From: Microlunatus soli
GTDB taxonomy: Bacteria > Actinomycetota > Actinomycetes > Propionibacteriales > Propionibacteriaceae
NCBI RefSeq assembly: GCF_900105385.1
Contig: NZ_LT629772.1
Span: 6,076,001-6,140,000, forward strand
DNA: 64,000 bases
Direction: 5' to 3'
The notes under the pieces were generated by a model that saw only the letters and a list, made by a program, of their open reading frames with translations, ran no database searches and had not been told where the DNA came from. The position numbers and the translations under genes were made by a program. Positions 1 through 64,000 of this stretch are shown here, one piece after another (the stretch's first letter is position 1; each line of letters starts with the position of its first letter).

Positions 1-65
1 TCGACCTGACACCGTACGGGTTGTCCTCGGACTGACCCGGCCGCTGCCAGGTCCGACCGATCCGA

Positions 66-94
66 CCCCAAACCGATCGCCCCCAAACCGATCG
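66..94. repeat. 14-bp direct repeat upstream of the S9 peptidase gene
   Basis: CCCCAAACCGATCG occurs at 66-79 and again at 81-94, a 15-bp period, in the 118-bp leader of the S9 peptidase gene. The rest of the leader shows only an AAAGG ribosome-binding site at 105-109, 9 nt before the ATG. The repeat may be a regulatory site or a small slippage duplication; nothing decides between these. Confidence 0.5.
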
Positions 95-118
95 ACCCGG
101 ACAGAAAGGTTCAGCTGC

Positions 119-2209
119 ATGCAGATCACGGATCTCCCGTTGATCAATACGGTCTCGGAGCCGACCGTGCACCCGGACGGGCGGTACGCGGTCTGCGCGG
201 TGACCCGCGCCGATCCGGCAGCCGACAGCTACGTCGGCCAACTCTGGCGGGTCCCGCTGCCGGACACCGACAACGGGCTCGCCGACCACGACCGGGAACC
301 CCGCCGGTTGACCCGCGGCTTCCGGGACAGCGCACCGCGGTTCTCACCGATCGGTGGACTGATCGCCTTCCTCCGCTCCGAACCCGGTGCAGCACCCCAG
401 TTGTACGTGGTGGACGCCGCCGGCGGCGAACCGGTGCAGGTGACCGACCGCAAGCTGGGTGTCCAGGAGTTCGCCTGGTCCCCGGACGGCAACCGGCTCG
501 CCTTCATCAGTCGCGAACCGGAGCCGGGCCGCTACGGCAGCGTCGAGGGTCTGGCGGCCGGGGCGGAACCGGCCCGCCGGATCACTACGGTGCTCTACCA
601 ACAGAACGGACTGGGTTACGACCACGACCGACCGGCCCTGGTCTACCTCGTCGACACCCCCGACGTGTACGCCGAGCCGGTGGCGCAGCCCGCACCGACG
701 GCCGACGGGCCGGCGGACCCGCTGCCGGTGGTTGCCGAGCCGACCTTGATCAGCTCGACGACAGACACCGATCACCACGGGCTGAGCTTCGCTCCGGACG
801 GCAACAGTGTGGCGACCATCGCCGCCGTGCATCCCGGTCGCGACCTCGACCGGCGGAACGACATCGTGATCATCGCGATCGACGACGACCGGTTCGACGA
901 GGACGCTGATCAGGACGTCTCGGAGGAGCAGGACGACTCGGGCGTCCAGTACGAGACATCGGTGATCACGGCCGACCACGGTCCGTTCATGATCAACTCG
1001 ATCGCCTACGGACCGGACGGGCGGCTGTGGTTCGAGGCCGTCGATCTCGGCCCGGACGGTGTGGACTTCGTCGGACGCAACGGCGCGGTGTATCTGATCA
1101 CCGGGGACGACCAGCCGCCGGTGATGATCACCGACCCGAAGGCCTCCGACGTCGGCGAGCAGTGCAGCACGATCGTGCCCGGCGCCGACGGCACCGCACT
1201 GGTCGTCCTCGGTGACCGGGGGAGTCACCAGTTGCTGCGGGTCTCCGAGACCGAACAGCAGCGGCTGACCGACGGCCCCGTTGCGGTCACCGGGATCGCG
1301 GCGGCCGGGTCGCCGGACGGCAGCACCGGTCCGATCGTGATCAGCTACAGCGATCCTGACAGCTTCGGCGACCTCGGCCTGCCGTCCGGCGACGGTGGGA
1401 TACGGCGACTGACCGACTTCTCCGCGGCTGTCCGCCGGCAGGGACTGGTGACTCCGAAGGAGCTGATCATCACCGGGCGGGACGGTTACCCGGTGCACGG
1501 CTGGCTCGCCGTCCCGGACGGGCCGGGCCCCTTCCCGGCGCTGTTGATGATCCACGGCGGCCCGTTCGCCGGCTACGGCGTCGGCGCCTTCGACGAGGTC
1601 CAGGTGCTGGTCGATGCCGGCTACGCGGTCGCCTTCTGCAACCCGCGGGGATCCCGCGGCTGCGGTGAGCATCACGGCCGAGCGATCCGGCGGCAGATGG
1701 GCACCGTCGATCATGCCGACGTGGTGGACTTCTTCGACGGCGCGCTGCGCTCCGACGATCGACTGGACGCCTCTCGGACCGGGATCCTGGGAGGTTCCTA
1801 CGGCGGCTATCTGACCGCCTGGACCATCGCCCATGATCATCGTTGGGCCGGTGCGATCGTCGAGCGGGGTTTCCTGGATCCGGAACTGTTCCAGGGAACC
1901 AGCGATATCGGGTCGTTCTTCGGGGTGGAGTACGTCGGCGAGGACCGGGGGCGGATCCGGGAGCAGAGCCCGCAGGCCAAGGCCGGCGACGTCAGCACGC
2001 CGACACTGGTGCTGCATTCCGAACATGATCTACGGTGCCCCTTGAGCCAGGCCGAGCGTTACTATGCGACCCTGAAACGTCAGGGTGTTGACACCGAATT
2101 GGTGATCTTCCCGGGTGAGAACCACGAGCTCAGCCGGTCAGGGCGGCCGCGGCATCGGCAGCAGCGCTTCGAGATCATCCTGGACTGGTGGCGCAGCAGG
2201 CTGGGCTGA
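119..2209 (+). CDS. S9 family serine peptidase (prolyl oligopeptidase / acylaminoacyl peptidase type)
   Basis: This 696-residue protein has the two-part build of the S9 family: an N-terminal beta-propeller-like region of about 430 residues with repeated PDG-type blades, and a C-terminal alpha/beta hydrolase domain. The nucleophile motif GGSYGGYLT puts the catalytic serine at residue 560. The HSEHD motif gives Asp637 and the ENHELSR motif gives His669, so the triad is complete. Family members cut short peptides or remove acylated N-terminal residues, usually in the cytoplasm. No signal peptide is visible. AAAGG lies 9 nt before the ATG. The LacI-type gene follows at once on the same strand, so the two may be co-transcribed. 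Exact substrate unknown. Confidence 0.92.
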   Translation: MQITDLPLINTVSEPTVHPDGRYAVCAVTRADPAADSYVGQLWRVPLPDTDNGLADHDREPRRLTRGFRDSAPRFSPIGGLIAFLRSEPGAAPQLYVVDAAGGEPVQVTDRKLGVQEFAWSPDGNRLAFISREPEPGRYGSVEGLAAGAEPARRITTVLYQQNGLGYDHDRPALVYLVDTPDVYAEPVAQPAPTADGPADPLPVVAEPTLISSTTDTDHHGLSFAPDGNSVATIAAVHPGRDLDRRNDIVIIAIDDDRFDEDADQDVSEEQDDSGVQYETSVITADHGPFMINSIAYGPDGRLWFEAVDLGPDGVDFVGRNGAVYLITGDDQPPVMITDPKASDVGEQCSTIVPGADGTALVVLGDRGSHQLLRVSETEQQRLTDGPVAVTGIAAAGSPDGSTGPIVISYSDPDSFGDLGLPSGDGGIRRLTDFSAAVRRQGLVTPKELIITGRDGYPVHGWLAVPDGPGPFPALLMIHGGPFAGYGVGAFDEVQVLVDAGYAVAFCNPRGSRGCGEHHGRAIRRQMGTVDHADVVDFFDGALRSDDRLDASRTGILGGSYGGYLTAWTIAHDHRWAGAIVERGFLDPELFQGTSDIGSFFGVEYVGEDRGRIREQSPQAKAGDVSTPTLVLHSEHDLRCPLSQAERYYATLKRQGVDTELVIFPGENHELSRSGRPRHRQQRFEIILDWWRSRLG

Positions 2210-2257
2210 ACGAGGATGTCGGTCAGTCGGTGGAGTGAAGGTCGGACGGGGAGTGCA

Positions 2258-3283
2258 ATGGCGGGGCGACCGGAGGGCGGCAAGGACGCCCGGGTGACGA
2301 TTGCGGCCATCGCCGAACGGGCCGGGGTCTCCGTGCCGACCGTGTCCAAGGTGCTGAACGGTCGCAACGACGTGTCGGCCACTACCCGTGCCAGGGTGGA
2401 GAGGCTACTTCAGCAGGCGGGCTACCAGCGCCGACGATCGGCTGCTCCCGGAGCGGTGCCGATGATCGATCTGGTCTTTCCGGCCCTGGACAGTCCGTGG
2501 GCGATGGAACTGATCCGTGGTGTCGAGGATGCGGCACGTGAGGCCGGCGTGGAGATCGTGCTGTCCGAGTGCGGCGATCATCGTCGACCGCGGCAGGAGT
2601 GGATCGATTCGGTCGTCCACCGGCAGCCGGCCGGCATCATCATGGTGTTCTCCGATCTGGTTCCCGACCAGCGGGCGCAACTGGATGCTCGCCGGATCCC
2701 GTACGTGGTGGTGGATCCGGTCGGTGAGGACGACGACACGTTGGCGTCGGTCGGCTCCAACAACTGGAACGGTGGCCGGCAGGCCACCCGGCACCTGATC
2801 GATCTCGGGCATCGCCGGATCGGGGCGATCAGCGGACCGGCGGAGACGATCTGCGCCCGAGCCCGGATGGACGGTTACGCCGATGCGCTGCGCCGGTCCG
2901 GGATCATCGAGGATCCGGAACTGACCCGGGAGGCCGACTTCAGCGTCGAGGGCGGTTACGCGGCGGCGGTGCAGTTGTTGCAGCTGGCCGATCGGCCGAC
3001 CGCGATCTTCGCCAGCAGCGACCTGATGGCGCTCGGTGTGCTGCGGGCCGCGCGGGAACGCGGGCTGGAGGTGCCGGACGACCTGTCCGTTGTCGGCTAC
3101 GACAATCTGCCGCTGACCGACTGGGTCTGGCCGACGCTGACCACGATCGACCAGCCGCTGTACGAGATGGCCGTTGCGGCGACCCAATTGGTGCTGGGAC
3201 TGTCCCGCGGTGAGCAGCCGATCAGCCATCGGATCGACCTTGCCGTGCGATTGGTGGTGCGGCACAGCACGGCGGCGATCTGA
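2258..3283 (+). CDS. LacI family transcriptional regulator
   Basis: The N-terminal LacI helix-turn-helix and hinge are clear (VTIAAIAERAGVSVPTVSKV, then LNGR), starting about residue 14 from the ATG at 2258. A periplasmic-binding-protein-like sugar-sensing domain fills the rest, about residues 70-340, with GYDNLPLTDWVWPTLTTI as its conserved C-terminal signature. I chose the ATG at 2258 because GGGGAG precedes it and the resulting 341 residues match family length; an upstream ATG at 2216 would add 14 residues. The gene sits directly ahead of a GH3 glycosidase whose promoter overlaps a CGAAA-N-TTTCG palindrome. The likely role is repression of the glycosidase until a sugar ligand appears. The ligand is not determined. 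Confidence 0.92.
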   Translation: MAGRPEGGKDARVTIAAIAERAGVSVPTVSKVLNGRNDVSATTRARVERLLQQAGYQRRRSAAPGAVPMIDLVFPALDSPWAMELIRGVEDAAREAGVEIVLSECGDHRRPRQEWIDSVVHRQPAGIIMVFSDLVPDQRAQLDARRIPYVVVDPVGEDDDTLASVGSNNWNGGRQATRHLIDLGHRRIGAISGPAETICARARMDGYADALRRSGIIEDPELTREADFSVEGGYAAAVQLLQLADRPTAIFASSDLMALGVLRAARERGLEVPDDLSVVGYDNLPLTDWVWPTLTTIDQPLYEMAVAATQLVLGLSRGEQPISHRIDLAVRLVVRHSTAAI

Positions 3284-3318
3284 AGCCACCGAGGCGATCC
3301 ACCGACGGCTCGGGTCCG

Positions 3319-3348
3319 TTGACGAGCGGACGGTGGCTGGCCTAGAGT
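3319..3348 (+). promoter_or_regulatory. Promoter of the GH3 glycosidase gene
   Basis: TTGACG at 3319-3324 and TAGAGT at 3343-3348, separated by 18 nt, form a good vegetative -35/-10 pair between the LacI gene and the GH3 gene. Transcription would begin around 3355, inside the adjacent operator-like palindromes. Confidence 0.6.
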
Positions 3349-3350
3349 CG

Positions 3351-3377
3351 ACTTTCGATAACGTCGCGAAAGTTTCG
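3351..3377. promoter_or_regulatory. Putative LacI-type operator (CGAAAGTTTCG)
   Basis: CGAAAGTTTCG at 3367-3377 is a perfect 11-bp palindrome with an odd centre. It also overlaps a second dyad, ACTTTCG (3351-3357) paired with CGAAAGT (3367-3373). Both lie immediately downstream of the -10 element, where bound repressor would block initiation. CGAA-N-TTCG-type palindromes are known operators of actinobacterial LacI regulators of xylan/xylobiose genes such as BxlR. Assigning the site to the neighbouring LacI protein is an inference. Confidence 0.6.
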
Positions 3378-3469
3378 GGGTGTCGTGCCGGTGGGTGCAC
3401 CGGACCCGCACGACAACCGTCAACGCGGCAACGGTCAACCGACAGCGTCAGCCCGAGAACGGTCATCTC

Positions 3470-5890
3470 ATGCATCCTTGGAACGATCCCGGACACACCG
3501 TCGCCGAGCGGGTGGACGCCCTGCTCGCCGAGCTGACGCTGGAGGAGAAGATCGGCCAGCTCGGGAGCTACTGGTCCCGTACCGGATCCCACGGGGGTGG
3601 GTCCGGTACGGATCCGGTCGCCTCCCAGGTCGCGTCCGAGGAACCAGCCGAGCCGACCGGCGATCGGCCCGGCGCCGGCGACGAGGTCGCCCCGATGCAG
3701 GCCGTCTTCGACGCGGCCCGCAAGGGTCTGGACAAGACCGCCGAGCACGGGCTGGGGCAGCTGACCCGGGTGTTCGGGACGGCGCCGGTCACCGCGGCCG
3801 ACGGTGTACGGCGGTTGGCCGACCTGCAACAGCAGGTGACCGCACGGTCCCGGCTCGGCATTCCGGCGATCGCGCACGAGGAATGCCTGACCGGCTTCAC
3901 CACGCTCGGGGCGACGGTCTACCCGGCCGCCATCGCTTGGGGCGCCACCTTCGATCCGGAGCTGATCGAGCAGATGGCTGCGGCGATCGGCAGCGACCTG
4001 GCCGCGGTCGGCGTGCATCAGGGGCTGTCGCCGTTGCTGGACGTCGTGCGGGACTATCGCTGGGGTCGGGTCGAGGAGACCATCGGCGAGGACCCGTACC
4101 TGGTCGGAACGCTCGGCACGGCGTACGTGAAGGGGCTGCAGAGCGCGGGCGTGATCGCGACCTTGAAGCACTTCTGCGGCTACTCGGCATCGCGCGCCGG
4201 CCGGAACCATGCGCCGGTCCCGATGGGACGGCGCGAGTTCGGCGACGTGCTGTTGCCCAGCTTCGAGATGGCGGTCCGGCTCGGCGGTGTCCGGTCGGTG
4301 ATGAACTCCTACTCCGACGTCGACGGCGTTCCGGTGGCCGCCGACCACGATCTGCTGACCCGAACGCTCCGCGATCACTGGGGTTTCAGCGGGACGGTGG
4401 TGTCGGACTACTGGTCGATCCCGTTCCTGCAGACGATGCACCGGGTGGCCGCGGACTCGACCGAGGCCGGCGGGCTCGCGTTGGCGGCCGGACTGGACGT
4501 CGAACTGCCGGAGACCAGTGCCTACGCCGATCTGGCCAAGGCGATCGGCTCCGGGCTGATCACCGAACAGACCGTCGACACCGCTGTCCGCCGGGTGCTC
4601 ACCCACAAGATCGAACTCGGCCTGCTGGACCCGGACTGGCAGCCGGTGGCCGACGGCGACGGGATCGACCTGGACAGTGATCACAACCGTGGGCTGGCCC
4701 GCCGGGTGGCGGAGGAGTCGATCACCCTGCTGGCCAACGACGGTGTGCTGCCGGTGCGGCCTGATCACGGCTCCACGATCGCCGTGATCGGGCCGGTCGC
4801 CGACGACGTCCGGACCTTCTTCGGGTGCTACTCCTTCCCCAATCACGTGCTGTCGCGGGCGGGCAGCACCGACATCGGACTGCCGGCCGACGACCTGGTC
4901 GGGGCGATGACCGCAGAGTTCGTCGATGCTCAGGTCCGGCACGCGCAGGGCGTGCCGATTCTGGAAGCCGACTCGACCGGCATCGACGAGGCGACCCGGC
5001 TGGTCGGAGACAGTGATCTGGTGGTGCTGGCGGTCGGTGATCGGGCCGGCATGTTCGGTACCGGTACCTCCGGCGAGGGCTGCGACTCGGTCGACCTGTC
5101 GCTGCCGGGGCTGCAGGGCCGGCTTGCCGAGGCCGTACTGGATGCCGCCGAGGCTGCCGGATCGGCGGTGATCTTGGTCGTGGTCTCGGGACGGCCGTAC
5201 GCGTTGGGCGGTCTCGCCGAACGCTGTGCGGCAGTGGTGCAGGCCTTCATGCCGGGCGTCGAAGGAGGCTCGGCGATCGCCGGCGTGCTCTCCGGCCGGA
5301 TCAACCCGAGCGGTCGGCTGCCGATCGGCATCCCGGACCATCCCGGCGGCCAGCCGGGCAGCTACCTCGCGCCGCCCCTGGGCTGGTACAGCGACGGTGT
5401 GTCCAACCTCGATCCGCGTCCGCTGTACCCCTTCGGACACGGGCTGAGCTACACCAGCTTCGACCTTGTTGATCTTGAACTCAGCACCGAACAAATCAAC
5501 ACCGACGGTGCGGTCGAGGTGTCGGCGACCGTGATCAACTCCGGCGACCGAGCCGGTGCCGAGGTCGTCCAGCTCTACGCCGGCGACCCGGTCGCCCGCG
5601 TCGCCCGGCCCCTGAAACAACTGATCGGATTCGCCAAGGTCGCCCTGCAGCCGGGTGAAGCGGCTCGGGTGCGATTCACCGTGGACGCCGATCGATTCAG
5701 CTATCTCGGACCGGGACCGGTCGGCCCCGACTACCGCCGGATCGTCGACCCCGGTGTGATCGAGCTGTCGATCGGACGATCCAGCGAGGACCGGCCGCTG
5801 CAGGCCGAGTTGATGATCACCGGCGCCGTACGCGAGGTCGGAGACGGCCGGGTGCTGGACACGCCGGTCGCCGTCACGACCGTCCGCTGA
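3470..5890 (+). CDS. Glycoside hydrolase family 3 (beta-glucosidase/beta-xylosidase type)
   Basis: The product is 806 residues from the ATG at 3470. This start begins a normal GH3 N-terminus (HPWNDPGHTVAERVDALLAE); upstream in-frame starts lie inside the operator region. The order is a GH3 TIM-barrel domain, then the (alpha/beta)6 sandwich domain from about residue 400, then a fibronectin-III-like C-terminal domain from about 670. The nucleophile is Asp313 in VVSDYWS, and the GEGCDSVDLSLPG stretch holds a candidate acid/base glutamate. No signal peptide is visible, suggesting action on imported oligosaccharides. The LacI gene upstream and the CGAAA-N-TTTCG operator hint at beta-xylosidase, but beta-glucosidase is equally compatible with the sequence. 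Confidence 0.92.
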   Translation: MHPWNDPGHTVAERVDALLAELTLEEKIGQLGSYWSRTGSHGGGSGTDPVASQVASEEPAEPTGDRPGAGDEVAPMQAVFDAARKGLDKTAEHGLGQLTRVFGTAPVTAADGVRRLADLQQQVTARSRLGIPAIAHEECLTGFTTLGATVYPAAIAWGATFDPELIEQMAAAIGSDLAAVGVHQGLSPLLDVVRDYRWGRVEETIGEDPYLVGTLGTAYVKGLQSAGVIATLKHFCGYSASRAGRNHAPVPMGRREFGDVLLPSFEMAVRLGGVRSVMNSYSDVDGVPVAADHDLLTRTLRDHWGFSGTVVSDYWSIPFLQTMHRVAADSTEAGGLALAAGLDVELPETSAYADLAKAIGSGLITEQTVDTAVRRVLTHKIELGLLDPDWQPVADGDGIDLDSDHNRGLARRVAEESITLLANDGVLPVRPDHGSTIAVIGPVADDVRTFFGCYSFPNHVLSRAGSTDIGLPADDLVGAMTAEFVDAQVRHAQGVPILEADSTGIDEATRLVGDSDLVVLAVGDRAGMFGTGTSGEGCDSVDLSLPGLQGRLAEAVLDAAEAAGSAVILVVVSGRPYALGGLAERCAAVVQAFMPGVEGGSAIAGVLSGRINPSGRLPIGIPDHPGGQPGSYLAPPLGWYSDGVSNLDPRPLYPFGHGLSYTSFDLVDLELSTEQINTDGAVEVSATVINSGDRAGAEVVQLYAGDPVARVARPLKQLIGFAKVALQPGEAARVRFTVDADRFSYLGPGPVGPDYRRIVDPGVIELSIGRSSEDRPLQAELMITGAVREVGDGRVLDTPVAVTTVR

Positions 5891-5938
5891 CCAGCACTGC
5901 CGAGCCAGGGACGGGGCGGTCAGCCAGCCGACGGTCGG

Positions 5939-6577
5939 TCAGGCGCCGCTGAAGAGGATCAGGTTGCCATCGCGATCACGAACGACGAATTGATGCGCAC
6001 CCCAGGGTTGACGCATCAGCCTCTGCTGGAACTCCACGTCGGCGGCGGAGTATTCGCGGTAGAGGGCTTTCACGTTGTCGACGGTGATCGACGCCGCGAG
6101 TAGTTGATCATCTTCACGAACGGTGCCGTAGTACACAGGATCGCAAACATGACGGAGGTTGAGATACACCTCGTCGCGGCGTACCTGTCCGTAGAACGGT
6201 GGGTCGCCGTGGGTGAAGACGACGGTGAAACCCAACTCCTGTTCGAAGAACGCGCAGGCGGCGCTGATGTCGGAGACGAACAGTTGTGGTTCGGCCCGGG
6301 TGAGGGCCGGTGGCCCGTCGTGGTCGGGGGGTGCGGCCGACTCGGGCATCTGGGCTACTCCTGCCTTCAACAAGGCCCACGACCGGTATCCGGCTTCGCG
6401 TGCCAACACGAGTTGTGCGTCGGCGAGCACGAAGCGCTGCGCGAGGATCTCTTTGTCACTCAGACCCCGGTAGTCCGGCACGGCGAGCCGGATCCGCTCG
6501 GCGACGGCATAGTTCCGCTCCTGGTGCCAGCGCAGTAGCTGCCGTGCCTGCTTCCGCAGATTCTCAAGATTTGTCAT
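5939..6577 (-). CDS. VOC (glyoxalase/bleomycin-resistance) domain protein with N-terminal helical extension
   Basis: From the ATG at 6577 the product is 212 residues. Residues 1-75 form a helical segment starting MTNLENLRKQARQLLRWHQ, a type of extension found before some VOC or ankyrin domains. The C-terminal 120 residues are a VOC fold (PQLFVSDISAACAFFEQELG near its start and VVRDRDGNLILFSG at its end). Such proteins bind small molecules or metals; substrate unknown. An in-frame start 27 codons upstream at 6658 gives residues with no family character, so I prefer 6577. The gene is convergent with the GH3 gene. Confidence 0.8.
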   Translation of the reverse strand: MTNLENLRKQARQLLRWHQERNYAVAERIRLAVPDYRGLSDKEILAQRFVLADAQLVLAREAGYRSWALLKAGVAQMPESAAPPDHDGPPALTRAEPQLFVSDISAACAFFEQELGFTVVFTHGDPPFYGQVRRDEVYLNLRHVCDPVYYGTVREDDQLLAASITVDNVKALYREYSAADVEFQQRLMRQPWGAHQFVVRDRDGNLILFSGA

Positions 6578-6789
6578 GGGCGCACTTCTGGATAGTTGCG
6601 AGGTGGGCATGGCCCCTTCGGCAAGTGCCGGCGCGCCCTCATTCGGCAGCTCCTGCATCCTGCCGTCGGCGATTGCTCGGTGTCAAGGAGTTGCTGAATC
6701 CACGGCGCGGCCGATAGCGACGGCGCTCGACGCAGACCCTTTGACCCTTTGCAACTCGTCCTCGGTATCGAGTTGTCCGCGGAGCCTGC

Positions 6790-7716
6790 CTACTCGGGGA
6801 ATGCTCGATCGGCGTCGATCCAGGTCGATTCGTCGGCAGGGTCAGCGACAGGGATGAGCACGTCGGCCGTTCGGAAGGCGACCCTTCGGGCTTGTGGGGA
6901 CCAGTCCTTGCTTGGCTCGTAGCTGGGTCCGGAAATACAGACGGGTTCAGATCTCGTGGCGAGACAGATCGTCTGGGTCGCGTTGCGGATCTCGATGGTT
7001 CGGCCGTGCAGCATGCGTCGTTGGACGGCCCCGCGTTTGTACCAGCGCCCGGTCGGGGTGCCGACCTCCATGATCAACGGGTGGCCGGAGGCTGGCATCT
7101 CGAATGCCGCGGTCACCCTGCCTGCACCGTCGGCCGACGTCTCGATCACCTGTTCCAAGGAGATCCCATCGGGCAGTTCGGTGACCCGGAACGGAACCCT
7201 GACGGTATGGGTGCCGGGATGGACCGTCTCGGCGATACGCAGAATGCCGACTCGGTCGAGATTGCAACTCACCCGGAACCAGTGATCTCGGGAGCCCCGC
7301 CAGAGGACCGCCCGCGGATAGGGGCCGAAGTCAGGGGCGAGGTCGCCGTACCTGGCGTCGCCCCCCTGCACGGTCACGACCGCCGCGTGTACGGGCCGCA
7401 GAGCACGCGGTGGCTTCGCCACCGAGCTGGAGATCAGGCATCCGGCACCTCCGCGGTCACTGATCGAGGTTGAACTCTCGGTGGGACCGACGTTTCGCTG
7501 ATCAACCCGCCAGCCGGAGGGGAGGTCGATCCGATGGGTCAGGTGCCACAGGTGAGCGGGGCCTCTGACGACTTGCGGTTCGGCGCATGCGCTGATCGCC
7601 GCGATCAGGGTGAGCACGATCGCGGCGCCGAGTAGGCGACGGAGGCCACAGTCCACGAGGGAAGCTTGCGCCCGTCGGCAGGCGTCGCGCGCTGACCGCG
7701 CAGCAACGACATCCAA
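6790..7716 (-). CDS. Putative lipoprotein of unknown function
   Basis: The 308-residue product has a basic N-terminus and a hydrophobic stretch (LLGAAIVLTLIAAISAC) ending in a lipobox-like ISAC, so it is probably lipid-anchored on the outer face of the membrane at Cys44. The rest is hydrophilic and Trp/Arg-rich with no recognised domain. The long region before the signal stretch suggests the true start may be the GTG at 7656, but neither start has a convincing ribosome-binding site. Neighbours give no functional hint. Confidence 0.6.
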   Translation of the reverse strand: MDVVAARSARDACRRAQASLVDCGLRRLLGAAIVLTLIAAISACAEPQVVRGPAHLWHLTHRIDLPSGWRVDQRNVGPTESSTSISDRGGAGCLISSSVAKPPRALRPVHAAVVTVQGGDARYGDLAPDFGPYPRAVLWRGSRDHWFRVSCNLDRVGILRIAETVHPGTHTVRVPFRVTELPDGISLEQVIETSADGAGRVTAAFEMPASGHPLIMEVGTPTGRWYKRGAVQRRMLHGRTIEIRNATQTICLATRSEPVCISGPSYEPSKDWSPQARRVAFRTADVLIPVADPADESTWIDADRAFPE

Positions 7717-7842
7717 ACGTGACCGCGGCCAGCTCCGCCGTCAACGCAAAGGGGCGCGACGATTTTGTAGCGCTGAATCACTGCCTGATCGATTCAAACC
7801 CGCCGGGTAGGCAGTCCAGAGCTACGAAACTATTGGCTCGAC

Positions 7843-8454
7843 TCAGTGGGCGACTTCTGCGGCAGGCCGAGCTCCCGAGCGGGACATCTTGTCGATCACG
7901 GCCAGCGCGATGGCCGACAGGATGAACACACAATGGATGAGCACCTGCCACAGCACGCCTTCGCTGGTGTATTCCTGCCCGCTGGTGCTACGCGGATTGA
8001 CCGCACCCAGATCGCTGACCTCGATGAAGGTCCGCAACAGATGCACCGAGGAGATGCCGACGATCGCCATCGCCAGCTTGACCTTGAGCACGTTGGCATT
8101 GACATGGGACAGCCACTCCGGCTGGTCCGGGTGTCCGTCGATGTTGATCCGGGACACGAACGTCTCGTAGCCACCGATGATCACCATGATCAGCAGATTG
8201 GCGATCATCACCACGTCGATCAGACCGAGCACGCTCAGCATGATCGTGACCTCGTCGATGTGAGCCAGGTCGTGGACGACCTCCTGCCACAGATGCCACA
8301 GCTCGACCATGAAGACGATCACGTAGACGAGCTGGGCAACGATCAGACCGATGTAGAGCGGGGCCTGCAGCCAACGGCTGAGGAAGATCAGGTAACCGAT
8401 TCCGGTGACCCATGGCGCCCTGCGTGACCGGCCGGCCGGGGGCGTCGATGTCAT
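7843..8454 (-). CDS. UPF0114 (YqhA-like) integral membrane protein
   Basis: The 203-residue protein has about four transmembrane helices, including WLQAPLYIGLIVAQLVYVIV near residues 28-48 and VMIANLLIMVIIGGYETFVS near 80-100. The LSRWLQAPLYIGL and GGYETFVSRI segments are typical of the YqhA/UPF0114 family, whose function is not firmly established. It is divergent from etfB and shares the 180-bp region that contains a 24-bp palindrome. Confidence 0.85.
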   Translation of the reverse strand: MTSTPPAGRSRRAPWVTGIGYLIFLSRWLQAPLYIGLIVAQLVYVIVFMVELWHLWQEVVHDLAHIDEVTIMLSVLGLIDVVMIANLLIMVIIGGYETFVSRINIDGHPDQPEWLSHVNANVLKVKLAMAIVGISSVHLLRTFIEVSDLGAVNPRSTSGQEYTSEGVLWQVLIHCVFILSAIALAVIDKMSRSGARPAAEVAH

Positions 8455-8567
8455 GGACGTCCTCTCTGCTGATGCAACATGCGGGAGGACAGTGTATGTG
8501 GAAACGACGCGGTCCAGCCGCTGCGCCGGGCGGCCGCGGCCCCGTAGGCTGACGGCCGGTACGGGGT

Positions 8568-8591
8568 GTATGTTACTGGCGAGTAATATAC
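8568..8591. promoter_or_regulatory. 24-bp palindromic operator upstream of etfBA
   Basis: GTATGTTACT-GGCG-AGTAATATAC is a 24-bp dyad with one mismatch per arm; its core TTACTGGCGAGTAA (8573-8586) is symmetric apart from the central four bases. It lies 44 nt upstream of the etfB start in the divergent region with the UPF0114 gene. It overlaps AT-rich hexamers (TATGTT, TAATAT) that could be -10 elements. TTAC-centred dyads of this size are typical of TetR-family regulators of fatty-acid metabolism in actinobacteria, which would fit electron-transfer flavoprotein. The regulator itself is not in the window. Confidence 0.6.
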
Positions 8592-8634
8592 GTCCTCAGA
8601 GCAGCTCGCGAGTCGAGGGAGAAGAGCGAGAGAT

Positions 8635-9414
8635 ATGAAGATCGTCACGCTGATCAAGTACGTTCCCGACGCCACCGGCGATCGCGGCTTCGCCGATGAC
8701 GGCACAGTCGATCGCGAGGACACCGACGGTGTGCTGTCCGAACTCGACGAGTATGCGGTCGAGCAGGCCCTGCAGATCGCCGACGACGGCGACGACGTCG
8801 AGGTGGTCGCCCTGACCCTCGGGCCCGACGACGCCGAGATCGCGGTCAAGCGGGCGCTGCAGATGGGCGCCGACTCCGGTGTACACATCAACGACGAGGC
8901 GGTGCACGGCTCCGACGCGCTGGCCACCAGCGCGATCCTGGCCGCAGCCATCACCAAGATCGGTCCCGATCTGGTGATCGCCGGGATGGCGTCGACCGAC
9001 GGCACGATGGGCGTCGTACCGGCCATGATCAGTGAACGGCTCGGCTGGCCGGCCGCGACCTTCGGCGCCACCCTCGCTGTCGACGGCAGCACGGCGACCA
9101 TTCGACGCGACGGTGACGTCGCCAGCCAGACCGTCGAGGTCTCACTGCCGGCGGTCGTCAGCGTCACCGACCAGTCGGGCGAGGCCCGCTACCCGTCGAT
9201 GAAGGGCATCCTGGCGGCGAAGAAGAAGTCGGTCGAGGAATGGGAGCTGGACGACCTCGAGGTGGACGGCGAGGTCGGCCTGTCGGCGGCCTGGACCACC
9301 GTGCAGGAGACCGCACCCAAGCCGCCGAAGGAAGCCGGCAAGCAGGTCACCGACTCCGACGGCTCCGGCGCCGCCGCCCTGACCGACTTCCTCAGCGCCG
9401 GAAAGTACCTCTGA
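8635..9414 (+). CDS. etfB: Electron transfer flavoprotein subunit beta
   Basis: This 259-residue protein has the full length of EtfB and begins MKIVTLIKYVPD. The AMP-binding region ADLVIAGMASTDGT-like segment is present as LVIAGMASTDGTMGVVPAMI, and the later VSVTDQSGEARYPSMKGI matches the family. Together with EtfA it passes electrons from acyl-CoA dehydrogenases to ETF:quinone oxidoreductase in fatty-acid and amino-acid breakdown. A purine-rich leader (GAGGGAGAAGAG) precedes the ATG. etfA follows after 79 nt on the same strand. Confidence 0.96.
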   Translation: MKIVTLIKYVPDATGDRGFADDGTVDREDTDGVLSELDEYAVEQALQIADDGDDVEVVALTLGPDDAEIAVKRALQMGADSGVHINDEAVHGSDALATSAILAAAITKIGPDLVIAGMASTDGTMGVVPAMISERLGWPAATFGATLAVDGSTATIRRDGDVASQTVEVSLPAVVSVTDQSGEARYPSMKGILAAKKKSVEEWELDDLEVDGEVGLSAAWTTVQETAPKPPKEAGKQVTDSDGSGAAALTDFLSAGKYL

Positions 9415-9493
9415 ACCCACAACCTCCGAGTTGTCAGAACGTGGTCGGGCGATAGCGGAACTACGCTTCTGACGAGTCAGATAGGAATTGGCA

Positions 9494-10441
9494 ATGTCGC
9501 AGATCTTGGTTGTTGTCGACGGCGCGGTCGCCAAGCCGGCGCTGGAGCTGGTGACGATCGCCCGGCGGTTGGGCGAACCGGTCGCCGTGGTGCTCGGTGC
9601 GGGCGGCGAAGATGCCGCCGCAGCGTTGGGCGAGTACGGCGCGGTCAAGGTGCTCACCGCTGACGACCCGGCACTGGGGGAGTTCCTGGTGTCGCCGAAG
9701 GTGGACGCGGTCGCCGCCGCCGTCGAGTCGGTGCAGCCGGCAGCCGTCATCTTCGGGTCCAGCCTGGAAGGCAAGGAAGTCGCTGCCCGACTGGCGGTCC
9801 GAATCGGCTCCGGGCTGATCACCGACGCCGTCGACGTCCAGCCGGGCGATGAGGGACCGGTCACCACCCAGTCGGTGTTCGCCGGCAACTGGACCGTCCG
9901 GTCGACCGTCGGTCACGGCACACCGGTGATCACCGTCAAGGCGAACGCTGCCGCACCGGAGCCTGCCCCGGCCACGCCGACCGTCGAGGCGTTGACCTTC
10001 ACCGTCGCGGACAGTTCGAAAGGGGCCCGGATCACCAAGTCCGAGCCGAAGCAGGCCAGCGGTCGCCCGGAACTGACGGAGGCGGCGATCGTCGTCTCCG
10101 GCGGCCGCGGCACCGGCGGCGATTTCGGACCCGTGGAGGAGTTGGCGGACTCTCTCGGAGCGGCCGTCGGCGCATCCCGGGCGGCCGTCGACTCCGGTTG
10201 GTATCCGCACAGCTACCAGGTGGGCCAGACCGGCAAGACCGTGTCCCCGCAGCTGTACATCGCTGCGGGCATCTCCGGTGCCATTCAGCATCGGGCCGGC
10301 ATGCAGACCTCCAAGGCGATCGTCGCGGTGAACAAGGATCCGGAGGCGCCGATCTTCGCGCTCGCCGATCTGGGAATCGTCGGCGACCTGCATACGGTGC
10401 TGCCGGCCGTGACCGCCGCAGTCAAAGCACAGAAGGGCTGA
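9494..10441 (+). CDS. etfA: Electron transfer flavoprotein subunit alpha
   Basis: The 315-residue EtfA starts at the ATG at 9494, with AGGA 7 nt upstream; a TTG at 9488 is an unlikely alternative. The N-terminal domain begins MSQILVVVDGAVAKPALEL. The C-terminal FAD-binding domain carries VVSGGRGTGG, the segment PQLYIAAGISGAIQHRAGMQ and VAVNKDPEAPIFALADLGIV, all characteristic of EtfA. It forms the heterodimer with EtfB encoded just upstream and is presumably expressed from the same palindrome-controlled promoter. Confidence 0.96.
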   Translation: MSQILVVVDGAVAKPALELVTIARRLGEPVAVVLGAGGEDAAAALGEYGAVKVLTADDPALGEFLVSPKVDAVAAAVESVQPAAVIFGSSLEGKEVAARLAVRIGSGLITDAVDVQPGDEGPVTTQSVFAGNWTVRSTVGHGTPVITVKANAAAPEPAPATPTVEALTFTVADSSKGARITKSEPKQASGRPELTEAAIVVSGGRGTGGDFGPVEELADSLGAAVGASRAAVDSGWYPHSYQVGQTGKTVSPQLYIAAGISGAIQHRAGMQTSKAIVAVNKDPEAPIFALADLGIVGDLHTVLPAVTAAVKAQKG

Positions 10442-10453
10442 GTCGGAGCGGGA

Positions 10454-11500
10454 CTACGACCGCAACGGTTTGACCATGATCACCGTCGGCCCGTCCCAGC
10501 TGATCCCGTTCATTTCTTCCAGGGCAAGGAAGCCGCGGGACCGATAGAACGCGCGTGTCTCGGCATAGCCGGCATGGTCGAACGATGCGCCGACGGTCTT
10601 GACCTGGAACAGCGACACCGACTGCTCGCGCAGGTCGTCCTCGATCTGTGCGAGCAGTTGCTTGCCGATGCCCTGTCGCCGGTAGTTGGGGTGGACCGCG
10701 ATCAGGTGGAGCTCGACCGACTGCGGGAAGTGCGATTCCAGCAGTGCCACGCCGACCGTGCGTCCGTCGTCGATCGCGAGGTAGCTGGTCTTCGACCTGG
10801 CATCCTCGACATAGCCCAGGATGGCGTCCTCGATGCCGAACCAGTCCGGGAGCGCGCGCAGAATCTCCTCCGTGGCGCGCGGGTCCCGTCGGCGTTCGAT
10901 GGTGATCAGGGGATCGGCCGAGGAGGGGATCCCGGCTCGGTCTGCCCCTCGCCCGACCGTCGAGCCGTCGGACCCGGAACTCTGCACCGACTTCCTGTAC
11001 GGACGCATTCCTGCGAGCTGGTAGAGGTGGAACGCGGCCGGAGACGTTCCACCTTCATCGCTGGTGCGTAGCGCGATCTGCGTCTCACCGAGCCGCTGGC
11101 ACGCCACCGCCGCACGGGTGAGGAGCGAACGGCCGAGGCCGTGATCGCGTGCCGCGGGATGGACGAAGAGCTCAATGATGAAGGGACAGTCGAGGTCGGC
11201 GTCCCAGGGTGATCGGTGAACAACTTGGATCGATCCCGCAGCGCGCCCACCACGCAGTGCCAGCAAGGAGGCCTCGGGGATGAGTGTCCCGAAGTCTCCG
11301 GCGTAGGTCGAGTCCATCTCCGCGAGAGCGTCGTTGAGATCGGCTGCACCCACGTGCGGGGGATAACTGGCGAGGTAGAGGTCAGCTACGTCTTCGCGGT
11401 GATCGCGGTCGAGCAGGACGTAGTCGATCGGCTGATCGGCGTTCGGCGGCGCGAGTAGAACGAGGTCGGCGAGGTCGCCGATGAGAGTGCTTTTTGGCAT
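10454..11500 (-). CDS. Tandem GNAT N-acetyltransferase
   Basis: The 348-residue protein has two acetyltransferase halves. The first, about residues 25-170, has FIIELFVHPAARDHGLGRSL as its acetyl-CoA-binding motif A. The second, about residues 200-348, has LHLIAVHPNYRRQGIGKQLL. The second R-R-Q-G-I-G pyrophosphate loop is canonical; the first (R-D-H-G-L-G) is also intact. The acceptor substrate cannot be predicted. The gene ends 12 nt from the etfA stop, convergent with it. Confidence 0.85.
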   Translation of the reverse strand: MPKSTLIGDLADLVLLAPPNADQPIDYVLLDRDHREDVADLYLASYPPHVGAADLNDALAEMDSTYAGDFGTLIPEASLLALRGGRAAGSIQVVHRSPWDADLDCPFIIELFVHPAARDHGLGRSLLTRAAVACQRLGETQIALRTSDEGGTSPAAFHLYQLAGMRPYRKSVQSSGSDGSTVGRGADRAGIPSSADPLITIERRRDPRATEEILRALPDWFGIEDAILGYVEDARSKTSYLAIDDGRTVGVALLESHFPQSVELHLIAVHPNYRRQGIGKQLLAQIEDDLREQSVSLFQVKTVGASFDHAGYAETRAFYRSRGFLALEEMNGISWDGPTVIMVKPLRS

Positions 11501-11554
11501 GAATGACCCTTGACGTGACGTGGAAGTTCGTGCCGGTGAGAGGTCAGAGCCGGG

Positions 11555-12115
11555 TCATGGTCGGGATCGTACTGGGCGCCGGTGCAGGACGAGGGCGCCG
11601 TCGGTCCGGTGTGCCTCCATGGCGAAGTCGAAGACGTCGGCGTGGGTGGCCAGCTCGATGTCGCGGGGATGGACGTGCTCGATGCCCAGCGACCGCGTCC
11701 TGGCTGCTTCGGTGCTGTGGGCGATCCGGTGTCCGGTCCGGTCCGGATCGACGGGTCGTCCGGTCCGTACGGCTTCGATGTAGGCAGCCGTCTCGCGGTC
11801 GTCCGCTCCACGCTCGGGATCATCGGGATGCTGACCGGTGATCACGTACGAGGGTGTCCCGAGTCCGCTGTCCTGCACCGCCAGGGCCGTGGCCGACGCG
11901 TTGGCCAGGCCGGCGCACCACAGCCGGGTCGCCGAGGTCGCGGCGACGGCACCGCGGGTGCCCGCGAAGGTCCGCAGCACCAATCGTCGCCCGCGCAGAT
12001 CCGCGGCCGCGACCTCGGCCGGCGAATTGGCGAAATCGAAGCCGCGCAGTCGGCGGGGACCTGCCCGTGATCGGTCTGCACCTGGATATCCCGGGACGGG
12101 GTCCGCTGCGGGACC
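11555..12115 (-). pseudogene. Probable 5'-truncated ComB-like (2-phosphosulfolactate phosphatase family) gene
   Basis: This frame encodes a ComB-like C-terminal part: FDFANSPAEVAAADL and VLRTFAGTRGAVAATS match the family's NSP and TNGT segments, followed by CAGLANASATALAV and a C-terminal VHPRDIELATHADVFDFA. The open frame begins directly after the MFS stop codon (12116-12118) and is in the same frame as the MFS gene. No ATG or GTG with a ribosome-binding site precedes the homologous part, and the 70 or so N-terminal residues of full-length ComB (the Asp-rich active-site strand) are absent. A TTG at 11983 could start a 142-residue product. Most likely it is a truncated relic; translation by read-through or coupling from the MFS gene is less likely. 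Confidence 0.55.
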
Positions 12116-13417
12116 TCAGGGGCGACTGTGCTCGGGTTCGGTTCCGGGTAGCCGACGCAACGTCCGCAGCGGACTGAGCAGCGCGAGCGTGGTGCCGATG
12201 AGCATGATCACACTGCTCACGATCAAGGTCGGGCGGAAGCCGATCAGGGCGCCGAGGGTGCCGCCGAGGAGCGCGCCGATCGGCTGCATCCCGTGGACCA
12301 GGAATCGCCAGGTGGCTTGAGTGCGGGCCAGCAGTTCGGGTGGGATCAGGACCTGGCGGATGGTCTGCTGATTGATCCCGTACAGCGTCGGCCCCCAGCC
12401 GCGGAGGAGTTGGGACATGATCAGGATCGCCATCATCAGCACCGCCGGTCCGCCGGCAGCGGCCATCACCAGCCCGGCCAGACTGGACAGGGTCATGCCG
12501 AGGATGAAGGCCGGACCGTTGCCGAGTTGGGCCGTGAGCTGGACGCCGACGCCGGCTCCGATGATGCCGGCCACGCCGGCGACGGCGATGATCACGCCGA
12601 CCCAACCCGCCGACAGGCCGAGATCGCGCACCAGGAACAGCACGACGATCACTCCCTGCATCTGACCGGCCAGGGCGCCGACGGTGGCCGCGATCGTGGT
12701 GGCCCGCAGCGCCGGATGTTCCACCACCGCACGTAATCCGCCCCGGATGCCCCGGAGCAGCGACTCCTGGTGACGCTCGGCGGCCGGCGTCCGACCGCTG
12801 ACCGAGATCCGCGCGTTGGCGACGGCGGAGATCAGGAACGAGACGGCATCGACGGCGATCGCGATCGGTGCGGTGAGCAGCTGCACGAGCACGCCGCCGA
12901 GCGCGTTTCCGCTGGTCGCAACGACGGAATTGCTGAGCGCAAAGGCGCTGTTCGCCGCCAGCAGTTGTCGACGGGGGACCAAGATCGGCGCGAACGACTG
13001 GGACGCGATCATCGAGAACATGCTGCATCCCCCGGTGATCACGACGACCAGGTACAGCTGCCACATCTGCAGCAGATCGGTCACCGCCAGGATCGGAACG
13101 GATCCCAGCGCCGCAGCGGCCAACAGATCGGCACCGACGATGACGCTGCGGTAGGACAGCCGGTCCACCCACACGCCGGCCGGCAGTCCCAGGACGAGAT
13201 GAGGAAGGAACGACGCCGCCCCGAGCAATCCCATCTGCACCGGCGATGCGCCGAGCACCAGGACGGCCGTCAACGGCAGCGCGACGGTGGTCACGCTCGA
13301 TCCCAGGATGGACACCGTGCTGCCGCCGAACAGCCGGCGGAAGTCGGGGACGTCGACCAGAACACGCCACTGGGCTCTCACCCGCTCCAGCAAACCGCTA
13401 TCGGCCCTCGCTGGCAA
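12116..13417 (-). CDS. MFS transporter (drug/siderophore exporter type)
   Basis: The 433-residue protein has about 12 hydrophobic helices. An MFS motif-A-like loop appears near residue 85 (LPAGVWVDRLSYRSVIVG), and FGGSTVSILGSSVTTVALPL is its first helix. It resembles the enterobactin-exporter/antibiotic-efflux branch of MFS. Substrate unknown. It lies downstream of a RibD-like gene on the same strand, separated by a 107-nt gap containing a GC-rich hairpin. Confidence 0.9.
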   Translation of the reverse strand: MPARADSGLLERVRAQWRVLVDVPDFRRLFGGSTVSILGSSVTTVALPLTAVLVLGASPVQMGLLGAASFLPHLVLGLPAGVWVDRLSYRSVIVGADLLAAAALGSVPILAVTDLLQMWQLYLVVVITGGCSMFSMIASQSFAPILVPRRQLLAANSAFALSNSVVATSGNALGGVLVQLLTAPIAIAVDAVSFLISAVANARISVSGRTPAAERHQESLLRGIRGGLRAVVEHPALRATTIAATVGALAGQMQGVIVVLFLVRDLGLSAGWVGVIIAVAGVAGIIGAGVGVQLTAQLGNGPAFILGMTLSSLAGLVMAAAGGPAVLMMAILIMSQLLRGWGPTLYGINQQTIRQVLIPPELLARTQATWRFLVHGMQPIGALLGGTLGALIGFRPTLIVSSVIMLIGTTLALLSPLRTLRRLPGTEPEHSRP

Positions 13418-13439
13418 CGAAATCCGCTGCGGGCGGACA

Positions 13440-13472
13440 CGGTGCCCGGTGATCGATCATGCTCCGGCACCG
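13440..13472. terminator. GC-rich hairpin between the RibD-like and MFS genes
   Basis: CGGTGCC at 13440-13446 pairs with GGCACCG at 13466-13472, and the stem extends by CGG/CCG with one bulge. The loop contains GATCGATC. There is no U-run, as is common in high-GC actinobacteria. It lies 3' of the minus-strand RibD-like gene and resembles the TGCCCGG hairpins at 33692, 38846 and 49764. Confidence 0.45.
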
Positions 13473-13524
13473 ATCCCGACGTCCGCACCCCGTCGGTCAA
13501 TGCCCGGCTCGGCCGGGCGATCGA

Positions 13525-14088
13525 TCATCTGATCACGCGGTACGTCAGGTGGGTGACGCCCTGGTTGGCGACCACCGAGGTGCAGTCGAGTTCGATCGCT
13601 GCCGGCAGGTCGGAGAAGAACGGGATCCCGCCGCCGAGCAGCACCGGGACCAGGCTGATCATGATCTCGTCGACCAGTCCCAGTCTCAGGGCCTGGGTGG
13701 TGATCGCGCCGGCGGCCAGCTTGACGTCCTTGCCTGATTCGGAGGCAACCGCGACGGCCTGCTCGATCGCAGATTCCAGGCCGTCGGTGACGACGGTCTG
13801 GCCGGGAGCCGCGTCCGGGATCGGGTCGCGGCTGACCACGAACAGCGGTGCGCCGTGCTGCATGCTGTCGCCGCCCCAGCGGTCGGCGTGCTCGTAGGTG
13901 TTCCGGCCGGAGACCACGGCACCGGTACGAGTGCCGCCGTACTCGGCGACCGCCCGATTCGGCGCGCTCCGATCGGAGAGCCAGTCGAAGATCCGGAACC
14001 CGTCACCGAGCCCGAGGCCGGCCCGCGCGCCACGGCCGGAGATGTAGCCGTCGACCGAGGCAGACAGGTGTGAGTAGACCAACGTCAT
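13525..14088 (-). CDS. RibD C-terminal-like / dihydrofolate reductase family protein
   Basis: From the ATG at 14088 (GAAGG 6 nt upstream) the product is 187 residues. It starts MTLVYSHLSASVDGYISGRG, typical of the bacterial DHFR/RibD-reductase family, and contains VVSGRNTYEHADRWGGD, VVTDGLESAIEQAVAVA and AAGAITTQALRLGLVDEI. Members reduce pterin- or pyrimidine-like substrates with NADPH, and many are uncharacterised. A start 16 codons further upstream is possible but adds residues without homology. No riboflavin genes are nearby, so it is not a pathway RibD. Confidence 0.85.
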   Translation of the reverse strand: MTLVYSHLSASVDGYISGRGARAGLGLGDGFRIFDWLSDRSAPNRAVAEYGGTRTGAVVSGRNTYEHADRWGGDSMQHGAPLFVVSRDPIPDAAPGQTVVTDGLESAIEQAVAVASESGKDVKLAAGAITTQALRLGLVDEIMISLVPVLLGGGIPFFSDLPAAIELDCTSVVANQGVTHLTYRVIR

Positions 14089-14241
14089 GATCAAGCCTTC
14101 CCGAGCGTCCTGATCGCAGCGCCCGGCGCTGTCCACCGGTTCGCCGCGCCGCGGGATCGTCCCGCTGCCAGTGCGTCGAACGCGGTCGGATCGATTCGAC
14201 CGACGCCGGGAAGTCTCGACGGGACTATTTGCGCGATGGCC

Positions 14242-16122
14242 CTACTTGCGCGACTGGCCTACCGTTTCCGGCTGCTGACCCTTGACGGCCTTGCCGTTGG
14301 ATCCGTTGGATCCGTTGGTCTTGGGGCTGTTGCCGTTGCGCTTGGTGCCGTTGCTGCTCGAGCCGTTGACCTTCGTGGAGTCACCGTTGATCTTGGAGCC
14401 GTTCTTGCCCCCGGCCCCGTTGATCTTGGTCGACCTCCCGTTGATCTTGGAGCCATCGCTGCCGTTGGTTCCGTTGCGACCGACTCCGTTGCCGTTAGCC
14501 CGGTGACCGTTGGATGTGGGAGCACCGGAACCATTTCCGTTGATCTTGCTGGATCCGCCGGCGCTGGTGGGACGCTCCTGGTCGGGATCCAGTCGGACGG
14601 TCCCGATCGGACGGGCGGTGCTGTCCGGGCGGGCGGACCCGTTGGTTCCCTTGGCCTGCTGCCGGCGGGATTTGGCGGACTGCCGGCTGTTCTCCTGGGC
14701 ACGGGCCGGCTTGCTCGAGGTGGGAGCAGGTTTGCGGCCGGAGTCGCCGTTGACGCTGCGGCCGGTGACGGTGCCGGCGACGGCTGTGAGTTCCTCGCGA
14801 CGGCGTGCCGACGGCTCCGGATCAGCCTCCGGCGTGTGCTGGCTGGTCCGCATGATCGCGGCCAGCAGAGCCCGCGGGCGGCCGTGCCGGGGGAGGGCGT
14901 CGATCACCCGCTGACCGCGTTGTGCGGTCGCATCCAGCACGACGGCGGCGAGCAGCACCAGGGCGGTGATGATCTGCTGGGCATCGGAGTTGAAGCCGAT
15001 CAGGTACAGGCCGTTGTTGATCGAGGCCACCACGAGCGCACCGAGCACCGGCGCCCACGCCGTGCCCCGGCCGCCGAACAGCGAGGTGCCGCCGATCACC
15101 GCGGCGGCGATCGCGGTCAGCAGATCCTGGGTGCCGACCAGGGTCGAGCCGGCGTTGGTGGTGACCCCTGCCTTCATCAGCCCGAACAGGGTCGCCAGCC
15201 CGGCCGCGATCATGAAGACCGAGATCCGGATCCAGGTGACGTGGATGCCGGACCGGCGGGCAGCCTCCAGATTGCCGCCGACGGCGTAGACGTTCTGCCC
15301 GTAGCGGGTCTTGCGGAGCATCAGGTCGATGCCGATCGCGATCACTCCGAAGACGAAGAACGGCAGGCTCAACCCGAAGTCGTAGTTGATCGCGATCAGG
15401 AACCCGAAGACGACGGCGGCCAGCAGCACACCACGGATCCCGATCAACACGAACGACGTCGCAGCCAGACCGGCGCGGCGGCGCAAGATCGCGTCCCGGA
15501 CCTGGCCGACCACGAACACACCGATCAGCAGCGCGCCGAACGCGTACGCGACGACTGCCGGGAAGTAGAAGTTCGCCAGGCTGAACACGAAGGAGTCGGT
15601 GACCGACAGGTTCTTCTGACTGCCCAGGGTGATCAACGTCAGACCCGAGAACGCCAGCAGGCCGGCCAACGTGACAACGAAAGCAGGGATCCCCACCGCT
15701 GCGAAGAACCAGCCCTGAATCAGCCCCAACGTGATGCCGATGGCGAACATGACGATCACGCTGAGCAGCGGGTTGAGACCCTCGCGCATCATCAGTACAC
15801 CGAACAACGAGGCCGTCAGCCCACCGATCTGGGCCAATGACAGGTCGATCTGACCGAGCAACAGGACCAGGTTGATGCCCATCGCCAGCAGCCCGACGTA
15901 GGCGACCTGAGTGGACAGATTGACCAGGTTGGACGGCGAGATGAAGTTGGGATTGATGCTCTGGAACGTGATCACGATGACGACCAGGGCAACGATCACC
16001 GGGATGACGCCCAGCTGCCCTTCACGCGCCCGACGGGTGAGCACCTGCAGCGGACTCAGCGGAAGGTAGCGTTCATCGATGATCGACGGCTGCATGCCGG
16101 TCTGTGCGGTCTGTGCGGACAT
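14242..16122 (-). CDS. ABC transporter permease (ribose/xylose type) with a long Asn/Gly-rich C-terminal tail
   Basis: Residues 1-398 are a RbsC/XylH-type sugar permease with about ten membrane helices. ALVVIVITFQSINPNFISP is near the N-terminus, and the family segment GINLVLLLGQIDLSLAQIGG follows. The EAA-like region is AVGGNLEAARRSGIH. After the last helix about 229 further residues form a low-complexity hydrophilic tail rich in Asn, Gly, Ser and Lys, with [ST]K[IV]NG repeated five times. Family permeases normally end near residue 350-420. The start is the ATG at 16122, with GAGGTG 8 nt upstream; a GTG at 16131 is less likely. It pairs with the ATPase gene just upstream. No sugar-binding protein gene is adjacent. 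Confidence 0.88.
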   Translation of the reverse strand: MSAQTAQTGMQPSIIDERYLPLSPLQVLTRRAREGQLGVIPVIVALVVIVITFQSINPNFISPSNLVNLSTQVAYVGLLAMGINLVLLLGQIDLSLAQIGGLTASLFGVLMMREGLNPLLSVIVMFAIGITLGLIQGWFFAAVGIPAFVVTLAGLLAFSGLTLITLGSQKNLSVTDSFVFSLANFYFPAVVAYAFGALLIGVFVVGQVRDAILRRRAGLAATSFVLIGIRGVLLAAVVFGFLIAINYDFGLSLPFFVFGVIAIGIDLMLRKTRYGQNVYAVGGNLEAARRSGIHVTWIRISVFMIAAGLATLFGLMKAGVTTNAGSTLVGTQDLLTAIAAAVIGGTSLFGGRGTAWAPVLGALVVASINNGLYLIGFNSDAQQIITALVLLAAVVLDATAQRGQRVIDALPRHGRPRALLAAIMRTSQHTPEADPEPSARRREELTAVAGTVTGRSVNGDSGRKPAPTSSKPARAQENSRQSAKSRRQQAKGTNGSARPDSTARPIGTVRLDPDQERPTSAGGSSKINGNGSGAPTSNGHRANGNGVGRNGTNGSDGSKINGRSTKINGAGGKNGSKINGDSTKVNGSSSNGTKRNGNSPKTNGSNGSNGKAVKGQQPETVGQSRK

Positions 16123-16136
16123 GAAAATCACACCTC

Positions 16137-16910
16137 TCAGCGGGCGGCGACACGCGCCGCGCGGCGGCTGACGACGTTGTCCGACGCCCCGGTGATCGCC
16201 GAAACCAGTTGCTCGGTGCTCGCGGTCCCGGGGAAGTCACCGGCGTCCCTGCCGAGTCGAAGCACATGGATGCTGTCGCAGACGGCCTGGATGTCACCCA
16301 TGTTGTGGCTGACCAGCAGCACGCCGAGGCCGCGGTCCCGGAGCAACTCGATCAGGTTGAGGACCTCCGCGGTCTGGGCGACGCCGAGTGCTGCGGTCGG
16401 CTCGTCCAACATCACCAGCACCGGGTCGCCGAGCAGCGAACGGGCGATCGCCACGGTCTGCCGCTGACCGCCGGACAGAGCCGACACCGGCACCCGGACG
16501 TTGGGGATCCGCGCCGACAACGAGCGCAGCAGATCCCAGGCTCGGCGTTCCATCTCGATCTTGTCCAGCGCGCCACGGTGCAGCAGTTCCTGACCGAGGA
16601 AGAGATTGGGGACGACGCCGAGGTTGTCGCACAGCGCCAGGTCCTGGAAGACGGTGGCGATGCCTGCACTCTGGGCGCCCTGCGGAGTGTTGTAGTCGGC
16701 TCGTCTGCCGGAGACCCGTACCTCGCCCTGATCGGCCTGATGCACGCCGGCGATGATCTTGATCAGGGTGGATTTGCCGGCACCGTTGTCGCCGATCAGT
16801 CCGACCACCTCGCCGGGGGCGACGGTCAGGTGGACATCGGTCAGCGCTTGGACTGCGCCGAAGCGCTTGTTGATCCCGGACAACTCCAGGACGGGTCTGA
16901 TACTTGGCAC
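16137..16910 (-). CDS. ABC transporter ATP-binding protein (sugar import type, single ATPase domain)
   Basis: This single ABC domain contains Walker A GDNGAGKST, signature LSGGQRQ, Walker B VLVMLDEP and switch histidine in LLVSHN. It resembles the ATPases of ribose/xylose importers but has one domain rather than the tandem RbsA form. I chose the GTG at 16910 (257 residues) because GGGAG lies 8 nt upstream and the protein then begins VPSIRPVLELSGINKRFG. An upstream ATG at 16994 would add 28 residues encoded partly by a 12-bp tandem repeat. It would energise the permease encoded 14 nt downstream. Confidence 0.9.
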   Translation of the reverse strand: MPSIRPVLELSGINKRFGAVQALTDVHLTVAPGEVVGLIGDNGAGKSTLIKIIAGVHQADQGEVRVSGRRADYNTPQGAQSAGIATVFQDLALCDNLGVVPNLFLGQELLHRGALDKIEMERRAWDLLRSLSARIPNVRVPVSALSGGQRQTVAIARSLLGDPVLVMLDEPTAALGVAQTAEVLNLIELLRDRGLGVLLVSHNMGDIQAVCDSIHVLRLGRDAGDFPGTASTEQLVSAITGASDNVVSRRAARVAAR

Positions 16911-16928
16911 TGCTCGAACTCCCGGGGG

Positions 16929-16952
16929 AAAGAGTCTTGAAAAGAGTCTTGA
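16929..16952. repeat. Two tandem copies of AAAGAGTCTTGA
   Basis: The 12-bp unit AAAGAGTCTTGA occurs twice in perfect tandem (16929-16940 and 16941-16952), 19-42 bp upstream of the preferred start of the ABC ATPase gene. Its position in the leader suggests a direct-repeat regulator site, though slippage duplication is possible. Confidence 0.5.
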
Positions 16953-17355
16953 CTTGTCCTGCGGCAGGCGCCAATGGGCGCATGCCACTGTCACGTCAAG
17001 CCGAAGTCCCCCCGAGGGACTTGAACGTCACAATTCCTCGGCAGACTACTGCACACGATTCGGCTTGGCGAGTGGCGGGGATCGTGCTGCCGGCGACACA
17101 CACCGCGCAGACCGACCCGGCCGGATATCGGCAATGGCACTGCAGAATTCGAGGTCCGGGCGTGCTCGATGGACCGTCGGAGTGCGCCGTATTCGAGCAG
17201 CAACTGATGTATCCGGGCTCCTGCGCGCCACGCTGAACGCCGCCCGTTCGCCGCGTTGCACTTGTTTGACGAGCAGGCTCGGCTGCACTCGTGCGCCACG
17301 GGATGCGGACGGGCATCGCGGGTCCTCGCCCGCCCGAAGAGATCAGTCCTTTCCT

Positions 17356-17361
17356 TATGCT
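17356..17361 (+). promoter_or_regulatory. -10 element of a probable leaderless cysteine desulfurase transcript
   Basis: TATGCT is followed after 6 nt by the GTG start codon. There is no Shine-Dalgarno sequence, which fits a leaderless mRNA beginning at the GTG. No clear -35 hexamer is seen. Confidence 0.45.
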
Positions 17362-17367
17362 GGTCGG

Positions 17368-18540
17368 GTGCAGCAGCGGACCTATCTCGATCACGCGGCC
17401 AGCGCACCGCTTCGTCCCGAAGCGGTCGCGGCGATGACCGCGGAGTTGACCCGAGTCGGCAACCCGTCGTCGCTGCACACCTCGGGTCGGGCCGCCCGGC
17501 GGGTCGTCGAGGAATCCCGTGAGGTGATTGCCGCAGCACTGGGCGCCGCTCCGTCGGAGGTGATCTTCACCTCCGGTGCGACCGAGGCGGACAACCTGAT
17601 CCTGAAGGGTGCGTTCCGGGCCCGATCCGAGCCGTCCCGGCTGCTGATACCGCGCAGCGAGCATCACGCCGTGCTGGATTCTGTGGAGTCCTTGACGACC
17701 GAAGGCGCGGTACCGGAACTGCTCGACGTCGACCGGCAGGGGATGGTCGATGCCGAGCAACTGGCGGCGCTGCTGGCCGATCGCCCGGAGACGATCGCGG
17801 TGGTGTCGATCATGTGGGCCAACAACGAGACCGGAGTTGTGCAGCCGATCCGCGAGTTCGCCGAGCTCGCTCGGCGGTCCGGCGTGCTGTTCCACACCGA
17901 CGCCGTCCAGGCGGCAGGGGCGATCCCGATCGACTTCGCCGCCGACGGCCCCGATGCATTGTCGGTGACGGCCCACAAACTCGGCGGACCGGTCGGTGTC
18001 GGTGCACTGCTGGCCCGCAAGGAGCTGAAGCTGGCGCCGATCCAACACGGCGGCGGTCAGGAACGAGACCTGCGCTCGGGCACCCTCGACGTCGCCGGAA
18101 TCGCCGGCTTCGCCGCAGCGATCGCGGTCGCCCGACAGCAGATGTCGGCCGAAACGGCCCGGCTGCGCGCCCTGCGGTCGCGATTGGTCGACGGCGTGCT
18201 CGGCACCCAGGGCGCGACCGGAATCGACGGGAGCAGTCTGAACGGCAGTCGCAGTCCGGAGCATTCGCTGCCGGGCATCGCCAACGTCTCGTTCGCCGGA
18301 TGCCAGGCCGACAACCTGCTCCTGCTGCTGGACCAGGCCGGCATCGACAGTTCCGCGGGCTCGGCCTGTACGGCCGGGGTCTCCGAGCCGAGCCACGTGC
18401 TGATGGCGATGGGGCACAGTGTCGAGCAGGCCAGGTCCTCGGTCCGGTTCTCCCTCGGTCACACCTCGACCGAGGCCGACGTGGACCATCTGCTGCGGGT
18501 GCTGCCGGAAGCGGTCGAACGCGCCCGCCGCGCCGGCTGA
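17368..18540 (+). CDS. Cysteine desulfurase (IscS/NifS family)
   Basis: This PLP enzyme of 390 residues takes sulfur from cysteine as a persulfide for tRNA thiolation and Fe-S assembly. It begins [20 protein letters not shown]. It contains [16 protein letters not shown], the PLP-lysine motif TAHKLGGP, and the active-site cysteine loop [10 protein letters not shown]. The GTG at 17368 aligns with family N-termini and follows a -10 element by 6 nt; longer in-frame extensions upstream are non-homologous. mnmA lies 125 bp downstream, so this enzyme probably supplies its sulfur, as in the iscS-mnmA pair of Mycobacterium. Confidence 0.94.
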
Positions 18541-18665
18541 CCGGCAACCGCTTTGGACTCTGTCGATCCGACGACGACAATGGCACCCGGACCACGTCCG
18601 GGGTAGCAATCATCGGCAGCCACCGGGGTGATCCACCGGGACACGACGAGGAAGAGGTTCGGACG

Positions 18666-19739
18666 ATGAAGGTGCTGGCGGCAATGTCGGGCGGTGTCGA
18701 TTCGGCAGTGGCCGCGGCGCGCGCGGTCGACGCCGGCCACGACGTCACCGGTGTCCATCTCGCCCTATCGAAGAATCCGCTGTCCTTCCGCAGCGGCGCC
18801 CGCGGCTGCTGCTCCAAGGAGGACGCCCACGACGCACGGCGGGCCGCCGACGTGCTGGGGATCCCGTTCTACGTCTGGGACCTGTCCGACCAGTTCAAGG
18901 AGGACGTGGTCGACGACTTCGTCGCCGAGTACGCCGCCGGCCGGACGCCGAACCCCTGCGTCCGGTGCAACGAGAAGATCAAGTTCGCAGCCGTCCTGGA
19001 ACGGGGGATCGCGCTCGGCTTCGACGCCGTCTGCACCGGGCATTACGCACAGCTCATCCGCGACGACGACGGTGTTCAGCTGCATCGGGCGGTCGACGAG
19101 GGCAAGGACCAGTCCTACGTGCTGGCGGTGCTGGATCAGCGACAACTGCAACGCTCCTACTTCCCGCTGGGACATTCGCTGAAGAGCGACGTCCGGGCCG
19201 AGGCCGAACGGCGCGGGCTGGCGGTCGCCGACAAGCCGGACAGCCACGACATCTGCTTCATCGCCGACGGCGACACGGCCGGGTTCCTGGACAGGCAGCT
19301 GGGCTCGGCGCCGGGCGAGATCGTCGACCAGCAAGGGCGGACCGTCGGCGAGCATGGCGGCAGTCATCGATTCACCATCGGACAGCGGCACGGGCTGCGG
19401 CTCGGTGTGCCGGCCGACGACGGCAAGCCGCGCTACGTGCTGGACATCTCCCCGGTGAACAACACCGTCACGGTCGGTCCGCGGGAGGCCCTGGACGTGA
19501 CCAATCTGGAAGGGATCCGACCGACCTGGACCGGCGCCGTTGCGGACGGCAACTGGCCCGCGCAGGTCCAGGTCCGCGCCCATGGAGCACCGGTGCCCGG
19601 GGAGGTCACGGTCGGCGCCGACGCGGTGTCGGTCGCGTTGACCGAACCGTTGACCGGGGTCGCCCCGGGCCAGGCCGTCGTCTACTACGACGGCACCCGG
19701 GTCGTCGGCAGCGCCACGATCTCCGCGGCCAGGCCCTGA
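18666..19739 (+). CDS. mnmA: tRNA-specific 2-thiouridylase MnmA
   Basis: The 357-residue protein starts [20 protein letters not shown], whose SGGVDS is the PP-loop that activates U34 of tRNA as an adenylate. The two catalytic cysteines lie in NPCVRCN and DICFIADGD. The central and C-terminal beta domains are complete (FTIGQRHGL, then [10 protein letters not shown]). It makes s2U34 in Lys/Glu/Gln tRNAs. GAAGAGG lies about 8 nt before the ATG. The stop codon at 19737-19739 abuts the start of the next gene, so the two are translationally linked. Confidence 0.96.
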
Positions 19740-20780
19740 ATGACCGACGACTTCGCCCCGATCAGGAGCAGCGGGATCGGGTCCTGGCCCGGCACCGACC
19801 TGGCCGAAGCACTGAAGATCACCTTTGCCGAGTGCCCGGAGCTGCCCTACCTGCCGGAGCTGCCGGATCGCGGCGCCGGCGCCGCTCTGATCGGCCGGGG
19901 TGCTGCCGTCCTGGCCGAGTTGTCGGTCGACCTCCAGCCGGCCGGCTGGCGATTGACCGGCGCGCCGGGACGTGATCAACTCCGAGCTCGGGCGACGCTG
20001 CGCGATGACCTTGATCGACTCGAGGAGGCGGCGCAGGGTTATCGAGGCCCGTTCAAGGTCGCGATCGCCGGGCCGTGGACGTTGGCTGCTTCGATCGAGC
20101 GCCCCCGTGGCGACCGGGCGCTGGCCGACCACGGCGCCCGTCGGGAGATCGCCGGATCGTTGGCCGAGGGGGCCGGCCAGCTGCTGGCCGACCTCGGACG
20201 TCGGCTGCCGGACCTCGAGCTGATCCTGCAACTCGACGAGCCGCTGCTGCCGGCGGTGATCGCCGGCCGAGTCCCGACCGCGAGCGGATTTTCCCAACAT
20301 CGCAAGGTCGATCTGGCAGAGGTCCGGGAAGCACTCGGTGTCGTCGTGGCTGCGGTCGACCGACCGCCGGCCGAGGCCCGGAGCGGGCTGCCGCAGATCT
20401 GGTTGCACTGCTGCGCTCCCGACGTGCCGGTCCGGCTGATCAAGGATGCGGGTATCGGCGGCATCGCCGTCGACCTTGATCAACTCGGTACGCCGGACTG
20501 GGATCGGCTCGGTCAGGCGATGGCGGACGGGCTGTGGCTGGGCGCCGGAGCCGTGTCCACCAGCACCGGTGCGGCGACCGGACGGCACTGGTCGGCCGAC
20601 GAGATCGCCCAACGCATCCTGCGGTCGACCCGGAGCCTCGGACTGGAACCCGACGTCGCCGGCAGGATGATCATCACTCCGGCCTGCGGGCTGGCCCGAT
20701 TTGATCAACGCTCCGCGGTGAACGCGCTGCGGGCGGTCGGCAAGGCGGCGGACATCGTCACCGACCAGCTTGCCGACTGA
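19740..20780 (+). CDS. MetE-like core protein (cobalamin-independent methionine synthase C-terminal family)
   Basis: This 346-residue protein corresponds to the C-terminal catalytic barrel of MetE alone. Its SSGIGSWPGTDLAEALK start resembles actinobacterial homologues annotated as methionine synthase. The zinc-ligand pattern is retained: H-C-C in LHCCAPDV and Cys in ITPACGLARF. The N-terminal half of full-length MetE (about 750 residues) that helps bind folate is absent. Its start codon immediately follows the mnmA stop, an order also found in Mycobacterium (Rv3024c-Rv3015c), so conserved cotranslation with tRNA thiolation is likely. The methyl donor and true acceptor are unknown. Confidence 0.85.
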   Translation: MTDDFAPIRSSGIGSWPGTDLAEALKITFAECPELPYLPELPDRGAGAALIGRGAAVLAELSVDLQPAGWRLTGAPGRDQLRARATLRDDLDRLEEAAQGYRGPFKVAIAGPWTLAASIERPRGDRALADHGARREIAGSLAEGAGQLLADLGRRLPDLELILQLDEPLLPAVIAGRVPTASGFSQHRKVDLAEVREALGVVVAAVDRPPAEARSGLPQIWLHCCAPDVPVRLIKDAGIGGIAVDLDQLGTPDWDRLGQAMADGLWLGAGAVSTSTGAATGRHWSADEIAQRILRSTRSLGLEPDVAGRMIITPACGLARFDQRSAVNALRAVGKAADIVTDQLAD

Positions 20781-20797
20781 CCCGGCGCCCGCAGACC

Positions 20798-22219
20798 TCA
20801 GGCGACCGCGAAGGCGACTTCTCCGGTGGCCACGTCGGCCGACACCAGCCGGACTCTCAGTTGATCACCAGGCTCGCCGGAGCCGTTCAGGCTGGCAACC
20901 ACCACTGGATCGACCAGCTGGATCCGGCGGTGTTCATCCTTGCGGGACAGCACCACTGCATCGAAGGTCTCGTCGGCCCGGTCCTTCAACAACGCGGCCT
21001 CCACTCTGTTCAGCGCCCCGGAGTCGAGCCGGGACGCAAGATCATCGCTGGTCGCCATGATCTTGGGCAGCTGCGGTATCGCCTCCCGGACCCAGCCGGG
21101 CACCGGTGTGTCGGACTGGACCGCGGCGCAGACCACCAGACCGAACCGGTCGACGAGCCGGCGCAGCGGTGCGGTGACGTGTGCGTACGGCGCGGCGATC
21201 GCGGCCTGCAGGGGCTGCCGCGGCGCCGATCCGTCGAACGCCTCGTAACCGGCGCCGCGGAAGAGTGCCGTCGCGGCGTGCAGCACCGCCAATGCTGCCG
21301 GCCGGGACCGGTCCAGATCCCGCAGGTAGTCGCCGTACGAGACCTCGGCCGACCAGGGCAGGCCGAGCGCCTCGGTCTGCCGGCGGAACTGTTCGACGGC
21401 CGACGTCTCGGCGGCCGGCATGGTCCGCAGGATGCCGACGTTGCCCGCCAGCATCAGCTCGGCGGCAGCCATCCCGGTCAGCAGCGACAGCTGGGCTCCG
21501 GCATCCTCGATCGGCAGCGGCAGCCGGCGCTCGATGGCGTATCCGCGTTCGGTCAGGACCACCTCGCCGTCGGGCAGGTTGAGACTGGCGCCACCCCGTG
21601 CGGACTCCAGTGCCTGTCGTCCGGCCCCGAACTCGGGCAGCAGTTGCAGCGACTCGGGTGCGCTGCCCGAATCGATCGCCCGCTGTGCGTCGGGATAACT
21701 CCACTGGCGGCGGGACCGGATCACGGCCCGGCTGAGCCGGGTCTGCTTCAGCTCCGTGGACGAGTCCAGACGCAGTTCCCACACGAACGCGAGTCGATCC
21801 CGATCGGGCAGCAGCGATGCCGCACCCTCCGACAACACGGTCGGATGCAGCGGCGACCGCTCGTCGGGGGCATACAACGTCTGCCCGCGGCGTCTGGCCT
21901 CGGTGTCGATCGCGCCCTCCGGGCGGACGAACCAGGGCACATCGGCGATCGCATAGCGCACCACCAGACCGTCCTTGTCCCGCGTCAGGTGCAGTGCCTG
22001 GTCCAGGTCGGTCGAACCGGCCGGATCGATGGTGCAGAAGTCGATCTCGCGGAAATCCTGCACGGCGTCGTCCAACTGCTTCTCCGCGGCGGCGGCTGCT
22101 TCCTGCTGCACCGCCGCCGGGAACTCGGCCGGCACCTCCAGGTCGTGCCGTAGCGTGGCCAGTGCGGCCGCCAACTCCGATTGGGCGACCGACCGGGTCA
22201 GCCGTGGGCTGCGTTTCAT
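20798..22219 (-). CDS. RNB-domain exoribonuclease (RNase II/R family)
   Basis: The 473-residue protein carries the RNB catalytic signature FCTIDPAGSTDLDQALHLT with the metal-binding aspartates. DVPWFVRPEGAIDTEARRRG and LHPTVLSEGAASLLP, both typical of RNB enzymes, follow. It is shorter than RNase R and lacks clear N-terminal cold-shock domains, as in the actinobacterial RNB subgroup. It should degrade RNA 3' to 5' in the cytoplasm. It is convergent with the MetE-like gene, 17 bp from its stop. Confidence 0.9.
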   Translation of the reverse strand: MKRSPRLTRSVAQSELAAALATLRHDLEVPAEFPAAVQQEAAAAAEKQLDDAVQDFREIDFCTIDPAGSTDLDQALHLTRDKDGLVVRYAIADVPWFVRPEGAIDTEARRRGQTLYAPDERSPLHPTVLSEGAASLLPDRDRLAFVWELRLDSSTELKQTRLSRAVIRSRRQWSYPDAQRAIDSGSAPESLQLLPEFGAGRQALESARGGASLNLPDGEVVLTERGYAIERRLPLPIEDAGAQLSLLTGMAAAELMLAGNVGILRTMPAAETSAVEQFRRQTEALGLPWSAEVSYGDYLRDLDRSRPAALAVLHAATALFRGAGYEAFDGSAPRQPLQAAIAAPYAHVTAPLRRLVDRFGLVVCAAVQSDTPVPGWVREAIPQLPKIMATSDDLASRLDSGALNRVEAALLKDRADETFDAVVLSRKDEHRRIQLVDPVVVASLNGSGEPGDQLRVRLVSADVATGEVAFAVA

Positions 22220-22302
22220 GGCCTGAGCCTACGATCGACCGGGCGCGCGGGAAGTCCCAGCCGCGAGCAGTGCGGGGCACGCGTTCAGCGATGGGCCCGC
22301 GA

Positions 22303-24207
22303 TCAGCGGTAGGCGTGGGCCTGCAACTCGAACAGTTCGGCATATCGGCCGCCGGCCAGCATCAACTCCGCATGCGAGCCGATCTCGGCGATGCCGCCGT
22401 CGGCGACGACCACGATCAGATCGGCCATCCGGACGGTGGAGAACCGATGCGACACCAGCACCGTGACCGCGCCGGTCTCGGCTGCCAACCGGCGCGCCGT
22501 CTCGCCGTACTGCTGGTAGATCGCCTGTTCGGCCTCCGGATCCAGCGCAGCGGTCGGTTCGTCCAGCAGCATCAGCAGCGGGCGGCGCCGCATGAACGCC
22601 CGGGCCAGCGCCAGTCGCTGCCACTGACCGCCCGACAATCCGACGCCGCCGGTGAACCGTCGGCCCAGCTGGGTGTCCAATCCGTCGGTCAGCGAACCGA
22701 TCACCGGATCGGCCTGGCCTGCCGCGACCGCCGAACCGATCAGACCGCGGTCGTCACGGACCTCCAGATCACCCACCCCGACCGAATCGGCGGCCAGGAA
22801 CTCCAACCGGGCGAAGTCCTGGAAGCCGGCCGAGATCCGATCCCGCCAGGCAGCAGGGTCAATGTCGGCGAGCGGTACGCCGTCGATCCGGACGCTGCCC
22901 GCGGTCGGGTCGTAGAGCCGGGCGAGCAGCTTGACCAGGGTGGACTTGCCGGCGCCGTTCTCACCGACGAACGCAACCGTGGTGCCGGCCGGCAGGAACA
23001 GATCGACATCGTCCAACGCGAGTGCCGTACTCGGCTGCAGTTCGCCGGTCCGAGCGGGGCTGGTCGGTGCTGCCCGCTCGGAGGATGCGTCGGCCGGCCG
23101 GTCGAGACCACCGGGCACTCCGTCGGGCTGCGCGGACGGATAGCCGAAGGACACGCGGTCGAACCGAATGCCGTCGGTCAGCACCGCAGGCGGTCGGGCC
23201 GTGCTCTGCTGCCAGGTGTTGGCGTCGGCGTAGTCGTGCAGCCACTGATAGCGACCGAACGAGTCCAGGGCGCCGACCACCATCCGGATGTTGTTGGTCA
23301 TGCCCTGCGCGGTGGTGTTGATCTGCGGACCGACCAGCAACAACAGGGTCAGATCGCCGATCGAGGCCGCACCGGCCCGGACCTGCCCGAGCAGCCAGAA
23401 CACCGCCACCGCGTAGCCGATGCCGTAGACGACCCAGCCGACCGAGACCCGGCGGGCGAAGCGGGTGGTGATCCGGGCGTACCGGTTGTGCCGCAGGCTG
23501 ATGATGTCGGCGGCGACCTTGACCAGAGTGTGTCCCAGCCCGAAACACCGCACCTCGACACCGGTCGGCGCCTCGGTCAGCGAGTCGGTGATCTTGGTCC
23601 CGAGACGACGCAGATGCTCATGGGTCCTGATCAGCTTGCGCTGCTGCTGCCAGCCGCGGGCCTGGATCCCGGCGACGGCGGTGGCCAACAACAACAGCAG
23701 GATCAGCGTCGGCGACACCGACCACAGCATCGCCACCACGGTGATCGTCCCGGTGACGCCACCGACCACCGACAGCATCCGATAGACGCCGGCCAACTGA
23801 TGCCGGTCCTGCTCGATCAGCGCCAGCCGGTCGGCCAGTCGACGGTCCTCGTGGTGGCCGATCGACGGGATGCCGGCGGTCAGTTTGAGCAGGTCGTCGT
23901 GCACATACCAGTAGACCTTCTCGTCCAGCGTGTCGCCGGTCGGACCGGCGAAACTGCCCGAGACCGCGGTCACCAACAGGCAGACGCCGAGCAGCACCAC
24001 CCCCGGCAGCACGGCGGACGGATCGATCGGGGTGTGCCCACTGAGGGCGTCGACGACGAGCTTGATCGCGTACACCTGCAACGGGCTGAGCACCGAGGAC
24101 AGCACGACGCTGATGCACATCAGCACGGCCAGTCCCGGCGATGCCTTGAACGCCGTGGTGATCCAGAGCCTGATGGTGCTGAACGCCCGGCGCAGCTGCT
24201 CGATCAT
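22303..24207 (-). CDS. ABC exporter, fused membrane and ATPase domains (second of pair)
   Basis: The 634-residue protein has an N-terminal six-helix ABC transmembrane domain and a C-terminal nucleotide-binding domain. Walker A is GENGAGKST, the signature is LSGGQWQR, Walker B is LLMLLDEPTAAL, and the H-loop is LVSHRFS. The ATG at 24207 overlaps the TGA of the upstream exporter gene (ATGA), so the pair is translationally coupled and probably forms a heterodimeric exporter. An insertion of about 40 residues rich in Pro, Ala and Ser precedes the ATPase domain. Substrate unknown. Confidence 0.92.
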   Translation of the reverse strand: MIEQLRRAFSTIRLWITTAFKASPGLAVLMCISVVLSSVLSPLQVYAIKLVVDALSGHTPIDPSAVLPGVVLLGVCLLVTAVSGSFAGPTGDTLDEKVYWYVHDDLLKLTAGIPSIGHHEDRRLADRLALIEQDRHQLAGVYRMLSVVGGVTGTITVVAMLWSVSPTLILLLLLATAVAGIQARGWQQQRKLIRTHEHLRRLGTKITDSLTEAPTGVEVRCFGLGHTLVKVAADIISLRHNRYARITTRFARRVSVGWVVYGIGYAVAVFWLLGQVRAGAASIGDLTLLLLVGPQINTTAQGMTNNIRMVVGALDSFGRYQWLHDYADANTWQQSTARPPAVLTDGIRFDRVSFGYPSAQPDGVPGGLDRPADASSERAAPTSPARTGELQPSTALALDDVDLFLPAGTTVAFVGENGAGKSTLVKLLARLYDPTAGSVRIDGVPLADIDPAAWRDRISAGFQDFARLEFLAADSVGVGDLEVRDDRGLIGSAVAAGQADPVIGSLTDGLDTQLGRRFTGGVGLSGGQWQRLALARAFMRRRPLLMLLDEPTAALDPEAEQAIYQQYGETARRLAAETGAVTVLVSHRFSTVRMADLIVVVADGGIAEIGSHAELMLAGGRYAELFELQAHAYR

Positions 24208-26213
24208 GCTTCCACCTCCGCTGCCCGCAACTCGGCCTCGACCTCGGCATCTGCCTCGGCGTACCGACTGGCCTGCATCCGGAACATCGCCCGATACCGA
24301 CCGTCTGCGATGTCCATCAACTCCTCGTGCGCTCCGTGCTCGACGATCCGGCCGTGCTCCAGCACACAGATCGACGGCACCGGCCGGACCACCGAGAACC
24401 GGTGCGAGATGATCAAGGACGTCACCGACCGGGCCAGGTCGAGGTAACCGTCGACCAGCCGGGCCTCGGACTGCACGTCCAGTGCCGCCGCGGGCTCGTC
24501 CAACACCAGCACCTGCGCGCCGGACGAGACGGCTCGCAGCGCCCGTGCCAGACCGATCCGCTGCCACTCACCGCCGGAAAGATCGGTGCCGCCCGGCATG
24601 GTCTTGTCCAAGGAGGTCAGCCATCCGGCCGGCAACCGCTGCACCAGATCGGTGATCCCGGCCCGCTGCGCGATGTCGTCCAACACCGCGGTGTCCGGCA
24701 CCGGATCCGGATCCAGCCGACCGGCCCAGACCGCCCCGGAGCCGAGCTCGACGTTGTCGCCGGCCGGCAACGGCAGCCGGAGGAATTCCTGGGTGATCGG
24801 GGAGACCCGGCGCTGCCAGGCGCGCCGCTGGTCCACGTCCAGTGACGCAAGATCAACACCGTCGACCAGCACCCGACCGCGGGTCGGCAGGTAGCCGGCC
24901 ACCAGCAGCTTCACCAGGGTCGACTTGCCGGCCCCGTTGACCCCCACCAGAGCAACCGCATCACCGGCCGGAAGCTCCAGGCTCAGCCCGTCCAGGATCA
25001 GCCGATCGCTGCCCGGATAACCGAAGCTGACCTCGTCGAAGACGATGCCCGGCGGAGGAGATGTGGCCGGCTCGTCCGGCCGCCGACGGTCTCCGACGAC
25101 CATCGCGGTCGAAGCTGGCGTCTCGATGCTGTCTGCCGTGTCGGCGTCGGCTGGCCGGATGATCGTGTCGGCCGAGGTCAGCTCGGCCGGCGTAGCGATC
25201 TTGGTGGTCCTGGCCGCTGCTGCGACCTTGGCCGCTCCTTCGGTCTGGTCCTGGGCGTACTGCTTGGTCGGAGCGAGTTGTTCCAGCCAGCCGTAGGTGG
25301 TCCCGGCTCGCTGCAGCTGGCCGATCATCCACAGATCGGTGTCGGCCATCGCCATGATCAACGGGATCGCGGTGGCGATGGTGGTCAGATCGATCCTGCC
25401 GGTGGCGGCCTGCCAGGCGGCGTAACAGATCACCGCCAGCGTGGCGATCACCTTCGCGACGCCGAGCACCACACTCAGCCCGGCGTCCCGCCACCGTCGC
25501 GCCCAGTAGGGCCGGTAGCCCTCCAACGCGTAGCCCATCATTCGGCGCCGCAGGTAGTCGGCGAGGCCGAAGATCCGGATCTCCTTCGCAGCTTTGCCCA
25601 TCGCCTGCTCGAAGGCGTACGCGGCATGCTTTTGTCCTTCGGTCTGGCCGGACCAGACGTCCATCTGGGTGGTGATCACCCGGCGTAGATACTCCGCGTT
25701 GATCAAGATCAGGATCATGATCGGCAGCGGCGCCCACCAGGTGAGCACGATGCCCAGGGTGACCGCGGTGCCGATCAGCGCCGGGATCTGTCGGGTGGCG
25801 ACCCCGGTGAGCAGCTGATAGCCCATCGAGATCTCCCACTCCCGGGACCGGACCTTCTGCACCAGCGCCGCGGTCGCCGGATCCTCCATCTCGGTCAGAT
25901 CAGGGTCGTGCGACAGCGCCCAGCCGATCCGCAGCGTCACCTCCCGACGGATCGGGCCGTCGGCCAACTCGAAGCCGGTCTGGCCGAGCACCGAGGTCAC
26001 GTTGCTGATCGCCAGCGCGAGCAACAGGACGATCAGGACGACGACGTACGGCCGGTCCAAGCCGTTGCGGATCACCCCCAGGGCGCCGCCGATCGCCCGG
26101 CCGGTGAGCACCGGGATGACGATCGCGGTCGCCGCTCCGAGCAAGGCCGCCGCCACCGCGATGACCGTCGACTTCCGGGCGACCCGTAGGCCGAACCGCA
26201 GGATCCCGAACAT
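24204..26213 (-). CDS. ABC exporter, fused membrane and ATPase domains (first of pair)
   Basis: The 669-residue partner of the preceding exporter subunit has a six-helix domain beginning FGLRVARKSTVIAVAAALLG, a linker rich in Thr, Ala and Ser (about residues 325-380), and an ATPase domain. Walker A is GVNGAGKST, the signature is LSGGEWQR, Walker B is VLVLDEPAAAL, and the H-loop is ISHRFSV. The two subunits' C-terminal tails differ; this one ends in an acidic Ala/Glu-rich helix. It is divergent from ligA across 183 bp. Confidence 0.92.
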   Translation of the reverse strand: MFGILRFGLRVARKSTVIAVAAALLGAATAIVIPVLTGRAIGGALGVIRNGLDRPYVVVLIVLLLALAISNVTSVLGQTGFELADGPIRREVTLRIGWALSHDPDLTEMEDPATAALVQKVRSREWEISMGYQLLTGVATRQIPALIGTAVTLGIVLTWWAPLPIMILILINAEYLRRVITTQMDVWSGQTEGQKHAAYAFEQAMGKAAKEIRIFGLADYLRRRMMGYALEGYRPYWARRWRDAGLSVVLGVAKVIATLAVICYAAWQAATGRIDLTTIATAIPLIMAMADTDLWMIGQLQRAGTTYGWLEQLAPTKQYAQDQTEGAAKVAAAARTTKIATPAELTSADTIIRPADADTADSIETPASTAMVVGDRRRPDEPATSPPPGIVFDEVSFGYPGSDRLILDGLSLELPAGDAVALVGVNGAGKSTLVKLLVAGYLPTRGRVLVDGVDLASLDVDQRRAWQRRVSPITQEFLRLPLPAGDNVELGSGAVWAGRLDPDPVPDTAVLDDIAQRAGITDLVQRLPAGWLTSLDKTMPGGTDLSGGEWQRIGLARALRAVSSGAQVLVLDEPAAALDVQSEARLVDGYLDLARSVTSLIISHRFSVVRPVPSICVLEHGRIVEHGAHEELMDIADGRYRAMFRMQASRYAEADAEVEAELRAAEVEA

Positions 26214-26384
26214 CCATCACCCCCACCACCATCCATCACCACCCTGTGACCGCTCGGGCAGCTTAGTGCGGGCCGCCGACAGTTCCGATCGGTTTTCGAT
26301 CGCCCGACTATTCACCGTCTCGTTCAGCTCCGGAGACAGCCGGCCCGGGGCCACCGATCGACCCAAGATGTCGGTGCCACACGC

Positions 26385-28544
<2,160 letters not shown>

Positions 28545-28817
28545 GATTGCTGTCGACTGGCTGGTCGTCGACGGTGTGCCTCGTCAAACCTCTCCGAGCG
28601 CGGGGGCTGCCAGTCTGCTGCTACCTGCGCTGATTACTCGGTCGACGCTTCCGCCGAATGATCATGATCAGCGAGTCACCGGAGAACCCGGATCGTGTTG
28701 CGTATGGCGCCCGTTGAGCGGGCAGGAGAGCCGGGCGGGTGCTGCGGGCACACACGGCACCGCCTACGGGTGCCGGCCAGCTGCCGCCCGGTGGTGGAAC
28801 GTCCTGCGGGCAGGCGG

Positions 28818-29478
28818 TCACTCAAGCTGGGAGCGAGCCTGGCCAGCGACGATCTCATCAGAGTCGCCGGCGAGCTTCTTGACGAGATCCAGGCGTTCTG
28901 GGTGCGAGGTGAGGATTTCCCATCGGACCTCGGCGGACCGGTCGTTTGCCAGTCGGGTGAGAGTGGTGGCGCTGAGCCGGCGGGTCGCGACTGTTGCGGC
29001 TCGCACCGGGGCTAAGGGGTCCTTGGCGAGTTTCTCCAGCTCGACCAGCGGAAGGTGCCCGTTCAGTGCCGCGGATCCTCGGACCATCGGGTGTGGATCG
29101 TGCGTCAACGCGATCAGGAGCTCGACGTCCGAACAGGTGTCGGCCAGGTGTTCGCGCACTTCGTGCGCAGGATCCTGCAGAAGTGACCAACGAGTTGGAT
29201 CGTCGAGATCGTCGCGTGTCGCAGCTTGGGCCCGGGTGTCGGGTCTCGATGACTGTAAAGCGACCACGGCCGCGTCCGGATTTGGACTTTCGGCGACGGC
29301 AAAGCGGACGAGGAAGTTCGTCCTCGGCGAGGGTCTTGAGCAGGTCGATCGGTGTGGATGGGTTTCCCGCGACTGCTGTGCGGACCTTCGGGGCGGCGTC
29401 CGAGGCCATCTGGCGCAGGACTGGCACCGGGGTACTTGGATTGCTGGCCGTTGCTGCGCGATCGTTGATCGTGGGCAC
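28818..29478 (-). pseudogene. Frameshifted HEAT/leucine-rich-repeat-variant protein gene
   Basis: Two adjoining minus-strand frames encode one repeat protein. The first runs from a GTG at 29478 (VPTINDRAATASNPSTPVPV) through VRTAVAGNPSTPIDLLKTLAEDE. The second resumes at about 29318 with NFLVRFAVAESPNPDAAVVA and continues to 28818 in about 25-residue units such as DPHPMVRGSAALNGHLPLVEL. The break lies at 29300-29320, where a 1-2 nt loss explains the shift. Intact relatives are helical scaffold proteins of about 220 residues. It is either a pseudogene, a sequencing error or, less likely, recoding. Confidence 0.6.
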
Positions 29479-29652
29479 AACGGAAGTGTGGCAGTGAGCT
29501 GGGCTCCTAGTGTGCCGATCTGGGGATCGGCGCCGCGAAGTCACCCGATCCAGCATCCGTGATCATCGATCGATCGGGTAGAGCTCGCTGCCGCCTGGTC
29601 GGGGATCCCGTGCGTACATTTGACCATCGCCTCTGGCGGTCGACAGAGTTGA

Positions 29653-31716
29653 TCAAGCTGGAGGCTGCTTCGCCCGGCCGGCCGCGTACTCCCGTCGGTT
29701 GGCCCAGCTTAAGTCGTGCTTGTCGACCTCGATCTTCGTTGATTGATACCAGGGATCGGGAGCGGGTGGAACCAGGGCGTTGAAGGTCTCTTGGTCGAAG
29801 TCACTCAGCTCGTATTGGCTCCCGACCCCGTAGAGGATCCGAATCGGGATCACCCGGGCCGCGACATCCGCGATTCCGAACGCGCCCGATGCGAGGCCAG
29901 CGGCGACCGCGGTAGCCAGCGGGGCGGCTTGGGCGGTGCTCAGCACGAAGTGGATGATCGTTCCCGGCTGGGTGTTCTCGGGAGCGGAGTCTTGAGCTTC
30001 GAGATGGACGACTATCTCCTTGGTGGCCTGAGCGCTCAACTCTGCGATGACTTGGTCGAGGCAGGCAGGACGGGGTCCTTCATCGAGGTCGGCACGGTAG
30101 ATAACCTCGATCCTCGTCGCCAAGTCGGCGGTGGCGGTGAGAGCGTCGAGCAGTGCGTCAGCCGGCGCCATGTCGGTCAGATGCGTTACGACTTGGCTAG
30201 CCCAAGCGACTACCCGCTCGCGCGGGCTCATGAAGAAGCTCGGCTTGTCGTGCACGTCGTCGAGGACTGCGACCAGCAGCTTCACGAGCGCGAGGCGGAG
30301 CGCGTCGCCGGCGTCGTCCTTGGGTAGACTCTCTGCGAATCGCCGACTCTTGTCGACGACGAGGACGACGCGGTCCGGGTTCGCCTGGCTGAGTAGCGCT
30401 GTGAGCGCCGCTGGCTGTCCACGCCCGACCTCGTCTGTCGCCTTCGCCACCTCGAGGTCGGAGACATCGTGGGACGGGATCCCCATTGCGAAGTACCGGT
30501 CGAAGTACCGGGCGTCGCTGATGCGACGGTCTGAAGAGGCGTAACTCACGCCGCGAGAACGCAGCTTTGGGAACAGGTCAGTTAGTAGCGTTCGGGCGTC
30601 AGCCCGTGAGCGAGTTGGCACCGTCTCGAGCAGAGGTTCGATGTCGAACGGCTCGTATTCAATGCCGCTTGTGCTGTGTTTGAGTTTGTCAGTGTGCCCG
30701 GAAATCAGCTGATCGCGCCATCGCGGAAGTTGCTGGTACAGGGTCGGGAACGCTGTGCGAAGCAGAGTGAGGACGATGACGTCCTCATCATCGATTTCCT
30801 CTGGCTGGACTAGGGGTATGTGGTGTCGCAGCTGCGCGAGATAGCGGTCGATGGCACGGGGAGTACCGAGCACAGACCGGTACACCTCGACGAGATGCCC
30901 AAGTCGCTCGCCGTTCGGTTGCGGTCGTCCCGCGTCGGCAAGCGTCGCGGAAAGACCTGCGTCGAGCCGGGCCAGCAGCTGTGTGGACAGCAACGGGGGC
31001 ACCACGAGCGGGTACTGGACGATCTTTTCCATGAAGCGGGCCGCGGCACCGTCGTCCTCGCCGACAAGGTTCGCCTCGGAGAGAGCCTGGAACAATGTTC
31101 CCTCGTCGTAGGCGAGCAGGTAGTGCACCCCAGGGAACCGACCAAGAAGCCGGACGACTTTGAGAAGCGCGAGCAGCTCCTCGGTCTGCAATCGATCGAT
31201 GTCGTCGGCGATCATCAGGACCGGCGTGCCCAGCTTTTTCAACTCGTCTGCGGCTGTGTTGAACGCCTTGTCCCACGGAGTCTGCTTCTTCAGTGCTGCT
31301 CCAAGGGAGCTCGCCGCTGATGCTGCTGCGCCGCCGACCCACGGGATGGCGTTCGCCGCTGGCGCCGCGACCTGCACGAGCGTGCCGAGTGCATTACGAA
31401 TCTGCTTGGACCGGCCCGGGAGCGATTCGCTCAACGATGCGTAGAAGTCGCTGAGCAGCCCGGTAACGTCGCCGGTCGCCCATGGTGTGAACCGGGCGAC
31501 CTGCCAACGTGGGCAAGTTGCGTCGAGTTCCTCGGAGATCATGCCCAGCATTGAGCTCTTCCCGCTACCCCAGGGGCCGGTGAGCCCGAAGACGATCGAG
31601 TCCTCCCAAGAGTGGCTGTTCGCAATCAAACTGGCGGCGTGGACGGCGTAGTCAGTACGACCGAGCTCGTCCTCGCTCTTGGCCGTGATCGGCGCGTCAG
31701 TCCAGGGCATGGGCAT
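29653..31716 (-). CDS. KAP-family P-loop NTPase
   Basis: The 687-residue protein has Walker A GPWGSGKSS at residues 47-55. A hydrophobic, Ala/Gly-rich stretch at about 111-142 is followed by Walker B VLMIADDID at 166-174 and LLKVVRLLGRFPGVHYLLAY. An insertion of membrane-seeking helices between Walker A and B is the hallmark of KAP NTPases, which are often membrane-associated and occur in plasmid, phage-exclusion and defence contexts. The C-terminal 400 residues are helical and not recognised. It is divergent, across 274 bp, from the peptide/ATP-grasp operon, and its base composition is less GC-rich than the backbone genes. A functional link to that operon is inferred from position only. Confidence 0.8.
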   Translation of the reverse strand: MPMPWTDAPITAKSEDELGRTDYAVHAASLIANSHSWEDSIVFGLTGPWGSGKSSMLGMISEELDATCPRWQVARFTPWATGDVTGLLSDFYASLSESLPGRSKQIRNALGTLVQVAAPAANAIPWVGGAAASAASSLGAALKKQTPWDKAFNTAADELKKLGTPVLMIADDIDRLQTEELLALLKVVRLLGRFPGVHYLLAYDEGTLFQALSEANLVGEDDGAAARFMEKIVQYPLVVPPLLSTQLLARLDAGLSATLADAGRPQPNGERLGHLVEVYRSVLGTPRAIDRYLAQLRHHIPLVQPEEIDDEDVIVLTLLRTAFPTLYQQLPRWRDQLISGHTDKLKHSTSGIEYEPFDIEPLLETVPTRSRADARTLLTDLFPKLRSRGVSYASSDRRISDARYFDRYFAMGIPSHDVSDLEVAKATDEVGRGQPAALTALLSQANPDRVVLVVDKSRRFAESLPKDDAGDALRLALVKLLVAVLDDVHDKPSFFMSPRERVVAWASQVVTHLTDMAPADALLDALTATADLATRIEVIYRADLDEGPRPACLDQVIAELSAQATKEIVVHLEAQDSAPENTQPGTIIHFVLSTAQAAPLATAVAAGLASGAFGIADVAARVIPIRILYGVGSQYELSDFDQETFNALVPPAPDPWYQSTKIEVDKHDLSWANRREYAAGRAKQPPA

Positions 31717-31897
31717 GTTGCAAGTTTCGACTCAAAAGCTCGGCCATGGTCGGTGGCACGCCGGGTTGGGCAGCGCTCGGTTGGGGGTGCGAGTACTTGG
31801 TCGACGATCGTGACCGGACAGGTAACCATGCGCTGAGAGTCCTGGAGGTTGCCAGGAGACCTCGCCCGCTCGAACAATCGATTAGCCGTCGGAAAAG

Positions 31898-31924
31898 CTG
31901 TCCCGAAATGCGCATACTGTCCCG
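31898..31924. repeat. Direct repeat CTGTCCCG upstream of the peptide operon
   Basis: CTGTCCCG occurs at 31898-31905 and 31917-31924, a 19-bp period, in the 274-bp region between the divergent KAP and peptide genes. CATACT at 31914-31919 could be a weak -10 element. The repeat is a candidate regulator site but rests on only two short copies. Confidence 0.35.
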
Positions 31925-31990
31925 CGACGCACTCGAATCGAGCAGACTGATGCTGCGGGTTGCTCGCAAGGCAAAGGAGTGTGTAACACA

Positions 31991-32179
31991 ATGAGAAAAC
32001 CGTCGCTCTACGACCTGGCCATCCCAGCTAAGCAAGTGTCGCCCGATCCGCGACCAGATCCTTCTCCCGACCCGCGTCCCGATCCACGGCCCAACCCAGG
32101 CACCGTGTACACGGCCGCTGTGGAGACGATCGACAACGATCGAGCCACGTTGCTTCTTTCCGCTGGCGTCGTGCGCTGA
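31991..32179 (+). CDS. Putative graspetide-type precursor peptide with Asp-Pro repeat
   Basis: The ATG at 31991 opens a 62-residue peptide, with AAAGGAG 11 nt upstream. Residues 1-16 (MRKPSLYDLAIPAKQV) could be a recognition leader. Residues 17-37 are a proline-rich block in which PDP recurs four times, ending in PNPG. Residues 38-62 contain Thr38, Thr41, Glu45, Thr46, Asp48, Asp50 and Thr53, a mix of hydroxyl and carboxyl side chains that an ATP-grasp ligase could join as esters. The stop is 2 nt from the start of the ATP-grasp gene, so the two are coupled. I do not recognise the peptide from any known graspetide group. The precursor role is inferred from size and position. Confidence 0.6.
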   Translation: MRKPSLYDLAIPAKQVSPDPRPDPSPDPRPDPRPNPGTVYTAAVETIDNDRATLLLSAGVVR

Positions 32180-32181
32180 CG

Positions 32182-33075
32182 GTGCCACTCATCATCGGAG
32201 ATCCCGCCGATCCACATGTGGCAGCGGTTGTGGATGCGATGCACTCCAAACCGCTAATGGTCGACGCGGCAAGCATCCTCGAGTCGGCCGTAACAATTAG
32301 CGCAAATTATGTTGACGTCGCCGGTATCGAGCTGCAGGCGACGCACGCATGGCTGCGCAGGCTCGCACCTGCCGTGTGGGCGAGCGCAATCGATGCACCA
32401 GGTGCGGACCAAGCCTCCCATGCCGCCGCGATAGCTGCCCTTGCCGCTATCATTCGCGACCCTCGGTTCACGTGGTTGACAGCGCTAGACCAGTTCGGCA
32501 AATCTGAGAACAAGGCCGTGCAATATCGCCAAGCATCTGCTGCTGGCGTTCCGGTACCGAAATGGCTCATCACGACCGATCCGAACTCAGTCCCCAGCAC
32601 TGGCACCTGGGTAGTGAAGCCACTAGGCCCCGGTTCGTTTATCGACGGCACGGGCCTTGGGCGCATCGTCCCGACCAGACTTGTCGATATCACCGACCCG
32701 AACGTTATTGCTGCCGCTCCGTTCATCATTCAGCAGCTCATCCCGGCGACCATTCACGCTCGTGTCGTCACGGTCGGTGACAATGTGTGGTCCGCAACCC
32801 TCCCTGCGGAGAATCTCCCACTCGACTGGAGGCTCTCGTCGGAGAGCCATCGCGCATTCACCCGAGTGCCTACCCCAGACCACGTACACGACCTGGCTCG
32901 CGAGGCGGCCCGCAGCAATGGTGTCGGTTTCACCGCACAAGATTGGATCCGGGACACCTCCGGGAGTTGGTGGTTCGTCGACCTCAACCCCGCAGGACAG
33001 TGGTTGTTTCTACCGCCTGAGGTCGCTGAGCCGGTTACTGCGGCGATCGCAGCCTTCCTGGACAACCACCGATGA
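32182..33075 (+). CDS. ATP-grasp peptide maturase, MvdD/graspetide-ligase-like
   Basis: The 297-residue protein has an ATP-grasp fold with candidate ATP-binding lysines Lys111 and Lys146 (TWVVKPLGPG), RVVTVGDNVW at about 194-203, and Asp254. NPAGQW at 269-274 is the NPxGQW signature of the ligases that install side-chain ester or amide links in microviridin-type and other graspetides. The N-terminal third is divergent. The GTG at 32182 is 2 nt after the peptide stop. The final TGA overlaps the ATG of the membrane-protein gene. The known family role is ATP-dependent activation of Asp/Glu carboxylates in a leader-bearing peptide; the substrate here is presumably the 62-residue peptide upstream. 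Confidence 0.75.
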   Translation: MPLIIGDPADPHVAAVVDAMHSKPLMVDAASILESAVTISANYVDVAGIELQATHAWLRRLAPAVWASAIDAPGADQASHAAAIAALAAIIRDPRFTWLTALDQFGKSENKAVQYRQASAAGVPVPKWLITTDPNSVPSTGTWVVKPLGPGSFIDGTGLGRIVPTRLVDITDPNVIAAAPFIIQQLIPATIHARVVTVGDNVWSATLPAENLPLDWRLSSESHRAFTRVPTPDHVHDLAREAARSNGVGFTAQDWIRDTSGSWWFVDLNPAGQWLFLPPEVAEPVTAAIAAFLDNHR

Positions 33076-33683
33076 AGGGGCTCTGCCACCGTTTCCGCCA
33101 AGTTACTCTGGGGCTGCGCAAGTCCGAGGCATGGCTATTCCTCGCCTACGTCACCATCACGTTCCGACCTGGCGCGGCACCGCCGGCACATCCGCAACAC
33201 GAGCAGGGGCAACCCGATCCGCTTCCAGACGGGTGGGGGGACGGCTACCAGCTCTACATCGATGAAGCACGGCTCGACTCCGCTAATCAACTTGCCGAGA
33301 AGCGGGACATCCGAGCGCGGGCACAGGTCATGCTCACAACCGCCATCGTCTTGGGAGGTGCGATCATCGCCTCCTATGGCAGCAAGTGCGATTTGCACTG
33401 GCTCGGCCGGCTCGTTTACGGCCTCGCGGGACTCTGCACGACCCTGGCTGGGCTGGCCGCAGGCGGCATGATTTCGGCGCGCTCAGACATCGGCACGGTG
33501 AATCTCTCTGCACTGCCGGACAACGACGCCGACGAACTCCGCCGTGCGATCGCTAACGGGTACGCGAGTACACGCAGGGTCGGTGCTGAAACCATCGCCA
33601 CCCTCGTAACGGCGCTTCGCGACTGCGTACTCGTCCTGGTTATCGGTGCTGGCCTTCTCGCGGTCGCCCACCTCTGGCTCTAA
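33072..33683 (+). CDS. Small membrane protein coupled to the ATP-grasp gene
   Basis: This 203-residue protein has a Pro-rich hydrophilic segment (about 33-56), a charged amphipathic helix at about 58-85 (YQLYIDEARLDSANQLAEKR), and hydrophobic helices at about 86-103, 112-134 and 182-202. The charged helix before paired membrane helices recalls SLATT/2TM-type membrane effectors but is not diagnostic. Its ATG overlaps the stop of the ATP-grasp gene (ATGA), so it is made in proportion to the maturase. Plausible jobs are export, immunity or an effector for the modified peptide; none can be chosen from sequence alone. Confidence 0.65.
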   Translation: MKGLCHRFRQVTLGLRKSEAWLFLAYVTITFRPGAAPPAHPQHEQGQPDPLPDGWGDGYQLYIDEARLDSANQLAEKRDIRARAQVMLTTAIVLGGAIIASYGSKCDLHWLGRLVYGLAGLCTTLAGLAAGGMISARSDIGTVNLSALPDNDADELRRAIANGYASTRRVGAETIATLVTALRDCVLVLVIGAGLLAVAHLWL

Positions 33684-33691
33684 GCCGGCGC

Positions 33692-33718
33692 TGCCCGCTG
33701 ATCGATCGGATTCGGGCA
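33692..33718. terminator. TGCCCG hairpin after the peptide operon
   Basis: TGCCCG at 33692-33697 pairs with CGGGCA at 33713-33718 around a loop containing GATCGATC, 9 nt after the membrane-protein stop codon. It is related to the hairpins at 13440, 38846 and 49764. No T-run follows. Confidence 0.5.
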
Positions 33719-33874
33719 CCTGATCACCCGCTTAGCTCGGTGCCCGGTGAGGCTGCCCGATAATCTGCCTGGCGACGGCCGGCTATCGGGCGGCGGGCTG
33801 CAGCGTCGACCTGGGAACGGCTTGCGGGCGGAACTTGGTGGCGGATCGAGCGTCTGTCACATAGCTTCGTCGCC

Positions 33875-34861
33875 GTGACCGCCCATGACGAGCTGACGCC
33901 GACGCCCTTCGTCCCCTGGGATGAATACTGGGCTGTTCGGCACGACGAGGAGCTTTGGACCCCGTGGATTCGGTGGGCGCTGGAGCTGGCCGAAGTCGCC
34001 GCTGATGATGTCGCAATCCTGAAGCCGTCGCAGTATCCGACGGCGCGCTGCGGGGACGTGATCGTCACGATCTATCCCGACGCGTCGTTCGTGTTTGACC
34101 TGGAACGCGAGGCGCACACCTTGCTTTCTGCCAGTGATCTGCCGATCCCCAGCCTCGTTGCTGCGGGCACCTTTCCAACGCAGCCAAAGGAGCCCATCTG
34201 GCAATGGTTGATTGAGTCCGTGGCGGCCGGGATTCCGTGGAATCGTGCGCGGGCCGAGCTGGCTCCCGCCAAGGCTTCCCGTGCTGCGGAGGCCGTCGGC
34301 TCTGCGTTGCGCAGTCTCCACCGGACCCCACACGCGGCTGGCCGGATATTGAACCTTGATTGGGCGAGCTTCGACGAGTTGATCGAGGACGAGGTCAAGG
34401 AGCTTGGTCAGAACGACGGTCGATTGGCCCTGTTTCCTGATCGCTTTCTGCCGGGTCTGCTTGAGCTTGCTCGGTCGACGTACGGGACGATCGACACCGG
34501 CACAGTCTCGACGATCCTGCATGGGGATGTGCATGGTGACAATGTCTTCATCGAGCCTGCCACCGGGGAGCTGACGTCGATCATCGATCTGAACGAGATG
34601 AGAGTGGGCGATCCCTGGTACGACCTGGCGGATGCCGCCTTTCGTCTTCTGCGAGGTCGACCCGGCCTGATCTGCCAGCTGCTCAGGGGCTACGGAGCGG
34701 ATCTGCTTAAGCCCGAGCCGCTCGCGCTGCGGCTACTCGGATGGGGCCTCGTACACGACTTCGACGGGTTGACAGCAACGATCAAGGAGCGGGGTATTCC
34801 AGATGGGATCGATGATGTTCAGCAGCTCGCCGGCCACCTCAGCGGTCTGACTGCACCCTGA
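33875..34861 (+). CDS. APH-type phosphotransferase
   Basis: The 328-residue protein shows the aminoglycoside-phosphotransferase/choline-kinase fold. The catalytic loop is ILHGDVHGDNVFIE at about 212-225, and the metal-binding segment is IIDLNEMRVGDPWYDLADA. The GTG at 33875 follows TAGCTT (33862-33867) by 7 nt and has no ribosome-binding site, so it is probably leaderless. Members phosphorylate aminoglycosides, macrolides or cellular alcohols. The N-terminal part gives no resistance-specific signature, so calling it a resistance gene would be unsupported. Confidence 0.85.
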   Translation: MTAHDELTPTPFVPWDEYWAVRHDEELWTPWIRWALELAEVAADDVAILKPSQYPTARCGDVIVTIYPDASFVFDLEREAHTLLSASDLPIPSLVAAGTFPTQPKEPIWQWLIESVAAGIPWNRARAELAPAKASRAAEAVGSALRSLHRTPHAAGRILNLDWASFDELIEDEVKELGQNDGRLALFPDRFLPGLLELARSTYGTIDTGTVSTILHGDVHGDNVFIEPATGELTSIIDLNEMRVGDPWYDLADAAFRLLRGRPGLICQLLRGYGADLLKPEPLALRLLGWGLVHDFDGLTATIKERGIPDGIDDVQQLAGHLSGLTAP

Positions 34862-34960
34862 AGTCGACCCGAGCGCCAGGACCGGATGCCCGGTCGGCGA
34901 TCCCCAGTGACACAATGATTCCACGCTGACCGGCATGCCCGGTGACGTTGCCCGGGCTGC

Positions 34961-34989
34961 CTGCCCGGCACGGTCCACTTGCGGACGGC
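34961..34989. repeat. Dispersed intergenic repeat, copy 1
   Basis: The core CTGCCCGGCACGGTCC, followed by a TTGCGG hairpin segment, recurs with few changes at 37449-37479 and 53362-53392. Similarity to the 37.4-kb copy extends upstream to a GTGACACA-NGATTC block (34907 here, 37396 there). Confidence 0.6.
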
Positions 34990-35040
34990 TGCCGCTGGCC
35001 TCGGCCGGGGAACCCGCTACGGGCGCGTGGAGCTGCCACG

Positions 35041-35207
35041 GCGAGACTACTTGAGGTTTATGGCGCTGATCTCGAAGAGCGGCAATACCCCGAGATGTCT
35101 TGCCAACGCCGCGGCTCAGCCCTCGGCTTCCGCAACCTCACCAACTACATCGCCAGAGCCTGCTCGAAACCGGCGGATTCAGACCACTCCCACACCCTGG
35201 AATGTGA
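35041..35207 (+). pseudogene. Transposase C-terminal relic
   Basis: One frame reads LGFRNLTNYIAR, and a shifted frame continues SLLETGGFRPLPHPGM to a TGA at 35205-35207. Joined, these make a typical transposase C-terminus ending a few residues after a GFRN-x-NY motif. Upstream traces (ISKSGNTPRCLANAAAQ) lie in a further frame. Only about 55 codons remain and no start or catalytic residues survive. I cannot name the IS family safely; ISL3-like elements are one possibility. It lies next to copy 1 of the dispersed repeat, in the 355-bp gap before the ArsR relic. Confidence 0.5.
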
Positions 35208-35216
35208 AGAGCCAGT

Positions 35217-35550
35217 TTAGCGCAGCAGTGCCTCGACGAGATCTGTACCCAACCGGCCGATCGGATCTACCTCCAGCTGATACTCAACGTATCGACCACG
35301 GCGTTGTGTCGTGACCAGTTTGGCGGCGCGCATGACGGCCAGATGTCGCGAAATCTCCGGTGCCGTGAGCTGCCAACTGTCGCCGAGTTCGCCTGTCGTC
35401 TGCGCGCCCCGGAGCAGGCTTCGTAGGATCCGCAGCCGGATTGGGTGATCAAGTGCATGGAGCCGAGCCTGGATCGTTTCGAGTTCCAGGGCCTCGACGG
35501 CTCCGCTGGCTACATCGATCGGATACTGAACCACCGGCCGCCAGCCACGG
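35217..35550 (-). pseudogene. ArsR-type regulator gene truncated at its 5' end by the IS3-family element
   Basis: The remaining frame encodes a winged helix-turn-helix domain (ALDHPIRLRILRSLLRGAQT, then TAPEISRHLAVMRAAKLVTT and RRGRYVEYQLEV) ending LGTDLVEALLR. This matches the C-terminal third of longer ArsR/SmtB-type regulators with an N-terminal ligand domain. The frame stays open upstream and runs into the 24-bp terminal repeat of the IS at 35551. No start codon with a ribosome-binding site exists before the domain; a GTG at 35534 would give 105 residues. The rest of the gene is not found on the far side of the IS. Confidence 0.65.
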
Positions 35551-35574
35551 GGACTGCTGCACGAACTGGTGACA
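35551..35574. repeat. Left terminal inverted repeat of the IS3 element
   Basis: It matches the reverse complement of 36797-36820 at all but three positions, which lie in the middle (AACT versus GTAG). Confidence 0.75.
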
Positions 35575-35580
35575 GTTGGG

Positions 35581-36468
35581 TTAGGCCGCCTGTGTGGCGG
35601 GTGTGTTCATGATCAGCTCGCGTTCGATGGGTGTCAACCCGTGGAGTCGGTCTTGGCGTCGTCGGCGGTGGTAGGTGCGTTCGATCCAGGTGATGATCGC
35701 GATCCGCAACTGGACACGGCTTGTCCAGATGTGGCGGTCCAGGACGTTCTTTTGCAGCAGGGCGAAGAACGATTCCATCGCCGCGTTGTCGCCGGCGGCT
35801 CCGACCTGACCCATCGATCCGGCCAGGTCATGACGGCGCAACGCTCGAACGAACTTCCGGCTACGGAATTGCGATCCTCGGTCCGAATGCAGAACGCAGC
35901 CGGCCACGTCGTGGCCGTCACGTTGGCGTCGTCGGACCGCTGACTCCAGCGCCTGAATGGCTAGCCGGGACCTCATCCGGTCGCTGATGGAATAGCCGAC
36001 GATCCGGTTGGAGTAGACGTCCTTGACCGCGCACAGATACACCTTGCCCTCACCGGTGGGATGTTCGGTGATATCGGTCAACCACAACTGGTTCGGCCCG
36101 GCAGCGGTGAAGTCGCGGTGGACCAGGTCGTCGTGGACCGGTGGGCCAGGCTTCTTGCCGTTCTTGCCGCGTTTCTTACCGAACACCGACCACCACTGCT
36201 GATCTCGACAGATCCGCCACACCGTCCGGTCACAACCGGCTTGTCCGACGGCGCGGGCTTCGTCGGCCAACAGGCGATGCCCGAACTCCGGGTCGTCTCG
36301 GTGAGCATCGAAAACGGCGTCGGCCAGATAGGCCCGGGACAGTTCTTGGTCGGTGATCGGATCGGCCAGCCACCGGTAATAGGGCTGGCGGGCGATCTTG
36401 AGGACCCGGCACGTCACCGTGACGGGGATGCCGTCGACGGCCAACTCGCGGACGAGCGGGTACATCAT
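35581..36468 (-). CDS. IS3-family transposase OrfB (DDE integrase domain)
   Basis: The 295-residue protein has the rve/DDE core with first Asp in WLTDITEH, second Asp in VLHSDRGSQF and catalytic Glu in AMESFFALLQKNVLD, so the triad is complete. An HTH_21-type segment lies near the N-terminus (EFGHRLLADEARAVG). The ATG at 36468 overlaps the OrfA stop (ATGA). Expression is likely by coupling or by -1 frameshifting at the GGGGAAAT stretch just before the OrfA stop to give the OrfAB fusion usual in IS3. Confidence 0.92.
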   Translation of the reverse strand: MMYPLVRELAVDGIPVTVTCRVLKIARQPYYRWLADPITDQELSRAYLADAVFDAHRDDPEFGHRLLADEARAVGQAGCDRTVWRICRDQQWWSVFGKKRGKNGKKPGPPVHDDLVHRDFTAAGPNQLWLTDITEHPTGEGKVYLCAVKDVYSNRIVGYSISDRMRSRLAIQALESAVRRRQRDGHDVAGCVLHSDRGSQFRSRKFVRALRRHDLAGSMGQVGAAGDNAAMESFFALLQKNVLDRHIWTSRVQLRIAIITWIERTYHRRRRQDRLHGLTPIERELIMNTPATQAA

Positions 36469-36761
36469 TTCCCCGGCAGGTTCGCCTGGGACAGATACGC
36501 CGCGGCCCGACGCAACACCTCGTTCTCCTGCTCCAGCAGCCGATTCCGACGCCGCAACTCCTTCAACTCAGATGACTCCGCCGAACTCGTCCCGGGCCGG
36601 CGGCCGTCCTCGATATCGGCTTTGGCCAGCCAGTTCCGCAGGCAGGAATCACTGATGCCGAAGTCCTTCGCGACCTGACTGATCGGAGCATCACCCTTGC
36701 GGGCGACGGCCACGACATCATCGCGGAACTCTCGTGGATGGGGTTTGGGCACGATCAACAT
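36465..36761 (-). CDS. IS3-family transposase OrfA (HTH_Tnp_1 domain)
   Basis: From the ATG at 36761 the product is 98 residues: a helix-turn-helix (FRDDVVAVARKGDAPISQVA, then KDFGISDSCLRNWL), then a leucine-zipper-like helix (LKELRRRNRLLEQENEVLRR) for multimerisation. An upstream start at 36788 is less likely. It binds the IS ends and is the first half of the OrfAB transposase. Confidence 0.9.
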   Translation of the reverse strand: MLIVPKPHPREFRDDVVAVARKGDAPISQVAKDFGISDSCLRNWLAKADIEDGRRPGTSSAESSELKELRRRNRLLEQENEVLRRAAAYLSQANLPGK

Positions 36762-36791
36762 CCTTCCAGTGATGCCCACAGACATCACAGA

Positions 36792-37322
36792 TCAGATGTC
36801 ACCTACTCGTGCAGCAGTCCCGTCTGCGTCGTCCTTTGCGTAGCGGAATCCGCGCGCGAGGTAGTTGGGGATGGTGTGGGTGTGTTCATCGGGGATGGTC
36901 CAGATCCAGACCCGTGTCGTGGCGCGACCATTGGGCGCTGTCGTCTCCCAGAGTCGCCGTGTCAGACGGCTGAGGAGATCGCCGCCGATCCCGCGACCTT
37001 GGAGCTGCGGCAATACGCCGATGACGACGAAGCCTGCGTCACCGTCGCCCGGCTGTCCGGTCTCGGCCATGCCGACGTTTTGACCGTCTAGCCGTGCGAC
37101 CCAGGCGCCCACGCCTGGTTGATCGAGCTCATCGATCCATTCTTGATCGGTCCAACTGTTTCGACCGCCTCCACCGATCGGATCCCAGATTTGTCGATAG
37201 AGATCGCCGATCAAGCCGCCGTTGCGAGCAGGAACCTCGGTGATCGTCAGGTCGGCCTGACGGTGGCTTTCAATGAGCTGGCTGGAGTCGGTCATCTCCA
37301 GTACGACGCCGGTCCTGGTCAT
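36792..37322 (-). CDS. GNAT N-acetyltransferase with IS-derived C-terminus
   Basis: The 176-residue protein has a GNAT domain with VVIGVLPQLQGRGIGGDLLS as acetyl-CoA motif A (Q-x-x-G-I-G). IPNYLARGFRYAKDD marks the C-terminal strand region. The last eight or so codons and the stop (36792-36794) fall inside or beyond the right terminal repeat of the IS3 element, so the natural C-terminus has been replaced. The catalytic part is intact. Substrate unknown. Confidence 0.8.
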   Translation of the reverse strand: MTRTGVVLEMTDSSQLIESHRQADLTITEVPARNGGLIGDLYRQIWDPIGGGGRNSWTDQEWIDELDQPGVGAWVARLDGQNVGMAETGQPGDGDAGFVVIGVLPQLQGRGIGGDLLSRLTRRLWETTAPNGRATTRVWIWTIPDEHTHTIPNYLARGFRYAKDDADGTAARVGDI

Positions 37323-37448
37323 CCGCTGAGCCTAGGTCGGTCTGTCCTGCGCGTGCACTTGAATTGCCCCAGGGGCGCCCGGTGATGGATCGTCTGTGAC
37401 ACAGCGATTCGGCGCTGACCGGCGTGCCCGGTCAGGTTGCCCGGAGGG

Positions 37449-37479
37449 TCTGCCCGGCACGGTCCGCTTGCGGGCGGCG
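37449..37479. repeat. Dispersed intergenic repeat, copy 2
   Basis: TCTGCCCGGCACGGTCCGCT followed by TGCGGGCGGCG matches the copy at 53362-53392 with two changes and the copy at 34961-34989 with a few. The wider unit here starts near the GTGACACAGCGATTC block at 37396 and fills most of the 289-bp gap between two genes. Confidence 0.6.
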
Positions 37480-37611
37480 CCCGCTGGCGCCTGCCAGAGA
37501 ACCGCTTGCGGACGGGACCTGTTGACGGTTGCTGGAATTCAGCGAACAGACAAGGACGAAATTCGATCAGAGTCCGCTCGAGCTCGATGGCTAGCGGTGT
37601 AAGAAGGTCGC

Positions 37612-38037
37612 ATGCGGGGGCGATTGCTGTTCTTCACCATCATGCTGGTGTTCATCGTGACTGCCCTGGGTGTCGGGGTCGTCAGCAGCTTGATCGAGGA
37701 CGATGGTGATCTCTCCACTGTCACCCTCGGGTCCGGACTCGTCGTGTGCGCCTTCGGGTTGCTGTTGAGCGAGCTTGGTCGACATCGCGGCGGACACATC
37801 CCCTCGGTGTGGGTTGTTGTCATCATCGTTGCGTCAGCGGCTGCACTGGTTGTCGCGTGCCTACAGGTCATCCTCGACTATCGAGACGTCCGTAAGGTCG
37901 TCATCTCGATAGTGGCGGCAGCAGTCGTCATCACGAACTCCATCTACGTAGTCAGTGGCAACCGCCGTGGGCGATTGGGCATGGACAGGCAACCACGTTC
38001 AGACAGTCAGCCACCCTCCGATCGACACTCGAAGTAG
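37612..38037 (+). CDS. Small integral membrane protein, unknown function
   Basis: The 141-residue product has four hydrophobic stretches: about 4-26 (LLFFTIMLVFIVTALGVGVV), 38-55, 65-86 and 92-112. A polar Ser/Arg/Gln tail of about 27 residues follows. AGAAGG 5 nt before the ATG supports the start. No family recognised. It stands alone between a repeat-bearing gap and the recombinase gene. Confidence 0.65.
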   Translation: MRGRLLFFTIMLVFIVTALGVGVVSSLIEDDGDLSTVTLGSGLVVCAFGLLLSELGRHRGGHIPSVWVVVIIVASAAALVVACLQVILDYRDVRKVVISIVAAAVVITNSIYVVSGNRRGRLGMDRQPRSDSQPPSDRHSK

Positions 38038-38107
38038 CGCGAGCCCGGCCGGGCGATCCCGTCTGAGATACCGCCGCGCTCACGCCCGTTGGGGTTATCG
38101 ATGGGGT

Positions 38108-38145
38108 GAGCAGCATCGTGTTGCTCCCCGGTCTGAGTGCCGGGG
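38108..38145. promoter_or_regulatory. Paired dyads upstream of the serine recombinase gene
   Basis: GAGCAGCA (38108-38115) faces TGTTGCTC (38119-38126) with one mismatch. Directly after, CCCCGG (38126-38131) pairs with CCGGGG (38140-38145). They lie 20-60 bp before the recombinase start, where resolvases commonly have res or operator sites, but no full three-subsite res is evident. Confidence 0.35.
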
Positions 38146-38166
38146 TTTGCTCAGGAGGGCTGAGTG

Positions 38167-38826
38167 ATGACGGAATTGCTGGTCGGCTATGCACGGGTGT
38201 CGACCGAGGATCAGGATCTGACGGTTCAGCGTGAGGCGTTGCAACGTCTGGGTGTCGGTGTGGATCGGGTCTATGTTGATCATGGTTTGACTGGTACGAG
38301 TCGGGATCGTCCGGGGTTGCGGCAGGCGATGGCGGCGTGTCGATCTGGTGACACGTTGGTGGTGACGAAGCTGGACCGGTTGGCCAGGTCGGTGCCGGAT
38401 GCGCGGGCGATCGGGGAGGAGTTGACGACGGCTGGGGTCCGGTTGAGTCTGGGTGGCTCGGTCTATGACCCCAACGACGCGATCGGTCGGCTGTTGTTCA
38501 ACGTGTTGGCTATGGTCGCTGAGTTTGAAGCCGATCTGATCCGGATGCGGACCGTGGAAGGGATGCGGGTCGCGAAGGCGAAGGGGCATCTGCGGGGGAA
38601 GTTGCCGAAGTTGAGTGTTCGGCAGGAAGCTCATCTGGTCGAGTTGATGAACTCGGGCCGGTACAGCACCGGTGAAGTGGCGGAGTTGTTCGGTGTTGCG
38701 CGGTCGACGGTATATCGGGCACAGCAGCGTGCCCTGGCGAAAGGCGCCGGAGCAGCGGCGGCTGATCGCGACTGGGTAGCCGCTGAGAAGCCGGACCCTG
38801 GTTCCGGGCCCGTCGTTGCCGTGTGA
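38167..38826 (+). CDS. Serine recombinase (resolvase/invertase family)
   Basis: The 219-residue protein is a small serine recombinase. The nucleophile Ser12 is in VGYARVSTEDQDL, the arginine-bearing motif is LDRLARSVPDARAIGEEL, and a C-terminal helix-turn-helix (STGEVAELFGVARSTVYRAQ) binds DNA. A 35-residue Ala-rich tail follows the HTH. AGGAGG lies 8 nt before the ATG at 38167. It is not part of a visible Tn3-type transposon: no tnpA is nearby. It may resolve or invert local DNA or be a remnant of the event that built this accessory block. Confidence 0.88.
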   Translation: MTELLVGYARVSTEDQDLTVQREALQRLGVGVDRVYVDHGLTGTSRDRPGLRQAMAACRSGDTLVVTKLDRLARSVPDARAIGEELTTAGVRLSLGGSVYDPNDAIGRLLFNVLAMVAEFEADLIRMRTVEGMRVAKAKGHLRGKLPKLSVRQEAHLVELMNSGRYSTGEVAELFGVARSTVYRAQQRALAKGAGAAAADRDWVAAEKPDPGSGPVVAV

Positions 38827-38845
38827 CCGGGTCGTGCCCGTTGAA

Positions 38846-38887
38846 GCTGCCCGGACGTGTGACCGGCAACGAGCGTGTCCGGGCAGC
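38846..38887. terminator. Perfect 11-bp stem after the recombinase gene
   Basis: GCTGCCCGGAC at 38846-38856 pairs perfectly with GTCCGGGCAGC at 38877-38887 around a 20-nt loop, starting 20 nt after the recombinase stop. A factor-independent terminator without T-run is likely; a recombination-site role cannot be excluded. Confidence 0.6.
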
Positions 38888-39083
38888 CCACGACGCGGCC
38901 TCAGGACGAACGCTGATCGGGCGGCGTCCCCGGGGCAGGGGAGTCCGCGCGGGGCCTTCCCGGTTGCGGGCGCCGCTCCCCGGTCTCAATCTTCCCGTGT
39001 CCATCACCCACCTACGTGAATCCTCGTTCCCTGAGGTGGGAGAACCAACCTGGCAGCCCTCGTGGTCTGGGAGCCCGGACAGC

Positions 39084-39376
39084 TCAATCGGATGACGTGA
39101 GGCCCCGGATGTTCGCACCGGGCGGTTGCCTTGCAGTCCGCTCACGCAACCACCTAGTGGTGCCAGCAGCCATGCCCCGCGACTTGGGCGTCTGGTGCAC
39201 GGGGACCACGATCAGCGAAGCCTCACCCTCCAGGGACCACTTGATGGCGTGATAGACCGCTGACAGCGATTCGGTGCTGTCCACGGCGACCAGCCGGGCG
39301 CCACAAGCCGAGCCTCGTGCCACGGCCCCTCCAGGTCAGGCAGGTCCTCCGAGGTCCAAGCGAGATACACAGTCAT
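39084..39376 (-). pseudogene. Small conserved-type protein gene with a single-base frameshift
   Basis: One frame from the ATG at 39376 reads MTVYLAWTSEDLPDLEGPWH and on to EARLVAPG. The continuation is in the next frame, from LVAVDSTESLSAVYHAIKWS to VVPVHQTPKSRG, and ends at 39084. Joined at about 39291-39297, where one C seems missing from GGCTGG, the product would be about 97 residues. I know no function for it. The shift may be a true mutation or a sequencing error. It is downstream of the UvrA-like gene on the same strand. Confidence 0.45.
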
Positions 39377-39471
39377 GCCTTCATCTTTCATGACATGTAC
39401 GGATTCTTCTTGGCGTGATGCCTCCGAGCCCGCGCGGCAGCCTGACGGCACACCGGCCGCCCGCACCCAGC

Positions 39472-41838
39472 TCATGTCCGCTCGAGCCGCCGCGAGAGGT
39501 AGGGCGCGGTCGCGCTGCCCTCGGCCCTCGCGATGTCGGCCGGCGTGCCGGTCGCGACAACCCGACCGCCGGCATCTCCTCCGCCCGGACCGAGATCGAT
39601 GACCCAGTCCGCGGTGGCGATCGCGTCGAGGTCGTGCTCGACGAGGACCACCGTGTTGCCGGCGTCGACGAGCCGGTGCAGCTGGCGCAGCAGCAGAGCG
39701 ATGTCTGCGGGGTGGAGTCCGGAGGTCGGCTCGTCGAGCAGGTAGAGGGCATGGCCGCGGTGAGCGCGCTGGAGCTCGGCGGCGAGCTTGATGCGCTGTG
39801 CCTCCCCGCCGCTGAGCTCGGTCGCCGGCTGTCCAAGTCGCAAATAGCCCAGACCCACCTCGCGAAGCGTCTGGAGGCTGCGTGCGGCGGCCGGTACGTC
39901 GGCCAGGAACGTGGCGGCGTCGTCGACGGACAGGTCGAGGACCTCCGCGATGCTCTTGCCGCGGTAGGTGATCTGGAGCGTCTCGGGGTTGTAGCGATCG
40001 CCGTGGCACGTCGGGCAGGGAGCGTAGGTGCCAGGCAGAAACAGTAGCTCGACGGAGACGAATCCCTCGCCCTGACAGGTCTCGCAGCGGCCCCCGGCGA
40101 CGTTGAAGGAGAAGCGGCCGGCGCCGTAGCCGCGGGCCCGGGCCGCGTCCGTGGCGGCGTACAACTTCCGCACGGCATCGAACATCCCCGTGTAGGTCGC
40201 GAGGTTGGACCGCGGCGTCCGGCCGATCGGGCGCTGATCGACCAATACCAGTCGGTCGAACGACTCACGAGCAGTCGGGTCCTCGGCCAGGACCTGGGTG
40301 ACCAGGGTCGACTTGCCGGACCCGGACACCCCGGTGACGGCGGTCAGCACGCACAGCGGGATATCGACGGACAGGTCGCGCAGGTTGTGGCGATGTACGC
40401 CGGTCAGTCGCAGCCAGCCCTGCGGGGCCCGCGCATCGTGCACGAGCCGCTCAGCGCGACCGAACAGGTAGGCGCTCGTGACCGACTCAGTCACGTCCTC
40501 CAGGCCCGCGACAGGGCCGCTGTGAAGCACTCGACCTCCGGCCTCGCCCGCACCCGGGCCGATATCGACGACCCAATCTGCTCGTCGTACGACGTCGAGG
40601 TCGTGCTCCACGACGAACAGTGTGTTGCCGGACGCCTTGAGGCGGTCCAGGACATCCAGCAGCGGCTCCGCGTCGGCCGGGTGCAGGCCGGCGAAGGGCT
40701 CGTCCAGGACGTAGACGACTCCGAACAGACCCGAACGCAGCTGGGTGGCGATCCGCAGGCGCTGCGCCTCTCCGGGCGACAGCGTCGTCGAGCTCCGTCC
40801 CAGGCTGAGATAACCCAGGCCCAGATCGAGGAGCACCTCGACGCGCGCGACCAGGTCAGTGCAGATCCGCGCCGCGACCGCTTCGGCACCCGCGGGCCGC
40901 TCAGCGACCGGGCGCAGCAGAGCCACCAGCGCTGTGAAGGGCAGGTTGTTGACCTCGGCGATCGAACGCCCGAGAAAGGTCACCGCGAGGGCCTCGGGCC
41001 GTAGTCCACTGCCCTGGCAATCCGGGCAGGGCGCTTCCTCCACGAACCGCATGGCCCGCTTGCGCATCCGCTCGCTCGTGGAGTCGGCCAGCACGTGCAT
41101 GACGTGGCTGCGCGCGCTCCAGAACTTCCCGTAGTAGCCGTGGTCGACGCGACCTGGTTCCGGCTCGATGAGCACCGAGGGCTGCTCGTCGGTGAACAGC
41201 AGCCAGTCGCGGTCCCGCTTCCTGAGACTGTGCCACGACTTGTCGACGTCGATGCCGAGCCCCATCACGATGCTGCGCAGGTTGGCGCCCTGCCACGCGC
41301 CCGGCCAGGCGGCGATCGCCCCTTCACGGATGCTCAGTGACGGGTCCGGGACAAGCAGCTCCTCGGTGACGTCGTGGACGACGCCCAGGCCGTGGCAGCG
41401 CGCGCACGCGCCCGCGCTGGTGTTGGGCGAGAACGCCTCGGCCGCGAGGTGATCGGCACCAGCCGGGTAATCGCCGGCCCGCGAGTAGAGGATCCGCAGC
41501 AGGTTGGACAGCGTGGTGATGGTGCCGACCGACGAGCGTGAGGTGGCCGCGCCCCGGCGCTGCTGAAGCGCGACCGCAGGCGGCAGGCCGGTGATCTCCT
41601 GGACGTGCGGGGCACCGACCTGCTGCAGCAGCCGGCGCGCGTAGGGCGCGACCGACTCGAAGTAGCGGCGCTGCGCCTCGGCGTACAGCGTTCCGAAGGC
41701 CAGCGACGACTTCCCCGACCCAGAGATCCCGGTGAACGCCACCATCACGTTGCGAGGAATGTCCACGTCAATGTTGCGCAGGTTGTTCTCATTGGCACCG
41801 CGGACACGCACAAAGCCATCGGTCGCATCGGTGGTCAC
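39472..41838 (-). CDS. UvrA-like ABC ATPase (class II, excinuclease A paralogue)
   Basis: The 788-residue protein has two UvrA-type ATPase halves. Walker A motifs are GISGSGKSS and GVSGSGKST, signatures are LSPGEAQR and LSGGEAQR, and Walker B motifs are VYVLDEPFAGLH and LYLLDEPTSGLH. Zinc-binding pairs CARCHGLG, CPDCQGSG, CETCQGEG and CPTCHGDR are present. It is about 150 residues shorter than housekeeping UvrA, consistent with loss of the UvrB-interaction region seen in UvrA2/DrrC-type proteins linked to tolerance of DNA-binding drugs. The GTG at 41838 follows GGGGG and fits the family N-terminus; the in-frame extension to 41946 is non-homologous. Confidence 0.88.
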   Translation of the reverse strand: MTTDATDGFVRVRGANENNLRNIDVDIPRNVMVAFTGISGSGKSSLAFGTLYAEAQRRYFESVAPYARRLLQQVGAPHVQEITGLPPAVALQQRRGAATSRSSVGTITTLSNLLRILYSRAGDYPAGADHLAAEAFSPNTSAGACARCHGLGVVHDVTEELLVPDPSLSIREGAIAAWPGAWQGANLRSIVMGLGIDVDKSWHSLRKRDRDWLLFTDEQPSVLIEPEPGRVDHGYYGKFWSARSHVMHVLADSTSERMRKRAMRFVEEAPCPDCQGSGLRPEALAVTFLGRSIAEVNNLPFTALVALLRPVAERPAGAEAVAARICTDLVARVEVLLDLGLGYLSLGRSSTTLSPGEAQRLRIATQLRSGLFGVVYVLDEPFAGLHPADAEPLLDVLDRLKASGNTLFVVEHDLDVVRRADWVVDIGPGAGEAGGRVLHSGPVAGLEDVTESVTSAYLFGRAERLVHDARAPQGWLRLTGVHRHNLRDLSVDIPLCVLTAVTGVSGSGKSTLVTQVLAEDPTARESFDRLVLVDQRPIGRTPRSNLATYTGMFDAVRKLYAATDAARARGYGAGRFSFNVAGGRCETCQGEGFVSVELLFLPGTYAPCPTCHGDRYNPETLQITYRGKSIAEVLDLSVDDAATFLADVPAAARSLQTLREVGLGYLRLGQPATELSGGEAQRIKLAAELQRAHRGHALYLLDEPTSGLHPADIALLLRQLHRLVDAGNTVVLVEHDLDAIATADWVIDLGPGGGDAGGRVVATGTPADIARAEGSATAPYLSRRLERT

Positions 41839-41999
41839 GTGCTGCCCCCGTCGGTCGCTCTCGGTTTGCTCTACAGCAAAGTATCGCGTTCCCCGAAGAG
41901 TGCTTGAGACTCCCACAGCGAAACGGGCCCGCCCTCCGAAGCCCACTGTGAGTTGGTGTACGCAAGCATCAAGGTCGGCGAGTGGGTGAGGAGCACCGT

Positions 42000-43171
42000 A
42001 TGTGTGACGATGATCTCGGCAATGCGGATGAGCAAGCAGCCGAAGACACAGCAGATCGGTCGGTCGGAACGCTGGAGTTGTTCTTCGACCTGGTCTTCGT
42101 CTACGCGATGTCGCAGGTCACTGTCCTGATGCTCGCGGACATCTCCTGGGGGGGCGGGGGGCGGCCGCGGGATTCTGGCGCTCGCTGCTGTGTGGTGGGC
42201 GTGGGCCTGCTACGCCTGGCTGACGAACACTTCCGACCACGACGGACCCGGGCCTCGCCTGCTGCTCTTTCTCGCGATGGCGGCCATGCTGATGGCCGCG
42301 GTCGCGCTGCCGCAGGCGTTCGGCGCGCGGGCGCTGGTCTTTGCGCTTGCATTCCTGGCGGTCCGACTGATCCACGTCGTGCTGCTGGCTCTTGACGTGC
42401 GGGGCGAGGCGGACGTGGGTTCGGCCGCGCTGCGACTAGTCCCCACCCTGCTCGCCGGCCCGGCAGTGCTGGTGGCCGGCGGCGTTCTTCGACGCGCCAG
42501 AACGAGAGTTGCTGTGGATCGTGGCCGCGGTGATGGATCTGTCGGGGCCGGTCCTGGTCGGGACCACCGGTTGGAGCGTGACACCTGCCTACTTCGTGGA
42601 GCGGCACGGGCTGATCATCATCATCGCGCTGGGTGAGGCGATCGTCGGGGTAGGCGCTGGCGCCGAAGCCGCTCTTCCGCGCCCGAGTGTTGTGACGGCC
42701 GTCCTCCTCGCCGTGCTGATCGCGGCCGGTCTGTGGTGGTCCTACTTCGGATATCTGCGCGGCGGTGCCGAACGACGGCTGCGCGGCACCACTGATCGGG
42801 AGCGGTCAAGGCTCGCGCGCGACTCCTACAGCTACCTTCATCTGCCGCTCGTGGCCGGGTTGGTGTTCTTCGCTCTCGGGGTGCACGAAGCAGTCGCGGC
42901 ACCGGGGGAACCACTCCCCTTGTTGCCGGCCGTCGCCCTGGCCGGTGGCGTCGCGATGTTCTACGTCGGCGACGTCGCCTACCGATGGCGCGACCACCAC
43001 CAGCTCGCCACCGGTCGCCTGGTGGCCGCAGTGGGGGCTGCTTCGCTGATCCCGGTCGCGGTGGTGGCGCCTGCTTCGGCGGCGCTCGCCGGGCTAACCC
43101 TCGTCTGCTTGCTGCACACCAGCTGGGAACTCTGGCACCACCCGGCGATCGGCCCGGTCGACGACTCCTGA
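42000..43171 (+). pseudogene. Low-temperature-requirement A (LtrA) family membrane protein gene with two frameshifts
   Basis: Three successive plus-strand frames make one LtrA protein. Frame one runs from the ATG at 42000 (GAGGAG 6 nt upstream) through TLELFFDLVFVYAMSQVTVL to about 42150. Frame two covers about 42170-42490 (WWAWACYAWLTNTSDHDGPG to FALAFLAVRLIHVVLLALDV). Frame three covers about 42500-43171 (HGLIIIIALGEAIVGVGAGA to the end). The first shift falls in a G-rich run at 42149-42168. LtrA proteins have about ten membrane helices and no firm function. Either decay or homopolymer sequencing error explains the breaks. Confidence 0.7.
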
Positions 43172-43223
43172 TCGTCCAGTGCCATCGCCGCGCAGGCTCT
43201 CGCAACTACGGCTTGGGACTACC

Positions 43224-44873
43224 TCACCGCACGGCGTTTCGCAGGGGCTCGCCGACGGAGGCACGGCGCAGTCGCCACGCGCGTGTCGCCAGGTGGAGGT
43301 TGAGTTGTGCCTCGACGTCGTTGAGGTCGTGGCCCGAGATCTCGGTGATGCGGCTGATTCGGTAGCGCAGTGTGTTGCGGTGGATGGTGAGCGTCGTTGA
43401 CGTGTCGGCGTACTTGCCCCCGTGGTCAAGGTAGGCCGCTAGCGTGGGGACGAGCTCGGTGCCGTGGCGACGGTCGTAGCTCAATAGGTCGCCGAGCCAG
43501 TCCCTGATGAGGCGCTCGACTTCCTCAGCGTTGCCGTCGAGGGCGAGCAGCCGGTCTACTCCCAAGTCGGCGTAGGCGATGAAGCCATACGGATCGTGGG
43601 ACTGCTGACGAGCCCTGAGTGCTCGTTGGGCTTGCTCATACGCACGTGGGATCTGTTCCGGCGAGTTGGCCGGCTCCCCCTTGGCGATCACACCGTTGGT
43701 GTCGCCGTAGGCGCGCGACAAGTCGTTGAACAAGCGGCCCATGTCGACACCTCGATGGGCGAGGGCGACGACCAGTCCCCGGTTCCGGACGACCAAGCAG
43801 GGCAGTCGCTGACGAGCCATGGCCATCCGGAGGTGATCGACGTCGCGGTCGTGCCCGCGGTGACCCCGCTCGGAGGACCATGCGCACACAATCAGGTCGT
43901 GCGGAACGCCAAGGTCGTGGCCCTGAGCGGATGCCCGGTCCACGGCAACGTCGGCCGGGAGCCCTTCAAGAAGGTCGTCGAGGAGGTCTCGACTCAGTCG
44001 GTTCTCCAGTTCATTCATCGCCGCGGCCTTAGCCCTCAGCAGCCCCAGTGCGACGCCCGCGTACCGCAGAGCGAATGATGCGTCGTCTCGGTCTTTGTCC
44101 GGTGGCACCTCGAGTTCGATCGTGCCGAGTTCGGGGCGTCCGCCGATGACCTCCTCGAGCGAGGTTCGCTCGAGGAGCGGTTGGTACCGACCGGCGACCG
44201 TGATCCGGGTCGTCTCGTGCCCGAATCTGTCCCGCAGCACGACAGCGGAGCCAGTGAGCCGGCTGAGTGAGGTGGCCACGTCGAGCTCAGTCCCGGTCGT
44301 GGATAGTCGGGCGAACTCCTCAAGCACCCCCTCACGGTGCTGCAGCGCCGCGACGGTGCGCGCCATCTCGTTATTGGCTGCATCGAGTTCGTGGGCGCGT
44401 CGGCGGTGGCGCTCGTGCACCTGCGCGTCCGCGAGCGCCGTCCCGAGGAGATCGCCCAACCGTTCGATGACGAACAGTTGTTCGGGGTCGGGCCGGGCGA
44501 AGCTGCGAAGGACCAGTCGGCCCGGGGCGCCGTTCAAGACCGCCACAGCCGTCGTCGACGTCCAGGAGTCCCCGTTGCCCTGCACGAATACCCGTTCACC
44601 GGTTGAGGGGCTCGGTTCCGCCGGCTTCGTTGGCTCCCCGGGGGGCAGGGTGATCCACTCCCGGTCCCGCTGGAAGGTGACGTGAACCAACTGGCAGCCG
44701 GTCACCGACTCGACCTCACGCTTCAGGACGTTGATGACCTCGTCCACGTCGTGACGTTGCATCATCGCCATGGACATCACCAGCAGCCCATCGAGGCGGG
44801 TGAGGGCACGCCGCAGATCCAGCTCGCCGGTTGGCACCACGGTTCCGGTTGTGGCGGGCTCGCAGACGGTCAT
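43224..44873 (-). CDS. PucR/CdaR-type transcriptional regulator with GAF-like sensor region
   Basis: From the ATG at 44873 the product is 549 residues. A GAF-like region (about 30-170) precedes a central PucR/GGDEF-like domain, and a C-terminal HTH_30 (TLTIHRNTLRYRISRI) binds DNA. AYGDTNGVIAKGEPANSPEQ lies in the central domain. An in-frame start at 45023 would add 50 Arg-rich residues without homology; I prefer 44873, preceded by AGGG. It is divergent from the alcohol-dehydrogenase operon and may control it in response to a small metabolite, an inference from position. Confidence 0.85.
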   Translation of the reverse strand: MTVCEPATTGTVVPTGELDLRRALTRLDGLLVMSMAMMQRHDVDEVINVLKREVESVTGCQLVHVTFQRDREWITLPPGEPTKPAEPSPSTGERVFVQGNGDSWTSTTAVAVLNGAPGRLVLRSFARPDPEQLFVIERLGDLLGTALADAQVHERHRRRAHELDAANNEMARTVAALQHREGVLEEFARLSTTGTELDVATSLSRLTGSAVVLRDRFGHETTRITVAGRYQPLLERTSLEEVIGGRPELGTIELEVPPDKDRDDASFALRYAGVALGLLRAKAAAMNELENRLSRDLLDDLLEGLPADVAVDRASAQGHDLGVPHDLIVCAWSSERGHRGHDRDVDHLRMAMARQRLPCLVVRNRGLVVALAHRGVDMGRLFNDLSRAYGDTNGVIAKGEPANSPEQIPRAYEQAQRALRARQQSHDPYGFIAYADLGVDRLLALDGNAEEVERLIRDWLGDLLSYDRRHGTELVPTLAAYLDHGGKYADTSTTLTIHRNTLRYRISRITEISGHDLNDVEAQLNLHLATRAWRLRRASVGEPLRNAVR

Positions 44874-45202
44874 CTCTTGATCCCTGGCCGGCTCGCCCGG
44901 GGTCCCCCTGTGCCGTAGGGACCCCACAGATCGTCGCACTGAGCGGCGACGCCTCGGTACATGCAGCACGGATGTATCCCGGGATCCAGTCCGAGTCCGT
45001 GATAGCTCATCGGTCCTCATCAACTCTCGGGGGCAGCGTCGCGCTCACCGTACCCCTTGCCCAGCGCACCCACCCGCGGGGAGTTGTGCACTCGAACCAA
45101 ATCATGCCCCGGGACTTTGGCCTGGTGCGCTCATGACTTCTTGGTGGTCGGCGACGAGCGTGGACTGCTCGGAGTCACCGACGCAACGATTGGAGATTCG
45201 CC
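44874..45202. other. Divergent regulatory region of 329 bp
   Basis: This gap separates the PucR-type regulator from the zinc-dehydrogenase operon and should hold both promoters. GGAG at 45192-45195 is the ribosome-binding site of the dehydrogenase gene. I see no confident -35/-10 pair and no coding region. Confidence 0.5.
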
Positions 45203-46369
45203 ATGAAGGCTGTCGTCTATCAGGGACCCAAGGATGTCGCGGTCACGGACGTTCCGGACGCCGAGATCGAACGGCCCACCGATGTGCTGGTCAAGATCAC
45301 AACGACGAACATTTGCGGCTCGGACCTGCACATGTACGAGGGGCGGACCTCCTTCGAGAAGGGCCGGACGTTCGGCCACGAGAACATGGGAGAGGTGGTG
45401 GAGATCGGCAAGGGAGTAGAGAAGATCAAGGTGGGCGACCGGGTCGTGCTGCCGTTCAACATCTCGTGCGGGTTCTGCAAGAACTGCGAGCGCGGGCTCA
45501 CGAACTACTGCCTGACGACGCAACCTGACCCATCGGCCGCCGGTGCGGCCTACGGCTTCGCCGAAATGGGCCCGTACGGCGGCGGGCAGGCAGAACTGCT
45601 CCGGGTGCCCTTCGGCGACCACAACGCACTGCGCCTGGGTGAAGACGCGCAGGACAAGGAGAACGACTACGTCATGCTCTCCGACATCTTCCCCACCGGT
45701 TACCACGCCACCGAGATGGCCGGCGTGATCCCGGGCGACAGCGTCGTGATCGCTGGAGCCGGTCCGGTGGGTCTGATGGCTGCGCTGTCCGCGACGATCA
45801 AGGGCGCCGCGAAGGTCATGGTGGTCGATCGCCACCCCGACCGGCTCGCGCTGGCCGAGCAGATCGGAGCGATCGCCATCGACGACTCCAAGACCGACCC
45901 CGTGCAGGCTGTGCTGGACGAGACCATGGGGCTCGGAGCCGACCGTGGCTGCGAGTGCGTGGGCTACCAGGCCCACGACCCGCAGGGGAACGAAGACCCG
46001 GCTGCCACCTTGAACATGCTCATCAACTCGGTGCGTTTCACCGGCGGGATCGGCACCGTCGGCGTGTTCGTCCCCCAGGACCCGGGGGCCAAGGGCGAAT
46101 TGGCCAAGCAGGGCAAGGCGGCCATCGACTTCGGCACCCACTGGTTCAAGGGACAGACCATGGGCAACGGTCAGTGCCCGGTCAAGAAGTACAACCGCCG
46201 GCTGCGTGACCTGATCGCGGCTGACAAGGCGAAGCCGTCCTGGATCGTCTCCCACGAGATCTCGCTGGACCAGGCCGCCGACGCCTACAGGAACTTCGAC
46301 TCCAGGTCCGAGGGCTGGACCAAGGTCGTCATCAAGCCGGGCATGTCCGACGGAAAGAAGACAAACTGA
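45203..46369 (+). CDS. Zinc-dependent dehydrogenase, glutathione-independent formaldehyde-dehydrogenase-like
   Basis: The 388-residue medium-chain dehydrogenase begins MKAVVYQGPKDVAVTDVPDA. The catalytic zinc site is NICGSDLHMYEGRTSF with the GHENMG motif. The four structural-zinc cysteines are in CGFCKNCERG plus YC, and the NAD-binding loop is VVIAGAGPVGLMAA. The insertion containing DPQGNEDPAATLNMLINSVR and the C-terminal GTHWFKGQTMGNGQCPVKKY match the FdhA-like subgroup that oxidises formaldehyde or other aldehydes. It is the first gene of a three-gene operon with a PfpI-like and an ABM protein. Confidence 0.92.
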   Translation: MKAVVYQGPKDVAVTDVPDAEIERPTDVLVKITTTNICGSDLHMYEGRTSFEKGRTFGHENMGEVVEIGKGVEKIKVGDRVVLPFNISCGFCKNCERGLTNYCLTTQPDPSAAGAAYGFAEMGPYGGGQAELLRVPFGDHNALRLGEDAQDKENDYVMLSDIFPTGYHATEMAGVIPGDSVVIAGAGPVGLMAALSATIKGAAKVMVVDRHPDRLALAEQIGAIAIDDSKTDPVQAVLDETMGLGADRGCECVGYQAHDPQGNEDPAATLNMLINSVRFTGGIGTVGVFVPQDPGAKGELAKQGKAAIDFGTHWFKGQTMGNGQCPVKKYNRRLRDLIAADKAKPSWIVSHEISLDQAADAYRNFDSRSEGWTKVVIKPGMSDGKKTN

Positions 46370-46370
46370 C

Positions 46371-46940
46371 ATGGCAGCAGATCTGCAGGGCAAGAGAGTC
46401 GCGATCCTCGCCGCGGACGGGGTCGAGCGCGTCGAACTCGAGCAACCCCGCGAGGCTCTGGACAGGGCCGGCGCTCGGACCGAGGTCCTCTCGATCCACG
46501 ACGGCGAGATCAAGGCCCGTAAGAACGACCTGGATGAAGCGGGCACGTTCACCGTCGACGGGCTGGTCGCCGACGCCTCGGTGGCCGACTACGACGCCTT
46601 GGTGCTTCCGGGCGGCACGGTGAACCCCGACAAGCTCCGGGTCGACGAGGGCGCCGTTTCCTTCGTCCGCGACTTCGTCGAGAGCGGCAAGCCAGTGGCG
46701 GCGATCTGTCACGGGCCGTGGACGTTGATCGAGGCCGGCGTGGCCACCGGTCGCACCCTGACGTCCTTCCCGAGCATTCGCACCGACCTGCGCAACGCCG
46801 GCGCCGACGTCGTCGACCAGGAGGTCGTGGTCGACAAGAATCTCATCACCAGCCGCTCGCCCGAGGACCTGCCGGCGTTCTCCGAGGCGATAGTGTCCCA
46901 ACTCGCGGGCACCACGACAAAGGAAGAGGAGAAGTCATGA
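46371..46940 (+). CDS. DJ-1/PfpI family protein (type 1 glutamine amidotransferase-like)
   Basis: The 189-residue protein starts 1 nt after the dehydrogenase stop. The nucleophile-elbow cysteine is in AAICHGPWTLIEAG, and the family segments GKRVAILAADGVERVELEQP, DYDALVLPGGTVNPDKLR and NLITSRSPEDLPAFSEAI are complete. PfpI/DJ-1 members act as stress-linked hydrolases, glyoxalases or deglycases. A role in handling reactive aldehydes fits its operon, though this is inferred. Confidence 0.92.
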   Translation: MAADLQGKRVAILAADGVERVELEQPREALDRAGARTEVLSIHDGEIKARKNDLDEAGTFTVDGLVADASVADYDALVLPGGTVNPDKLRVDEGAVSFVRDFVESGKPVAAICHGPWTLIEAGVATGRTLTSFPSIRTDLRNAGADVVDQEVVVDKNLITSRSPEDLPAFSEAIVSQLAGTTTKEEEKS

Positions 46941-47239
46941 GTGTGACCAAGGGATTGCTGGTCAGGTTTGACGCGTTGCCCGGCAAGGAGGACGACGTGA
47001 AGGAGTTCCTTGACAGCGGCCGTGCGCTTGTCGAGGACGAGCAGGCGACCACCGCGTGGTTCGCGATCCGCCTCGGGCCCTCCTCCTTCGGGATCTTCGA
47101 CGTGTTCCCCGATGACGCCGGACGTGACGCCCACCTGTCCGGCCCTGTTGCGGTAGCTCTCGGCGAGCAGACCGGCACGTTGTTCTCCGAACCGACGATC
47201 GAGAAGCTCGACGTACTGGGCTCCAAACTCCCCGCCTGA
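46937..47239 (+). CDS. Antibiotic-biosynthesis-monooxygenase (ABM) domain protein
   Basis: The 100-residue protein starts at an ATG overlapping the previous stop (ATGA), with GAGGAG 5-6 nt upstream. It has the single ferredoxin-like ABM fold (TKGLLVRFDALPGKEDDVKE, then GIFDVFPDDAGRDAHLSG). ABM proteins are small dimeric oxygenases or quinol-binding proteins; substrate unknown. It is the third gene of the dehydrogenase operon. Confidence 0.85.
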   Translation: MSVTKGLLVRFDALPGKEDDVKEFLDSGRALVEDEQATTAWFAIRLGPSSFGIFDVFPDDAGRDAHLSGPVAVALGEQTGTLFSEPTIEKLDVLGSKLPA

Positions 47240-47380
47240 CACCACAGACCGGGAGTACTGACCCCGACATGAGGGGTCGCTGCACGCGGTGACTTCGGGC
47301 TGACACAGCCCGTTGACGTCGTGGCAGCGGCCCCTTCTCTTGCGGCCCATCGCACATCCCTAACAGATCGAGGAACCGCG

Positions 47381-48511
47381 ATGACAGGAACTGACGACGA
47401 CGTTGCCCCGACGCGTTCACCCGAGGTAGCAGTGATCGGGGGCGGGATCGTCGGTCTGTCGACGGCGTACGCGCTGCGAGAGCAGGGCGTGCCGGTGCGC
47501 TTGTACGAGGCCGGTCTGCCCGGAACTGGTCAGTCCGCAGGCGAGTCGCGGATCTTCCGGCATGCCCACGACGACCCGCGACTCGTCGCTTTCGCGCGCG
47601 AAAGCCGCGGCGTATGGGATGAGTGGGCCGAACACTTCGACGTCGAGCTGGTCTCATCAGACGGTGTCGTGGCGATCGGAGACAGCGCCCTGGCGCGGCT
47701 GCGGGTGCTCGACCAGGTCGGCGGCGTGAAAGCGTACGAGATCGACGCAGCCGAGCTCGCCCAACGGATGCCGCTGCTCGCTGGGTACTCGGGGTCAGCG
47801 GTGCTCGACGAGTCGGGCGGCGCGATCCGCACCCGCACCGCGATCACGGCACTCGCGGGTGCCCTCGCAGATGCCGTCACCACCGCAGAGGTCATCTCCA
47901 TCGATCCCCGCGCCGATGGGACGGTCGAGGTGCGCAGCGTCACCGACCGGGCTGTCTACTCCAAGGTGGTCGTGTGCGCCGGCCGCGAAACCGCCCGCCT
48001 GGCCCGCAGCGTCGGCCTGTCGCTGCCGGTTCGCCTTGCCGCACACGTCCGGCTGACCTTCGACGTGAAAGCCGCCGCCCCGGCACGAGTCGCGTGCCTG
48101 CAGGACAGCAGCGGCGTCTTCGGCGAAGTCGGCGTGTACGCGACGCCGCTACCGGGCAACAGCAGTTATTCGGTCGGACTCAGCGAAACCGTCGGCGTCC
48201 GCGACGACGGAACGTTCATCGACCCTGCGGCGATTCGATCGCTGGACGAACGCGCGCGCGAATACGTGACACGCGCGCTGCCCGGTCTCCACCCAGAGCC
48301 GCGCGACTTCCTTCATTGCTGGGTGACCGACCTCCCATGGAGCGAGGACGGCGTGGCCGTGTGGGAGGCAGGCTCTGTCCTGTTCGTGGCCGGTCACAAT
48401 CTGTTCAAGCAGGCACCTGCGCTGGGGCGCGCTCTCGCCCGAGCCGCGACAGGTGAAGGTCTCGCCGCCGAGCTCGAGCAGGGGGCGCGCCTGGGTGAGC
48501 CACAGCAATAG
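47381..48511 (+). CDS. FAD-dependent amine oxidoreductase (DAO/sarcosine-oxidase type)
   Basis: The 376-residue protein starts at the ATG at 47381, with GAGGA about 7 nt upstream. Its N-terminal FAD dinucleotide-binding motif is VAVIGGGIVGLSTAYALREQ. ESRIFRHAHDDPRLVAFARE follows, typical of monomeric sarcosine oxidase-like enzymes. The C-terminal part (SVLFVAGHNLFKQAPALGRA) carries the second flavin contact, although the usual GHGFK cysteine/lysine motif is altered to GHNLFK. It probably oxidises a secondary amine or amino acid. It lies 141 bp after the ABM gene. Confidence 0.88.
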   Translation: MTGTDDDVAPTRSPEVAVIGGGIVGLSTAYALREQGVPVRLYEAGLPGTGQSAGESRIFRHAHDDPRLVAFARESRGVWDEWAEHFDVELVSSDGVVAIGDSALARLRVLDQVGGVKAYEIDAAELAQRMPLLAGYSGSAVLDESGGAIRTRTAITALAGALADAVTTAEVISIDPRADGTVEVRSVTDRAVYSKVVVCAGRETARLARSVGLSLPVRLAAHVRLTFDVKAAAPARVACLQDSSGVFGEVGVYATPLPGNSSYSVGLSETVGVRDDGTFIDPAAIRSLDERAREYVTRALPGLHPEPRDFLHCWVTDLPWSEDGVAVWEAGSVLFVAGHNLFKQAPALGRALARAATGEGLAAELEQGARLGEPQQ

Positions 48512-48848
48512 GCTCCCGATCCATTCGACGTAGCATCCACGGGTCCTTCTGTGCGCGGCAGCCGACTGGCAAGGGCAAGCGTAGGTTGAGGTATGGATCA
48601 ACAAGACCTTCCCTGTTCACCCAGTGCACACCCCGCCCGCTCATCGGCATGAGCGTGCACAAGGGAAGCGGCCTCGGGGGAGTGCCGGCGCCTGTACCTC
48701 TCGCCGTGCCCGGGATGCGACGAGGGCTCCGGCGACTCCAACGGCCCCGCTCACGGCCAAACACTCACGCGTTGGGCATCCCGGAAGCCGATCCTTGCGG
48801 GCGGGTTTGTGTTGGTGCCGGTGGCCGACATTTTCATAGCTTGTCTGC
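48512..48848. other. Intergenic stretch of 337 bp without recognised content
   Basis: Between the FAD oxidoreductase and the hydrolase gene there are only short, composition-driven open frames. No terminator-like stem, repeat copy or RNA gene was recognised. Confidence 0.4.
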
Positions 48849-49690
48849 ATGACGGTCACTGAGGGCTGAACCTGTTCGACGAGACACGGCGGGCATGGCG
48901 GCGTCCTGGTCCGCCGCCGGTGCGGACCCTGCTGTGGCGACCTAAGCAGGACAGGTGGCGGTCGCTTGTCGTGTTGTCCCACGGTTCCGGTGGTGCGGCA
49001 GCCAATCTCGGCTGGCTCGCCGAAGCCCTTTGCGACGAGGGATTCCTGGTCGCGGCGGTGGATCACCACGGCAACAGTTCCGATGAAGAACTCCTGCCGG
49101 AGGGGGCTGCCTTCTGGTGGGAGCGTCCGGCCGATCTCACGGTCGTTGTCGACCACGTCCAGATGACCGAGAAGGTGGGATCAGCTGCAGTCGCCGGCTA
49201 CTCGCTGGGCGGCTATACCGCTGCTGCTGTTCTGGGGGCCAGAGTTGATGCTGCGAAGCTCCGCCGTTTGTACGACGGTGAGCCGGTCCTGCCGATTCCG
49301 CCGGACCGTCCCGACATCGTGACCGAGAACGCTGAGCTGGTCGCCAGGTACGGCCGCGCGGCGGTGGATGCCCGGGCGGTAGGTGATTACCGGGATCGGC
49401 GCTTCGTTGCGGGAGTCTTGTTGGCCCAGGCAATCTGCCCAATCCTCAGTGATGCGAGCCTGTCTGCGATCGACCGGCCGGTGCTGGTGCGGTGGGGAGG
49501 CGCTGACGAGGTCGAGGCACCAGAAGTCAATGGTCAGCGGTACACACGGCTGATCCCAGGAGCTGATGGTCGATCGATGGGGCAACACGTAGGGCACTTC
49601 GAGTTTGGCGATATCCCGGACGGCGCGGCTGTGCGGTCGGAAGTTCTGGCCGATGTCCTGCCGTTCTTCCGGGCACTCCTGGCCGATTGA
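48849..49690 (+). CDS. Alpha/beta hydrolase (dienelactone-hydrolase-like), N-terminus possibly frameshifted
   Basis: The body has a hydrolase fold: oxyanion motif LVVLSHGSGGAAANLGWLAE, nucleophile elbow VAGYSLGGYTAA, an acid region near VRWGGADEVEAP and a histidine in GQHVGHFEFG. The earliest in-frame start is the GTG at 48920 (256 residues) but it has no ribosome-binding site. Homology-like sequence extends further upstream (GLNLFDETRRAWRRPGPPPV). An ATG at 48849 encodes MTVTEG in another frame, so a one-base loss near 48861-48866 would explain a broken N-terminus. Full function is therefore uncertain. Confidence 0.65.
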
Positions 49691-49763
49691 CGAGCTGCCG
49701 GTAACCAGCCCGATCTGGAGACCTTGCAGCCGGGCACAGGGCACGTTCGTTGCGTCACGTCGC

Positions 49764-49790
49764 TGCCCGGTGAGCGATCGCATCCGGGCA
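49764..49790. terminator. Bidirectional hairpin between convergent genes
   Basis: TGCCCGG at 49764-49770 pairs perfectly with CCGGGCA at 49784-49790 around a 13-nt loop. It sits 74 nt after the hydrolase stop and 7 nt from the end of the convergent DUF402 gene, so it can terminate both. Confidence 0.6.
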
Positions 49791-49796
49791 CTTGTG

Positions 49797-50324
49797 TCAC
49801 ACGATCAGTTGCTTGATCCAACGAGGCCAGGTCGACGCGAAGGGTTCGGCTTCCTCGCGGACAGCGGCCAGCAACCGGGTGGCGGCAGCTCTGGAACTCG
49901 TGACCAGATCGGCAGGATAACCGAGCGAGGAGGTGTGCTCGGCGAATTCGTCTTGATCTTCGATCCAGGTTCGACCGTCGATGGTTCGGACGACATCGAG
50001 GTCCATGTCGACGGTCGCGACGACCCAGCCGTCGTCACCCTGGCCGAACTCGGGGGTGGTGGTGATGTCGGCATAGATCGAGTTACGGGATGGCGGTTCG
50101 TTGAAGTGTGCGAGAAAGAGCCCGGCGTGAGGGATCAGCATGACGTGACGTCTCCCGGTCGCCACGTTCGGCTCGTCGGTTGCGAGGAGAGACGTGTGGC
50201 CAACCCAACGTCCGTAATCGTCGGACCCGAGATAGGTCGTCGTCAACTGCCGGTGCGGCGTTCCGTCCCACTTGCGCAGTTGAAGACTCACAACGGTGCC
50301 GATTTCTGGCTCCGGTTCAGGCAT
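49797..50324 (-). CDS. DUF402 domain protein
   Basis: The 175-residue protein shows the DUF402 fold with its acidic metal-binding cluster: FLAHFNEPPSRNSIYADITT and VATVDMDLDVVRTIDGRTWI, followed by EDQDEFAEH. Relatives include nucleoside di/triphosphatases and RNA-linked FAU-1 domains; the activity here is unproven. It is convergent with the preceding hydrolase gene. Confidence 0.8.
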   Translation of the reverse strand: MPEPEPEIGTVVSLQLRKWDGTPHRQLTTTYLGSDDYGRWVGHTSLLATDEPNVATGRRHVMLIPHAGLFLAHFNEPPSRNSIYADITTTPEFGQGDDGWVVATVDMDLDVVRTIDGRTWIEDQDEFAEHTSSLGYPADLVTSSRAAATRLLAAVREEAEPFASTWPRWIKQLIV

Positions 50325-50495
50325 GTGGCGAGACTAGCCGCGTTCCAGTCCCCTCAGCCGTCGGGCGCTCGACCCGGTCCCGGTGCGGACCGGTAAGAGA
50401 TCCGCTCGCGGTCGGCGGCTGGTGGGGCCTGCCGGTGGAACGACGATCGGCGGCAATCGGGGGTGTGTCCGCGTCACGCCGTACGGTCTGGCCTT

Positions 50496-51191
50496 GTGTC
50501 AATCCAATTGATCGAGGTTGACGGTGCCCGTGTCGCGTACCGCGTCGCCGGCGACGGTCCGGCAGTCGTCCTGATCAAGAACAACAAGCATCCGCTCGAC
50601 TTCCCGGTGGCGCAGCTGCTTGCGCGCAGATTCCGAACGTTTCAGATCCAACCGGTCGGTTTCGGGGCGAGCGATCGCCCGGCCCGCTACGACTTCGGAT
50701 CGATCGACCGCCAGGTCCTTGCCGTGCTCGATGCCGTACACGTTGAGAACTTCATCGTGTGGGGCTTCTCCCAGACAGCGTTCATGGCGGCCATGGTCGC
50801 CCGGGCCACCGAACGCGCGGTTGCCTTGATCGCTGGCGGGGCAGACCTGCTCGGGCACCCGTCCGATGCCGACATGAGGCGGCTGGAACGGGAGCCGCGG
50901 CTGCCCGTCAGCAACCTGGAGTTTTGGCGTGCCTTCCGACGATACGACTGGCATCACGAGCTGCGACAGATGAAACAGCCGACGTTGATCTACCTCGGGA
51001 CCGGTGATCCACGGATCAGGAAGCTGCGCCGACTTGAGCCAACGCTGCGCGGCTGCGGTTGTGACTACCTCGAGTTCGACGGACTGGACCACACGACGTC
51101 CGGGTTCGCCGATGGTGCGGACGGTGGCGCACGTACGACCTCAGCGATCACGACCTGGATGACAAGCAACGTGCCACCCGCAGACCGATAG
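50496..51191 (+). CDS. Alpha/beta fold hydrolase
   Basis: The 231-residue protein opens VSIQLIEVDGARVAYRVAGD, typical of the family. Its nucleophile elbow is WGFSQTAF, with Ser in G-F-S-Q rather than the common G-x-S-x-G. A candidate acid is in LGTGDPRIRK and the histidine is in GLDHTTSG. TACGGT (50482-50487) precedes the GTG by 8 nt without a ribosome-binding site, suggesting a leaderless transcript. Substrate unknown; the altered glycine after the serine may reduce activity. Confidence 0.75.
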   Translation: MSIQLIEVDGARVAYRVAGDGPAVVLIKNNKHPLDFPVAQLLARRFRTFQIQPVGFGASDRPARYDFGSIDRQVLAVLDAVHVENFIVWGFSQTAFMAAMVARATERAVALIAGGADLLGHPSDADMRRLEREPRLPVSNLEFWRAFRRYDWHHELRQMKQPTLIYLGTGDPRIRKLRRLEPTLRGCGCDYLEFDGLDHTTSGFADGADGGARTTSAITTWMTSNVPPADR

Positions 51192-51200
51192 ACGATCGTC

Positions 51201-51785
51201 CTACGATCCCGGAGATCGCTCTCGTTCATAGACGACTTCGCCTTGTTCGCTCCCGGGCAGGGGATCGTCCCAGTCCAGGTGAACGGTTCGGGTGTGGCGG
51301 AATCCGACGCGTTCGAGGACTCGGCGAGAGGCGAGGTTCACCGCCATCGTGGTCGCGACGGCTTGGCTGACGCCGTACTGATCAAAGGCCAGTCGCACCA
51401 CGGCGGCCGCGGCTTCGGTGGCGTATCCGTGGCCCCAGTGTGAGCTGCAGAGCCGGTAGCCAATGGAAACTGCTTCGGTCTCATCGGTCTCAGCGTGGCG
51501 CCAGAGGCCGTTCGGTTGAGGGTCCATGATCACCGGATGGAGTGCGATCCGGCCAACGAAGGATCCGTCGGCGGTTTCGGCGGCGAAGTACCCATAGAGG
51601 GCGTAGCGCTGGTATTCGGTCAGGAAGCTGGGGAGGAGTTCGGTTTCGATCCGGGCGCGGTCCCAGTCTTCGTTGTCGAGGTATCGCATCACCTTGCGGT
51701 CGGTGTAGAGGGCGACCAAGTTCTCGACGTCAGAGGGCTCGAACCGTCGCAGGAGTAGACGGTCAGTGTGAAGGATCTGGTACAT
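51201..51785 (-). CDS. RimJ/RimL-type GNAT acetyltransferase
   Basis: The 194-residue protein begins MYQILHTDRLLLRRFEPSDV. It has the RimJ/L-type LCSSHWGHGYATEAAAAVVR acetyl-CoA loop, then VNLASRRVLERVGFRHTRTV. Family members acetylate ribosomal proteins, peptides or antibiotics. It is convergent with the alpha/beta hydrolase gene and divergent from the phosphotransferase gene. Confidence 0.9.
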   Translation of the reverse strand: MYQILHTDRLLLRRFEPSDVENLVALYTDRKVMRYLDNEDWDRARIETELLPSFLTEYQRYALYGYFAAETADGSFVGRIALHPVIMDPQPNGLWRHAETDETEAVSIGYRLCSSHWGHGYATEAAAAVVRLAFDQYGVSQAVATTMAVNLASRRVLERVGFRHTRTVHLDWDDPLPGSEQGEVVYERERSPGS

Positions 51786-51955
51786 CGGTCTCCCACTCCC
51801 GGCGATGGTCCGTCACGGATCGTACCGATCGCCATGTAGCACCTGCTTTACGTCATCGGCCAGCCCGTCGACGAGCGGCTTGGACCTGCCGGGCGATGGA
51901 GGCACGTTCAATCCGGCTGCGCCAGGTCACGTCTGTATGGCACGGTGCGCGGGTG

Positions 51956-52858
51956 ATGTCTTCGTCACTTCGGTCATGGGCCGAAGAGGTGCTTCGGTCG
52001 CCGGTCGTCGATGAGGTGGCGCTTGAAGGTGGCATGTCCACTGTGCTGAGCGTCGTGATGACGGCATCCGGGCAACGGGCGGTGCTGCGACAGTATCCGA
52101 GTCCCAAGTGGTCGGCTCAGCGAGCTCGTCGCGCAGCCAGCGGTGAGGTGTTGGCTCTGGCAGCGTTGGCTGATGTGGATGTCCCGGCACCGATCGGCCT
52201 GGGCACAACCCCCGGTAGCGATCATGCAGCCCCTGCTGTCTTGATGAGCTTGTGTTCTGGCCGTCGGTATCGGGGAGATGATCTTGATATCGCCCGCGAG
52301 CTTGGCTGGGCGCTGGCGGGCATCCATGCTGTCGGCACGGTCTCCGGGCTCACCGACGAGACCATTGCCACTGTGCGGGCTCTTCGGGCGGGGCGACCAC
52401 CTCGATACGGAGCACCGGGCCCGCTGCTGGAGCTGGTGATGCAGACGTTCCCGGACGGGCTTGAGTCGCGGCCTCGTGTGCTGGTCCACAACGACTTCAG
52501 TGTCAGCAACGTCCTGGTCGACGGTGACGCGATCACCGGGGTTGTTGATTGGACCGAGGCAGCCATGGGGAACGCCGGGATTGACCTCGGGTTCGCCTAT
52601 GTCAGCACGGTGTTGTCGTTCGGGTCGGCGGCTGGCGAGGAACTGCTACAGGGGTATCGATCGCGCTCGGCATCGCCCGTTGATGATCTGGCCTGGTGGC
52701 AGTTGCTTGCGGCGAGCCGGCTGGAGCCCGACATCGATAGTTGGACGGGCAGCGCCAACTTCCTCGGCCCCGCCCACCTGACCGGAGCGGAGGTTCGGAC
52801 GAGATTCAACGTCCTGGTCGAGGCCGCCGCAGCGACTGTGCATGCCAGCGCCCGGTGA
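51956..52858 (+). CDS. APH-type phosphotransferase
   Basis: From the ATG at 51956 the product is 300 residues. A kinase-like fold carries the catalytic loop VLVHNDFSVSNVLVDG (Asp and Asn in HNDFSVSN) and the DFG-equivalent GVVDWTEAAMGNAGIDLGFA. A GTG one codon upstream is an alternative. This is the second APH-like gene of the accessory block (the other at 33875), but the two share only family motifs. Substrate not predictable. Confidence 0.85.
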   Translation: MSSSLRSWAEEVLRSPVVDEVALEGGMSTVLSVVMTASGQRAVLRQYPSPKWSAQRARRAASGEVLALAALADVDVPAPIGLGTTPGSDHAAPAVLMSLCSGRRYRGDDLDIARELGWALAGIHAVGTVSGLTDETIATVRALRAGRPPRYGAPGPLLELVMQTFPDGLESRPRVLVHNDFSVSNVLVDGDAITGVVDWTEAAMGNAGIDLGFAYVSTVLSFGSAAGEELLQGYRSRSASPVDDLAWWQLLAASRLEPDIDSWTGSANFLGPAHLTGAEVRTRFNVLVEAAAATVHASAR

Positions 52859-53511
52859 ACGATGGCAGTGGACATGGGACGGCCGGCCGCGACGTTGGTT
52901 CTGCAGGTGAATCGCGAAGTCCTGTGCCACTGTGCAGAGAACTCGTTGCTCCGCGATCTGTATGCGCCGATTCCGCCGGCGGTGCCCGACCACGTCCAGT
53001 CGCCAGGCCGGTCACTGCCGATGTGAGTACCCGGTCTCGGGTCGACAATCGGGTCAGGTAGCGGCGCCGAGAGCTGTGATCGTGTAGCCAGGTTCCATGG
53101 CTTGGGGGAGTGATGACGGGATGAGGTGTCGGGTGGCAATCTCAATGATCTGGCTCGGGTCGGCGACACGGTACATCGGTCGACCGGTCCTGGAGCGACG
53201 CGGTCCATGCGTTGCTCGCTGATCTGGAACAAGTCGGATTTGATGGTGCAACCGGGTATCTCGGCACGGATTCAGCAGACCGGGAACCCTTGAGTACATC
53301 CCGGGTGAGTCTCCGTGGAACGCGAATGCTCGCAGCAGAGTTGCCGCTTTGCGATCGGCTGTCTGCCCGCCACGGACCGCTTGCGGGCGGCGATCTGTAG
53401 GTCGAGGAGCCCTTTCTGGCGGCCTGCCTGACTCGCCTCGTGCATCGAGGCTGAGCCCTGCGAGGGGTCGCGTGCCGTCAGGGTCTGGCTTGAGCGCTGA
53501 GGGTATGCACT
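52859..53511. other. Gene-poor stretch of 653 bp with repeat copy 3 and a possible relic
   Basis: No complete gene was recognised. A minus-strand frame at about 53054-53185 encodes a protein-like end (RPMYRVADPSQIIEIATRHL, then IPSSLPQAMEPGYTITALG) with no plausible start, possibly the tail of a lost gene. The dispersed repeat occurs at 53362-53392. Confidence 0.4.
53362..53392. repeat. Dispersed intergenic repeat, copy 3
   Basis: TCTGCCCGCCACGGACCGCT followed by TGCGGGCGGCG differs from copy 2 (37449-37479) at two positions. Confidence 0.6.
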
Positions 53512-53793
53512 CTAGTCCTGCTCGGCGCCCCAGCGTTCGAGCGCACGGATCGCTTCGCGCAGAGCGAGTCCGCGATCGGTCAGCGCGTAGGCGCGGGTGT
53601 TGTGCCGGAGGGGGAGACGGGACAGCACGCCAGCCGCTTCGAGCTCGCGGAGGCGGGTGGCGAGCATGTTGGTCGGCGTTCCGAGGTCGCGCTGCAGGTC
53701 GCCGTAGCGCTGCGGCCCGTCGAGCAGCCGCTCGACGATGAGGAGGGCCCACCGGGGCCCAACGATGTCGAGGGCTGCGGCGAGGCCACTCAC
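53512..53793 (-). CDS. HxlR-type transcriptional regulator
   Basis: The 93-residue winged helix-turn-helix protein starts at a GTG that overlaps the stop of the VOC gene. GPRWALLIVERLLDGPQRYG and DLQRDLGTPTNMLATRLREL match HxlR/MarR-like repressors that often sense aldehydes or quinones. It probably regulates itself and the VOC gene upstream in the operon. Confidence 0.88.
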   Translation of the reverse strand: MSGLAAALDIVGPRWALLIVERLLDGPQRYGDLQRDLGTPTNMLATRLRELEAAGVLSRLPLRHNTRAYALTDRGLALREAIRALERWGAEQD

Positions 53794-54194
53794 GCCGTTG
53801 CGTCGGCGTCGGGTTTCAGCCAGAACGGTGAGTAGTGGTAGCCATCGGGGTCGTCGAACTGGCGTTGGTACATGAAGGGATAGTCGTCGGTGTCGCCGAT
53901 CCGCCCGCCGGCGGCACCGGCCCGCTCGATGAGTTCGTCGACAGCTTGGCGGCTGCCGAGGTCGAACGAGACCGTGACCTTCGAGGGGGTGGTCGGTCCG
54001 CCGATCAGTTCCTCCACGCCGCCGACGTTCGCGTACATCTCACGACTGCCGAGCATGACGTACTGCCCGGGCGCAATCGCGAAACACGACACGTTGTGAT
54101 CAGACATCTCAGGGTTGAGGGTCCAGCCGAGAGCAGTGTAGAAGGCGGTCGCGCGCTCGACACTCTCGACCGGGCAGGTGATGAAGAGGCTCAT
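53790..54194 (-). CDS. VOC family protein
   Basis: The 134-residue protein begins at the ATG at 54194 (MSLFITCPVESVERATAFYT). It has the two beta-alpha-beta-beta-beta units of the VOC fold, with YQRQFDDPDGYHYSPFWL near its end. Longer in-frame extensions upstream are not homologous. It overlaps the HxlR gene, suggesting a co-regulated resistance or detoxification pair. Ligand unknown. Confidence 0.88.
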   Translation of the reverse strand: MSLFITCPVESVERATAFYTALGWTLNPEMSDHNVSCFAIAPGQYVMLGSREMYANVGGVEELIGGPTTPSKVTVSFDLGSRQAVDELIERAGAAGGRIGDTDDYPFMYQRQFDDPDGYHYSPFWLKPDADATA

Positions 54195-54553
54195 ACGACC
54201 GCGTACTTGCAAAATACAAGTGTCGTGGTCAACCCTAAAGCGTCGCGGATCCTCGGAGGTCAACGGCCGCGTGACCCTGCGTGACCGGTCATCCATCCCT
54301 TGTGTGACACGGTTTTCGGACGCCCACACCCCCCCCGGGTCATGTCGCAGCACGTGTTACTGAATCGTCCTGCTGGCGCGGGGGATTTTCGCAACACGTA
54401 CTGGGAAATGTCCCCGAGGTCCGGCGGTCCCGAGGTCCGGCGGCCGTGAGGTGCGGCGGTCCCGAGTGCGGCGGTCCGGAGGTGCGGCGGCCGTGAGGTA
54501 CGGCGGCCCCCGCGGCGGTGGTCCCGGGTGGGGCCCGCCACCCGGGGCGCGGG
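54195..54553. other. Intergenic region of 359 bp with a tandem repeat
   Basis: Apart from the 16-bp tandem array at 54416-54510, this gap should contain the promoter of the VOC/HxlR pair near 54200-54240 (minus strand). No further coding sequence was recognised; open frames here come from the repeat. Confidence 0.4.
54416..54510. repeat. Tandem array, six copies of a 16-bp unit
   Basis: The units start at 54416, 54432, 54448, 54464, 54479 and 54495. The consensus is GAGGTSCGGCGGYCSY; the fourth copy is one base short. The array lies 44 bp beyond the stop of the minus-strand nitrilase gene. It can fold into GC-rich structures and is a likely length-variable locus. Confidence 0.85.
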
Positions 54554-55582
54554 TTAGAAGCTGGTGCGTTGCAGGCTTCTGGTGTCCTCGGTCTGTTGCT
54601 TGGCGTCGTACACGCCCGTACGCAGCCGGTGCAGCCACGGGGTGCTGCCGGTCCGGGCCTCGACGTCGGTGACGAGCAGCGCGGTGCCGGACTGCTCGGC
54701 GATCTGCACCGGCTCGCGGACATCGGGACCGAAGACGGCACTGTTGCCGGGCATCGTCGATGCCATGCTGATCCAGATGCCGTTCACTCCGGAGTAGACG
54801 TCGAGGTTGCGGTAGAACGGCGTCGGAAGCGGTGACGGTGTCTCTCGCCCGGTCGTGGAGAACATCACCAGGTCGACGCCGAGCTGTTCGTAGTCGGTGA
54901 AGCTCTGCGGATGCACCGCCTCGATGCCGAGGGCACAGCCGACGCGCAGTCCGTCGACCTCGAAGGTGACCGGACCGGTCCCGGGGGTGTACATGAAGTT
55001 GATCTTGGTTTCTGACATGAACCGCTCGTCGTAGCGGGTGTGTACCCGTCCATGATCATCGATCACGTACATGCTGTTGTGTGGACGATGTCCGTCGGAC
55101 AGCCGGTGGGCGGCCGGCAACGCGACCCAGATGCCGAGTTCGCCCGCTCGGCGCGCGACGGCGGCGAGTTCGTCGGCGTAGGCGGCCCAGTCGACCCGGC
55201 TCCATTCCGCGGGCCCGACCTCGTCGGGGATCGACGACATCACCCGCTTGTGCGGGAAGCTGAGTGCTCCTTCGGGACACTGCACCAGTCGTGCGCCGGC
55301 GGTGTGCGCCCGGGTGATCAACTCACGCAGCTGGGCGCCGCTGGCACGCAACAGCTCGGGATCGGTCGGGTCCTCGCGTTGCTCGGTCTGCGCAACCGCC
55401 AGGCGCAGCCTGACCGGTTCGGCTCCGTCGGCCTGCGGCTGGTGGGTCGGACGGGTGTTCTGATCTTCCAACATGGCATCTCCTGATGCTCGGCGGAAGT
55501 GCCGCAGCGCTGCCGTGTAGGACTCGCCGGTCTTGGCCGCGCGAGCTCGTACCCGTTGTTTGAAACGCCTGTGCGCTGTCAT
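54554..55582 (-). CDS. Carbon-nitrogen hydrolase (nitrilase superfamily) with short basic N-terminal segment
   Basis: From the ATG at 55582 (AGGAAGG 5 nt upstream) the product is 342 residues. The first 36 residues are Arg/Lys-rich (HRRFKQRVRARAAKTGESYT), a segment that also appears at N-termini of unrelated actinobacterial proteins. The nitrilase domain follows with a candidate Glu in VQCPEGALSF, Lys in SETKINFM and Cys in VGCALGIEAVHP, so the Glu-Lys-Cys triad is present. It hydrolyses a C-N bond in an amide or nitrile, substrate unknown. A downstream ATG in MLEDQNTRP would drop the basic segment. Confidence 0.85.
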   Translation of the reverse strand: MTAHRRFKQRVRARAAKTGESYTAALRHFRRASGDAMLEDQNTRPTHQPQADGAEPVRLRLAVAQTEQREDPTDPELLRASGAQLRELITRAHTAGARLVQCPEGALSFPHKRVMSSIPDEVGPAEWSRVDWAAYADELAAVARRAGELGIWVALPAAHRLSDGHRPHNSMYVIDDHGRVHTRYDERFMSETKINFMYTPGTGPVTFEVDGLRVGCALGIEAVHPQSFTDYEQLGVDLVMFSTTGRETPSPLPTPFYRNLDVYSGVNGIWISMASTMPGNSAVFGPDVREPVQIAEQSGTALLVTDVEARTGSTPWLHRLRTGVYDAKQQTEDTRSLQRTSF

Positions 55583-55844
55583 CTGGCCTTCCTCACCTCG
55601 GACGGCGTCCCCCAGCGACCGGCCGATCCGAGGCACGGACCAGGAAAGGATCACCCGAGACCTTCAGATCCCTTTGCCTTCAGCGTTTGACCCGCGCTGG
55701 GGGCAGGTCACGAAGGTTGGGCGTGGGCGACGCCGGAGCACAGAATCTAGTGCAGCCACGATCCCGGACCGCGGATCCGGTTCGGCGTGCCGGGATGTTC
55801 CTGCCGTGCCACCGGCGGATGTCCGGCCTGCTCCGGTCGGCCAC

Positions 55845-55850
55845 TACAGT
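55845..55850 (+). promoter_or_regulatory. -10 element of a probable leaderless transcript
   Basis: TACAGT is followed after 6 nt by the GTG start at 55857, with no ribosome-binding site. It has the same layout as at 17356 and 26385. Confidence 0.45.
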
Positions 55851-55856
55851 TGCGGT

Positions 55857-56228
55857 GTGTCTACGACCGGAAGCCAGCCCCAGCTCGGCCAGCAGCAACA
55901 GCCCGGCCAGCAGGACCAGCCTGCGCAGGCGTGGGCAGCGGGCCCGTTCGGTGAGCCGGTGAAGAAGCCGTCGCTGTGGCGCCGGTTCCGGACCAAGGCG
56001 TTCTCCAACCTCAACCTGAACGGGCACACGCCGCCCCGGGTGCAGCCCGAGGTCGGTGACTGGGGCCCGGAGAAGGTGCCGACCACCAAGCAGAAGAAGC
56101 GGATGCGGATCTACGTCAGCATCGCGCTGCCGGTCATCATGTTGGCCTGCTTCCTGCTCGGCTGGTACGTCTACTTCATGATGACCGGCTGCTACGGCTT
56201 CGGGATGGGCTGCCGCAACCAGGGCTGA
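55857..56228 (+). CDS. Small single-pass membrane protein, unknown function
   Basis: The 123-residue protein has a Gln/Pro-rich N-terminal part (residues 1-30), a basic middle (LWRRFRTKAFSNLNL), and one membrane helix at about residues 85-108 (YVSIALPVIMLACFLLGWYV). The C-terminus is Gly-rich with two cysteines (CYGFGMGC). The start is the GTG at 55857, 6 nt after a -10 hexamer. It is convergent with the ACT-domain gene. No family recognised. Confidence 0.7.
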   Translation: MSTTGSQPQLGQQQQPGQQDQPAQAWAAGPFGEPVKKPSLWRRFRTKAFSNLNLNGHTPPRVQPEVGDWGPEKVPTTKQKKRMRIYVSIALPVIMLACFLLGWYVYFMMTGCYGFGMGCRNQG

Positions 56229-56246
56229 CTGCGTGACCGGTCGGCG

Positions 56247-56885
56247 TCAGCTGGTGAGCCGGGCGAGATGACCGAGCCGGGCAACCTCGGAGTCGAGATA
56301 GCTGGGACCACCGAGCCGGCCGATGACGATCGCCCGATCGCCACCCAGCGGCGCCACCACGACGACCGAATCGTCATAGCCGGGGATCCATTCACCGTCC
56401 AGGCTCAGCCGGTGGGTGCTGTCGAACGGCGCCAACCGCTGCAGGTCCTCCGACGACAGGTCCGGCGCCATCGGCGTGCTGTAGGTCGCCGTGCCGGCAC
56501 CGTCGGCGGACAGCGCGACCAACACCGCCCACTGGGACCGGAACACCGCCGGTGCGGAGGACACCAGGGTCTCGGCGGCATGCTCGGGATCGTTGGTCAT
56601 CCGCTCCAAGGTCTCCAGGTCCGACTGCAGACCGCCGCCCTCGGGATAGCGCGAGATCCATTCCACGTCCACCCCGTCCAGGCCCTGGCAGGCGCTGATC
56701 AGGGCATCGGGCAACTTCCCCGGCGGTACGTCGACCACGAAGTCGTCGATCGCCTGCCCGTCGCGTTTCTGAACGATCTCGACGGCGAGGATGTCGGCGC
56801 CGACCGCACCCATCGCCGACGCCACCGCGCCCAGCGAGCCCGGCACATCCGGAAGCGACACCCTCATCAAGAACACGGCGACCAT
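56247..56885 (-). CDS. ACT-domain protein
   Basis: The 212-residue protein begins with an ACT domain (FLMRVSLPDVPGSLGAVASA, then AVEIVQKRDGQAIDDFVV), normally an amino-acid-binding regulatory unit. A second half of unknown fold ends RLGGPSYLDSEVARLGHLAR. Homologues lie between ligA and gatC in other actinobacteria (Rv3013 in Mycobacterium tuberculosis, opposite strand to both), so this is the right-hand backbone flank of the accessory block. Confidence 0.88.
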   Translation of the reverse strand: MVAVFLMRVSLPDVPGSLGAVASAMGAVGADILAVEIVQKRDGQAIDDFVVDVPPGKLPDALISACQGLDGVDVEWISRYPEGGGLQSDLETLERMTNDPEHAAETLVSSAPAVFRSQWAVLVALSADGAGTATYSTPMAPDLSSEDLQRLAPFDSTHRLSLDGEWIPGYDDSVVVVAPLGGDRAIVIGRLGGPSYLDSEVARLGHLARLTS

Positions 56886-56974
56886 CCTGTCCTACTGTCA
56901 TTACCGCGGTGTTTCGCGGGTCTCGCGCAGCAAGACCGGCGACGGGGCCGGGGTGATCCATTAGTGTCGCGATC

Positions 56975-58180
56975 GTGCCACGCTTCACACCGTTCCGAGC
57001 CGTCAGATATCCGACCGATACCAACTTCGACGCGGTCGTCGCACCGCCGTACGACGTCTTGTCGGCCGAGCAGGTCCGGTACCACCACGACCGGGACCCG
57101 CACAACATCACCCGGATCGACGTGCCGACCGGGGACGATCGCTACGCGCGTGCCGGTGCGCTGTACCGGCAGTGGCTCGACGAGGGTGTGCTGGTCGCTG
57201 ACGAGGCGCCGACATTGACCGTCTACCGGCTCCGGTTCACCGATCCGACCGGGGCGGAGCGGACCATTTCCGGCGTGCTCGGCGGCCTGGAGGTCGTCGA
57301 CGAGGGCGCCGGCGGCGTCCTGCCTCACGAACGGACCACGCCGAAGGCGTCCACCGACCGGCTCGACCTGACCCGGGCGACCGGCGCCAATCTGTCACCG
57401 GTCTGGGGGCTGTCGTTGGCTGCCGGGCTGACCGACCTGCTCGCCGAGCCCGGCGAACCGGTCGCCGCGGTCACCGACGACGCCGACGGCTTCCGGGTCG
57501 AGCATCTGCTGGAACGCATCACCGACCCGGACCGGATCGCCGCGATCACCGAGCTGATCGGCACCGACGACGTGCTGATCGCCGACGGACACCACCGGTA
57601 CGGGGTTGCCCGCAGCTATCGCGACGAGGTCCGGACCGCGACCGGACGCACCGACACCGCCGCAGAGGACACCCTGGTCTTCGTCAACGAACTGGTCGCC
57701 GATCAGCTCAGTGTCGCAGCCATCCACCGGCTCTACCGGGGCATCGCCGCTGACACCCTGCGATCGGCCATCGGCGATCGCTTCGACCTGGCGGCCCTGG
57801 ACGCCGATCATCCCGACGCCCGACCCGACCCGGCCACCCTGGCCCGGATGGAAGCCGAGGGATTCCTGACCTTGATCACCGCCGAGGGTGCCTGGACGAT
57901 GACGCCGAAGCCGGGAGCGTTCGACGATGTCCGGGCCCTCGACGGTGTCTGGCTGGAGGAGACCCTTGCCGATCTGACCGCGGAGGTGAGTTATCAGCAC
58001 GGGGTCGAGGAAGTGCTGTCGGCGGTGGGTTCCGGCGACGCCGTCGCCGGGGTGCTGATCCGGCCGGTCGGCGTTGCCGAGATCGAACGGACCGCCCGCG
58101 AGGGTCTGTTGATGCCGCCGAAGTCGACCTTCTTCACGCCCAAGTTGAAGACCGGGTTCGTGATCCGCGACCTGTCCTGA
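56975..58180 (+). CDS. DUF1015 family protein
   Basis: The 401-residue protein carries DUF1015 motifs: FRAVRYPTDTNFDAVVAPPY near its start and VLIADGHHRYGVARSYRDEV at about 197-216. The C-terminal VEEVLSAVGSGDAVAGVLIR and MPPKSTFFTPKLKTGFVIRD are standard. The family is widespread and possibly kinase- or hydrolase-like, but unproven. The GTG at 56975 follows TAGTGT (56962-56967) by 7 nt without a Shine-Dalgarno, so it is probably leaderless. Confidence 0.92.
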   Translation: MPRFTPFRAVRYPTDTNFDAVVAPPYDVLSAEQVRYHHDRDPHNITRIDVPTGDDRYARAGALYRQWLDEGVLVADEAPTLTVYRLRFTDPTGAERTISGVLGGLEVVDEGAGGVLPHERTTPKASTDRLDLTRATGANLSPVWGLSLAAGLTDLLAEPGEPVAAVTDDADGFRVEHLLERITDPDRIAAITELIGTDDVLIADGHHRYGVARSYRDEVRTATGRTDTAAEDTLVFVNELVADQLSVAAIHRLYRGIAADTLRSAIGDRFDLAALDADHPDARPDPATLARMEAEGFLTLITAEGAWTMTPKPGAFDDVRALDGVWLEETLADLTAEVSYQHGVEEVLSAVGSGDAVAGVLIRPVGVAEIERTAREGLLMPPKSTFFTPKLKTGFVIRDLS

Positions 58181-58216
58181 CCCGATCCGCCGGCCGCCAT
58201 CGGCGTACGAGGTCGG

Positions 58217-58615
58217 TCAGGCGTAGTCGTAGTGCTTCTTGCCGCAGCGCGATTGGGTGCCGCCGGAACCACCGTCGCTCATGCAGGCCCAGTAGCGCAC
58301 CTTGCGGTCCTCGGGGATGTTCAGGTTCACATGCTTTGCCGGCGCGTGATAGCCCTTGTTGTTGAAGGCGACCACCTCGGTGTGCCACCAACACCGGCCC
58401 TCGGGCGTGCACTGCCGGTATTCCAGGACGCCCTTGACGCCGTGTCCGTCGGCCTTCCAGTCGTTGATGTAGAAGTGGTCGCCGTAGGAACGGAAGTCGA
58501 CGGTGCCGTCGTTGGGACCAGCGACCCCGGCACTGCCGGATGCGGCGGCCGGTGCCGCCGAAACGGCCAGCGCGGCGAATGCTGCCGCGGCGAGGAGTGC
58601 GATGCGTCTCATCAT
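58217..58615 (-). CDS. Small secreted protein, unknown function
   Basis: The 132-residue precursor has a classic signal peptide (RRIALLAAAAFAALAVSAAP) with cleavage likely after AAA near residue 26. The mature part holds four cysteines (QCTPEGRCWW, YWACMS, SRCGKKH) that could form two disulfides outside the cell. No domain recognised. It is convergent with the DUF1015 gene. Confidence 0.75.
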   Translation of the reverse strand: MMRRIALLAAAAFAALAVSAAPAAASGSAGVAGPNDGTVDFRSYGDHFYINDWKADGHGVKGVLEYRQCTPEGRCWWHTEVVAFNNKGYHAPAKHVNLNIPEDRKVRYWACMSDGGSGGTQSRCGKKHYDYA

Positions 58616-58716
58616 GTTCTGCCACCTTCTGCTTCCTGTGCGGGACTGATCCGGAGAGGCTAGGGAGCAGCCGACCCACTCAGCGGTCGGTTTCGATGCA
58701 GCTCGAGGGTCTCGGC

Positions 58717-59502
58717 TCAGTCCGGTCCGGCGCCCAGGGGTAGCACGAGGATCCGTTCCTCGCCGTAGTCGGTGAAGCCGGCCCGGCGCAGGATCGGGGC
58801 CGAGGTGTCGGTGCGCCCCTTGACCAGCGCCAGGGTCGCGCCGGCGTCGCGGGCCAGCTGCAGCCGGAGGTCGAGCACCGCCCGATAGGCGCCGCGCCGA
58901 CGTGCGGACTCGACCGTTGCCGCGCCCCAGAGCCGGGCGACGCCGTCGACAACTGTGCAGCCGGCGGTACAGACCGCTGCGCCGTCCAACCGGCCGATCA
59001 CCCGGAACTCGCCGCGAGCGGCGTCCTCGCCCAGCTGCCGGTCGAGTCGGTCGGGAGTGATCGGCTGCTGATCCCAGACCGAGACGTTGACCGCGTCGAG
59101 GTCGACATACTGCTCCCGGGTCCGGACCTGCTCGGCGGTGATCCCGGCAGCCGCGCGACTCCCCGCGGACCAGTCGCCGAGATCGAGGGCCAGGATGGCC
59201 ACCGTCTCCTCATGGACGGCGCCGCGGGCCGCCAGCTCCGCCTCCAGATCGGCCGGCCGGGTGCTGTCGCCGACCCACCAGTTGATCTTGTCCCGACCCC
59301 AGGCCCGGGCCTGGTCCGAGGCGTCCTCGATGATCTGTTTCGCCTGACGATCGGAGTCGACCTGCTTGGCCTGGACACCGACGCCGGTCCAGTCCGGATA
59401 GTCCAGGATCTTCAGATCGCTGCCGACGGTCCGGGTGCCGTCGGGCAGCCACTCCCAGTCGGCGGCAGCACGGCGGACGGCATCGGCGCTCCAGGCGGTC
59501 AC
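58717..59502 (-). CDS. GNAT N-acetyltransferase
   Basis: The 261-residue protein has an N-terminal partial GNAT-like half and a C-terminal GNAT domain with WGAATVESARRRGAYRAVLD as acetyl-CoA loop (R-R-R-G-A-Y). The final strand is APILRRAGFTDYGEERILVL. The glycine pattern is R-x-x-G-A-Y instead of the usual Q-x-x-G-x-G/A, a pattern common in actinobacterial members. It is divergent from gatC. Substrate unknown. Confidence 0.82.
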   Translation of the reverse strand: MTAWSADAVRRAAADWEWLPDGTRTVGSDLKILDYPDWTGVGVQAKQVDSDRQAKQIIEDASDQARAWGRDKINWWVGDSTRPADLEAELAARGAVHEETVAILALDLGDWSAGSRAAAGITAEQVRTREQYVDLDAVNVSVWDQQPITPDRLDRQLGEDAARGEFRVIGRLDGAAVCTAGCTVVDGVARLWGAATVESARRRGAYRAVLDLRLQLARDAGATLALVKGRTDTSAPILRRAGFTDYGEERILVLPLGAGPD

Positions 59503-59618
59503 GGGCCAACTGTACGGCGGCGGCCACCGGCTGCCCGGGCGGAACGGCGCGGGGGAGCCGGACCACTAAGATGTCTACGCCCGGTCGTCGGGCAGCAGCG
59601 AGACCTACAGGAGAGATC

Positions 59619-59915
59619 GTGGCATTGAGCCGTGAGGAGGTGGCAGCCCTCGGCCGATTGGCTCGGATCGAGCTGTCGCCGGAGGAGTTGGAACATCTGG
59701 CACCGCAGCTGGACCAGATCCTGGAGCATGTCGCCCAGGTCAGCGAGGTCGCCGGTGCCGATGTCCAGCCGACCTCACACCCGCTGCCGTTGAGCAATGT
59801 CTTCCGCGCCGACGAGCCGCGTCCCTGCCTGACCCAGGATGAAGCGCTGTCCGGTGCGCCGGTGGCGCAGGACGGACGTTTCCGGGTCCCGCGGATCCTG
59901 GGGGAGGAGGCATGA
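59619..59915 (+). CDS. gatC: Asp-tRNA(Asn)/Glu-tRNA(Gln) amidotransferase subunit C
   Basis: The 98-residue GatC begins at a GTG preceded by AGGAG at 6 nt. It has the two-helix pattern [20 protein letters not shown] and [20 protein letters not shown], and ends GRFRVPRIL. It wraps around GatA and stabilises the GatCAB complex that converts misacylated Glu-tRNA(Gln) or Asp-tRNA(Asn) to the amidated form. Its stop overlaps the gatA start (ATGA). Confidence 0.95.
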
Positions 59916-61417
59916 CCGAGTTGATCAAGAACACCGCCGCCGAACTCGCCGCCAAGATCGCCGCTCAGGAGGTGACCTCGGTCGAGGTCACCCAGGCCCA
60001 CCTGGACCGGATGGCCGCCGTCGAGCCGGCCGTCCATGCCTTCCTGCACGTCGATACCGAGCGGGCGCTGCAGACTGCCGCCGCGGTCGACGCCAAGATC
60101 AGCAACGGTGAGCCGGTCGGTCCGCTGGCCGGGGTTCCCCTGGCGCTGAAGGACGTCCTGACCTACTCCGGGGCGCCGACCACCTGCGGCTCGAAGATCC
60201 TCGAAGGCTGGGTGCCGCCGTACAACGCGACAGTGACCCAGCGGTTGATCGACGCCGACCTGGTGATCTTGGGCAAGACCAACATGGACGAGTTCGCGAT
60301 GGGGTCCTCGACGGAGAACTCCGCCTACGGGCCGACCCACAACCCGTGGGACCTTGATCGGATCCCGGGCGGGTCCGGCGGCGGATCGTCGGCGTCGCTG
60401 GCCGCCTTCGAAGCTCCGCTGGCGATCGGTACCGACACCGGCGGCTCGATCCGGCAGCCGGCCGCGGTGACCGGCACGGTTGGTGTCAAGCCGACCTACG
60501 GCGGCACCTCCCGCTACGGCCTGGTGGCGCTGGCCTCCAGCCTTGATCAACCCGGCCCCTGTGCGCGGACGGTGCTGGATGCGGCCCTGCTGCACGAGGT
60601 GATCGCGGGTTACGACCCGCACGACTCGACCTCGATCAACGAGCCGGTCCCCGGTGTCGTCGAGGCCGCCCGTTCCGGCGATATCAGGGGCATGAAGATC
60701 GGTGTCGTCAAGGAGTTCGCCGGTGAGGGCTACGCCGCCGGCGTCGAGCAGCGCTTCGGTGAGGCCGTTGATCAACTGGCCAAGCTGGGGGCGGAGATCG
60801 TCGAGGTGTCCTGCCCGAACTTCCGCTACGCGATGCCCGCCTATTACCTGATCCTGCCCAGCGAGGCCTCGTCCAATCTGGCCAAGTTCGACGGCATGCG
60901 GTTCGGGCTGCGGGCCGGCGACGACGGCATCGCCGGCGCCGAAGAGGTGATGGGGCTGACCCGTGAGGCGGGCTTCGGTGCCGAGGTCAAGCGCCGGATC
61001 ATGATCGGCACCTACGCGCTGTCCAGCGGCTACTACGACGCCTATTACGGCCAGGCCCAGAAGGTCCGGACCTTGATCATCAACGACTTCGACGCGGCCT
61101 ATCAGAAGGTCGACGTACTGGTGTCGCCGACCACGCCGACGACGGCGTTCAGGCTCGGTGAGAAGGTCGACGATCCGCTGGCGATGTACCTCAACGACCT
61201 GTGCACCATCCCGTCCAACCTGGCCGGCAACGCCAGCGCCTCGTTCCCGGTCGGGCTGGCACCCGAGGACGGTCTGCCGGTCGGCCTGCAGGTCGTCGCG
61301 CCACCGCTGGCCGACGATCGGCTGTATCGGGTCGGCGCCGCCTTGGAGCGGGCACTGACCGAGAGCTGGGGTGGCCCGTTGCTTGCCCGCATTCCGGAGC
61401 TGGAGGTGTCGAAGTGA
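59912..61417 (+). CDS. gatA: Asp-tRNA(Asn)/Glu-tRNA(Gln) amidotransferase subunit A
   Basis: The 501-residue amidase contains the complete Lys-Ser-Ser triad: Lys in [10 protein letters not shown], cis-Ser in [12 protein letters not shown], and nucleophile Ser in [11 protein letters not shown]. It releases ammonia from glutamine for GatB. It is the middle gene of gatCAB, overlapping gatC by 4 nt and gatB by 4 nt (GTGA), consistent with translational coupling in fixed ratio. Confidence 0.97.
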
Positions 61418-62919
61418 GCACGACAGGACTCGACGCGGTGATGCCGTACGACGACGCGCTGGCCAAATTCGACCCGGTGCTCGGCCTGGAGGTGCACGTC
61501 GAGCTGAACACCGCGACCAAGATGTTCTGCGGCTGTGCGGTCGAGTTCGGCGGCGAGCCCAACATCCGCACCTGCCCGGTGTGCCTCGGCCTGCCCGGCT
61601 CGCTGCCGGTGGTCAACGGCAAGGCCGTGGAGGCCGCGATCCGGATCGGCCTGGCGCTGAACTGCAACATCGCCGAGTGGTGCCGGTTCGCCCGCAAGAA
61701 CTACTTCTATCCCGACGTCCCGAAGAACTTCCAGACCTCCCAGTACGACGAGCCGATTGCCTTCGACGGTCACGTCGAGGTCGAGGTGGACGGCGAGACG
61801 TACGCCATCGAGATCGAGCGCGCGCACATGGAGGAGGACGCCGGCAAATCCCTGCACGTCGGCGGCGCCGACGGTCGGCTGCAGGGCGCCTCGCACTCGC
61901 TGATGGATTACAACCGGGCCGGCACCCCGTTGATCGAGATCGTCACCAAGCCGATCGAGGGCACCGGCGCGAAGGCTCCCCAGGTGGCCCGGGCCTACGT
62001 CGCGATGATCCGTGATCTGGTCAAGGCGCTGAAGGTCTCCGACGCCCGGATGGAGCAGGGCTCGGTCCGTTGCGACGCCAACGTCAGCCTGCGACCGATC
62101 GGCCGCGAGGAGTACGGGCTGCGGACCGAGACCAAGAACGTCAACTCGCTGCGCAGCATCGAACGGGCACTGACCTATGAGATCACCCGGCAGGCCGCGC
62201 TGCTGGACTCCGGGCAGCGGGTGCACCAGGAGACCCGGCACTTCGCCGAGGAGTCCGGCACCACCAGCCCCGGCCGCAGCAAGGAGCAGGCCGAGGACTA
62301 CCGCTACTTCCCCGAGCCCGACCTGGTGCCGGTGGCACCGAGCCGGGAATGGGTGGAGGAGTTGCGGGGCACGCTGCCGGAGCAGCCGGCCCTGCGCCGC
62401 AAGCGGCTGACGGCCGAGTGGGGCTTCTCTGAGCTGGAGATGCGTGACGTGATCAGTGCCGGAGCGCTGGACCTGATCGAGGCGACCGTGGTCGCCGGGT
62501 CGGCGGCACAGCCGGCCCGTAAGTGGTGGATGGGTGAGCTGTCCCGCAAGGCCAACGACACCGGGGTGGAGCTGGAGGACGTCGCGATGACGCCGGTCCA
62601 GGTCGCCGAGCTGCAGGGCCTGGTCGAGGCGAAGACGATCAACGACAAGCTGGCCCGGCAGGTGATCGAAGGCGTACTGGCCGGTGAGGGCGATCCGAAG
62701 GCGGTCGTCGAGGCCAGGGGACTGGCCGTGGTGTCCGACGACGGCGCGCTCAGCGAGGCTGTCGACACCGCGATCGAGGCCAACCCGGACATCGCCGACA
62801 AGATCAGGTCCGGCAAGGTGCAGGCCGCCGGTGCCCTGATCGGTGCGGTGATGAAGGCGATGCGCGGCCAAGCTGACGCGGGCCGGGTCCGCGAGTTGAT
62901 CTTGGAGAAGCTGGGCTGA
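61414..62919 (+). CDS. gatB: Asp-tRNA(Asn)/Glu-tRNA(Gln) amidotransferase subunit B
   Basis: From the GTG at 61414 the product is 501 residues. The kinase-like core has [20 protein letters not shown] and the zinc-site pattern C-G-C with [20 protein letters not shown] and [13 protein letters not shown] follow, and the C-terminal helical and YqeY-like tail ([20 protein letters not shown]) binds tRNA. It activates the misacylated tRNA with ATP and transfers ammonia. Upstream in-frame codons overlap gatA and are not part of the gene. Confidence 0.97.
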
Positions 62920-62935
62920 CCGGCCCACGTTGATC

Positions 62936-64000
62936 ATGGGACCGCTGGACGGGGTCCGGGTGCTGGAGTTGCCGGCACTCGGGCCGGTGCCGTTCGCGGG
63001 CATGATGTTGGCCGATCTCGGTGCGTCGGTGATCAAGGTCGACCGGCCAGCCGACGCGCACGCCGGCCTGGAATATCCACCCGGTCCACTGGAACGCGGC
63101 CGACGGTCGATGGGTATTGATCTTCGGACCACCGCCGGCGCCGACCTCGCACTCCGGCTGGTCGAGCGTTCAGACGTGTTGATCGAGGGCTTCCGACCGG
63201 GTGTCGCCGAACGCCTCGGGATCGGCCCGGACCTCGCGCTGGAACGCAACCCGGCGCTGGTGTACGGCCGGATGACCGGCTGGGGACAGGACGGGCCGCT
63301 CGCCCAGCGGGCCGGCCACGACATCAGCTATCTGGCGCTCAGCGGGGCGCTGCACGGGATCGGTGAGCATGATCGCCGCCCGATGCCACCGGTCAACTAT
63401 CTGGCCGACTTCGGCGGCGGCGCGATGATGATCATCACCGGCATCCTGGCGGCCCTGCTGCACGCCCGGGCCACCGGCGAGGGGCAGGTCGTCGACGCCG
63501 CGATGACCGACGGCGCGGCCTACCTGACCACCATGACCCGGCAGTTCGCCGGTACCGGGCACTGGGTCGACGAACGCGAACGCAACCTGCTCGACGGCGG
63601 CGCACCCAACTACCGCTGCTATCGGACCGCCGACGACAAGTACGTCGCCGTCGGGGCGCTGGAACCGAAATTCTGGGCCGAATTGGTGCACACCCTCGGC
63701 GCCGATGTCGCAGACGTGCCGGATCCGTTCGACCACGACCAGTGGGAGGCGTGTGCCGAGTGGCTCTCGGCGATCCTGCTGACCAGGTCGCGGGACGAGT
63801 GGGCTGCGATCTTCGCCGACACCGACAGTTGCGTGACCCCGGTGCTGACGCTGGCCGAGGCACCCGACCACGCCCACAACCGCGTCCGCCGGAGCTTCGT
63901 CGAGGTCGACGACGTCACCGTAGCCGCGCCGGTGCCGCGGTTCTCCGCAACTCCGACCGAGCCTGGTCGGGTGAGCACACCGGGTGGTGACACCGACAGC
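62936..64000 (+). CDS. Alpha-methylacyl-CoA racemase (CaiB/BaiF CoA-transferase family III), 3'-truncated by window edge
   Basis: The ATG at 62936 opens a frame that is still open at 64000 (355 codons). It begins with a class III CoA-transferase start (GPLDGVRVLELPALGPVPFA). KVDRPADA and QRAGHDISYLALSGALHGIG follow. His128 and Asp158 (NYLADFGGGAM) match the catalytic His126/Asp156 pair of the Mycobacterium tuberculosis racemase MCR. It interconverts (2R)- and (2S)-methylacyl-CoA for beta-oxidation of branched chains and would feed electrons to the EtfBA encoded elsewhere in the window. It starts 16 nt after gatB; expected length is about 360-370 residues, so little is missing. Confidence 0.9.
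   Translation, partial: MGPLDGVRVLELPALGPVPFAGMMLADLGASVIKVDRPADAHAGLEYPPGPLERGRRSMGIDLRTTAGADLALRLVERSDVLIEGFRPGVAERLGIGPDLALERNPALVYGRMTGWGQDGPLAQRAGHDISYLALSGALHGIGEHDRRPMPPVNYLADFGGGAMMIITGILAALLHARATGEGQVVDAAMTDGAAYLTTMTRQFAGTGHWVDERERNLLDGGAPNYRCYRTADDKYVAVGALEPKFWAELVHTLGADVADVPDPFDHDQWEACAEWLSAILLTRSRDEWAAIFADTDSCVTPVLTLAEAPDHAHNRVRRSFVEVDDVTVAAPVPRFSATPTEPGRVSTPGGDTDS

Follow-up and report, generated by a model that had tools for sequence, protein, structure and literature searches.

The window analysed here, a stretch of 64,000 nucleotides, covers positions 6076001-6140000 of the single-contig, 6.73-Mb genome of Microlunatus soli. It carries one tight operon of three genes, encoding a short peptide, an ATP-grasp protein and a membrane protein, at the positions given for them in an earlier note on this DNA (Table 1). 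The spacing described there is found as well: two nucleotides (CG) separate the stop codon of the peptide gene from the GTG start of the ATP-grasp gene at 32182, and an ATGA at 33072-33075 is common to the end of the ATP-grasp gene and the start of the membrane-protein gene. The NPAGQW stretch read at residues 269-274 of the ATP-grasp protein is likewise present. Upstream, the intergenic region shared with a divergent gene contains a single weak sigma-70-like match, near chance level.

Table 1. Features of the operon and of its divergent neighbour (positions counted from the first nucleotide of the window).
Feature	Position	Strand	Basis or remark
KAP P-loop NTPase (PifA-like), divergent neighbour	29653..31716	-	PF07693 3.2e-51; PADLOC PifA 4.8e-58
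Divergent intergenic region between KAP and precursor genes, 274 bp	31717..31990	.	Presumed to hold both promoters
Shine-Dalgarno-like AAAGGAG	31973..31979	+	11 nt 5' of the precursor ATG; read from sequence
Graspetide precursor peptide, 62 aa	31991..32179	+	ATG 31991, TGA 32179; two database homologues; shared leader and core
Ser-Leu-Tyr leader motif (residues 5-7), probably recognised by the ligase	32003..32011	+	[STD][LF][YF] pattern; role inferred
Core T38-x2-T41-x3-E45-T46-x-D48-x-D50, predicted ester-link site	32102..32140	+	Conserved Thr and Glu/Asp
ATP-grasp protein, predicted graspetide synthetase, 297 aa	32182..33075	+	NCBIfam profiles, PDB ligases, Foldseek, tree
D-L-N-P-A-G-Q-W, metal/ATP-site motif	32980..33003	+	Asp where sampled non-clade relatives have Glu
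203-aa membrane protein predicted to have three TM helices, with long helical extensions	33072..33683	+	Conserved partner

GC content around the operon is low (0.634 between 29 and 39 kb versus 0.671 for the window), and the lowest-GC intervals (0.62-0.64) fall at 29-39 kb, though 50-53 kb also drops to 0.64. To its left is an ORF read as a DNA ligase, and to its right are an IS3-type transposase and a serine-recombinase ORF, all three labelled by reading. A phosphotransferase of the APH family (33875-34861, + strand; PF01636 2.5e-20) is encoded 191 bp after the operon, and was absent from the other operon loci compared, copies of the window locus aside. Downstream of the KAP gene, at 28818-29480 on the - strand, is a protein with a repeated HEAT-like pattern (by reading), which was not found at 22 other KAP loci, each covered with about 1.5 kb of flank.

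No Pfam model matches the ATP-grasp protein. In a profile search against NCBIfam it matches TIGR04187 (1.1e-31), MvdC (2.1e-19) and MvdD (5.1e-11), with scores far below the curated cut-offs (110 versus 350 bits, 69.8 versus 425 and 42.3 versus 475, respectively), and the same three models match all 36 aligned homologues (alignment A1) at E <= 1e-3. A sequence search against solved structures returned graspetide ligases, plus one unrelated marginal match. With an AlphaFold2 model (pLDDT 92) as the Foldseek query, rows 1-32 were all graspetide ligases, led by the prunipeptin synthetase PruB (9bou), which is thus the closest solved structure by fold at 22-23% identity and which differs in the motif, reading E-C-N-Q-S-G-Q-F in the alignment.

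A tree of 100 ATP-grasp proteins, in which the rows outside the clade had been thinned from 113 to 71, placed 29 proteins in one group with a support of 100/100 and a stem of 0.86 changes per site. It was rooted at the midpoint, since a RimK outgroup sought in four genomes gave nothing above the cut-off. Clade loci sampled for the motif read D[LV]NP[AG]GQW, non-clade loci that have the motif begin it with E, and six loci are motif-less; the D, N, P, G, Q and W are invariant in alignments A1 and A5. By profile, fold and phylogeny, the ATP-grasp protein is therefore a graspetide synthetase belonging to a separate clade, which agrees with the graspetide-type operon proposed in the earlier note and with its expectation that the protein would not fall in a non-RiPP clade. 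All four clade-member labels examined in named genomes (Pimelobacter, Aeromicrobium, Kribbella and Streptomyces) read 'hypothetical protein'.

The clade is rare, with a patchy distribution. Clade-level E-values were reached by 6 of 391 genomes in the order, 6 of 294 in one family, 4 of 394 in the class and 2 of 396 in the phylum, the genome of the window being included in the order, class and phylum counts. Its loci with DNA examined fall into 12 actinobacterial lineages, namely the window, Nocardioides Root140/cremeus (L014, L024), Nocardioides Iso805N (L015), a Solirubrobacteraceae MAG (L016, three precursors), Asanoa (L017, with the precursor downstream), Pimelobacter simplex (L018), Nocardioides URHA0020 (L019), Microbacterium (L020, L021), G360 (L153), Streptomyces (L163, on a plasmid, and L175), G997 (L176) and G1087 (L177). 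A precursor lies beside the ligase in all 12, with one to three per locus and tandem genes common, so that no homologous locus lacking the peptide, a second outcome that would have told against the earlier note, was met among them; this count covers the genomes with DNA examined, most of the 109 ligase homologues being metagenome proteins outside it. At L177 (649-17446), the precursor and ligase genes sit within an extended array of genes for large GTPase-like proteins and repeat proteins, reminiscent, by reading, of NTPase conflict systems.

The window peptide has two protein-database homologues (85 and 82% identity), and these two and two ATP-grasp homologues have longest contigs of identical size, 5417 and 2647 (metagenomic). 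Across 24 listed precursors from the 12 lineages, the two database homologues included, the leader pattern [STD][LF][YF] is present in every sequence, as is E-T-x-D in the core. Around the latter, T at -4 is kept in 21 of the 24 (absent from L153a, L176b and L177), D at +5 in 20 (absent from L016b, L020a, L176a and L176b), and position -7 is T or S in 18. Because most of these precursors had been found by motif, the pattern was also run over 206 loci (1.31 Mb, six frames), comprising 33 clade loci, copies included, and 173 others, that is, other ATP-grasp loci, control regions and neighbours. The combined leader and core pattern was found in 29 of the 33 clade loci and in none of the 173 others; the remaining four, all copies of the window locus, have a spacing of 40, outside the range that the pattern allows. 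The strict core TxxTxxxExxDxD occurs at 19 clade loci, which represent six of the 12 lineages (window, L014, L015, L016, L017 and L018), and at no non-clade locus, with L019, L020, L153, L163, L176 and L177 deviating from it; the short pattern TxxxETxD picks up 31 clade loci plus two others (L146 and L201). Independently of the motif search, tblastn with the window peptide recovers the peptides of L014, L015, L017 and L018.

Ser/Thr/Lys donors ahead of Asp/Glu acceptors, the arrangement by which graspetide cores are recognised, are conserved in this core, and cross-linking of the peptide through its side chains is very likely, judging from its sequence. The PFFARFL leader and TxKxPSD core of microviridins are absent from the window peptide as read. 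No GRASP_targ model appears among its NCBIfam matches up to E 1, in line with what had been noted earlier.

Downstream of the ligase, the membrane protein belongs to one homologous family in 10 of the 12 lineages (blastp, tblastn), and in blastp among nine lineages each copy matches another down to at least 1e-8. A profile search yielded 66 homologues, 18 of which have a longest contig of exactly the same size as that of one of the 109 ATP-grasp homologues, compared with a mean of 0.5 for jittered sizes. From these comparisons, the membrane protein is a conserved and linked partner of the ligase. Its AlphaFold2 model (pLDDT 82) is a helical bundle with helices at residues 58-104, 110-135 and 153-202; together with the mean hydropathy, which exceeds 1.6 twice along the window protein and three times along the L016 homologue, these three long helices speak for the three transmembrane helices claimed at the outset. 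The protein has no significant family match in the searches made, and its model no informative structural match. In both Streptomyces loci an EcsC-family protein takes the membrane-partner position (Pfam match in L163; the L175 copy is 86% identical), and no membrane partner was seen at L177. The EcsC genes (L163:8982-9530 and L175:8191-8739) are close to genes for a Crp-type regulator and an AAA/LuxR protein. At L014 (5933-6590) the membrane-partner gene is split into two pieces that lie in different frames, with transposase-like ORFs (by reading) after it, while the two precursors and the ligase of that locus remain open.

The earlier note had gone on to suggest a new graspetide class, and here it overstated the case: the strict spacing TxxTxxxExxDxD is the core spacing of thuringinin (group 3), and thuringinin loci are reported to have a membrane protein as well. 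As six of the 12 lineages share that spacing, the chemistry is probably not new. The note also passed over the conservation of the membrane partner, the frequent tandem precursors and the mobile or defence-rich islands in which many loci are found. Thuringinins (groups 3-6 of Lee et al.; cluster 13 of Makarova et al. 2022) are described in PMC8939145 as encoded at loci mostly without known transporters but with an uncharacterised membrane protein, which its authors propose as a transporter; a membrane protein encoded alongside is a trait shared with the present clade, although the thuringinin ligase and membrane protein are compared here by description only. Thuringinin is trivalent with repeated core units according to PMC12291112, whereas the present clade has one core per precursor and tandem genes at many loci. 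It also differs in being an actinobacterial clade with a ligase of its own, as far as the description of thuringinin allows the comparison. Bacillus thuringinin-like ligases were sought among plasmids, and no Bacillus was present among the names in 60 of the 76 records.

The TIGR04187/TgmB ligases that act with GRASP_targ precursors belong to the same phylum, Actinomycetota, and provide the best-scoring model for the window ligase; unlike them, this ligase scores below the cut-off and falls in a separate long-stem clade, and its precursor has no GRASP_targ match. No protein O-methyltransferase was recognised among 28 neighbour proteins scanned with Pfam. The rosaritide system (MirABC), whose graspetide depends on a partner protein, likewise pairs a graspetide synthetase with a conserved partner gene, but MirC is a PPIase/SurA-like protein (PMC13097080), and the partner here is a membrane protein without significant family match. 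The same paper reports a RODEO survey with 43 groups, several of which include extra proteins, either DUFs or without Pfam/TIGRFAM matches, and the clade could already be among those 43 groups.

Two loci outside the clade are of interest for their upstream frames. In Micropruina (L022:1417-2730), a 437-aa protein with repeats such as LKKILDDP is encoded directly upstream of the ATP-grasp gene and is perhaps a long multi-core graspetide precursor. At L107 (1-870; G166), a long branch that is the sister of the clade in the tree, an upstream frame with RGE-x-D-type repeats and many Thr residues is perhaps another.

Many clade loci lie in a mobile, defence-rich context. Integrases scored above the Pfam cut-off at L018 and L021, a TraI-like helicase is encoded near the L020 operon and a RecD/primase-like protein near that of L014. 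L015 has as neighbours a type I methylase and, narrowly missing the Pfam cut-off, an integrase-like protein; at L019, a PDC-M05 pair, an ApeA-like protein and a phage-integrase SAM domain; at L017, a PDC-S39/DUF4209 protein; at L175, a TIR protein; and at L176, close to the operon, a PDC-S45 match (PADLOC, trypsin-like). L153 and L177, with one protein tested singly in each, gave no defence gene. In Microbacterium (L021:4974-7115), a protein with a 5-hmdU DNA kinase domain and a protein with a thymidylate-synthase domain are encoded beside the integrase and the operon.

For a control, ORFs lying up to 7.5 kb from the ligase (98 proteins from 10 genomes, leaving out the operon itself) and ORFs from 10 arbitrary regions in these genomes (116 proteins) were searched against PADLOC. 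With a cut-off of E <= 1e-12, the operon loci matched 77 models and the controls 13; the control models (mad3, DEDDh, ThsA and others) look generic, and the best control match reached 3.4e-37. Tightening the cut-off to E <= 1e-40 left, near the operon, three PifA proteins, one type I methylase and one type I specificity subunit, along with PDC-M05A and PDC-S14, and nothing in the controls. A defence gene at this level is therefore present at at least five of the 10 loci against none of the 10 control regions (one-sided p 0.016, for a threshold chosen afterwards), the five sure loci being the window, L155, L156, L157 and L154, with the specificity subunit and PDC-S14 not counted among them.

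The explanation that we prefer, with a probability of about 0.6 for the whole, is that the operon makes a graspetide, needs a dedicated membrane partner, and is a mobile cargo of defence islands that serves conflict. The N-terminal Ser-Leu-Tyr region of the precursor would dock on the ATP-grasp enzyme, which would use ATP to phosphorylate Glu45, Asp48 and Asp50. Thr38 and Thr41, perhaps also Thr46, would then attack the activated Glu/Asp side chains to give two or three omega-ester rings, with a mass change of -36 to -54 Da, a number expected from the chemistry of the family and from the conserved core residues. The co-translated membrane protein would be a dedicated partner for the peptide at the membrane, whether as an immunity factor, an exporter or a gated effector. 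Carried by defence-rich islands, the operon would serve conflict with phages, rival elements or competitors rather than housekeeping, and the neighbouring KAP NTPase would be a separate defence gene of the same island. The part of this explanation that assigns the operon a role in biological conflict is plausible. No report of a graspetide role in phage or element conflict was found among the literature search results examined, and a term search of a paper on conflict systems (PMC7159879) gave no match for ATP-grasp, EcsC or RiPP.

The strongest competitor, to which we would grant somewhat less than an even chance, is that the product is an ordinary secreted graspetide, a protease inhibitor or an antibacterial, which the membrane protein exports or against which it immunises, the island setting reflecting mobile carriage only. 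Characterised graspetides are indeed described as protease inhibitors in PMC8939145, the transporter proposed for thuringinin loci points the same way, integrases or TraI-like helicases accompany several loci, and the trypsin-like PDC-S45 protein near the L176 operon might provide proteolysis there. Yet the Pfam scan of 28 neighbour proteins turned up no peptidase-containing transporter, a double-glycine motif occurs in 2 of the 24 precursors, and the co-residence with defence genes exceeds that in one control set. Rather more speculative, and in our opinion unlikely, is a RiPP-based intracellular conflict system, in which an ester-locked peptide without a dedicated exporter would control the membrane protein, three-TM or, in Streptomyces, EcsC, as an effector within defence islands.

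It is improbable that the KAP NTPase, the membrane protein and the peptide form one dedicated defence system with KAP as its sensor. Four of the 10 operon-bearing genomes have one KAP gene each, and in three of these (G000, G279 and G608) it adjoins the operon, with an orientation that differs (divergent twice, convergent once); among the loci, KAP neighbours the operon in the window, L016 and L018. At the Streptomyces plasmid locus L163, a NACHT-like protein lies convergent to the operon (26.0 bits versus a Pfam cut-off of 26.7; no PADLOC match). Against such a system, the KAP gene is absent from the six other operon-bearing genomes, only 2 of the 21 genomes with this KAP type among 372 of the order (E <= 1e-20) have it beside the operon, and KAP homologues of 83% and 77% identity occur in genomes in which no clade ligase was found. 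Given these last two observations, KAP is probably an independent defence gene sharing the island. The stricter idea of KAP as an obligate partner of the operon was rejected, as most KAP homologues were found without it. Finally, a RimK-like ligase that extends a protein tail with amino acids, the peptide serving as carrier or regulator, is very improbable: the RimK-family model matches the window protein weakly (8e-4) along with 6 of the 36 members of alignment A1, and RimK structures appear from Foldseek row 33, but the graspetide models match all 36 and the Thr donors and Glu/Asp acceptors of the precursor are retained.

Returning to the preferred reading of a graspetide operon carried by defence islands, if the predicted links form, these loci would constitute an actinobacterial graspetide clade with a linked membrane partner and often tandem precursors, whose member in the window scores below the NCBI cut-offs. 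If the island setting is functional, graspetides would gain a role in conflict with phages or other elements, and if the intracellular version were true, a graspetide would be a component of anti-phage or abortive-infection immunity and not a secreted metabolite. The operon is small and its role directly testable.
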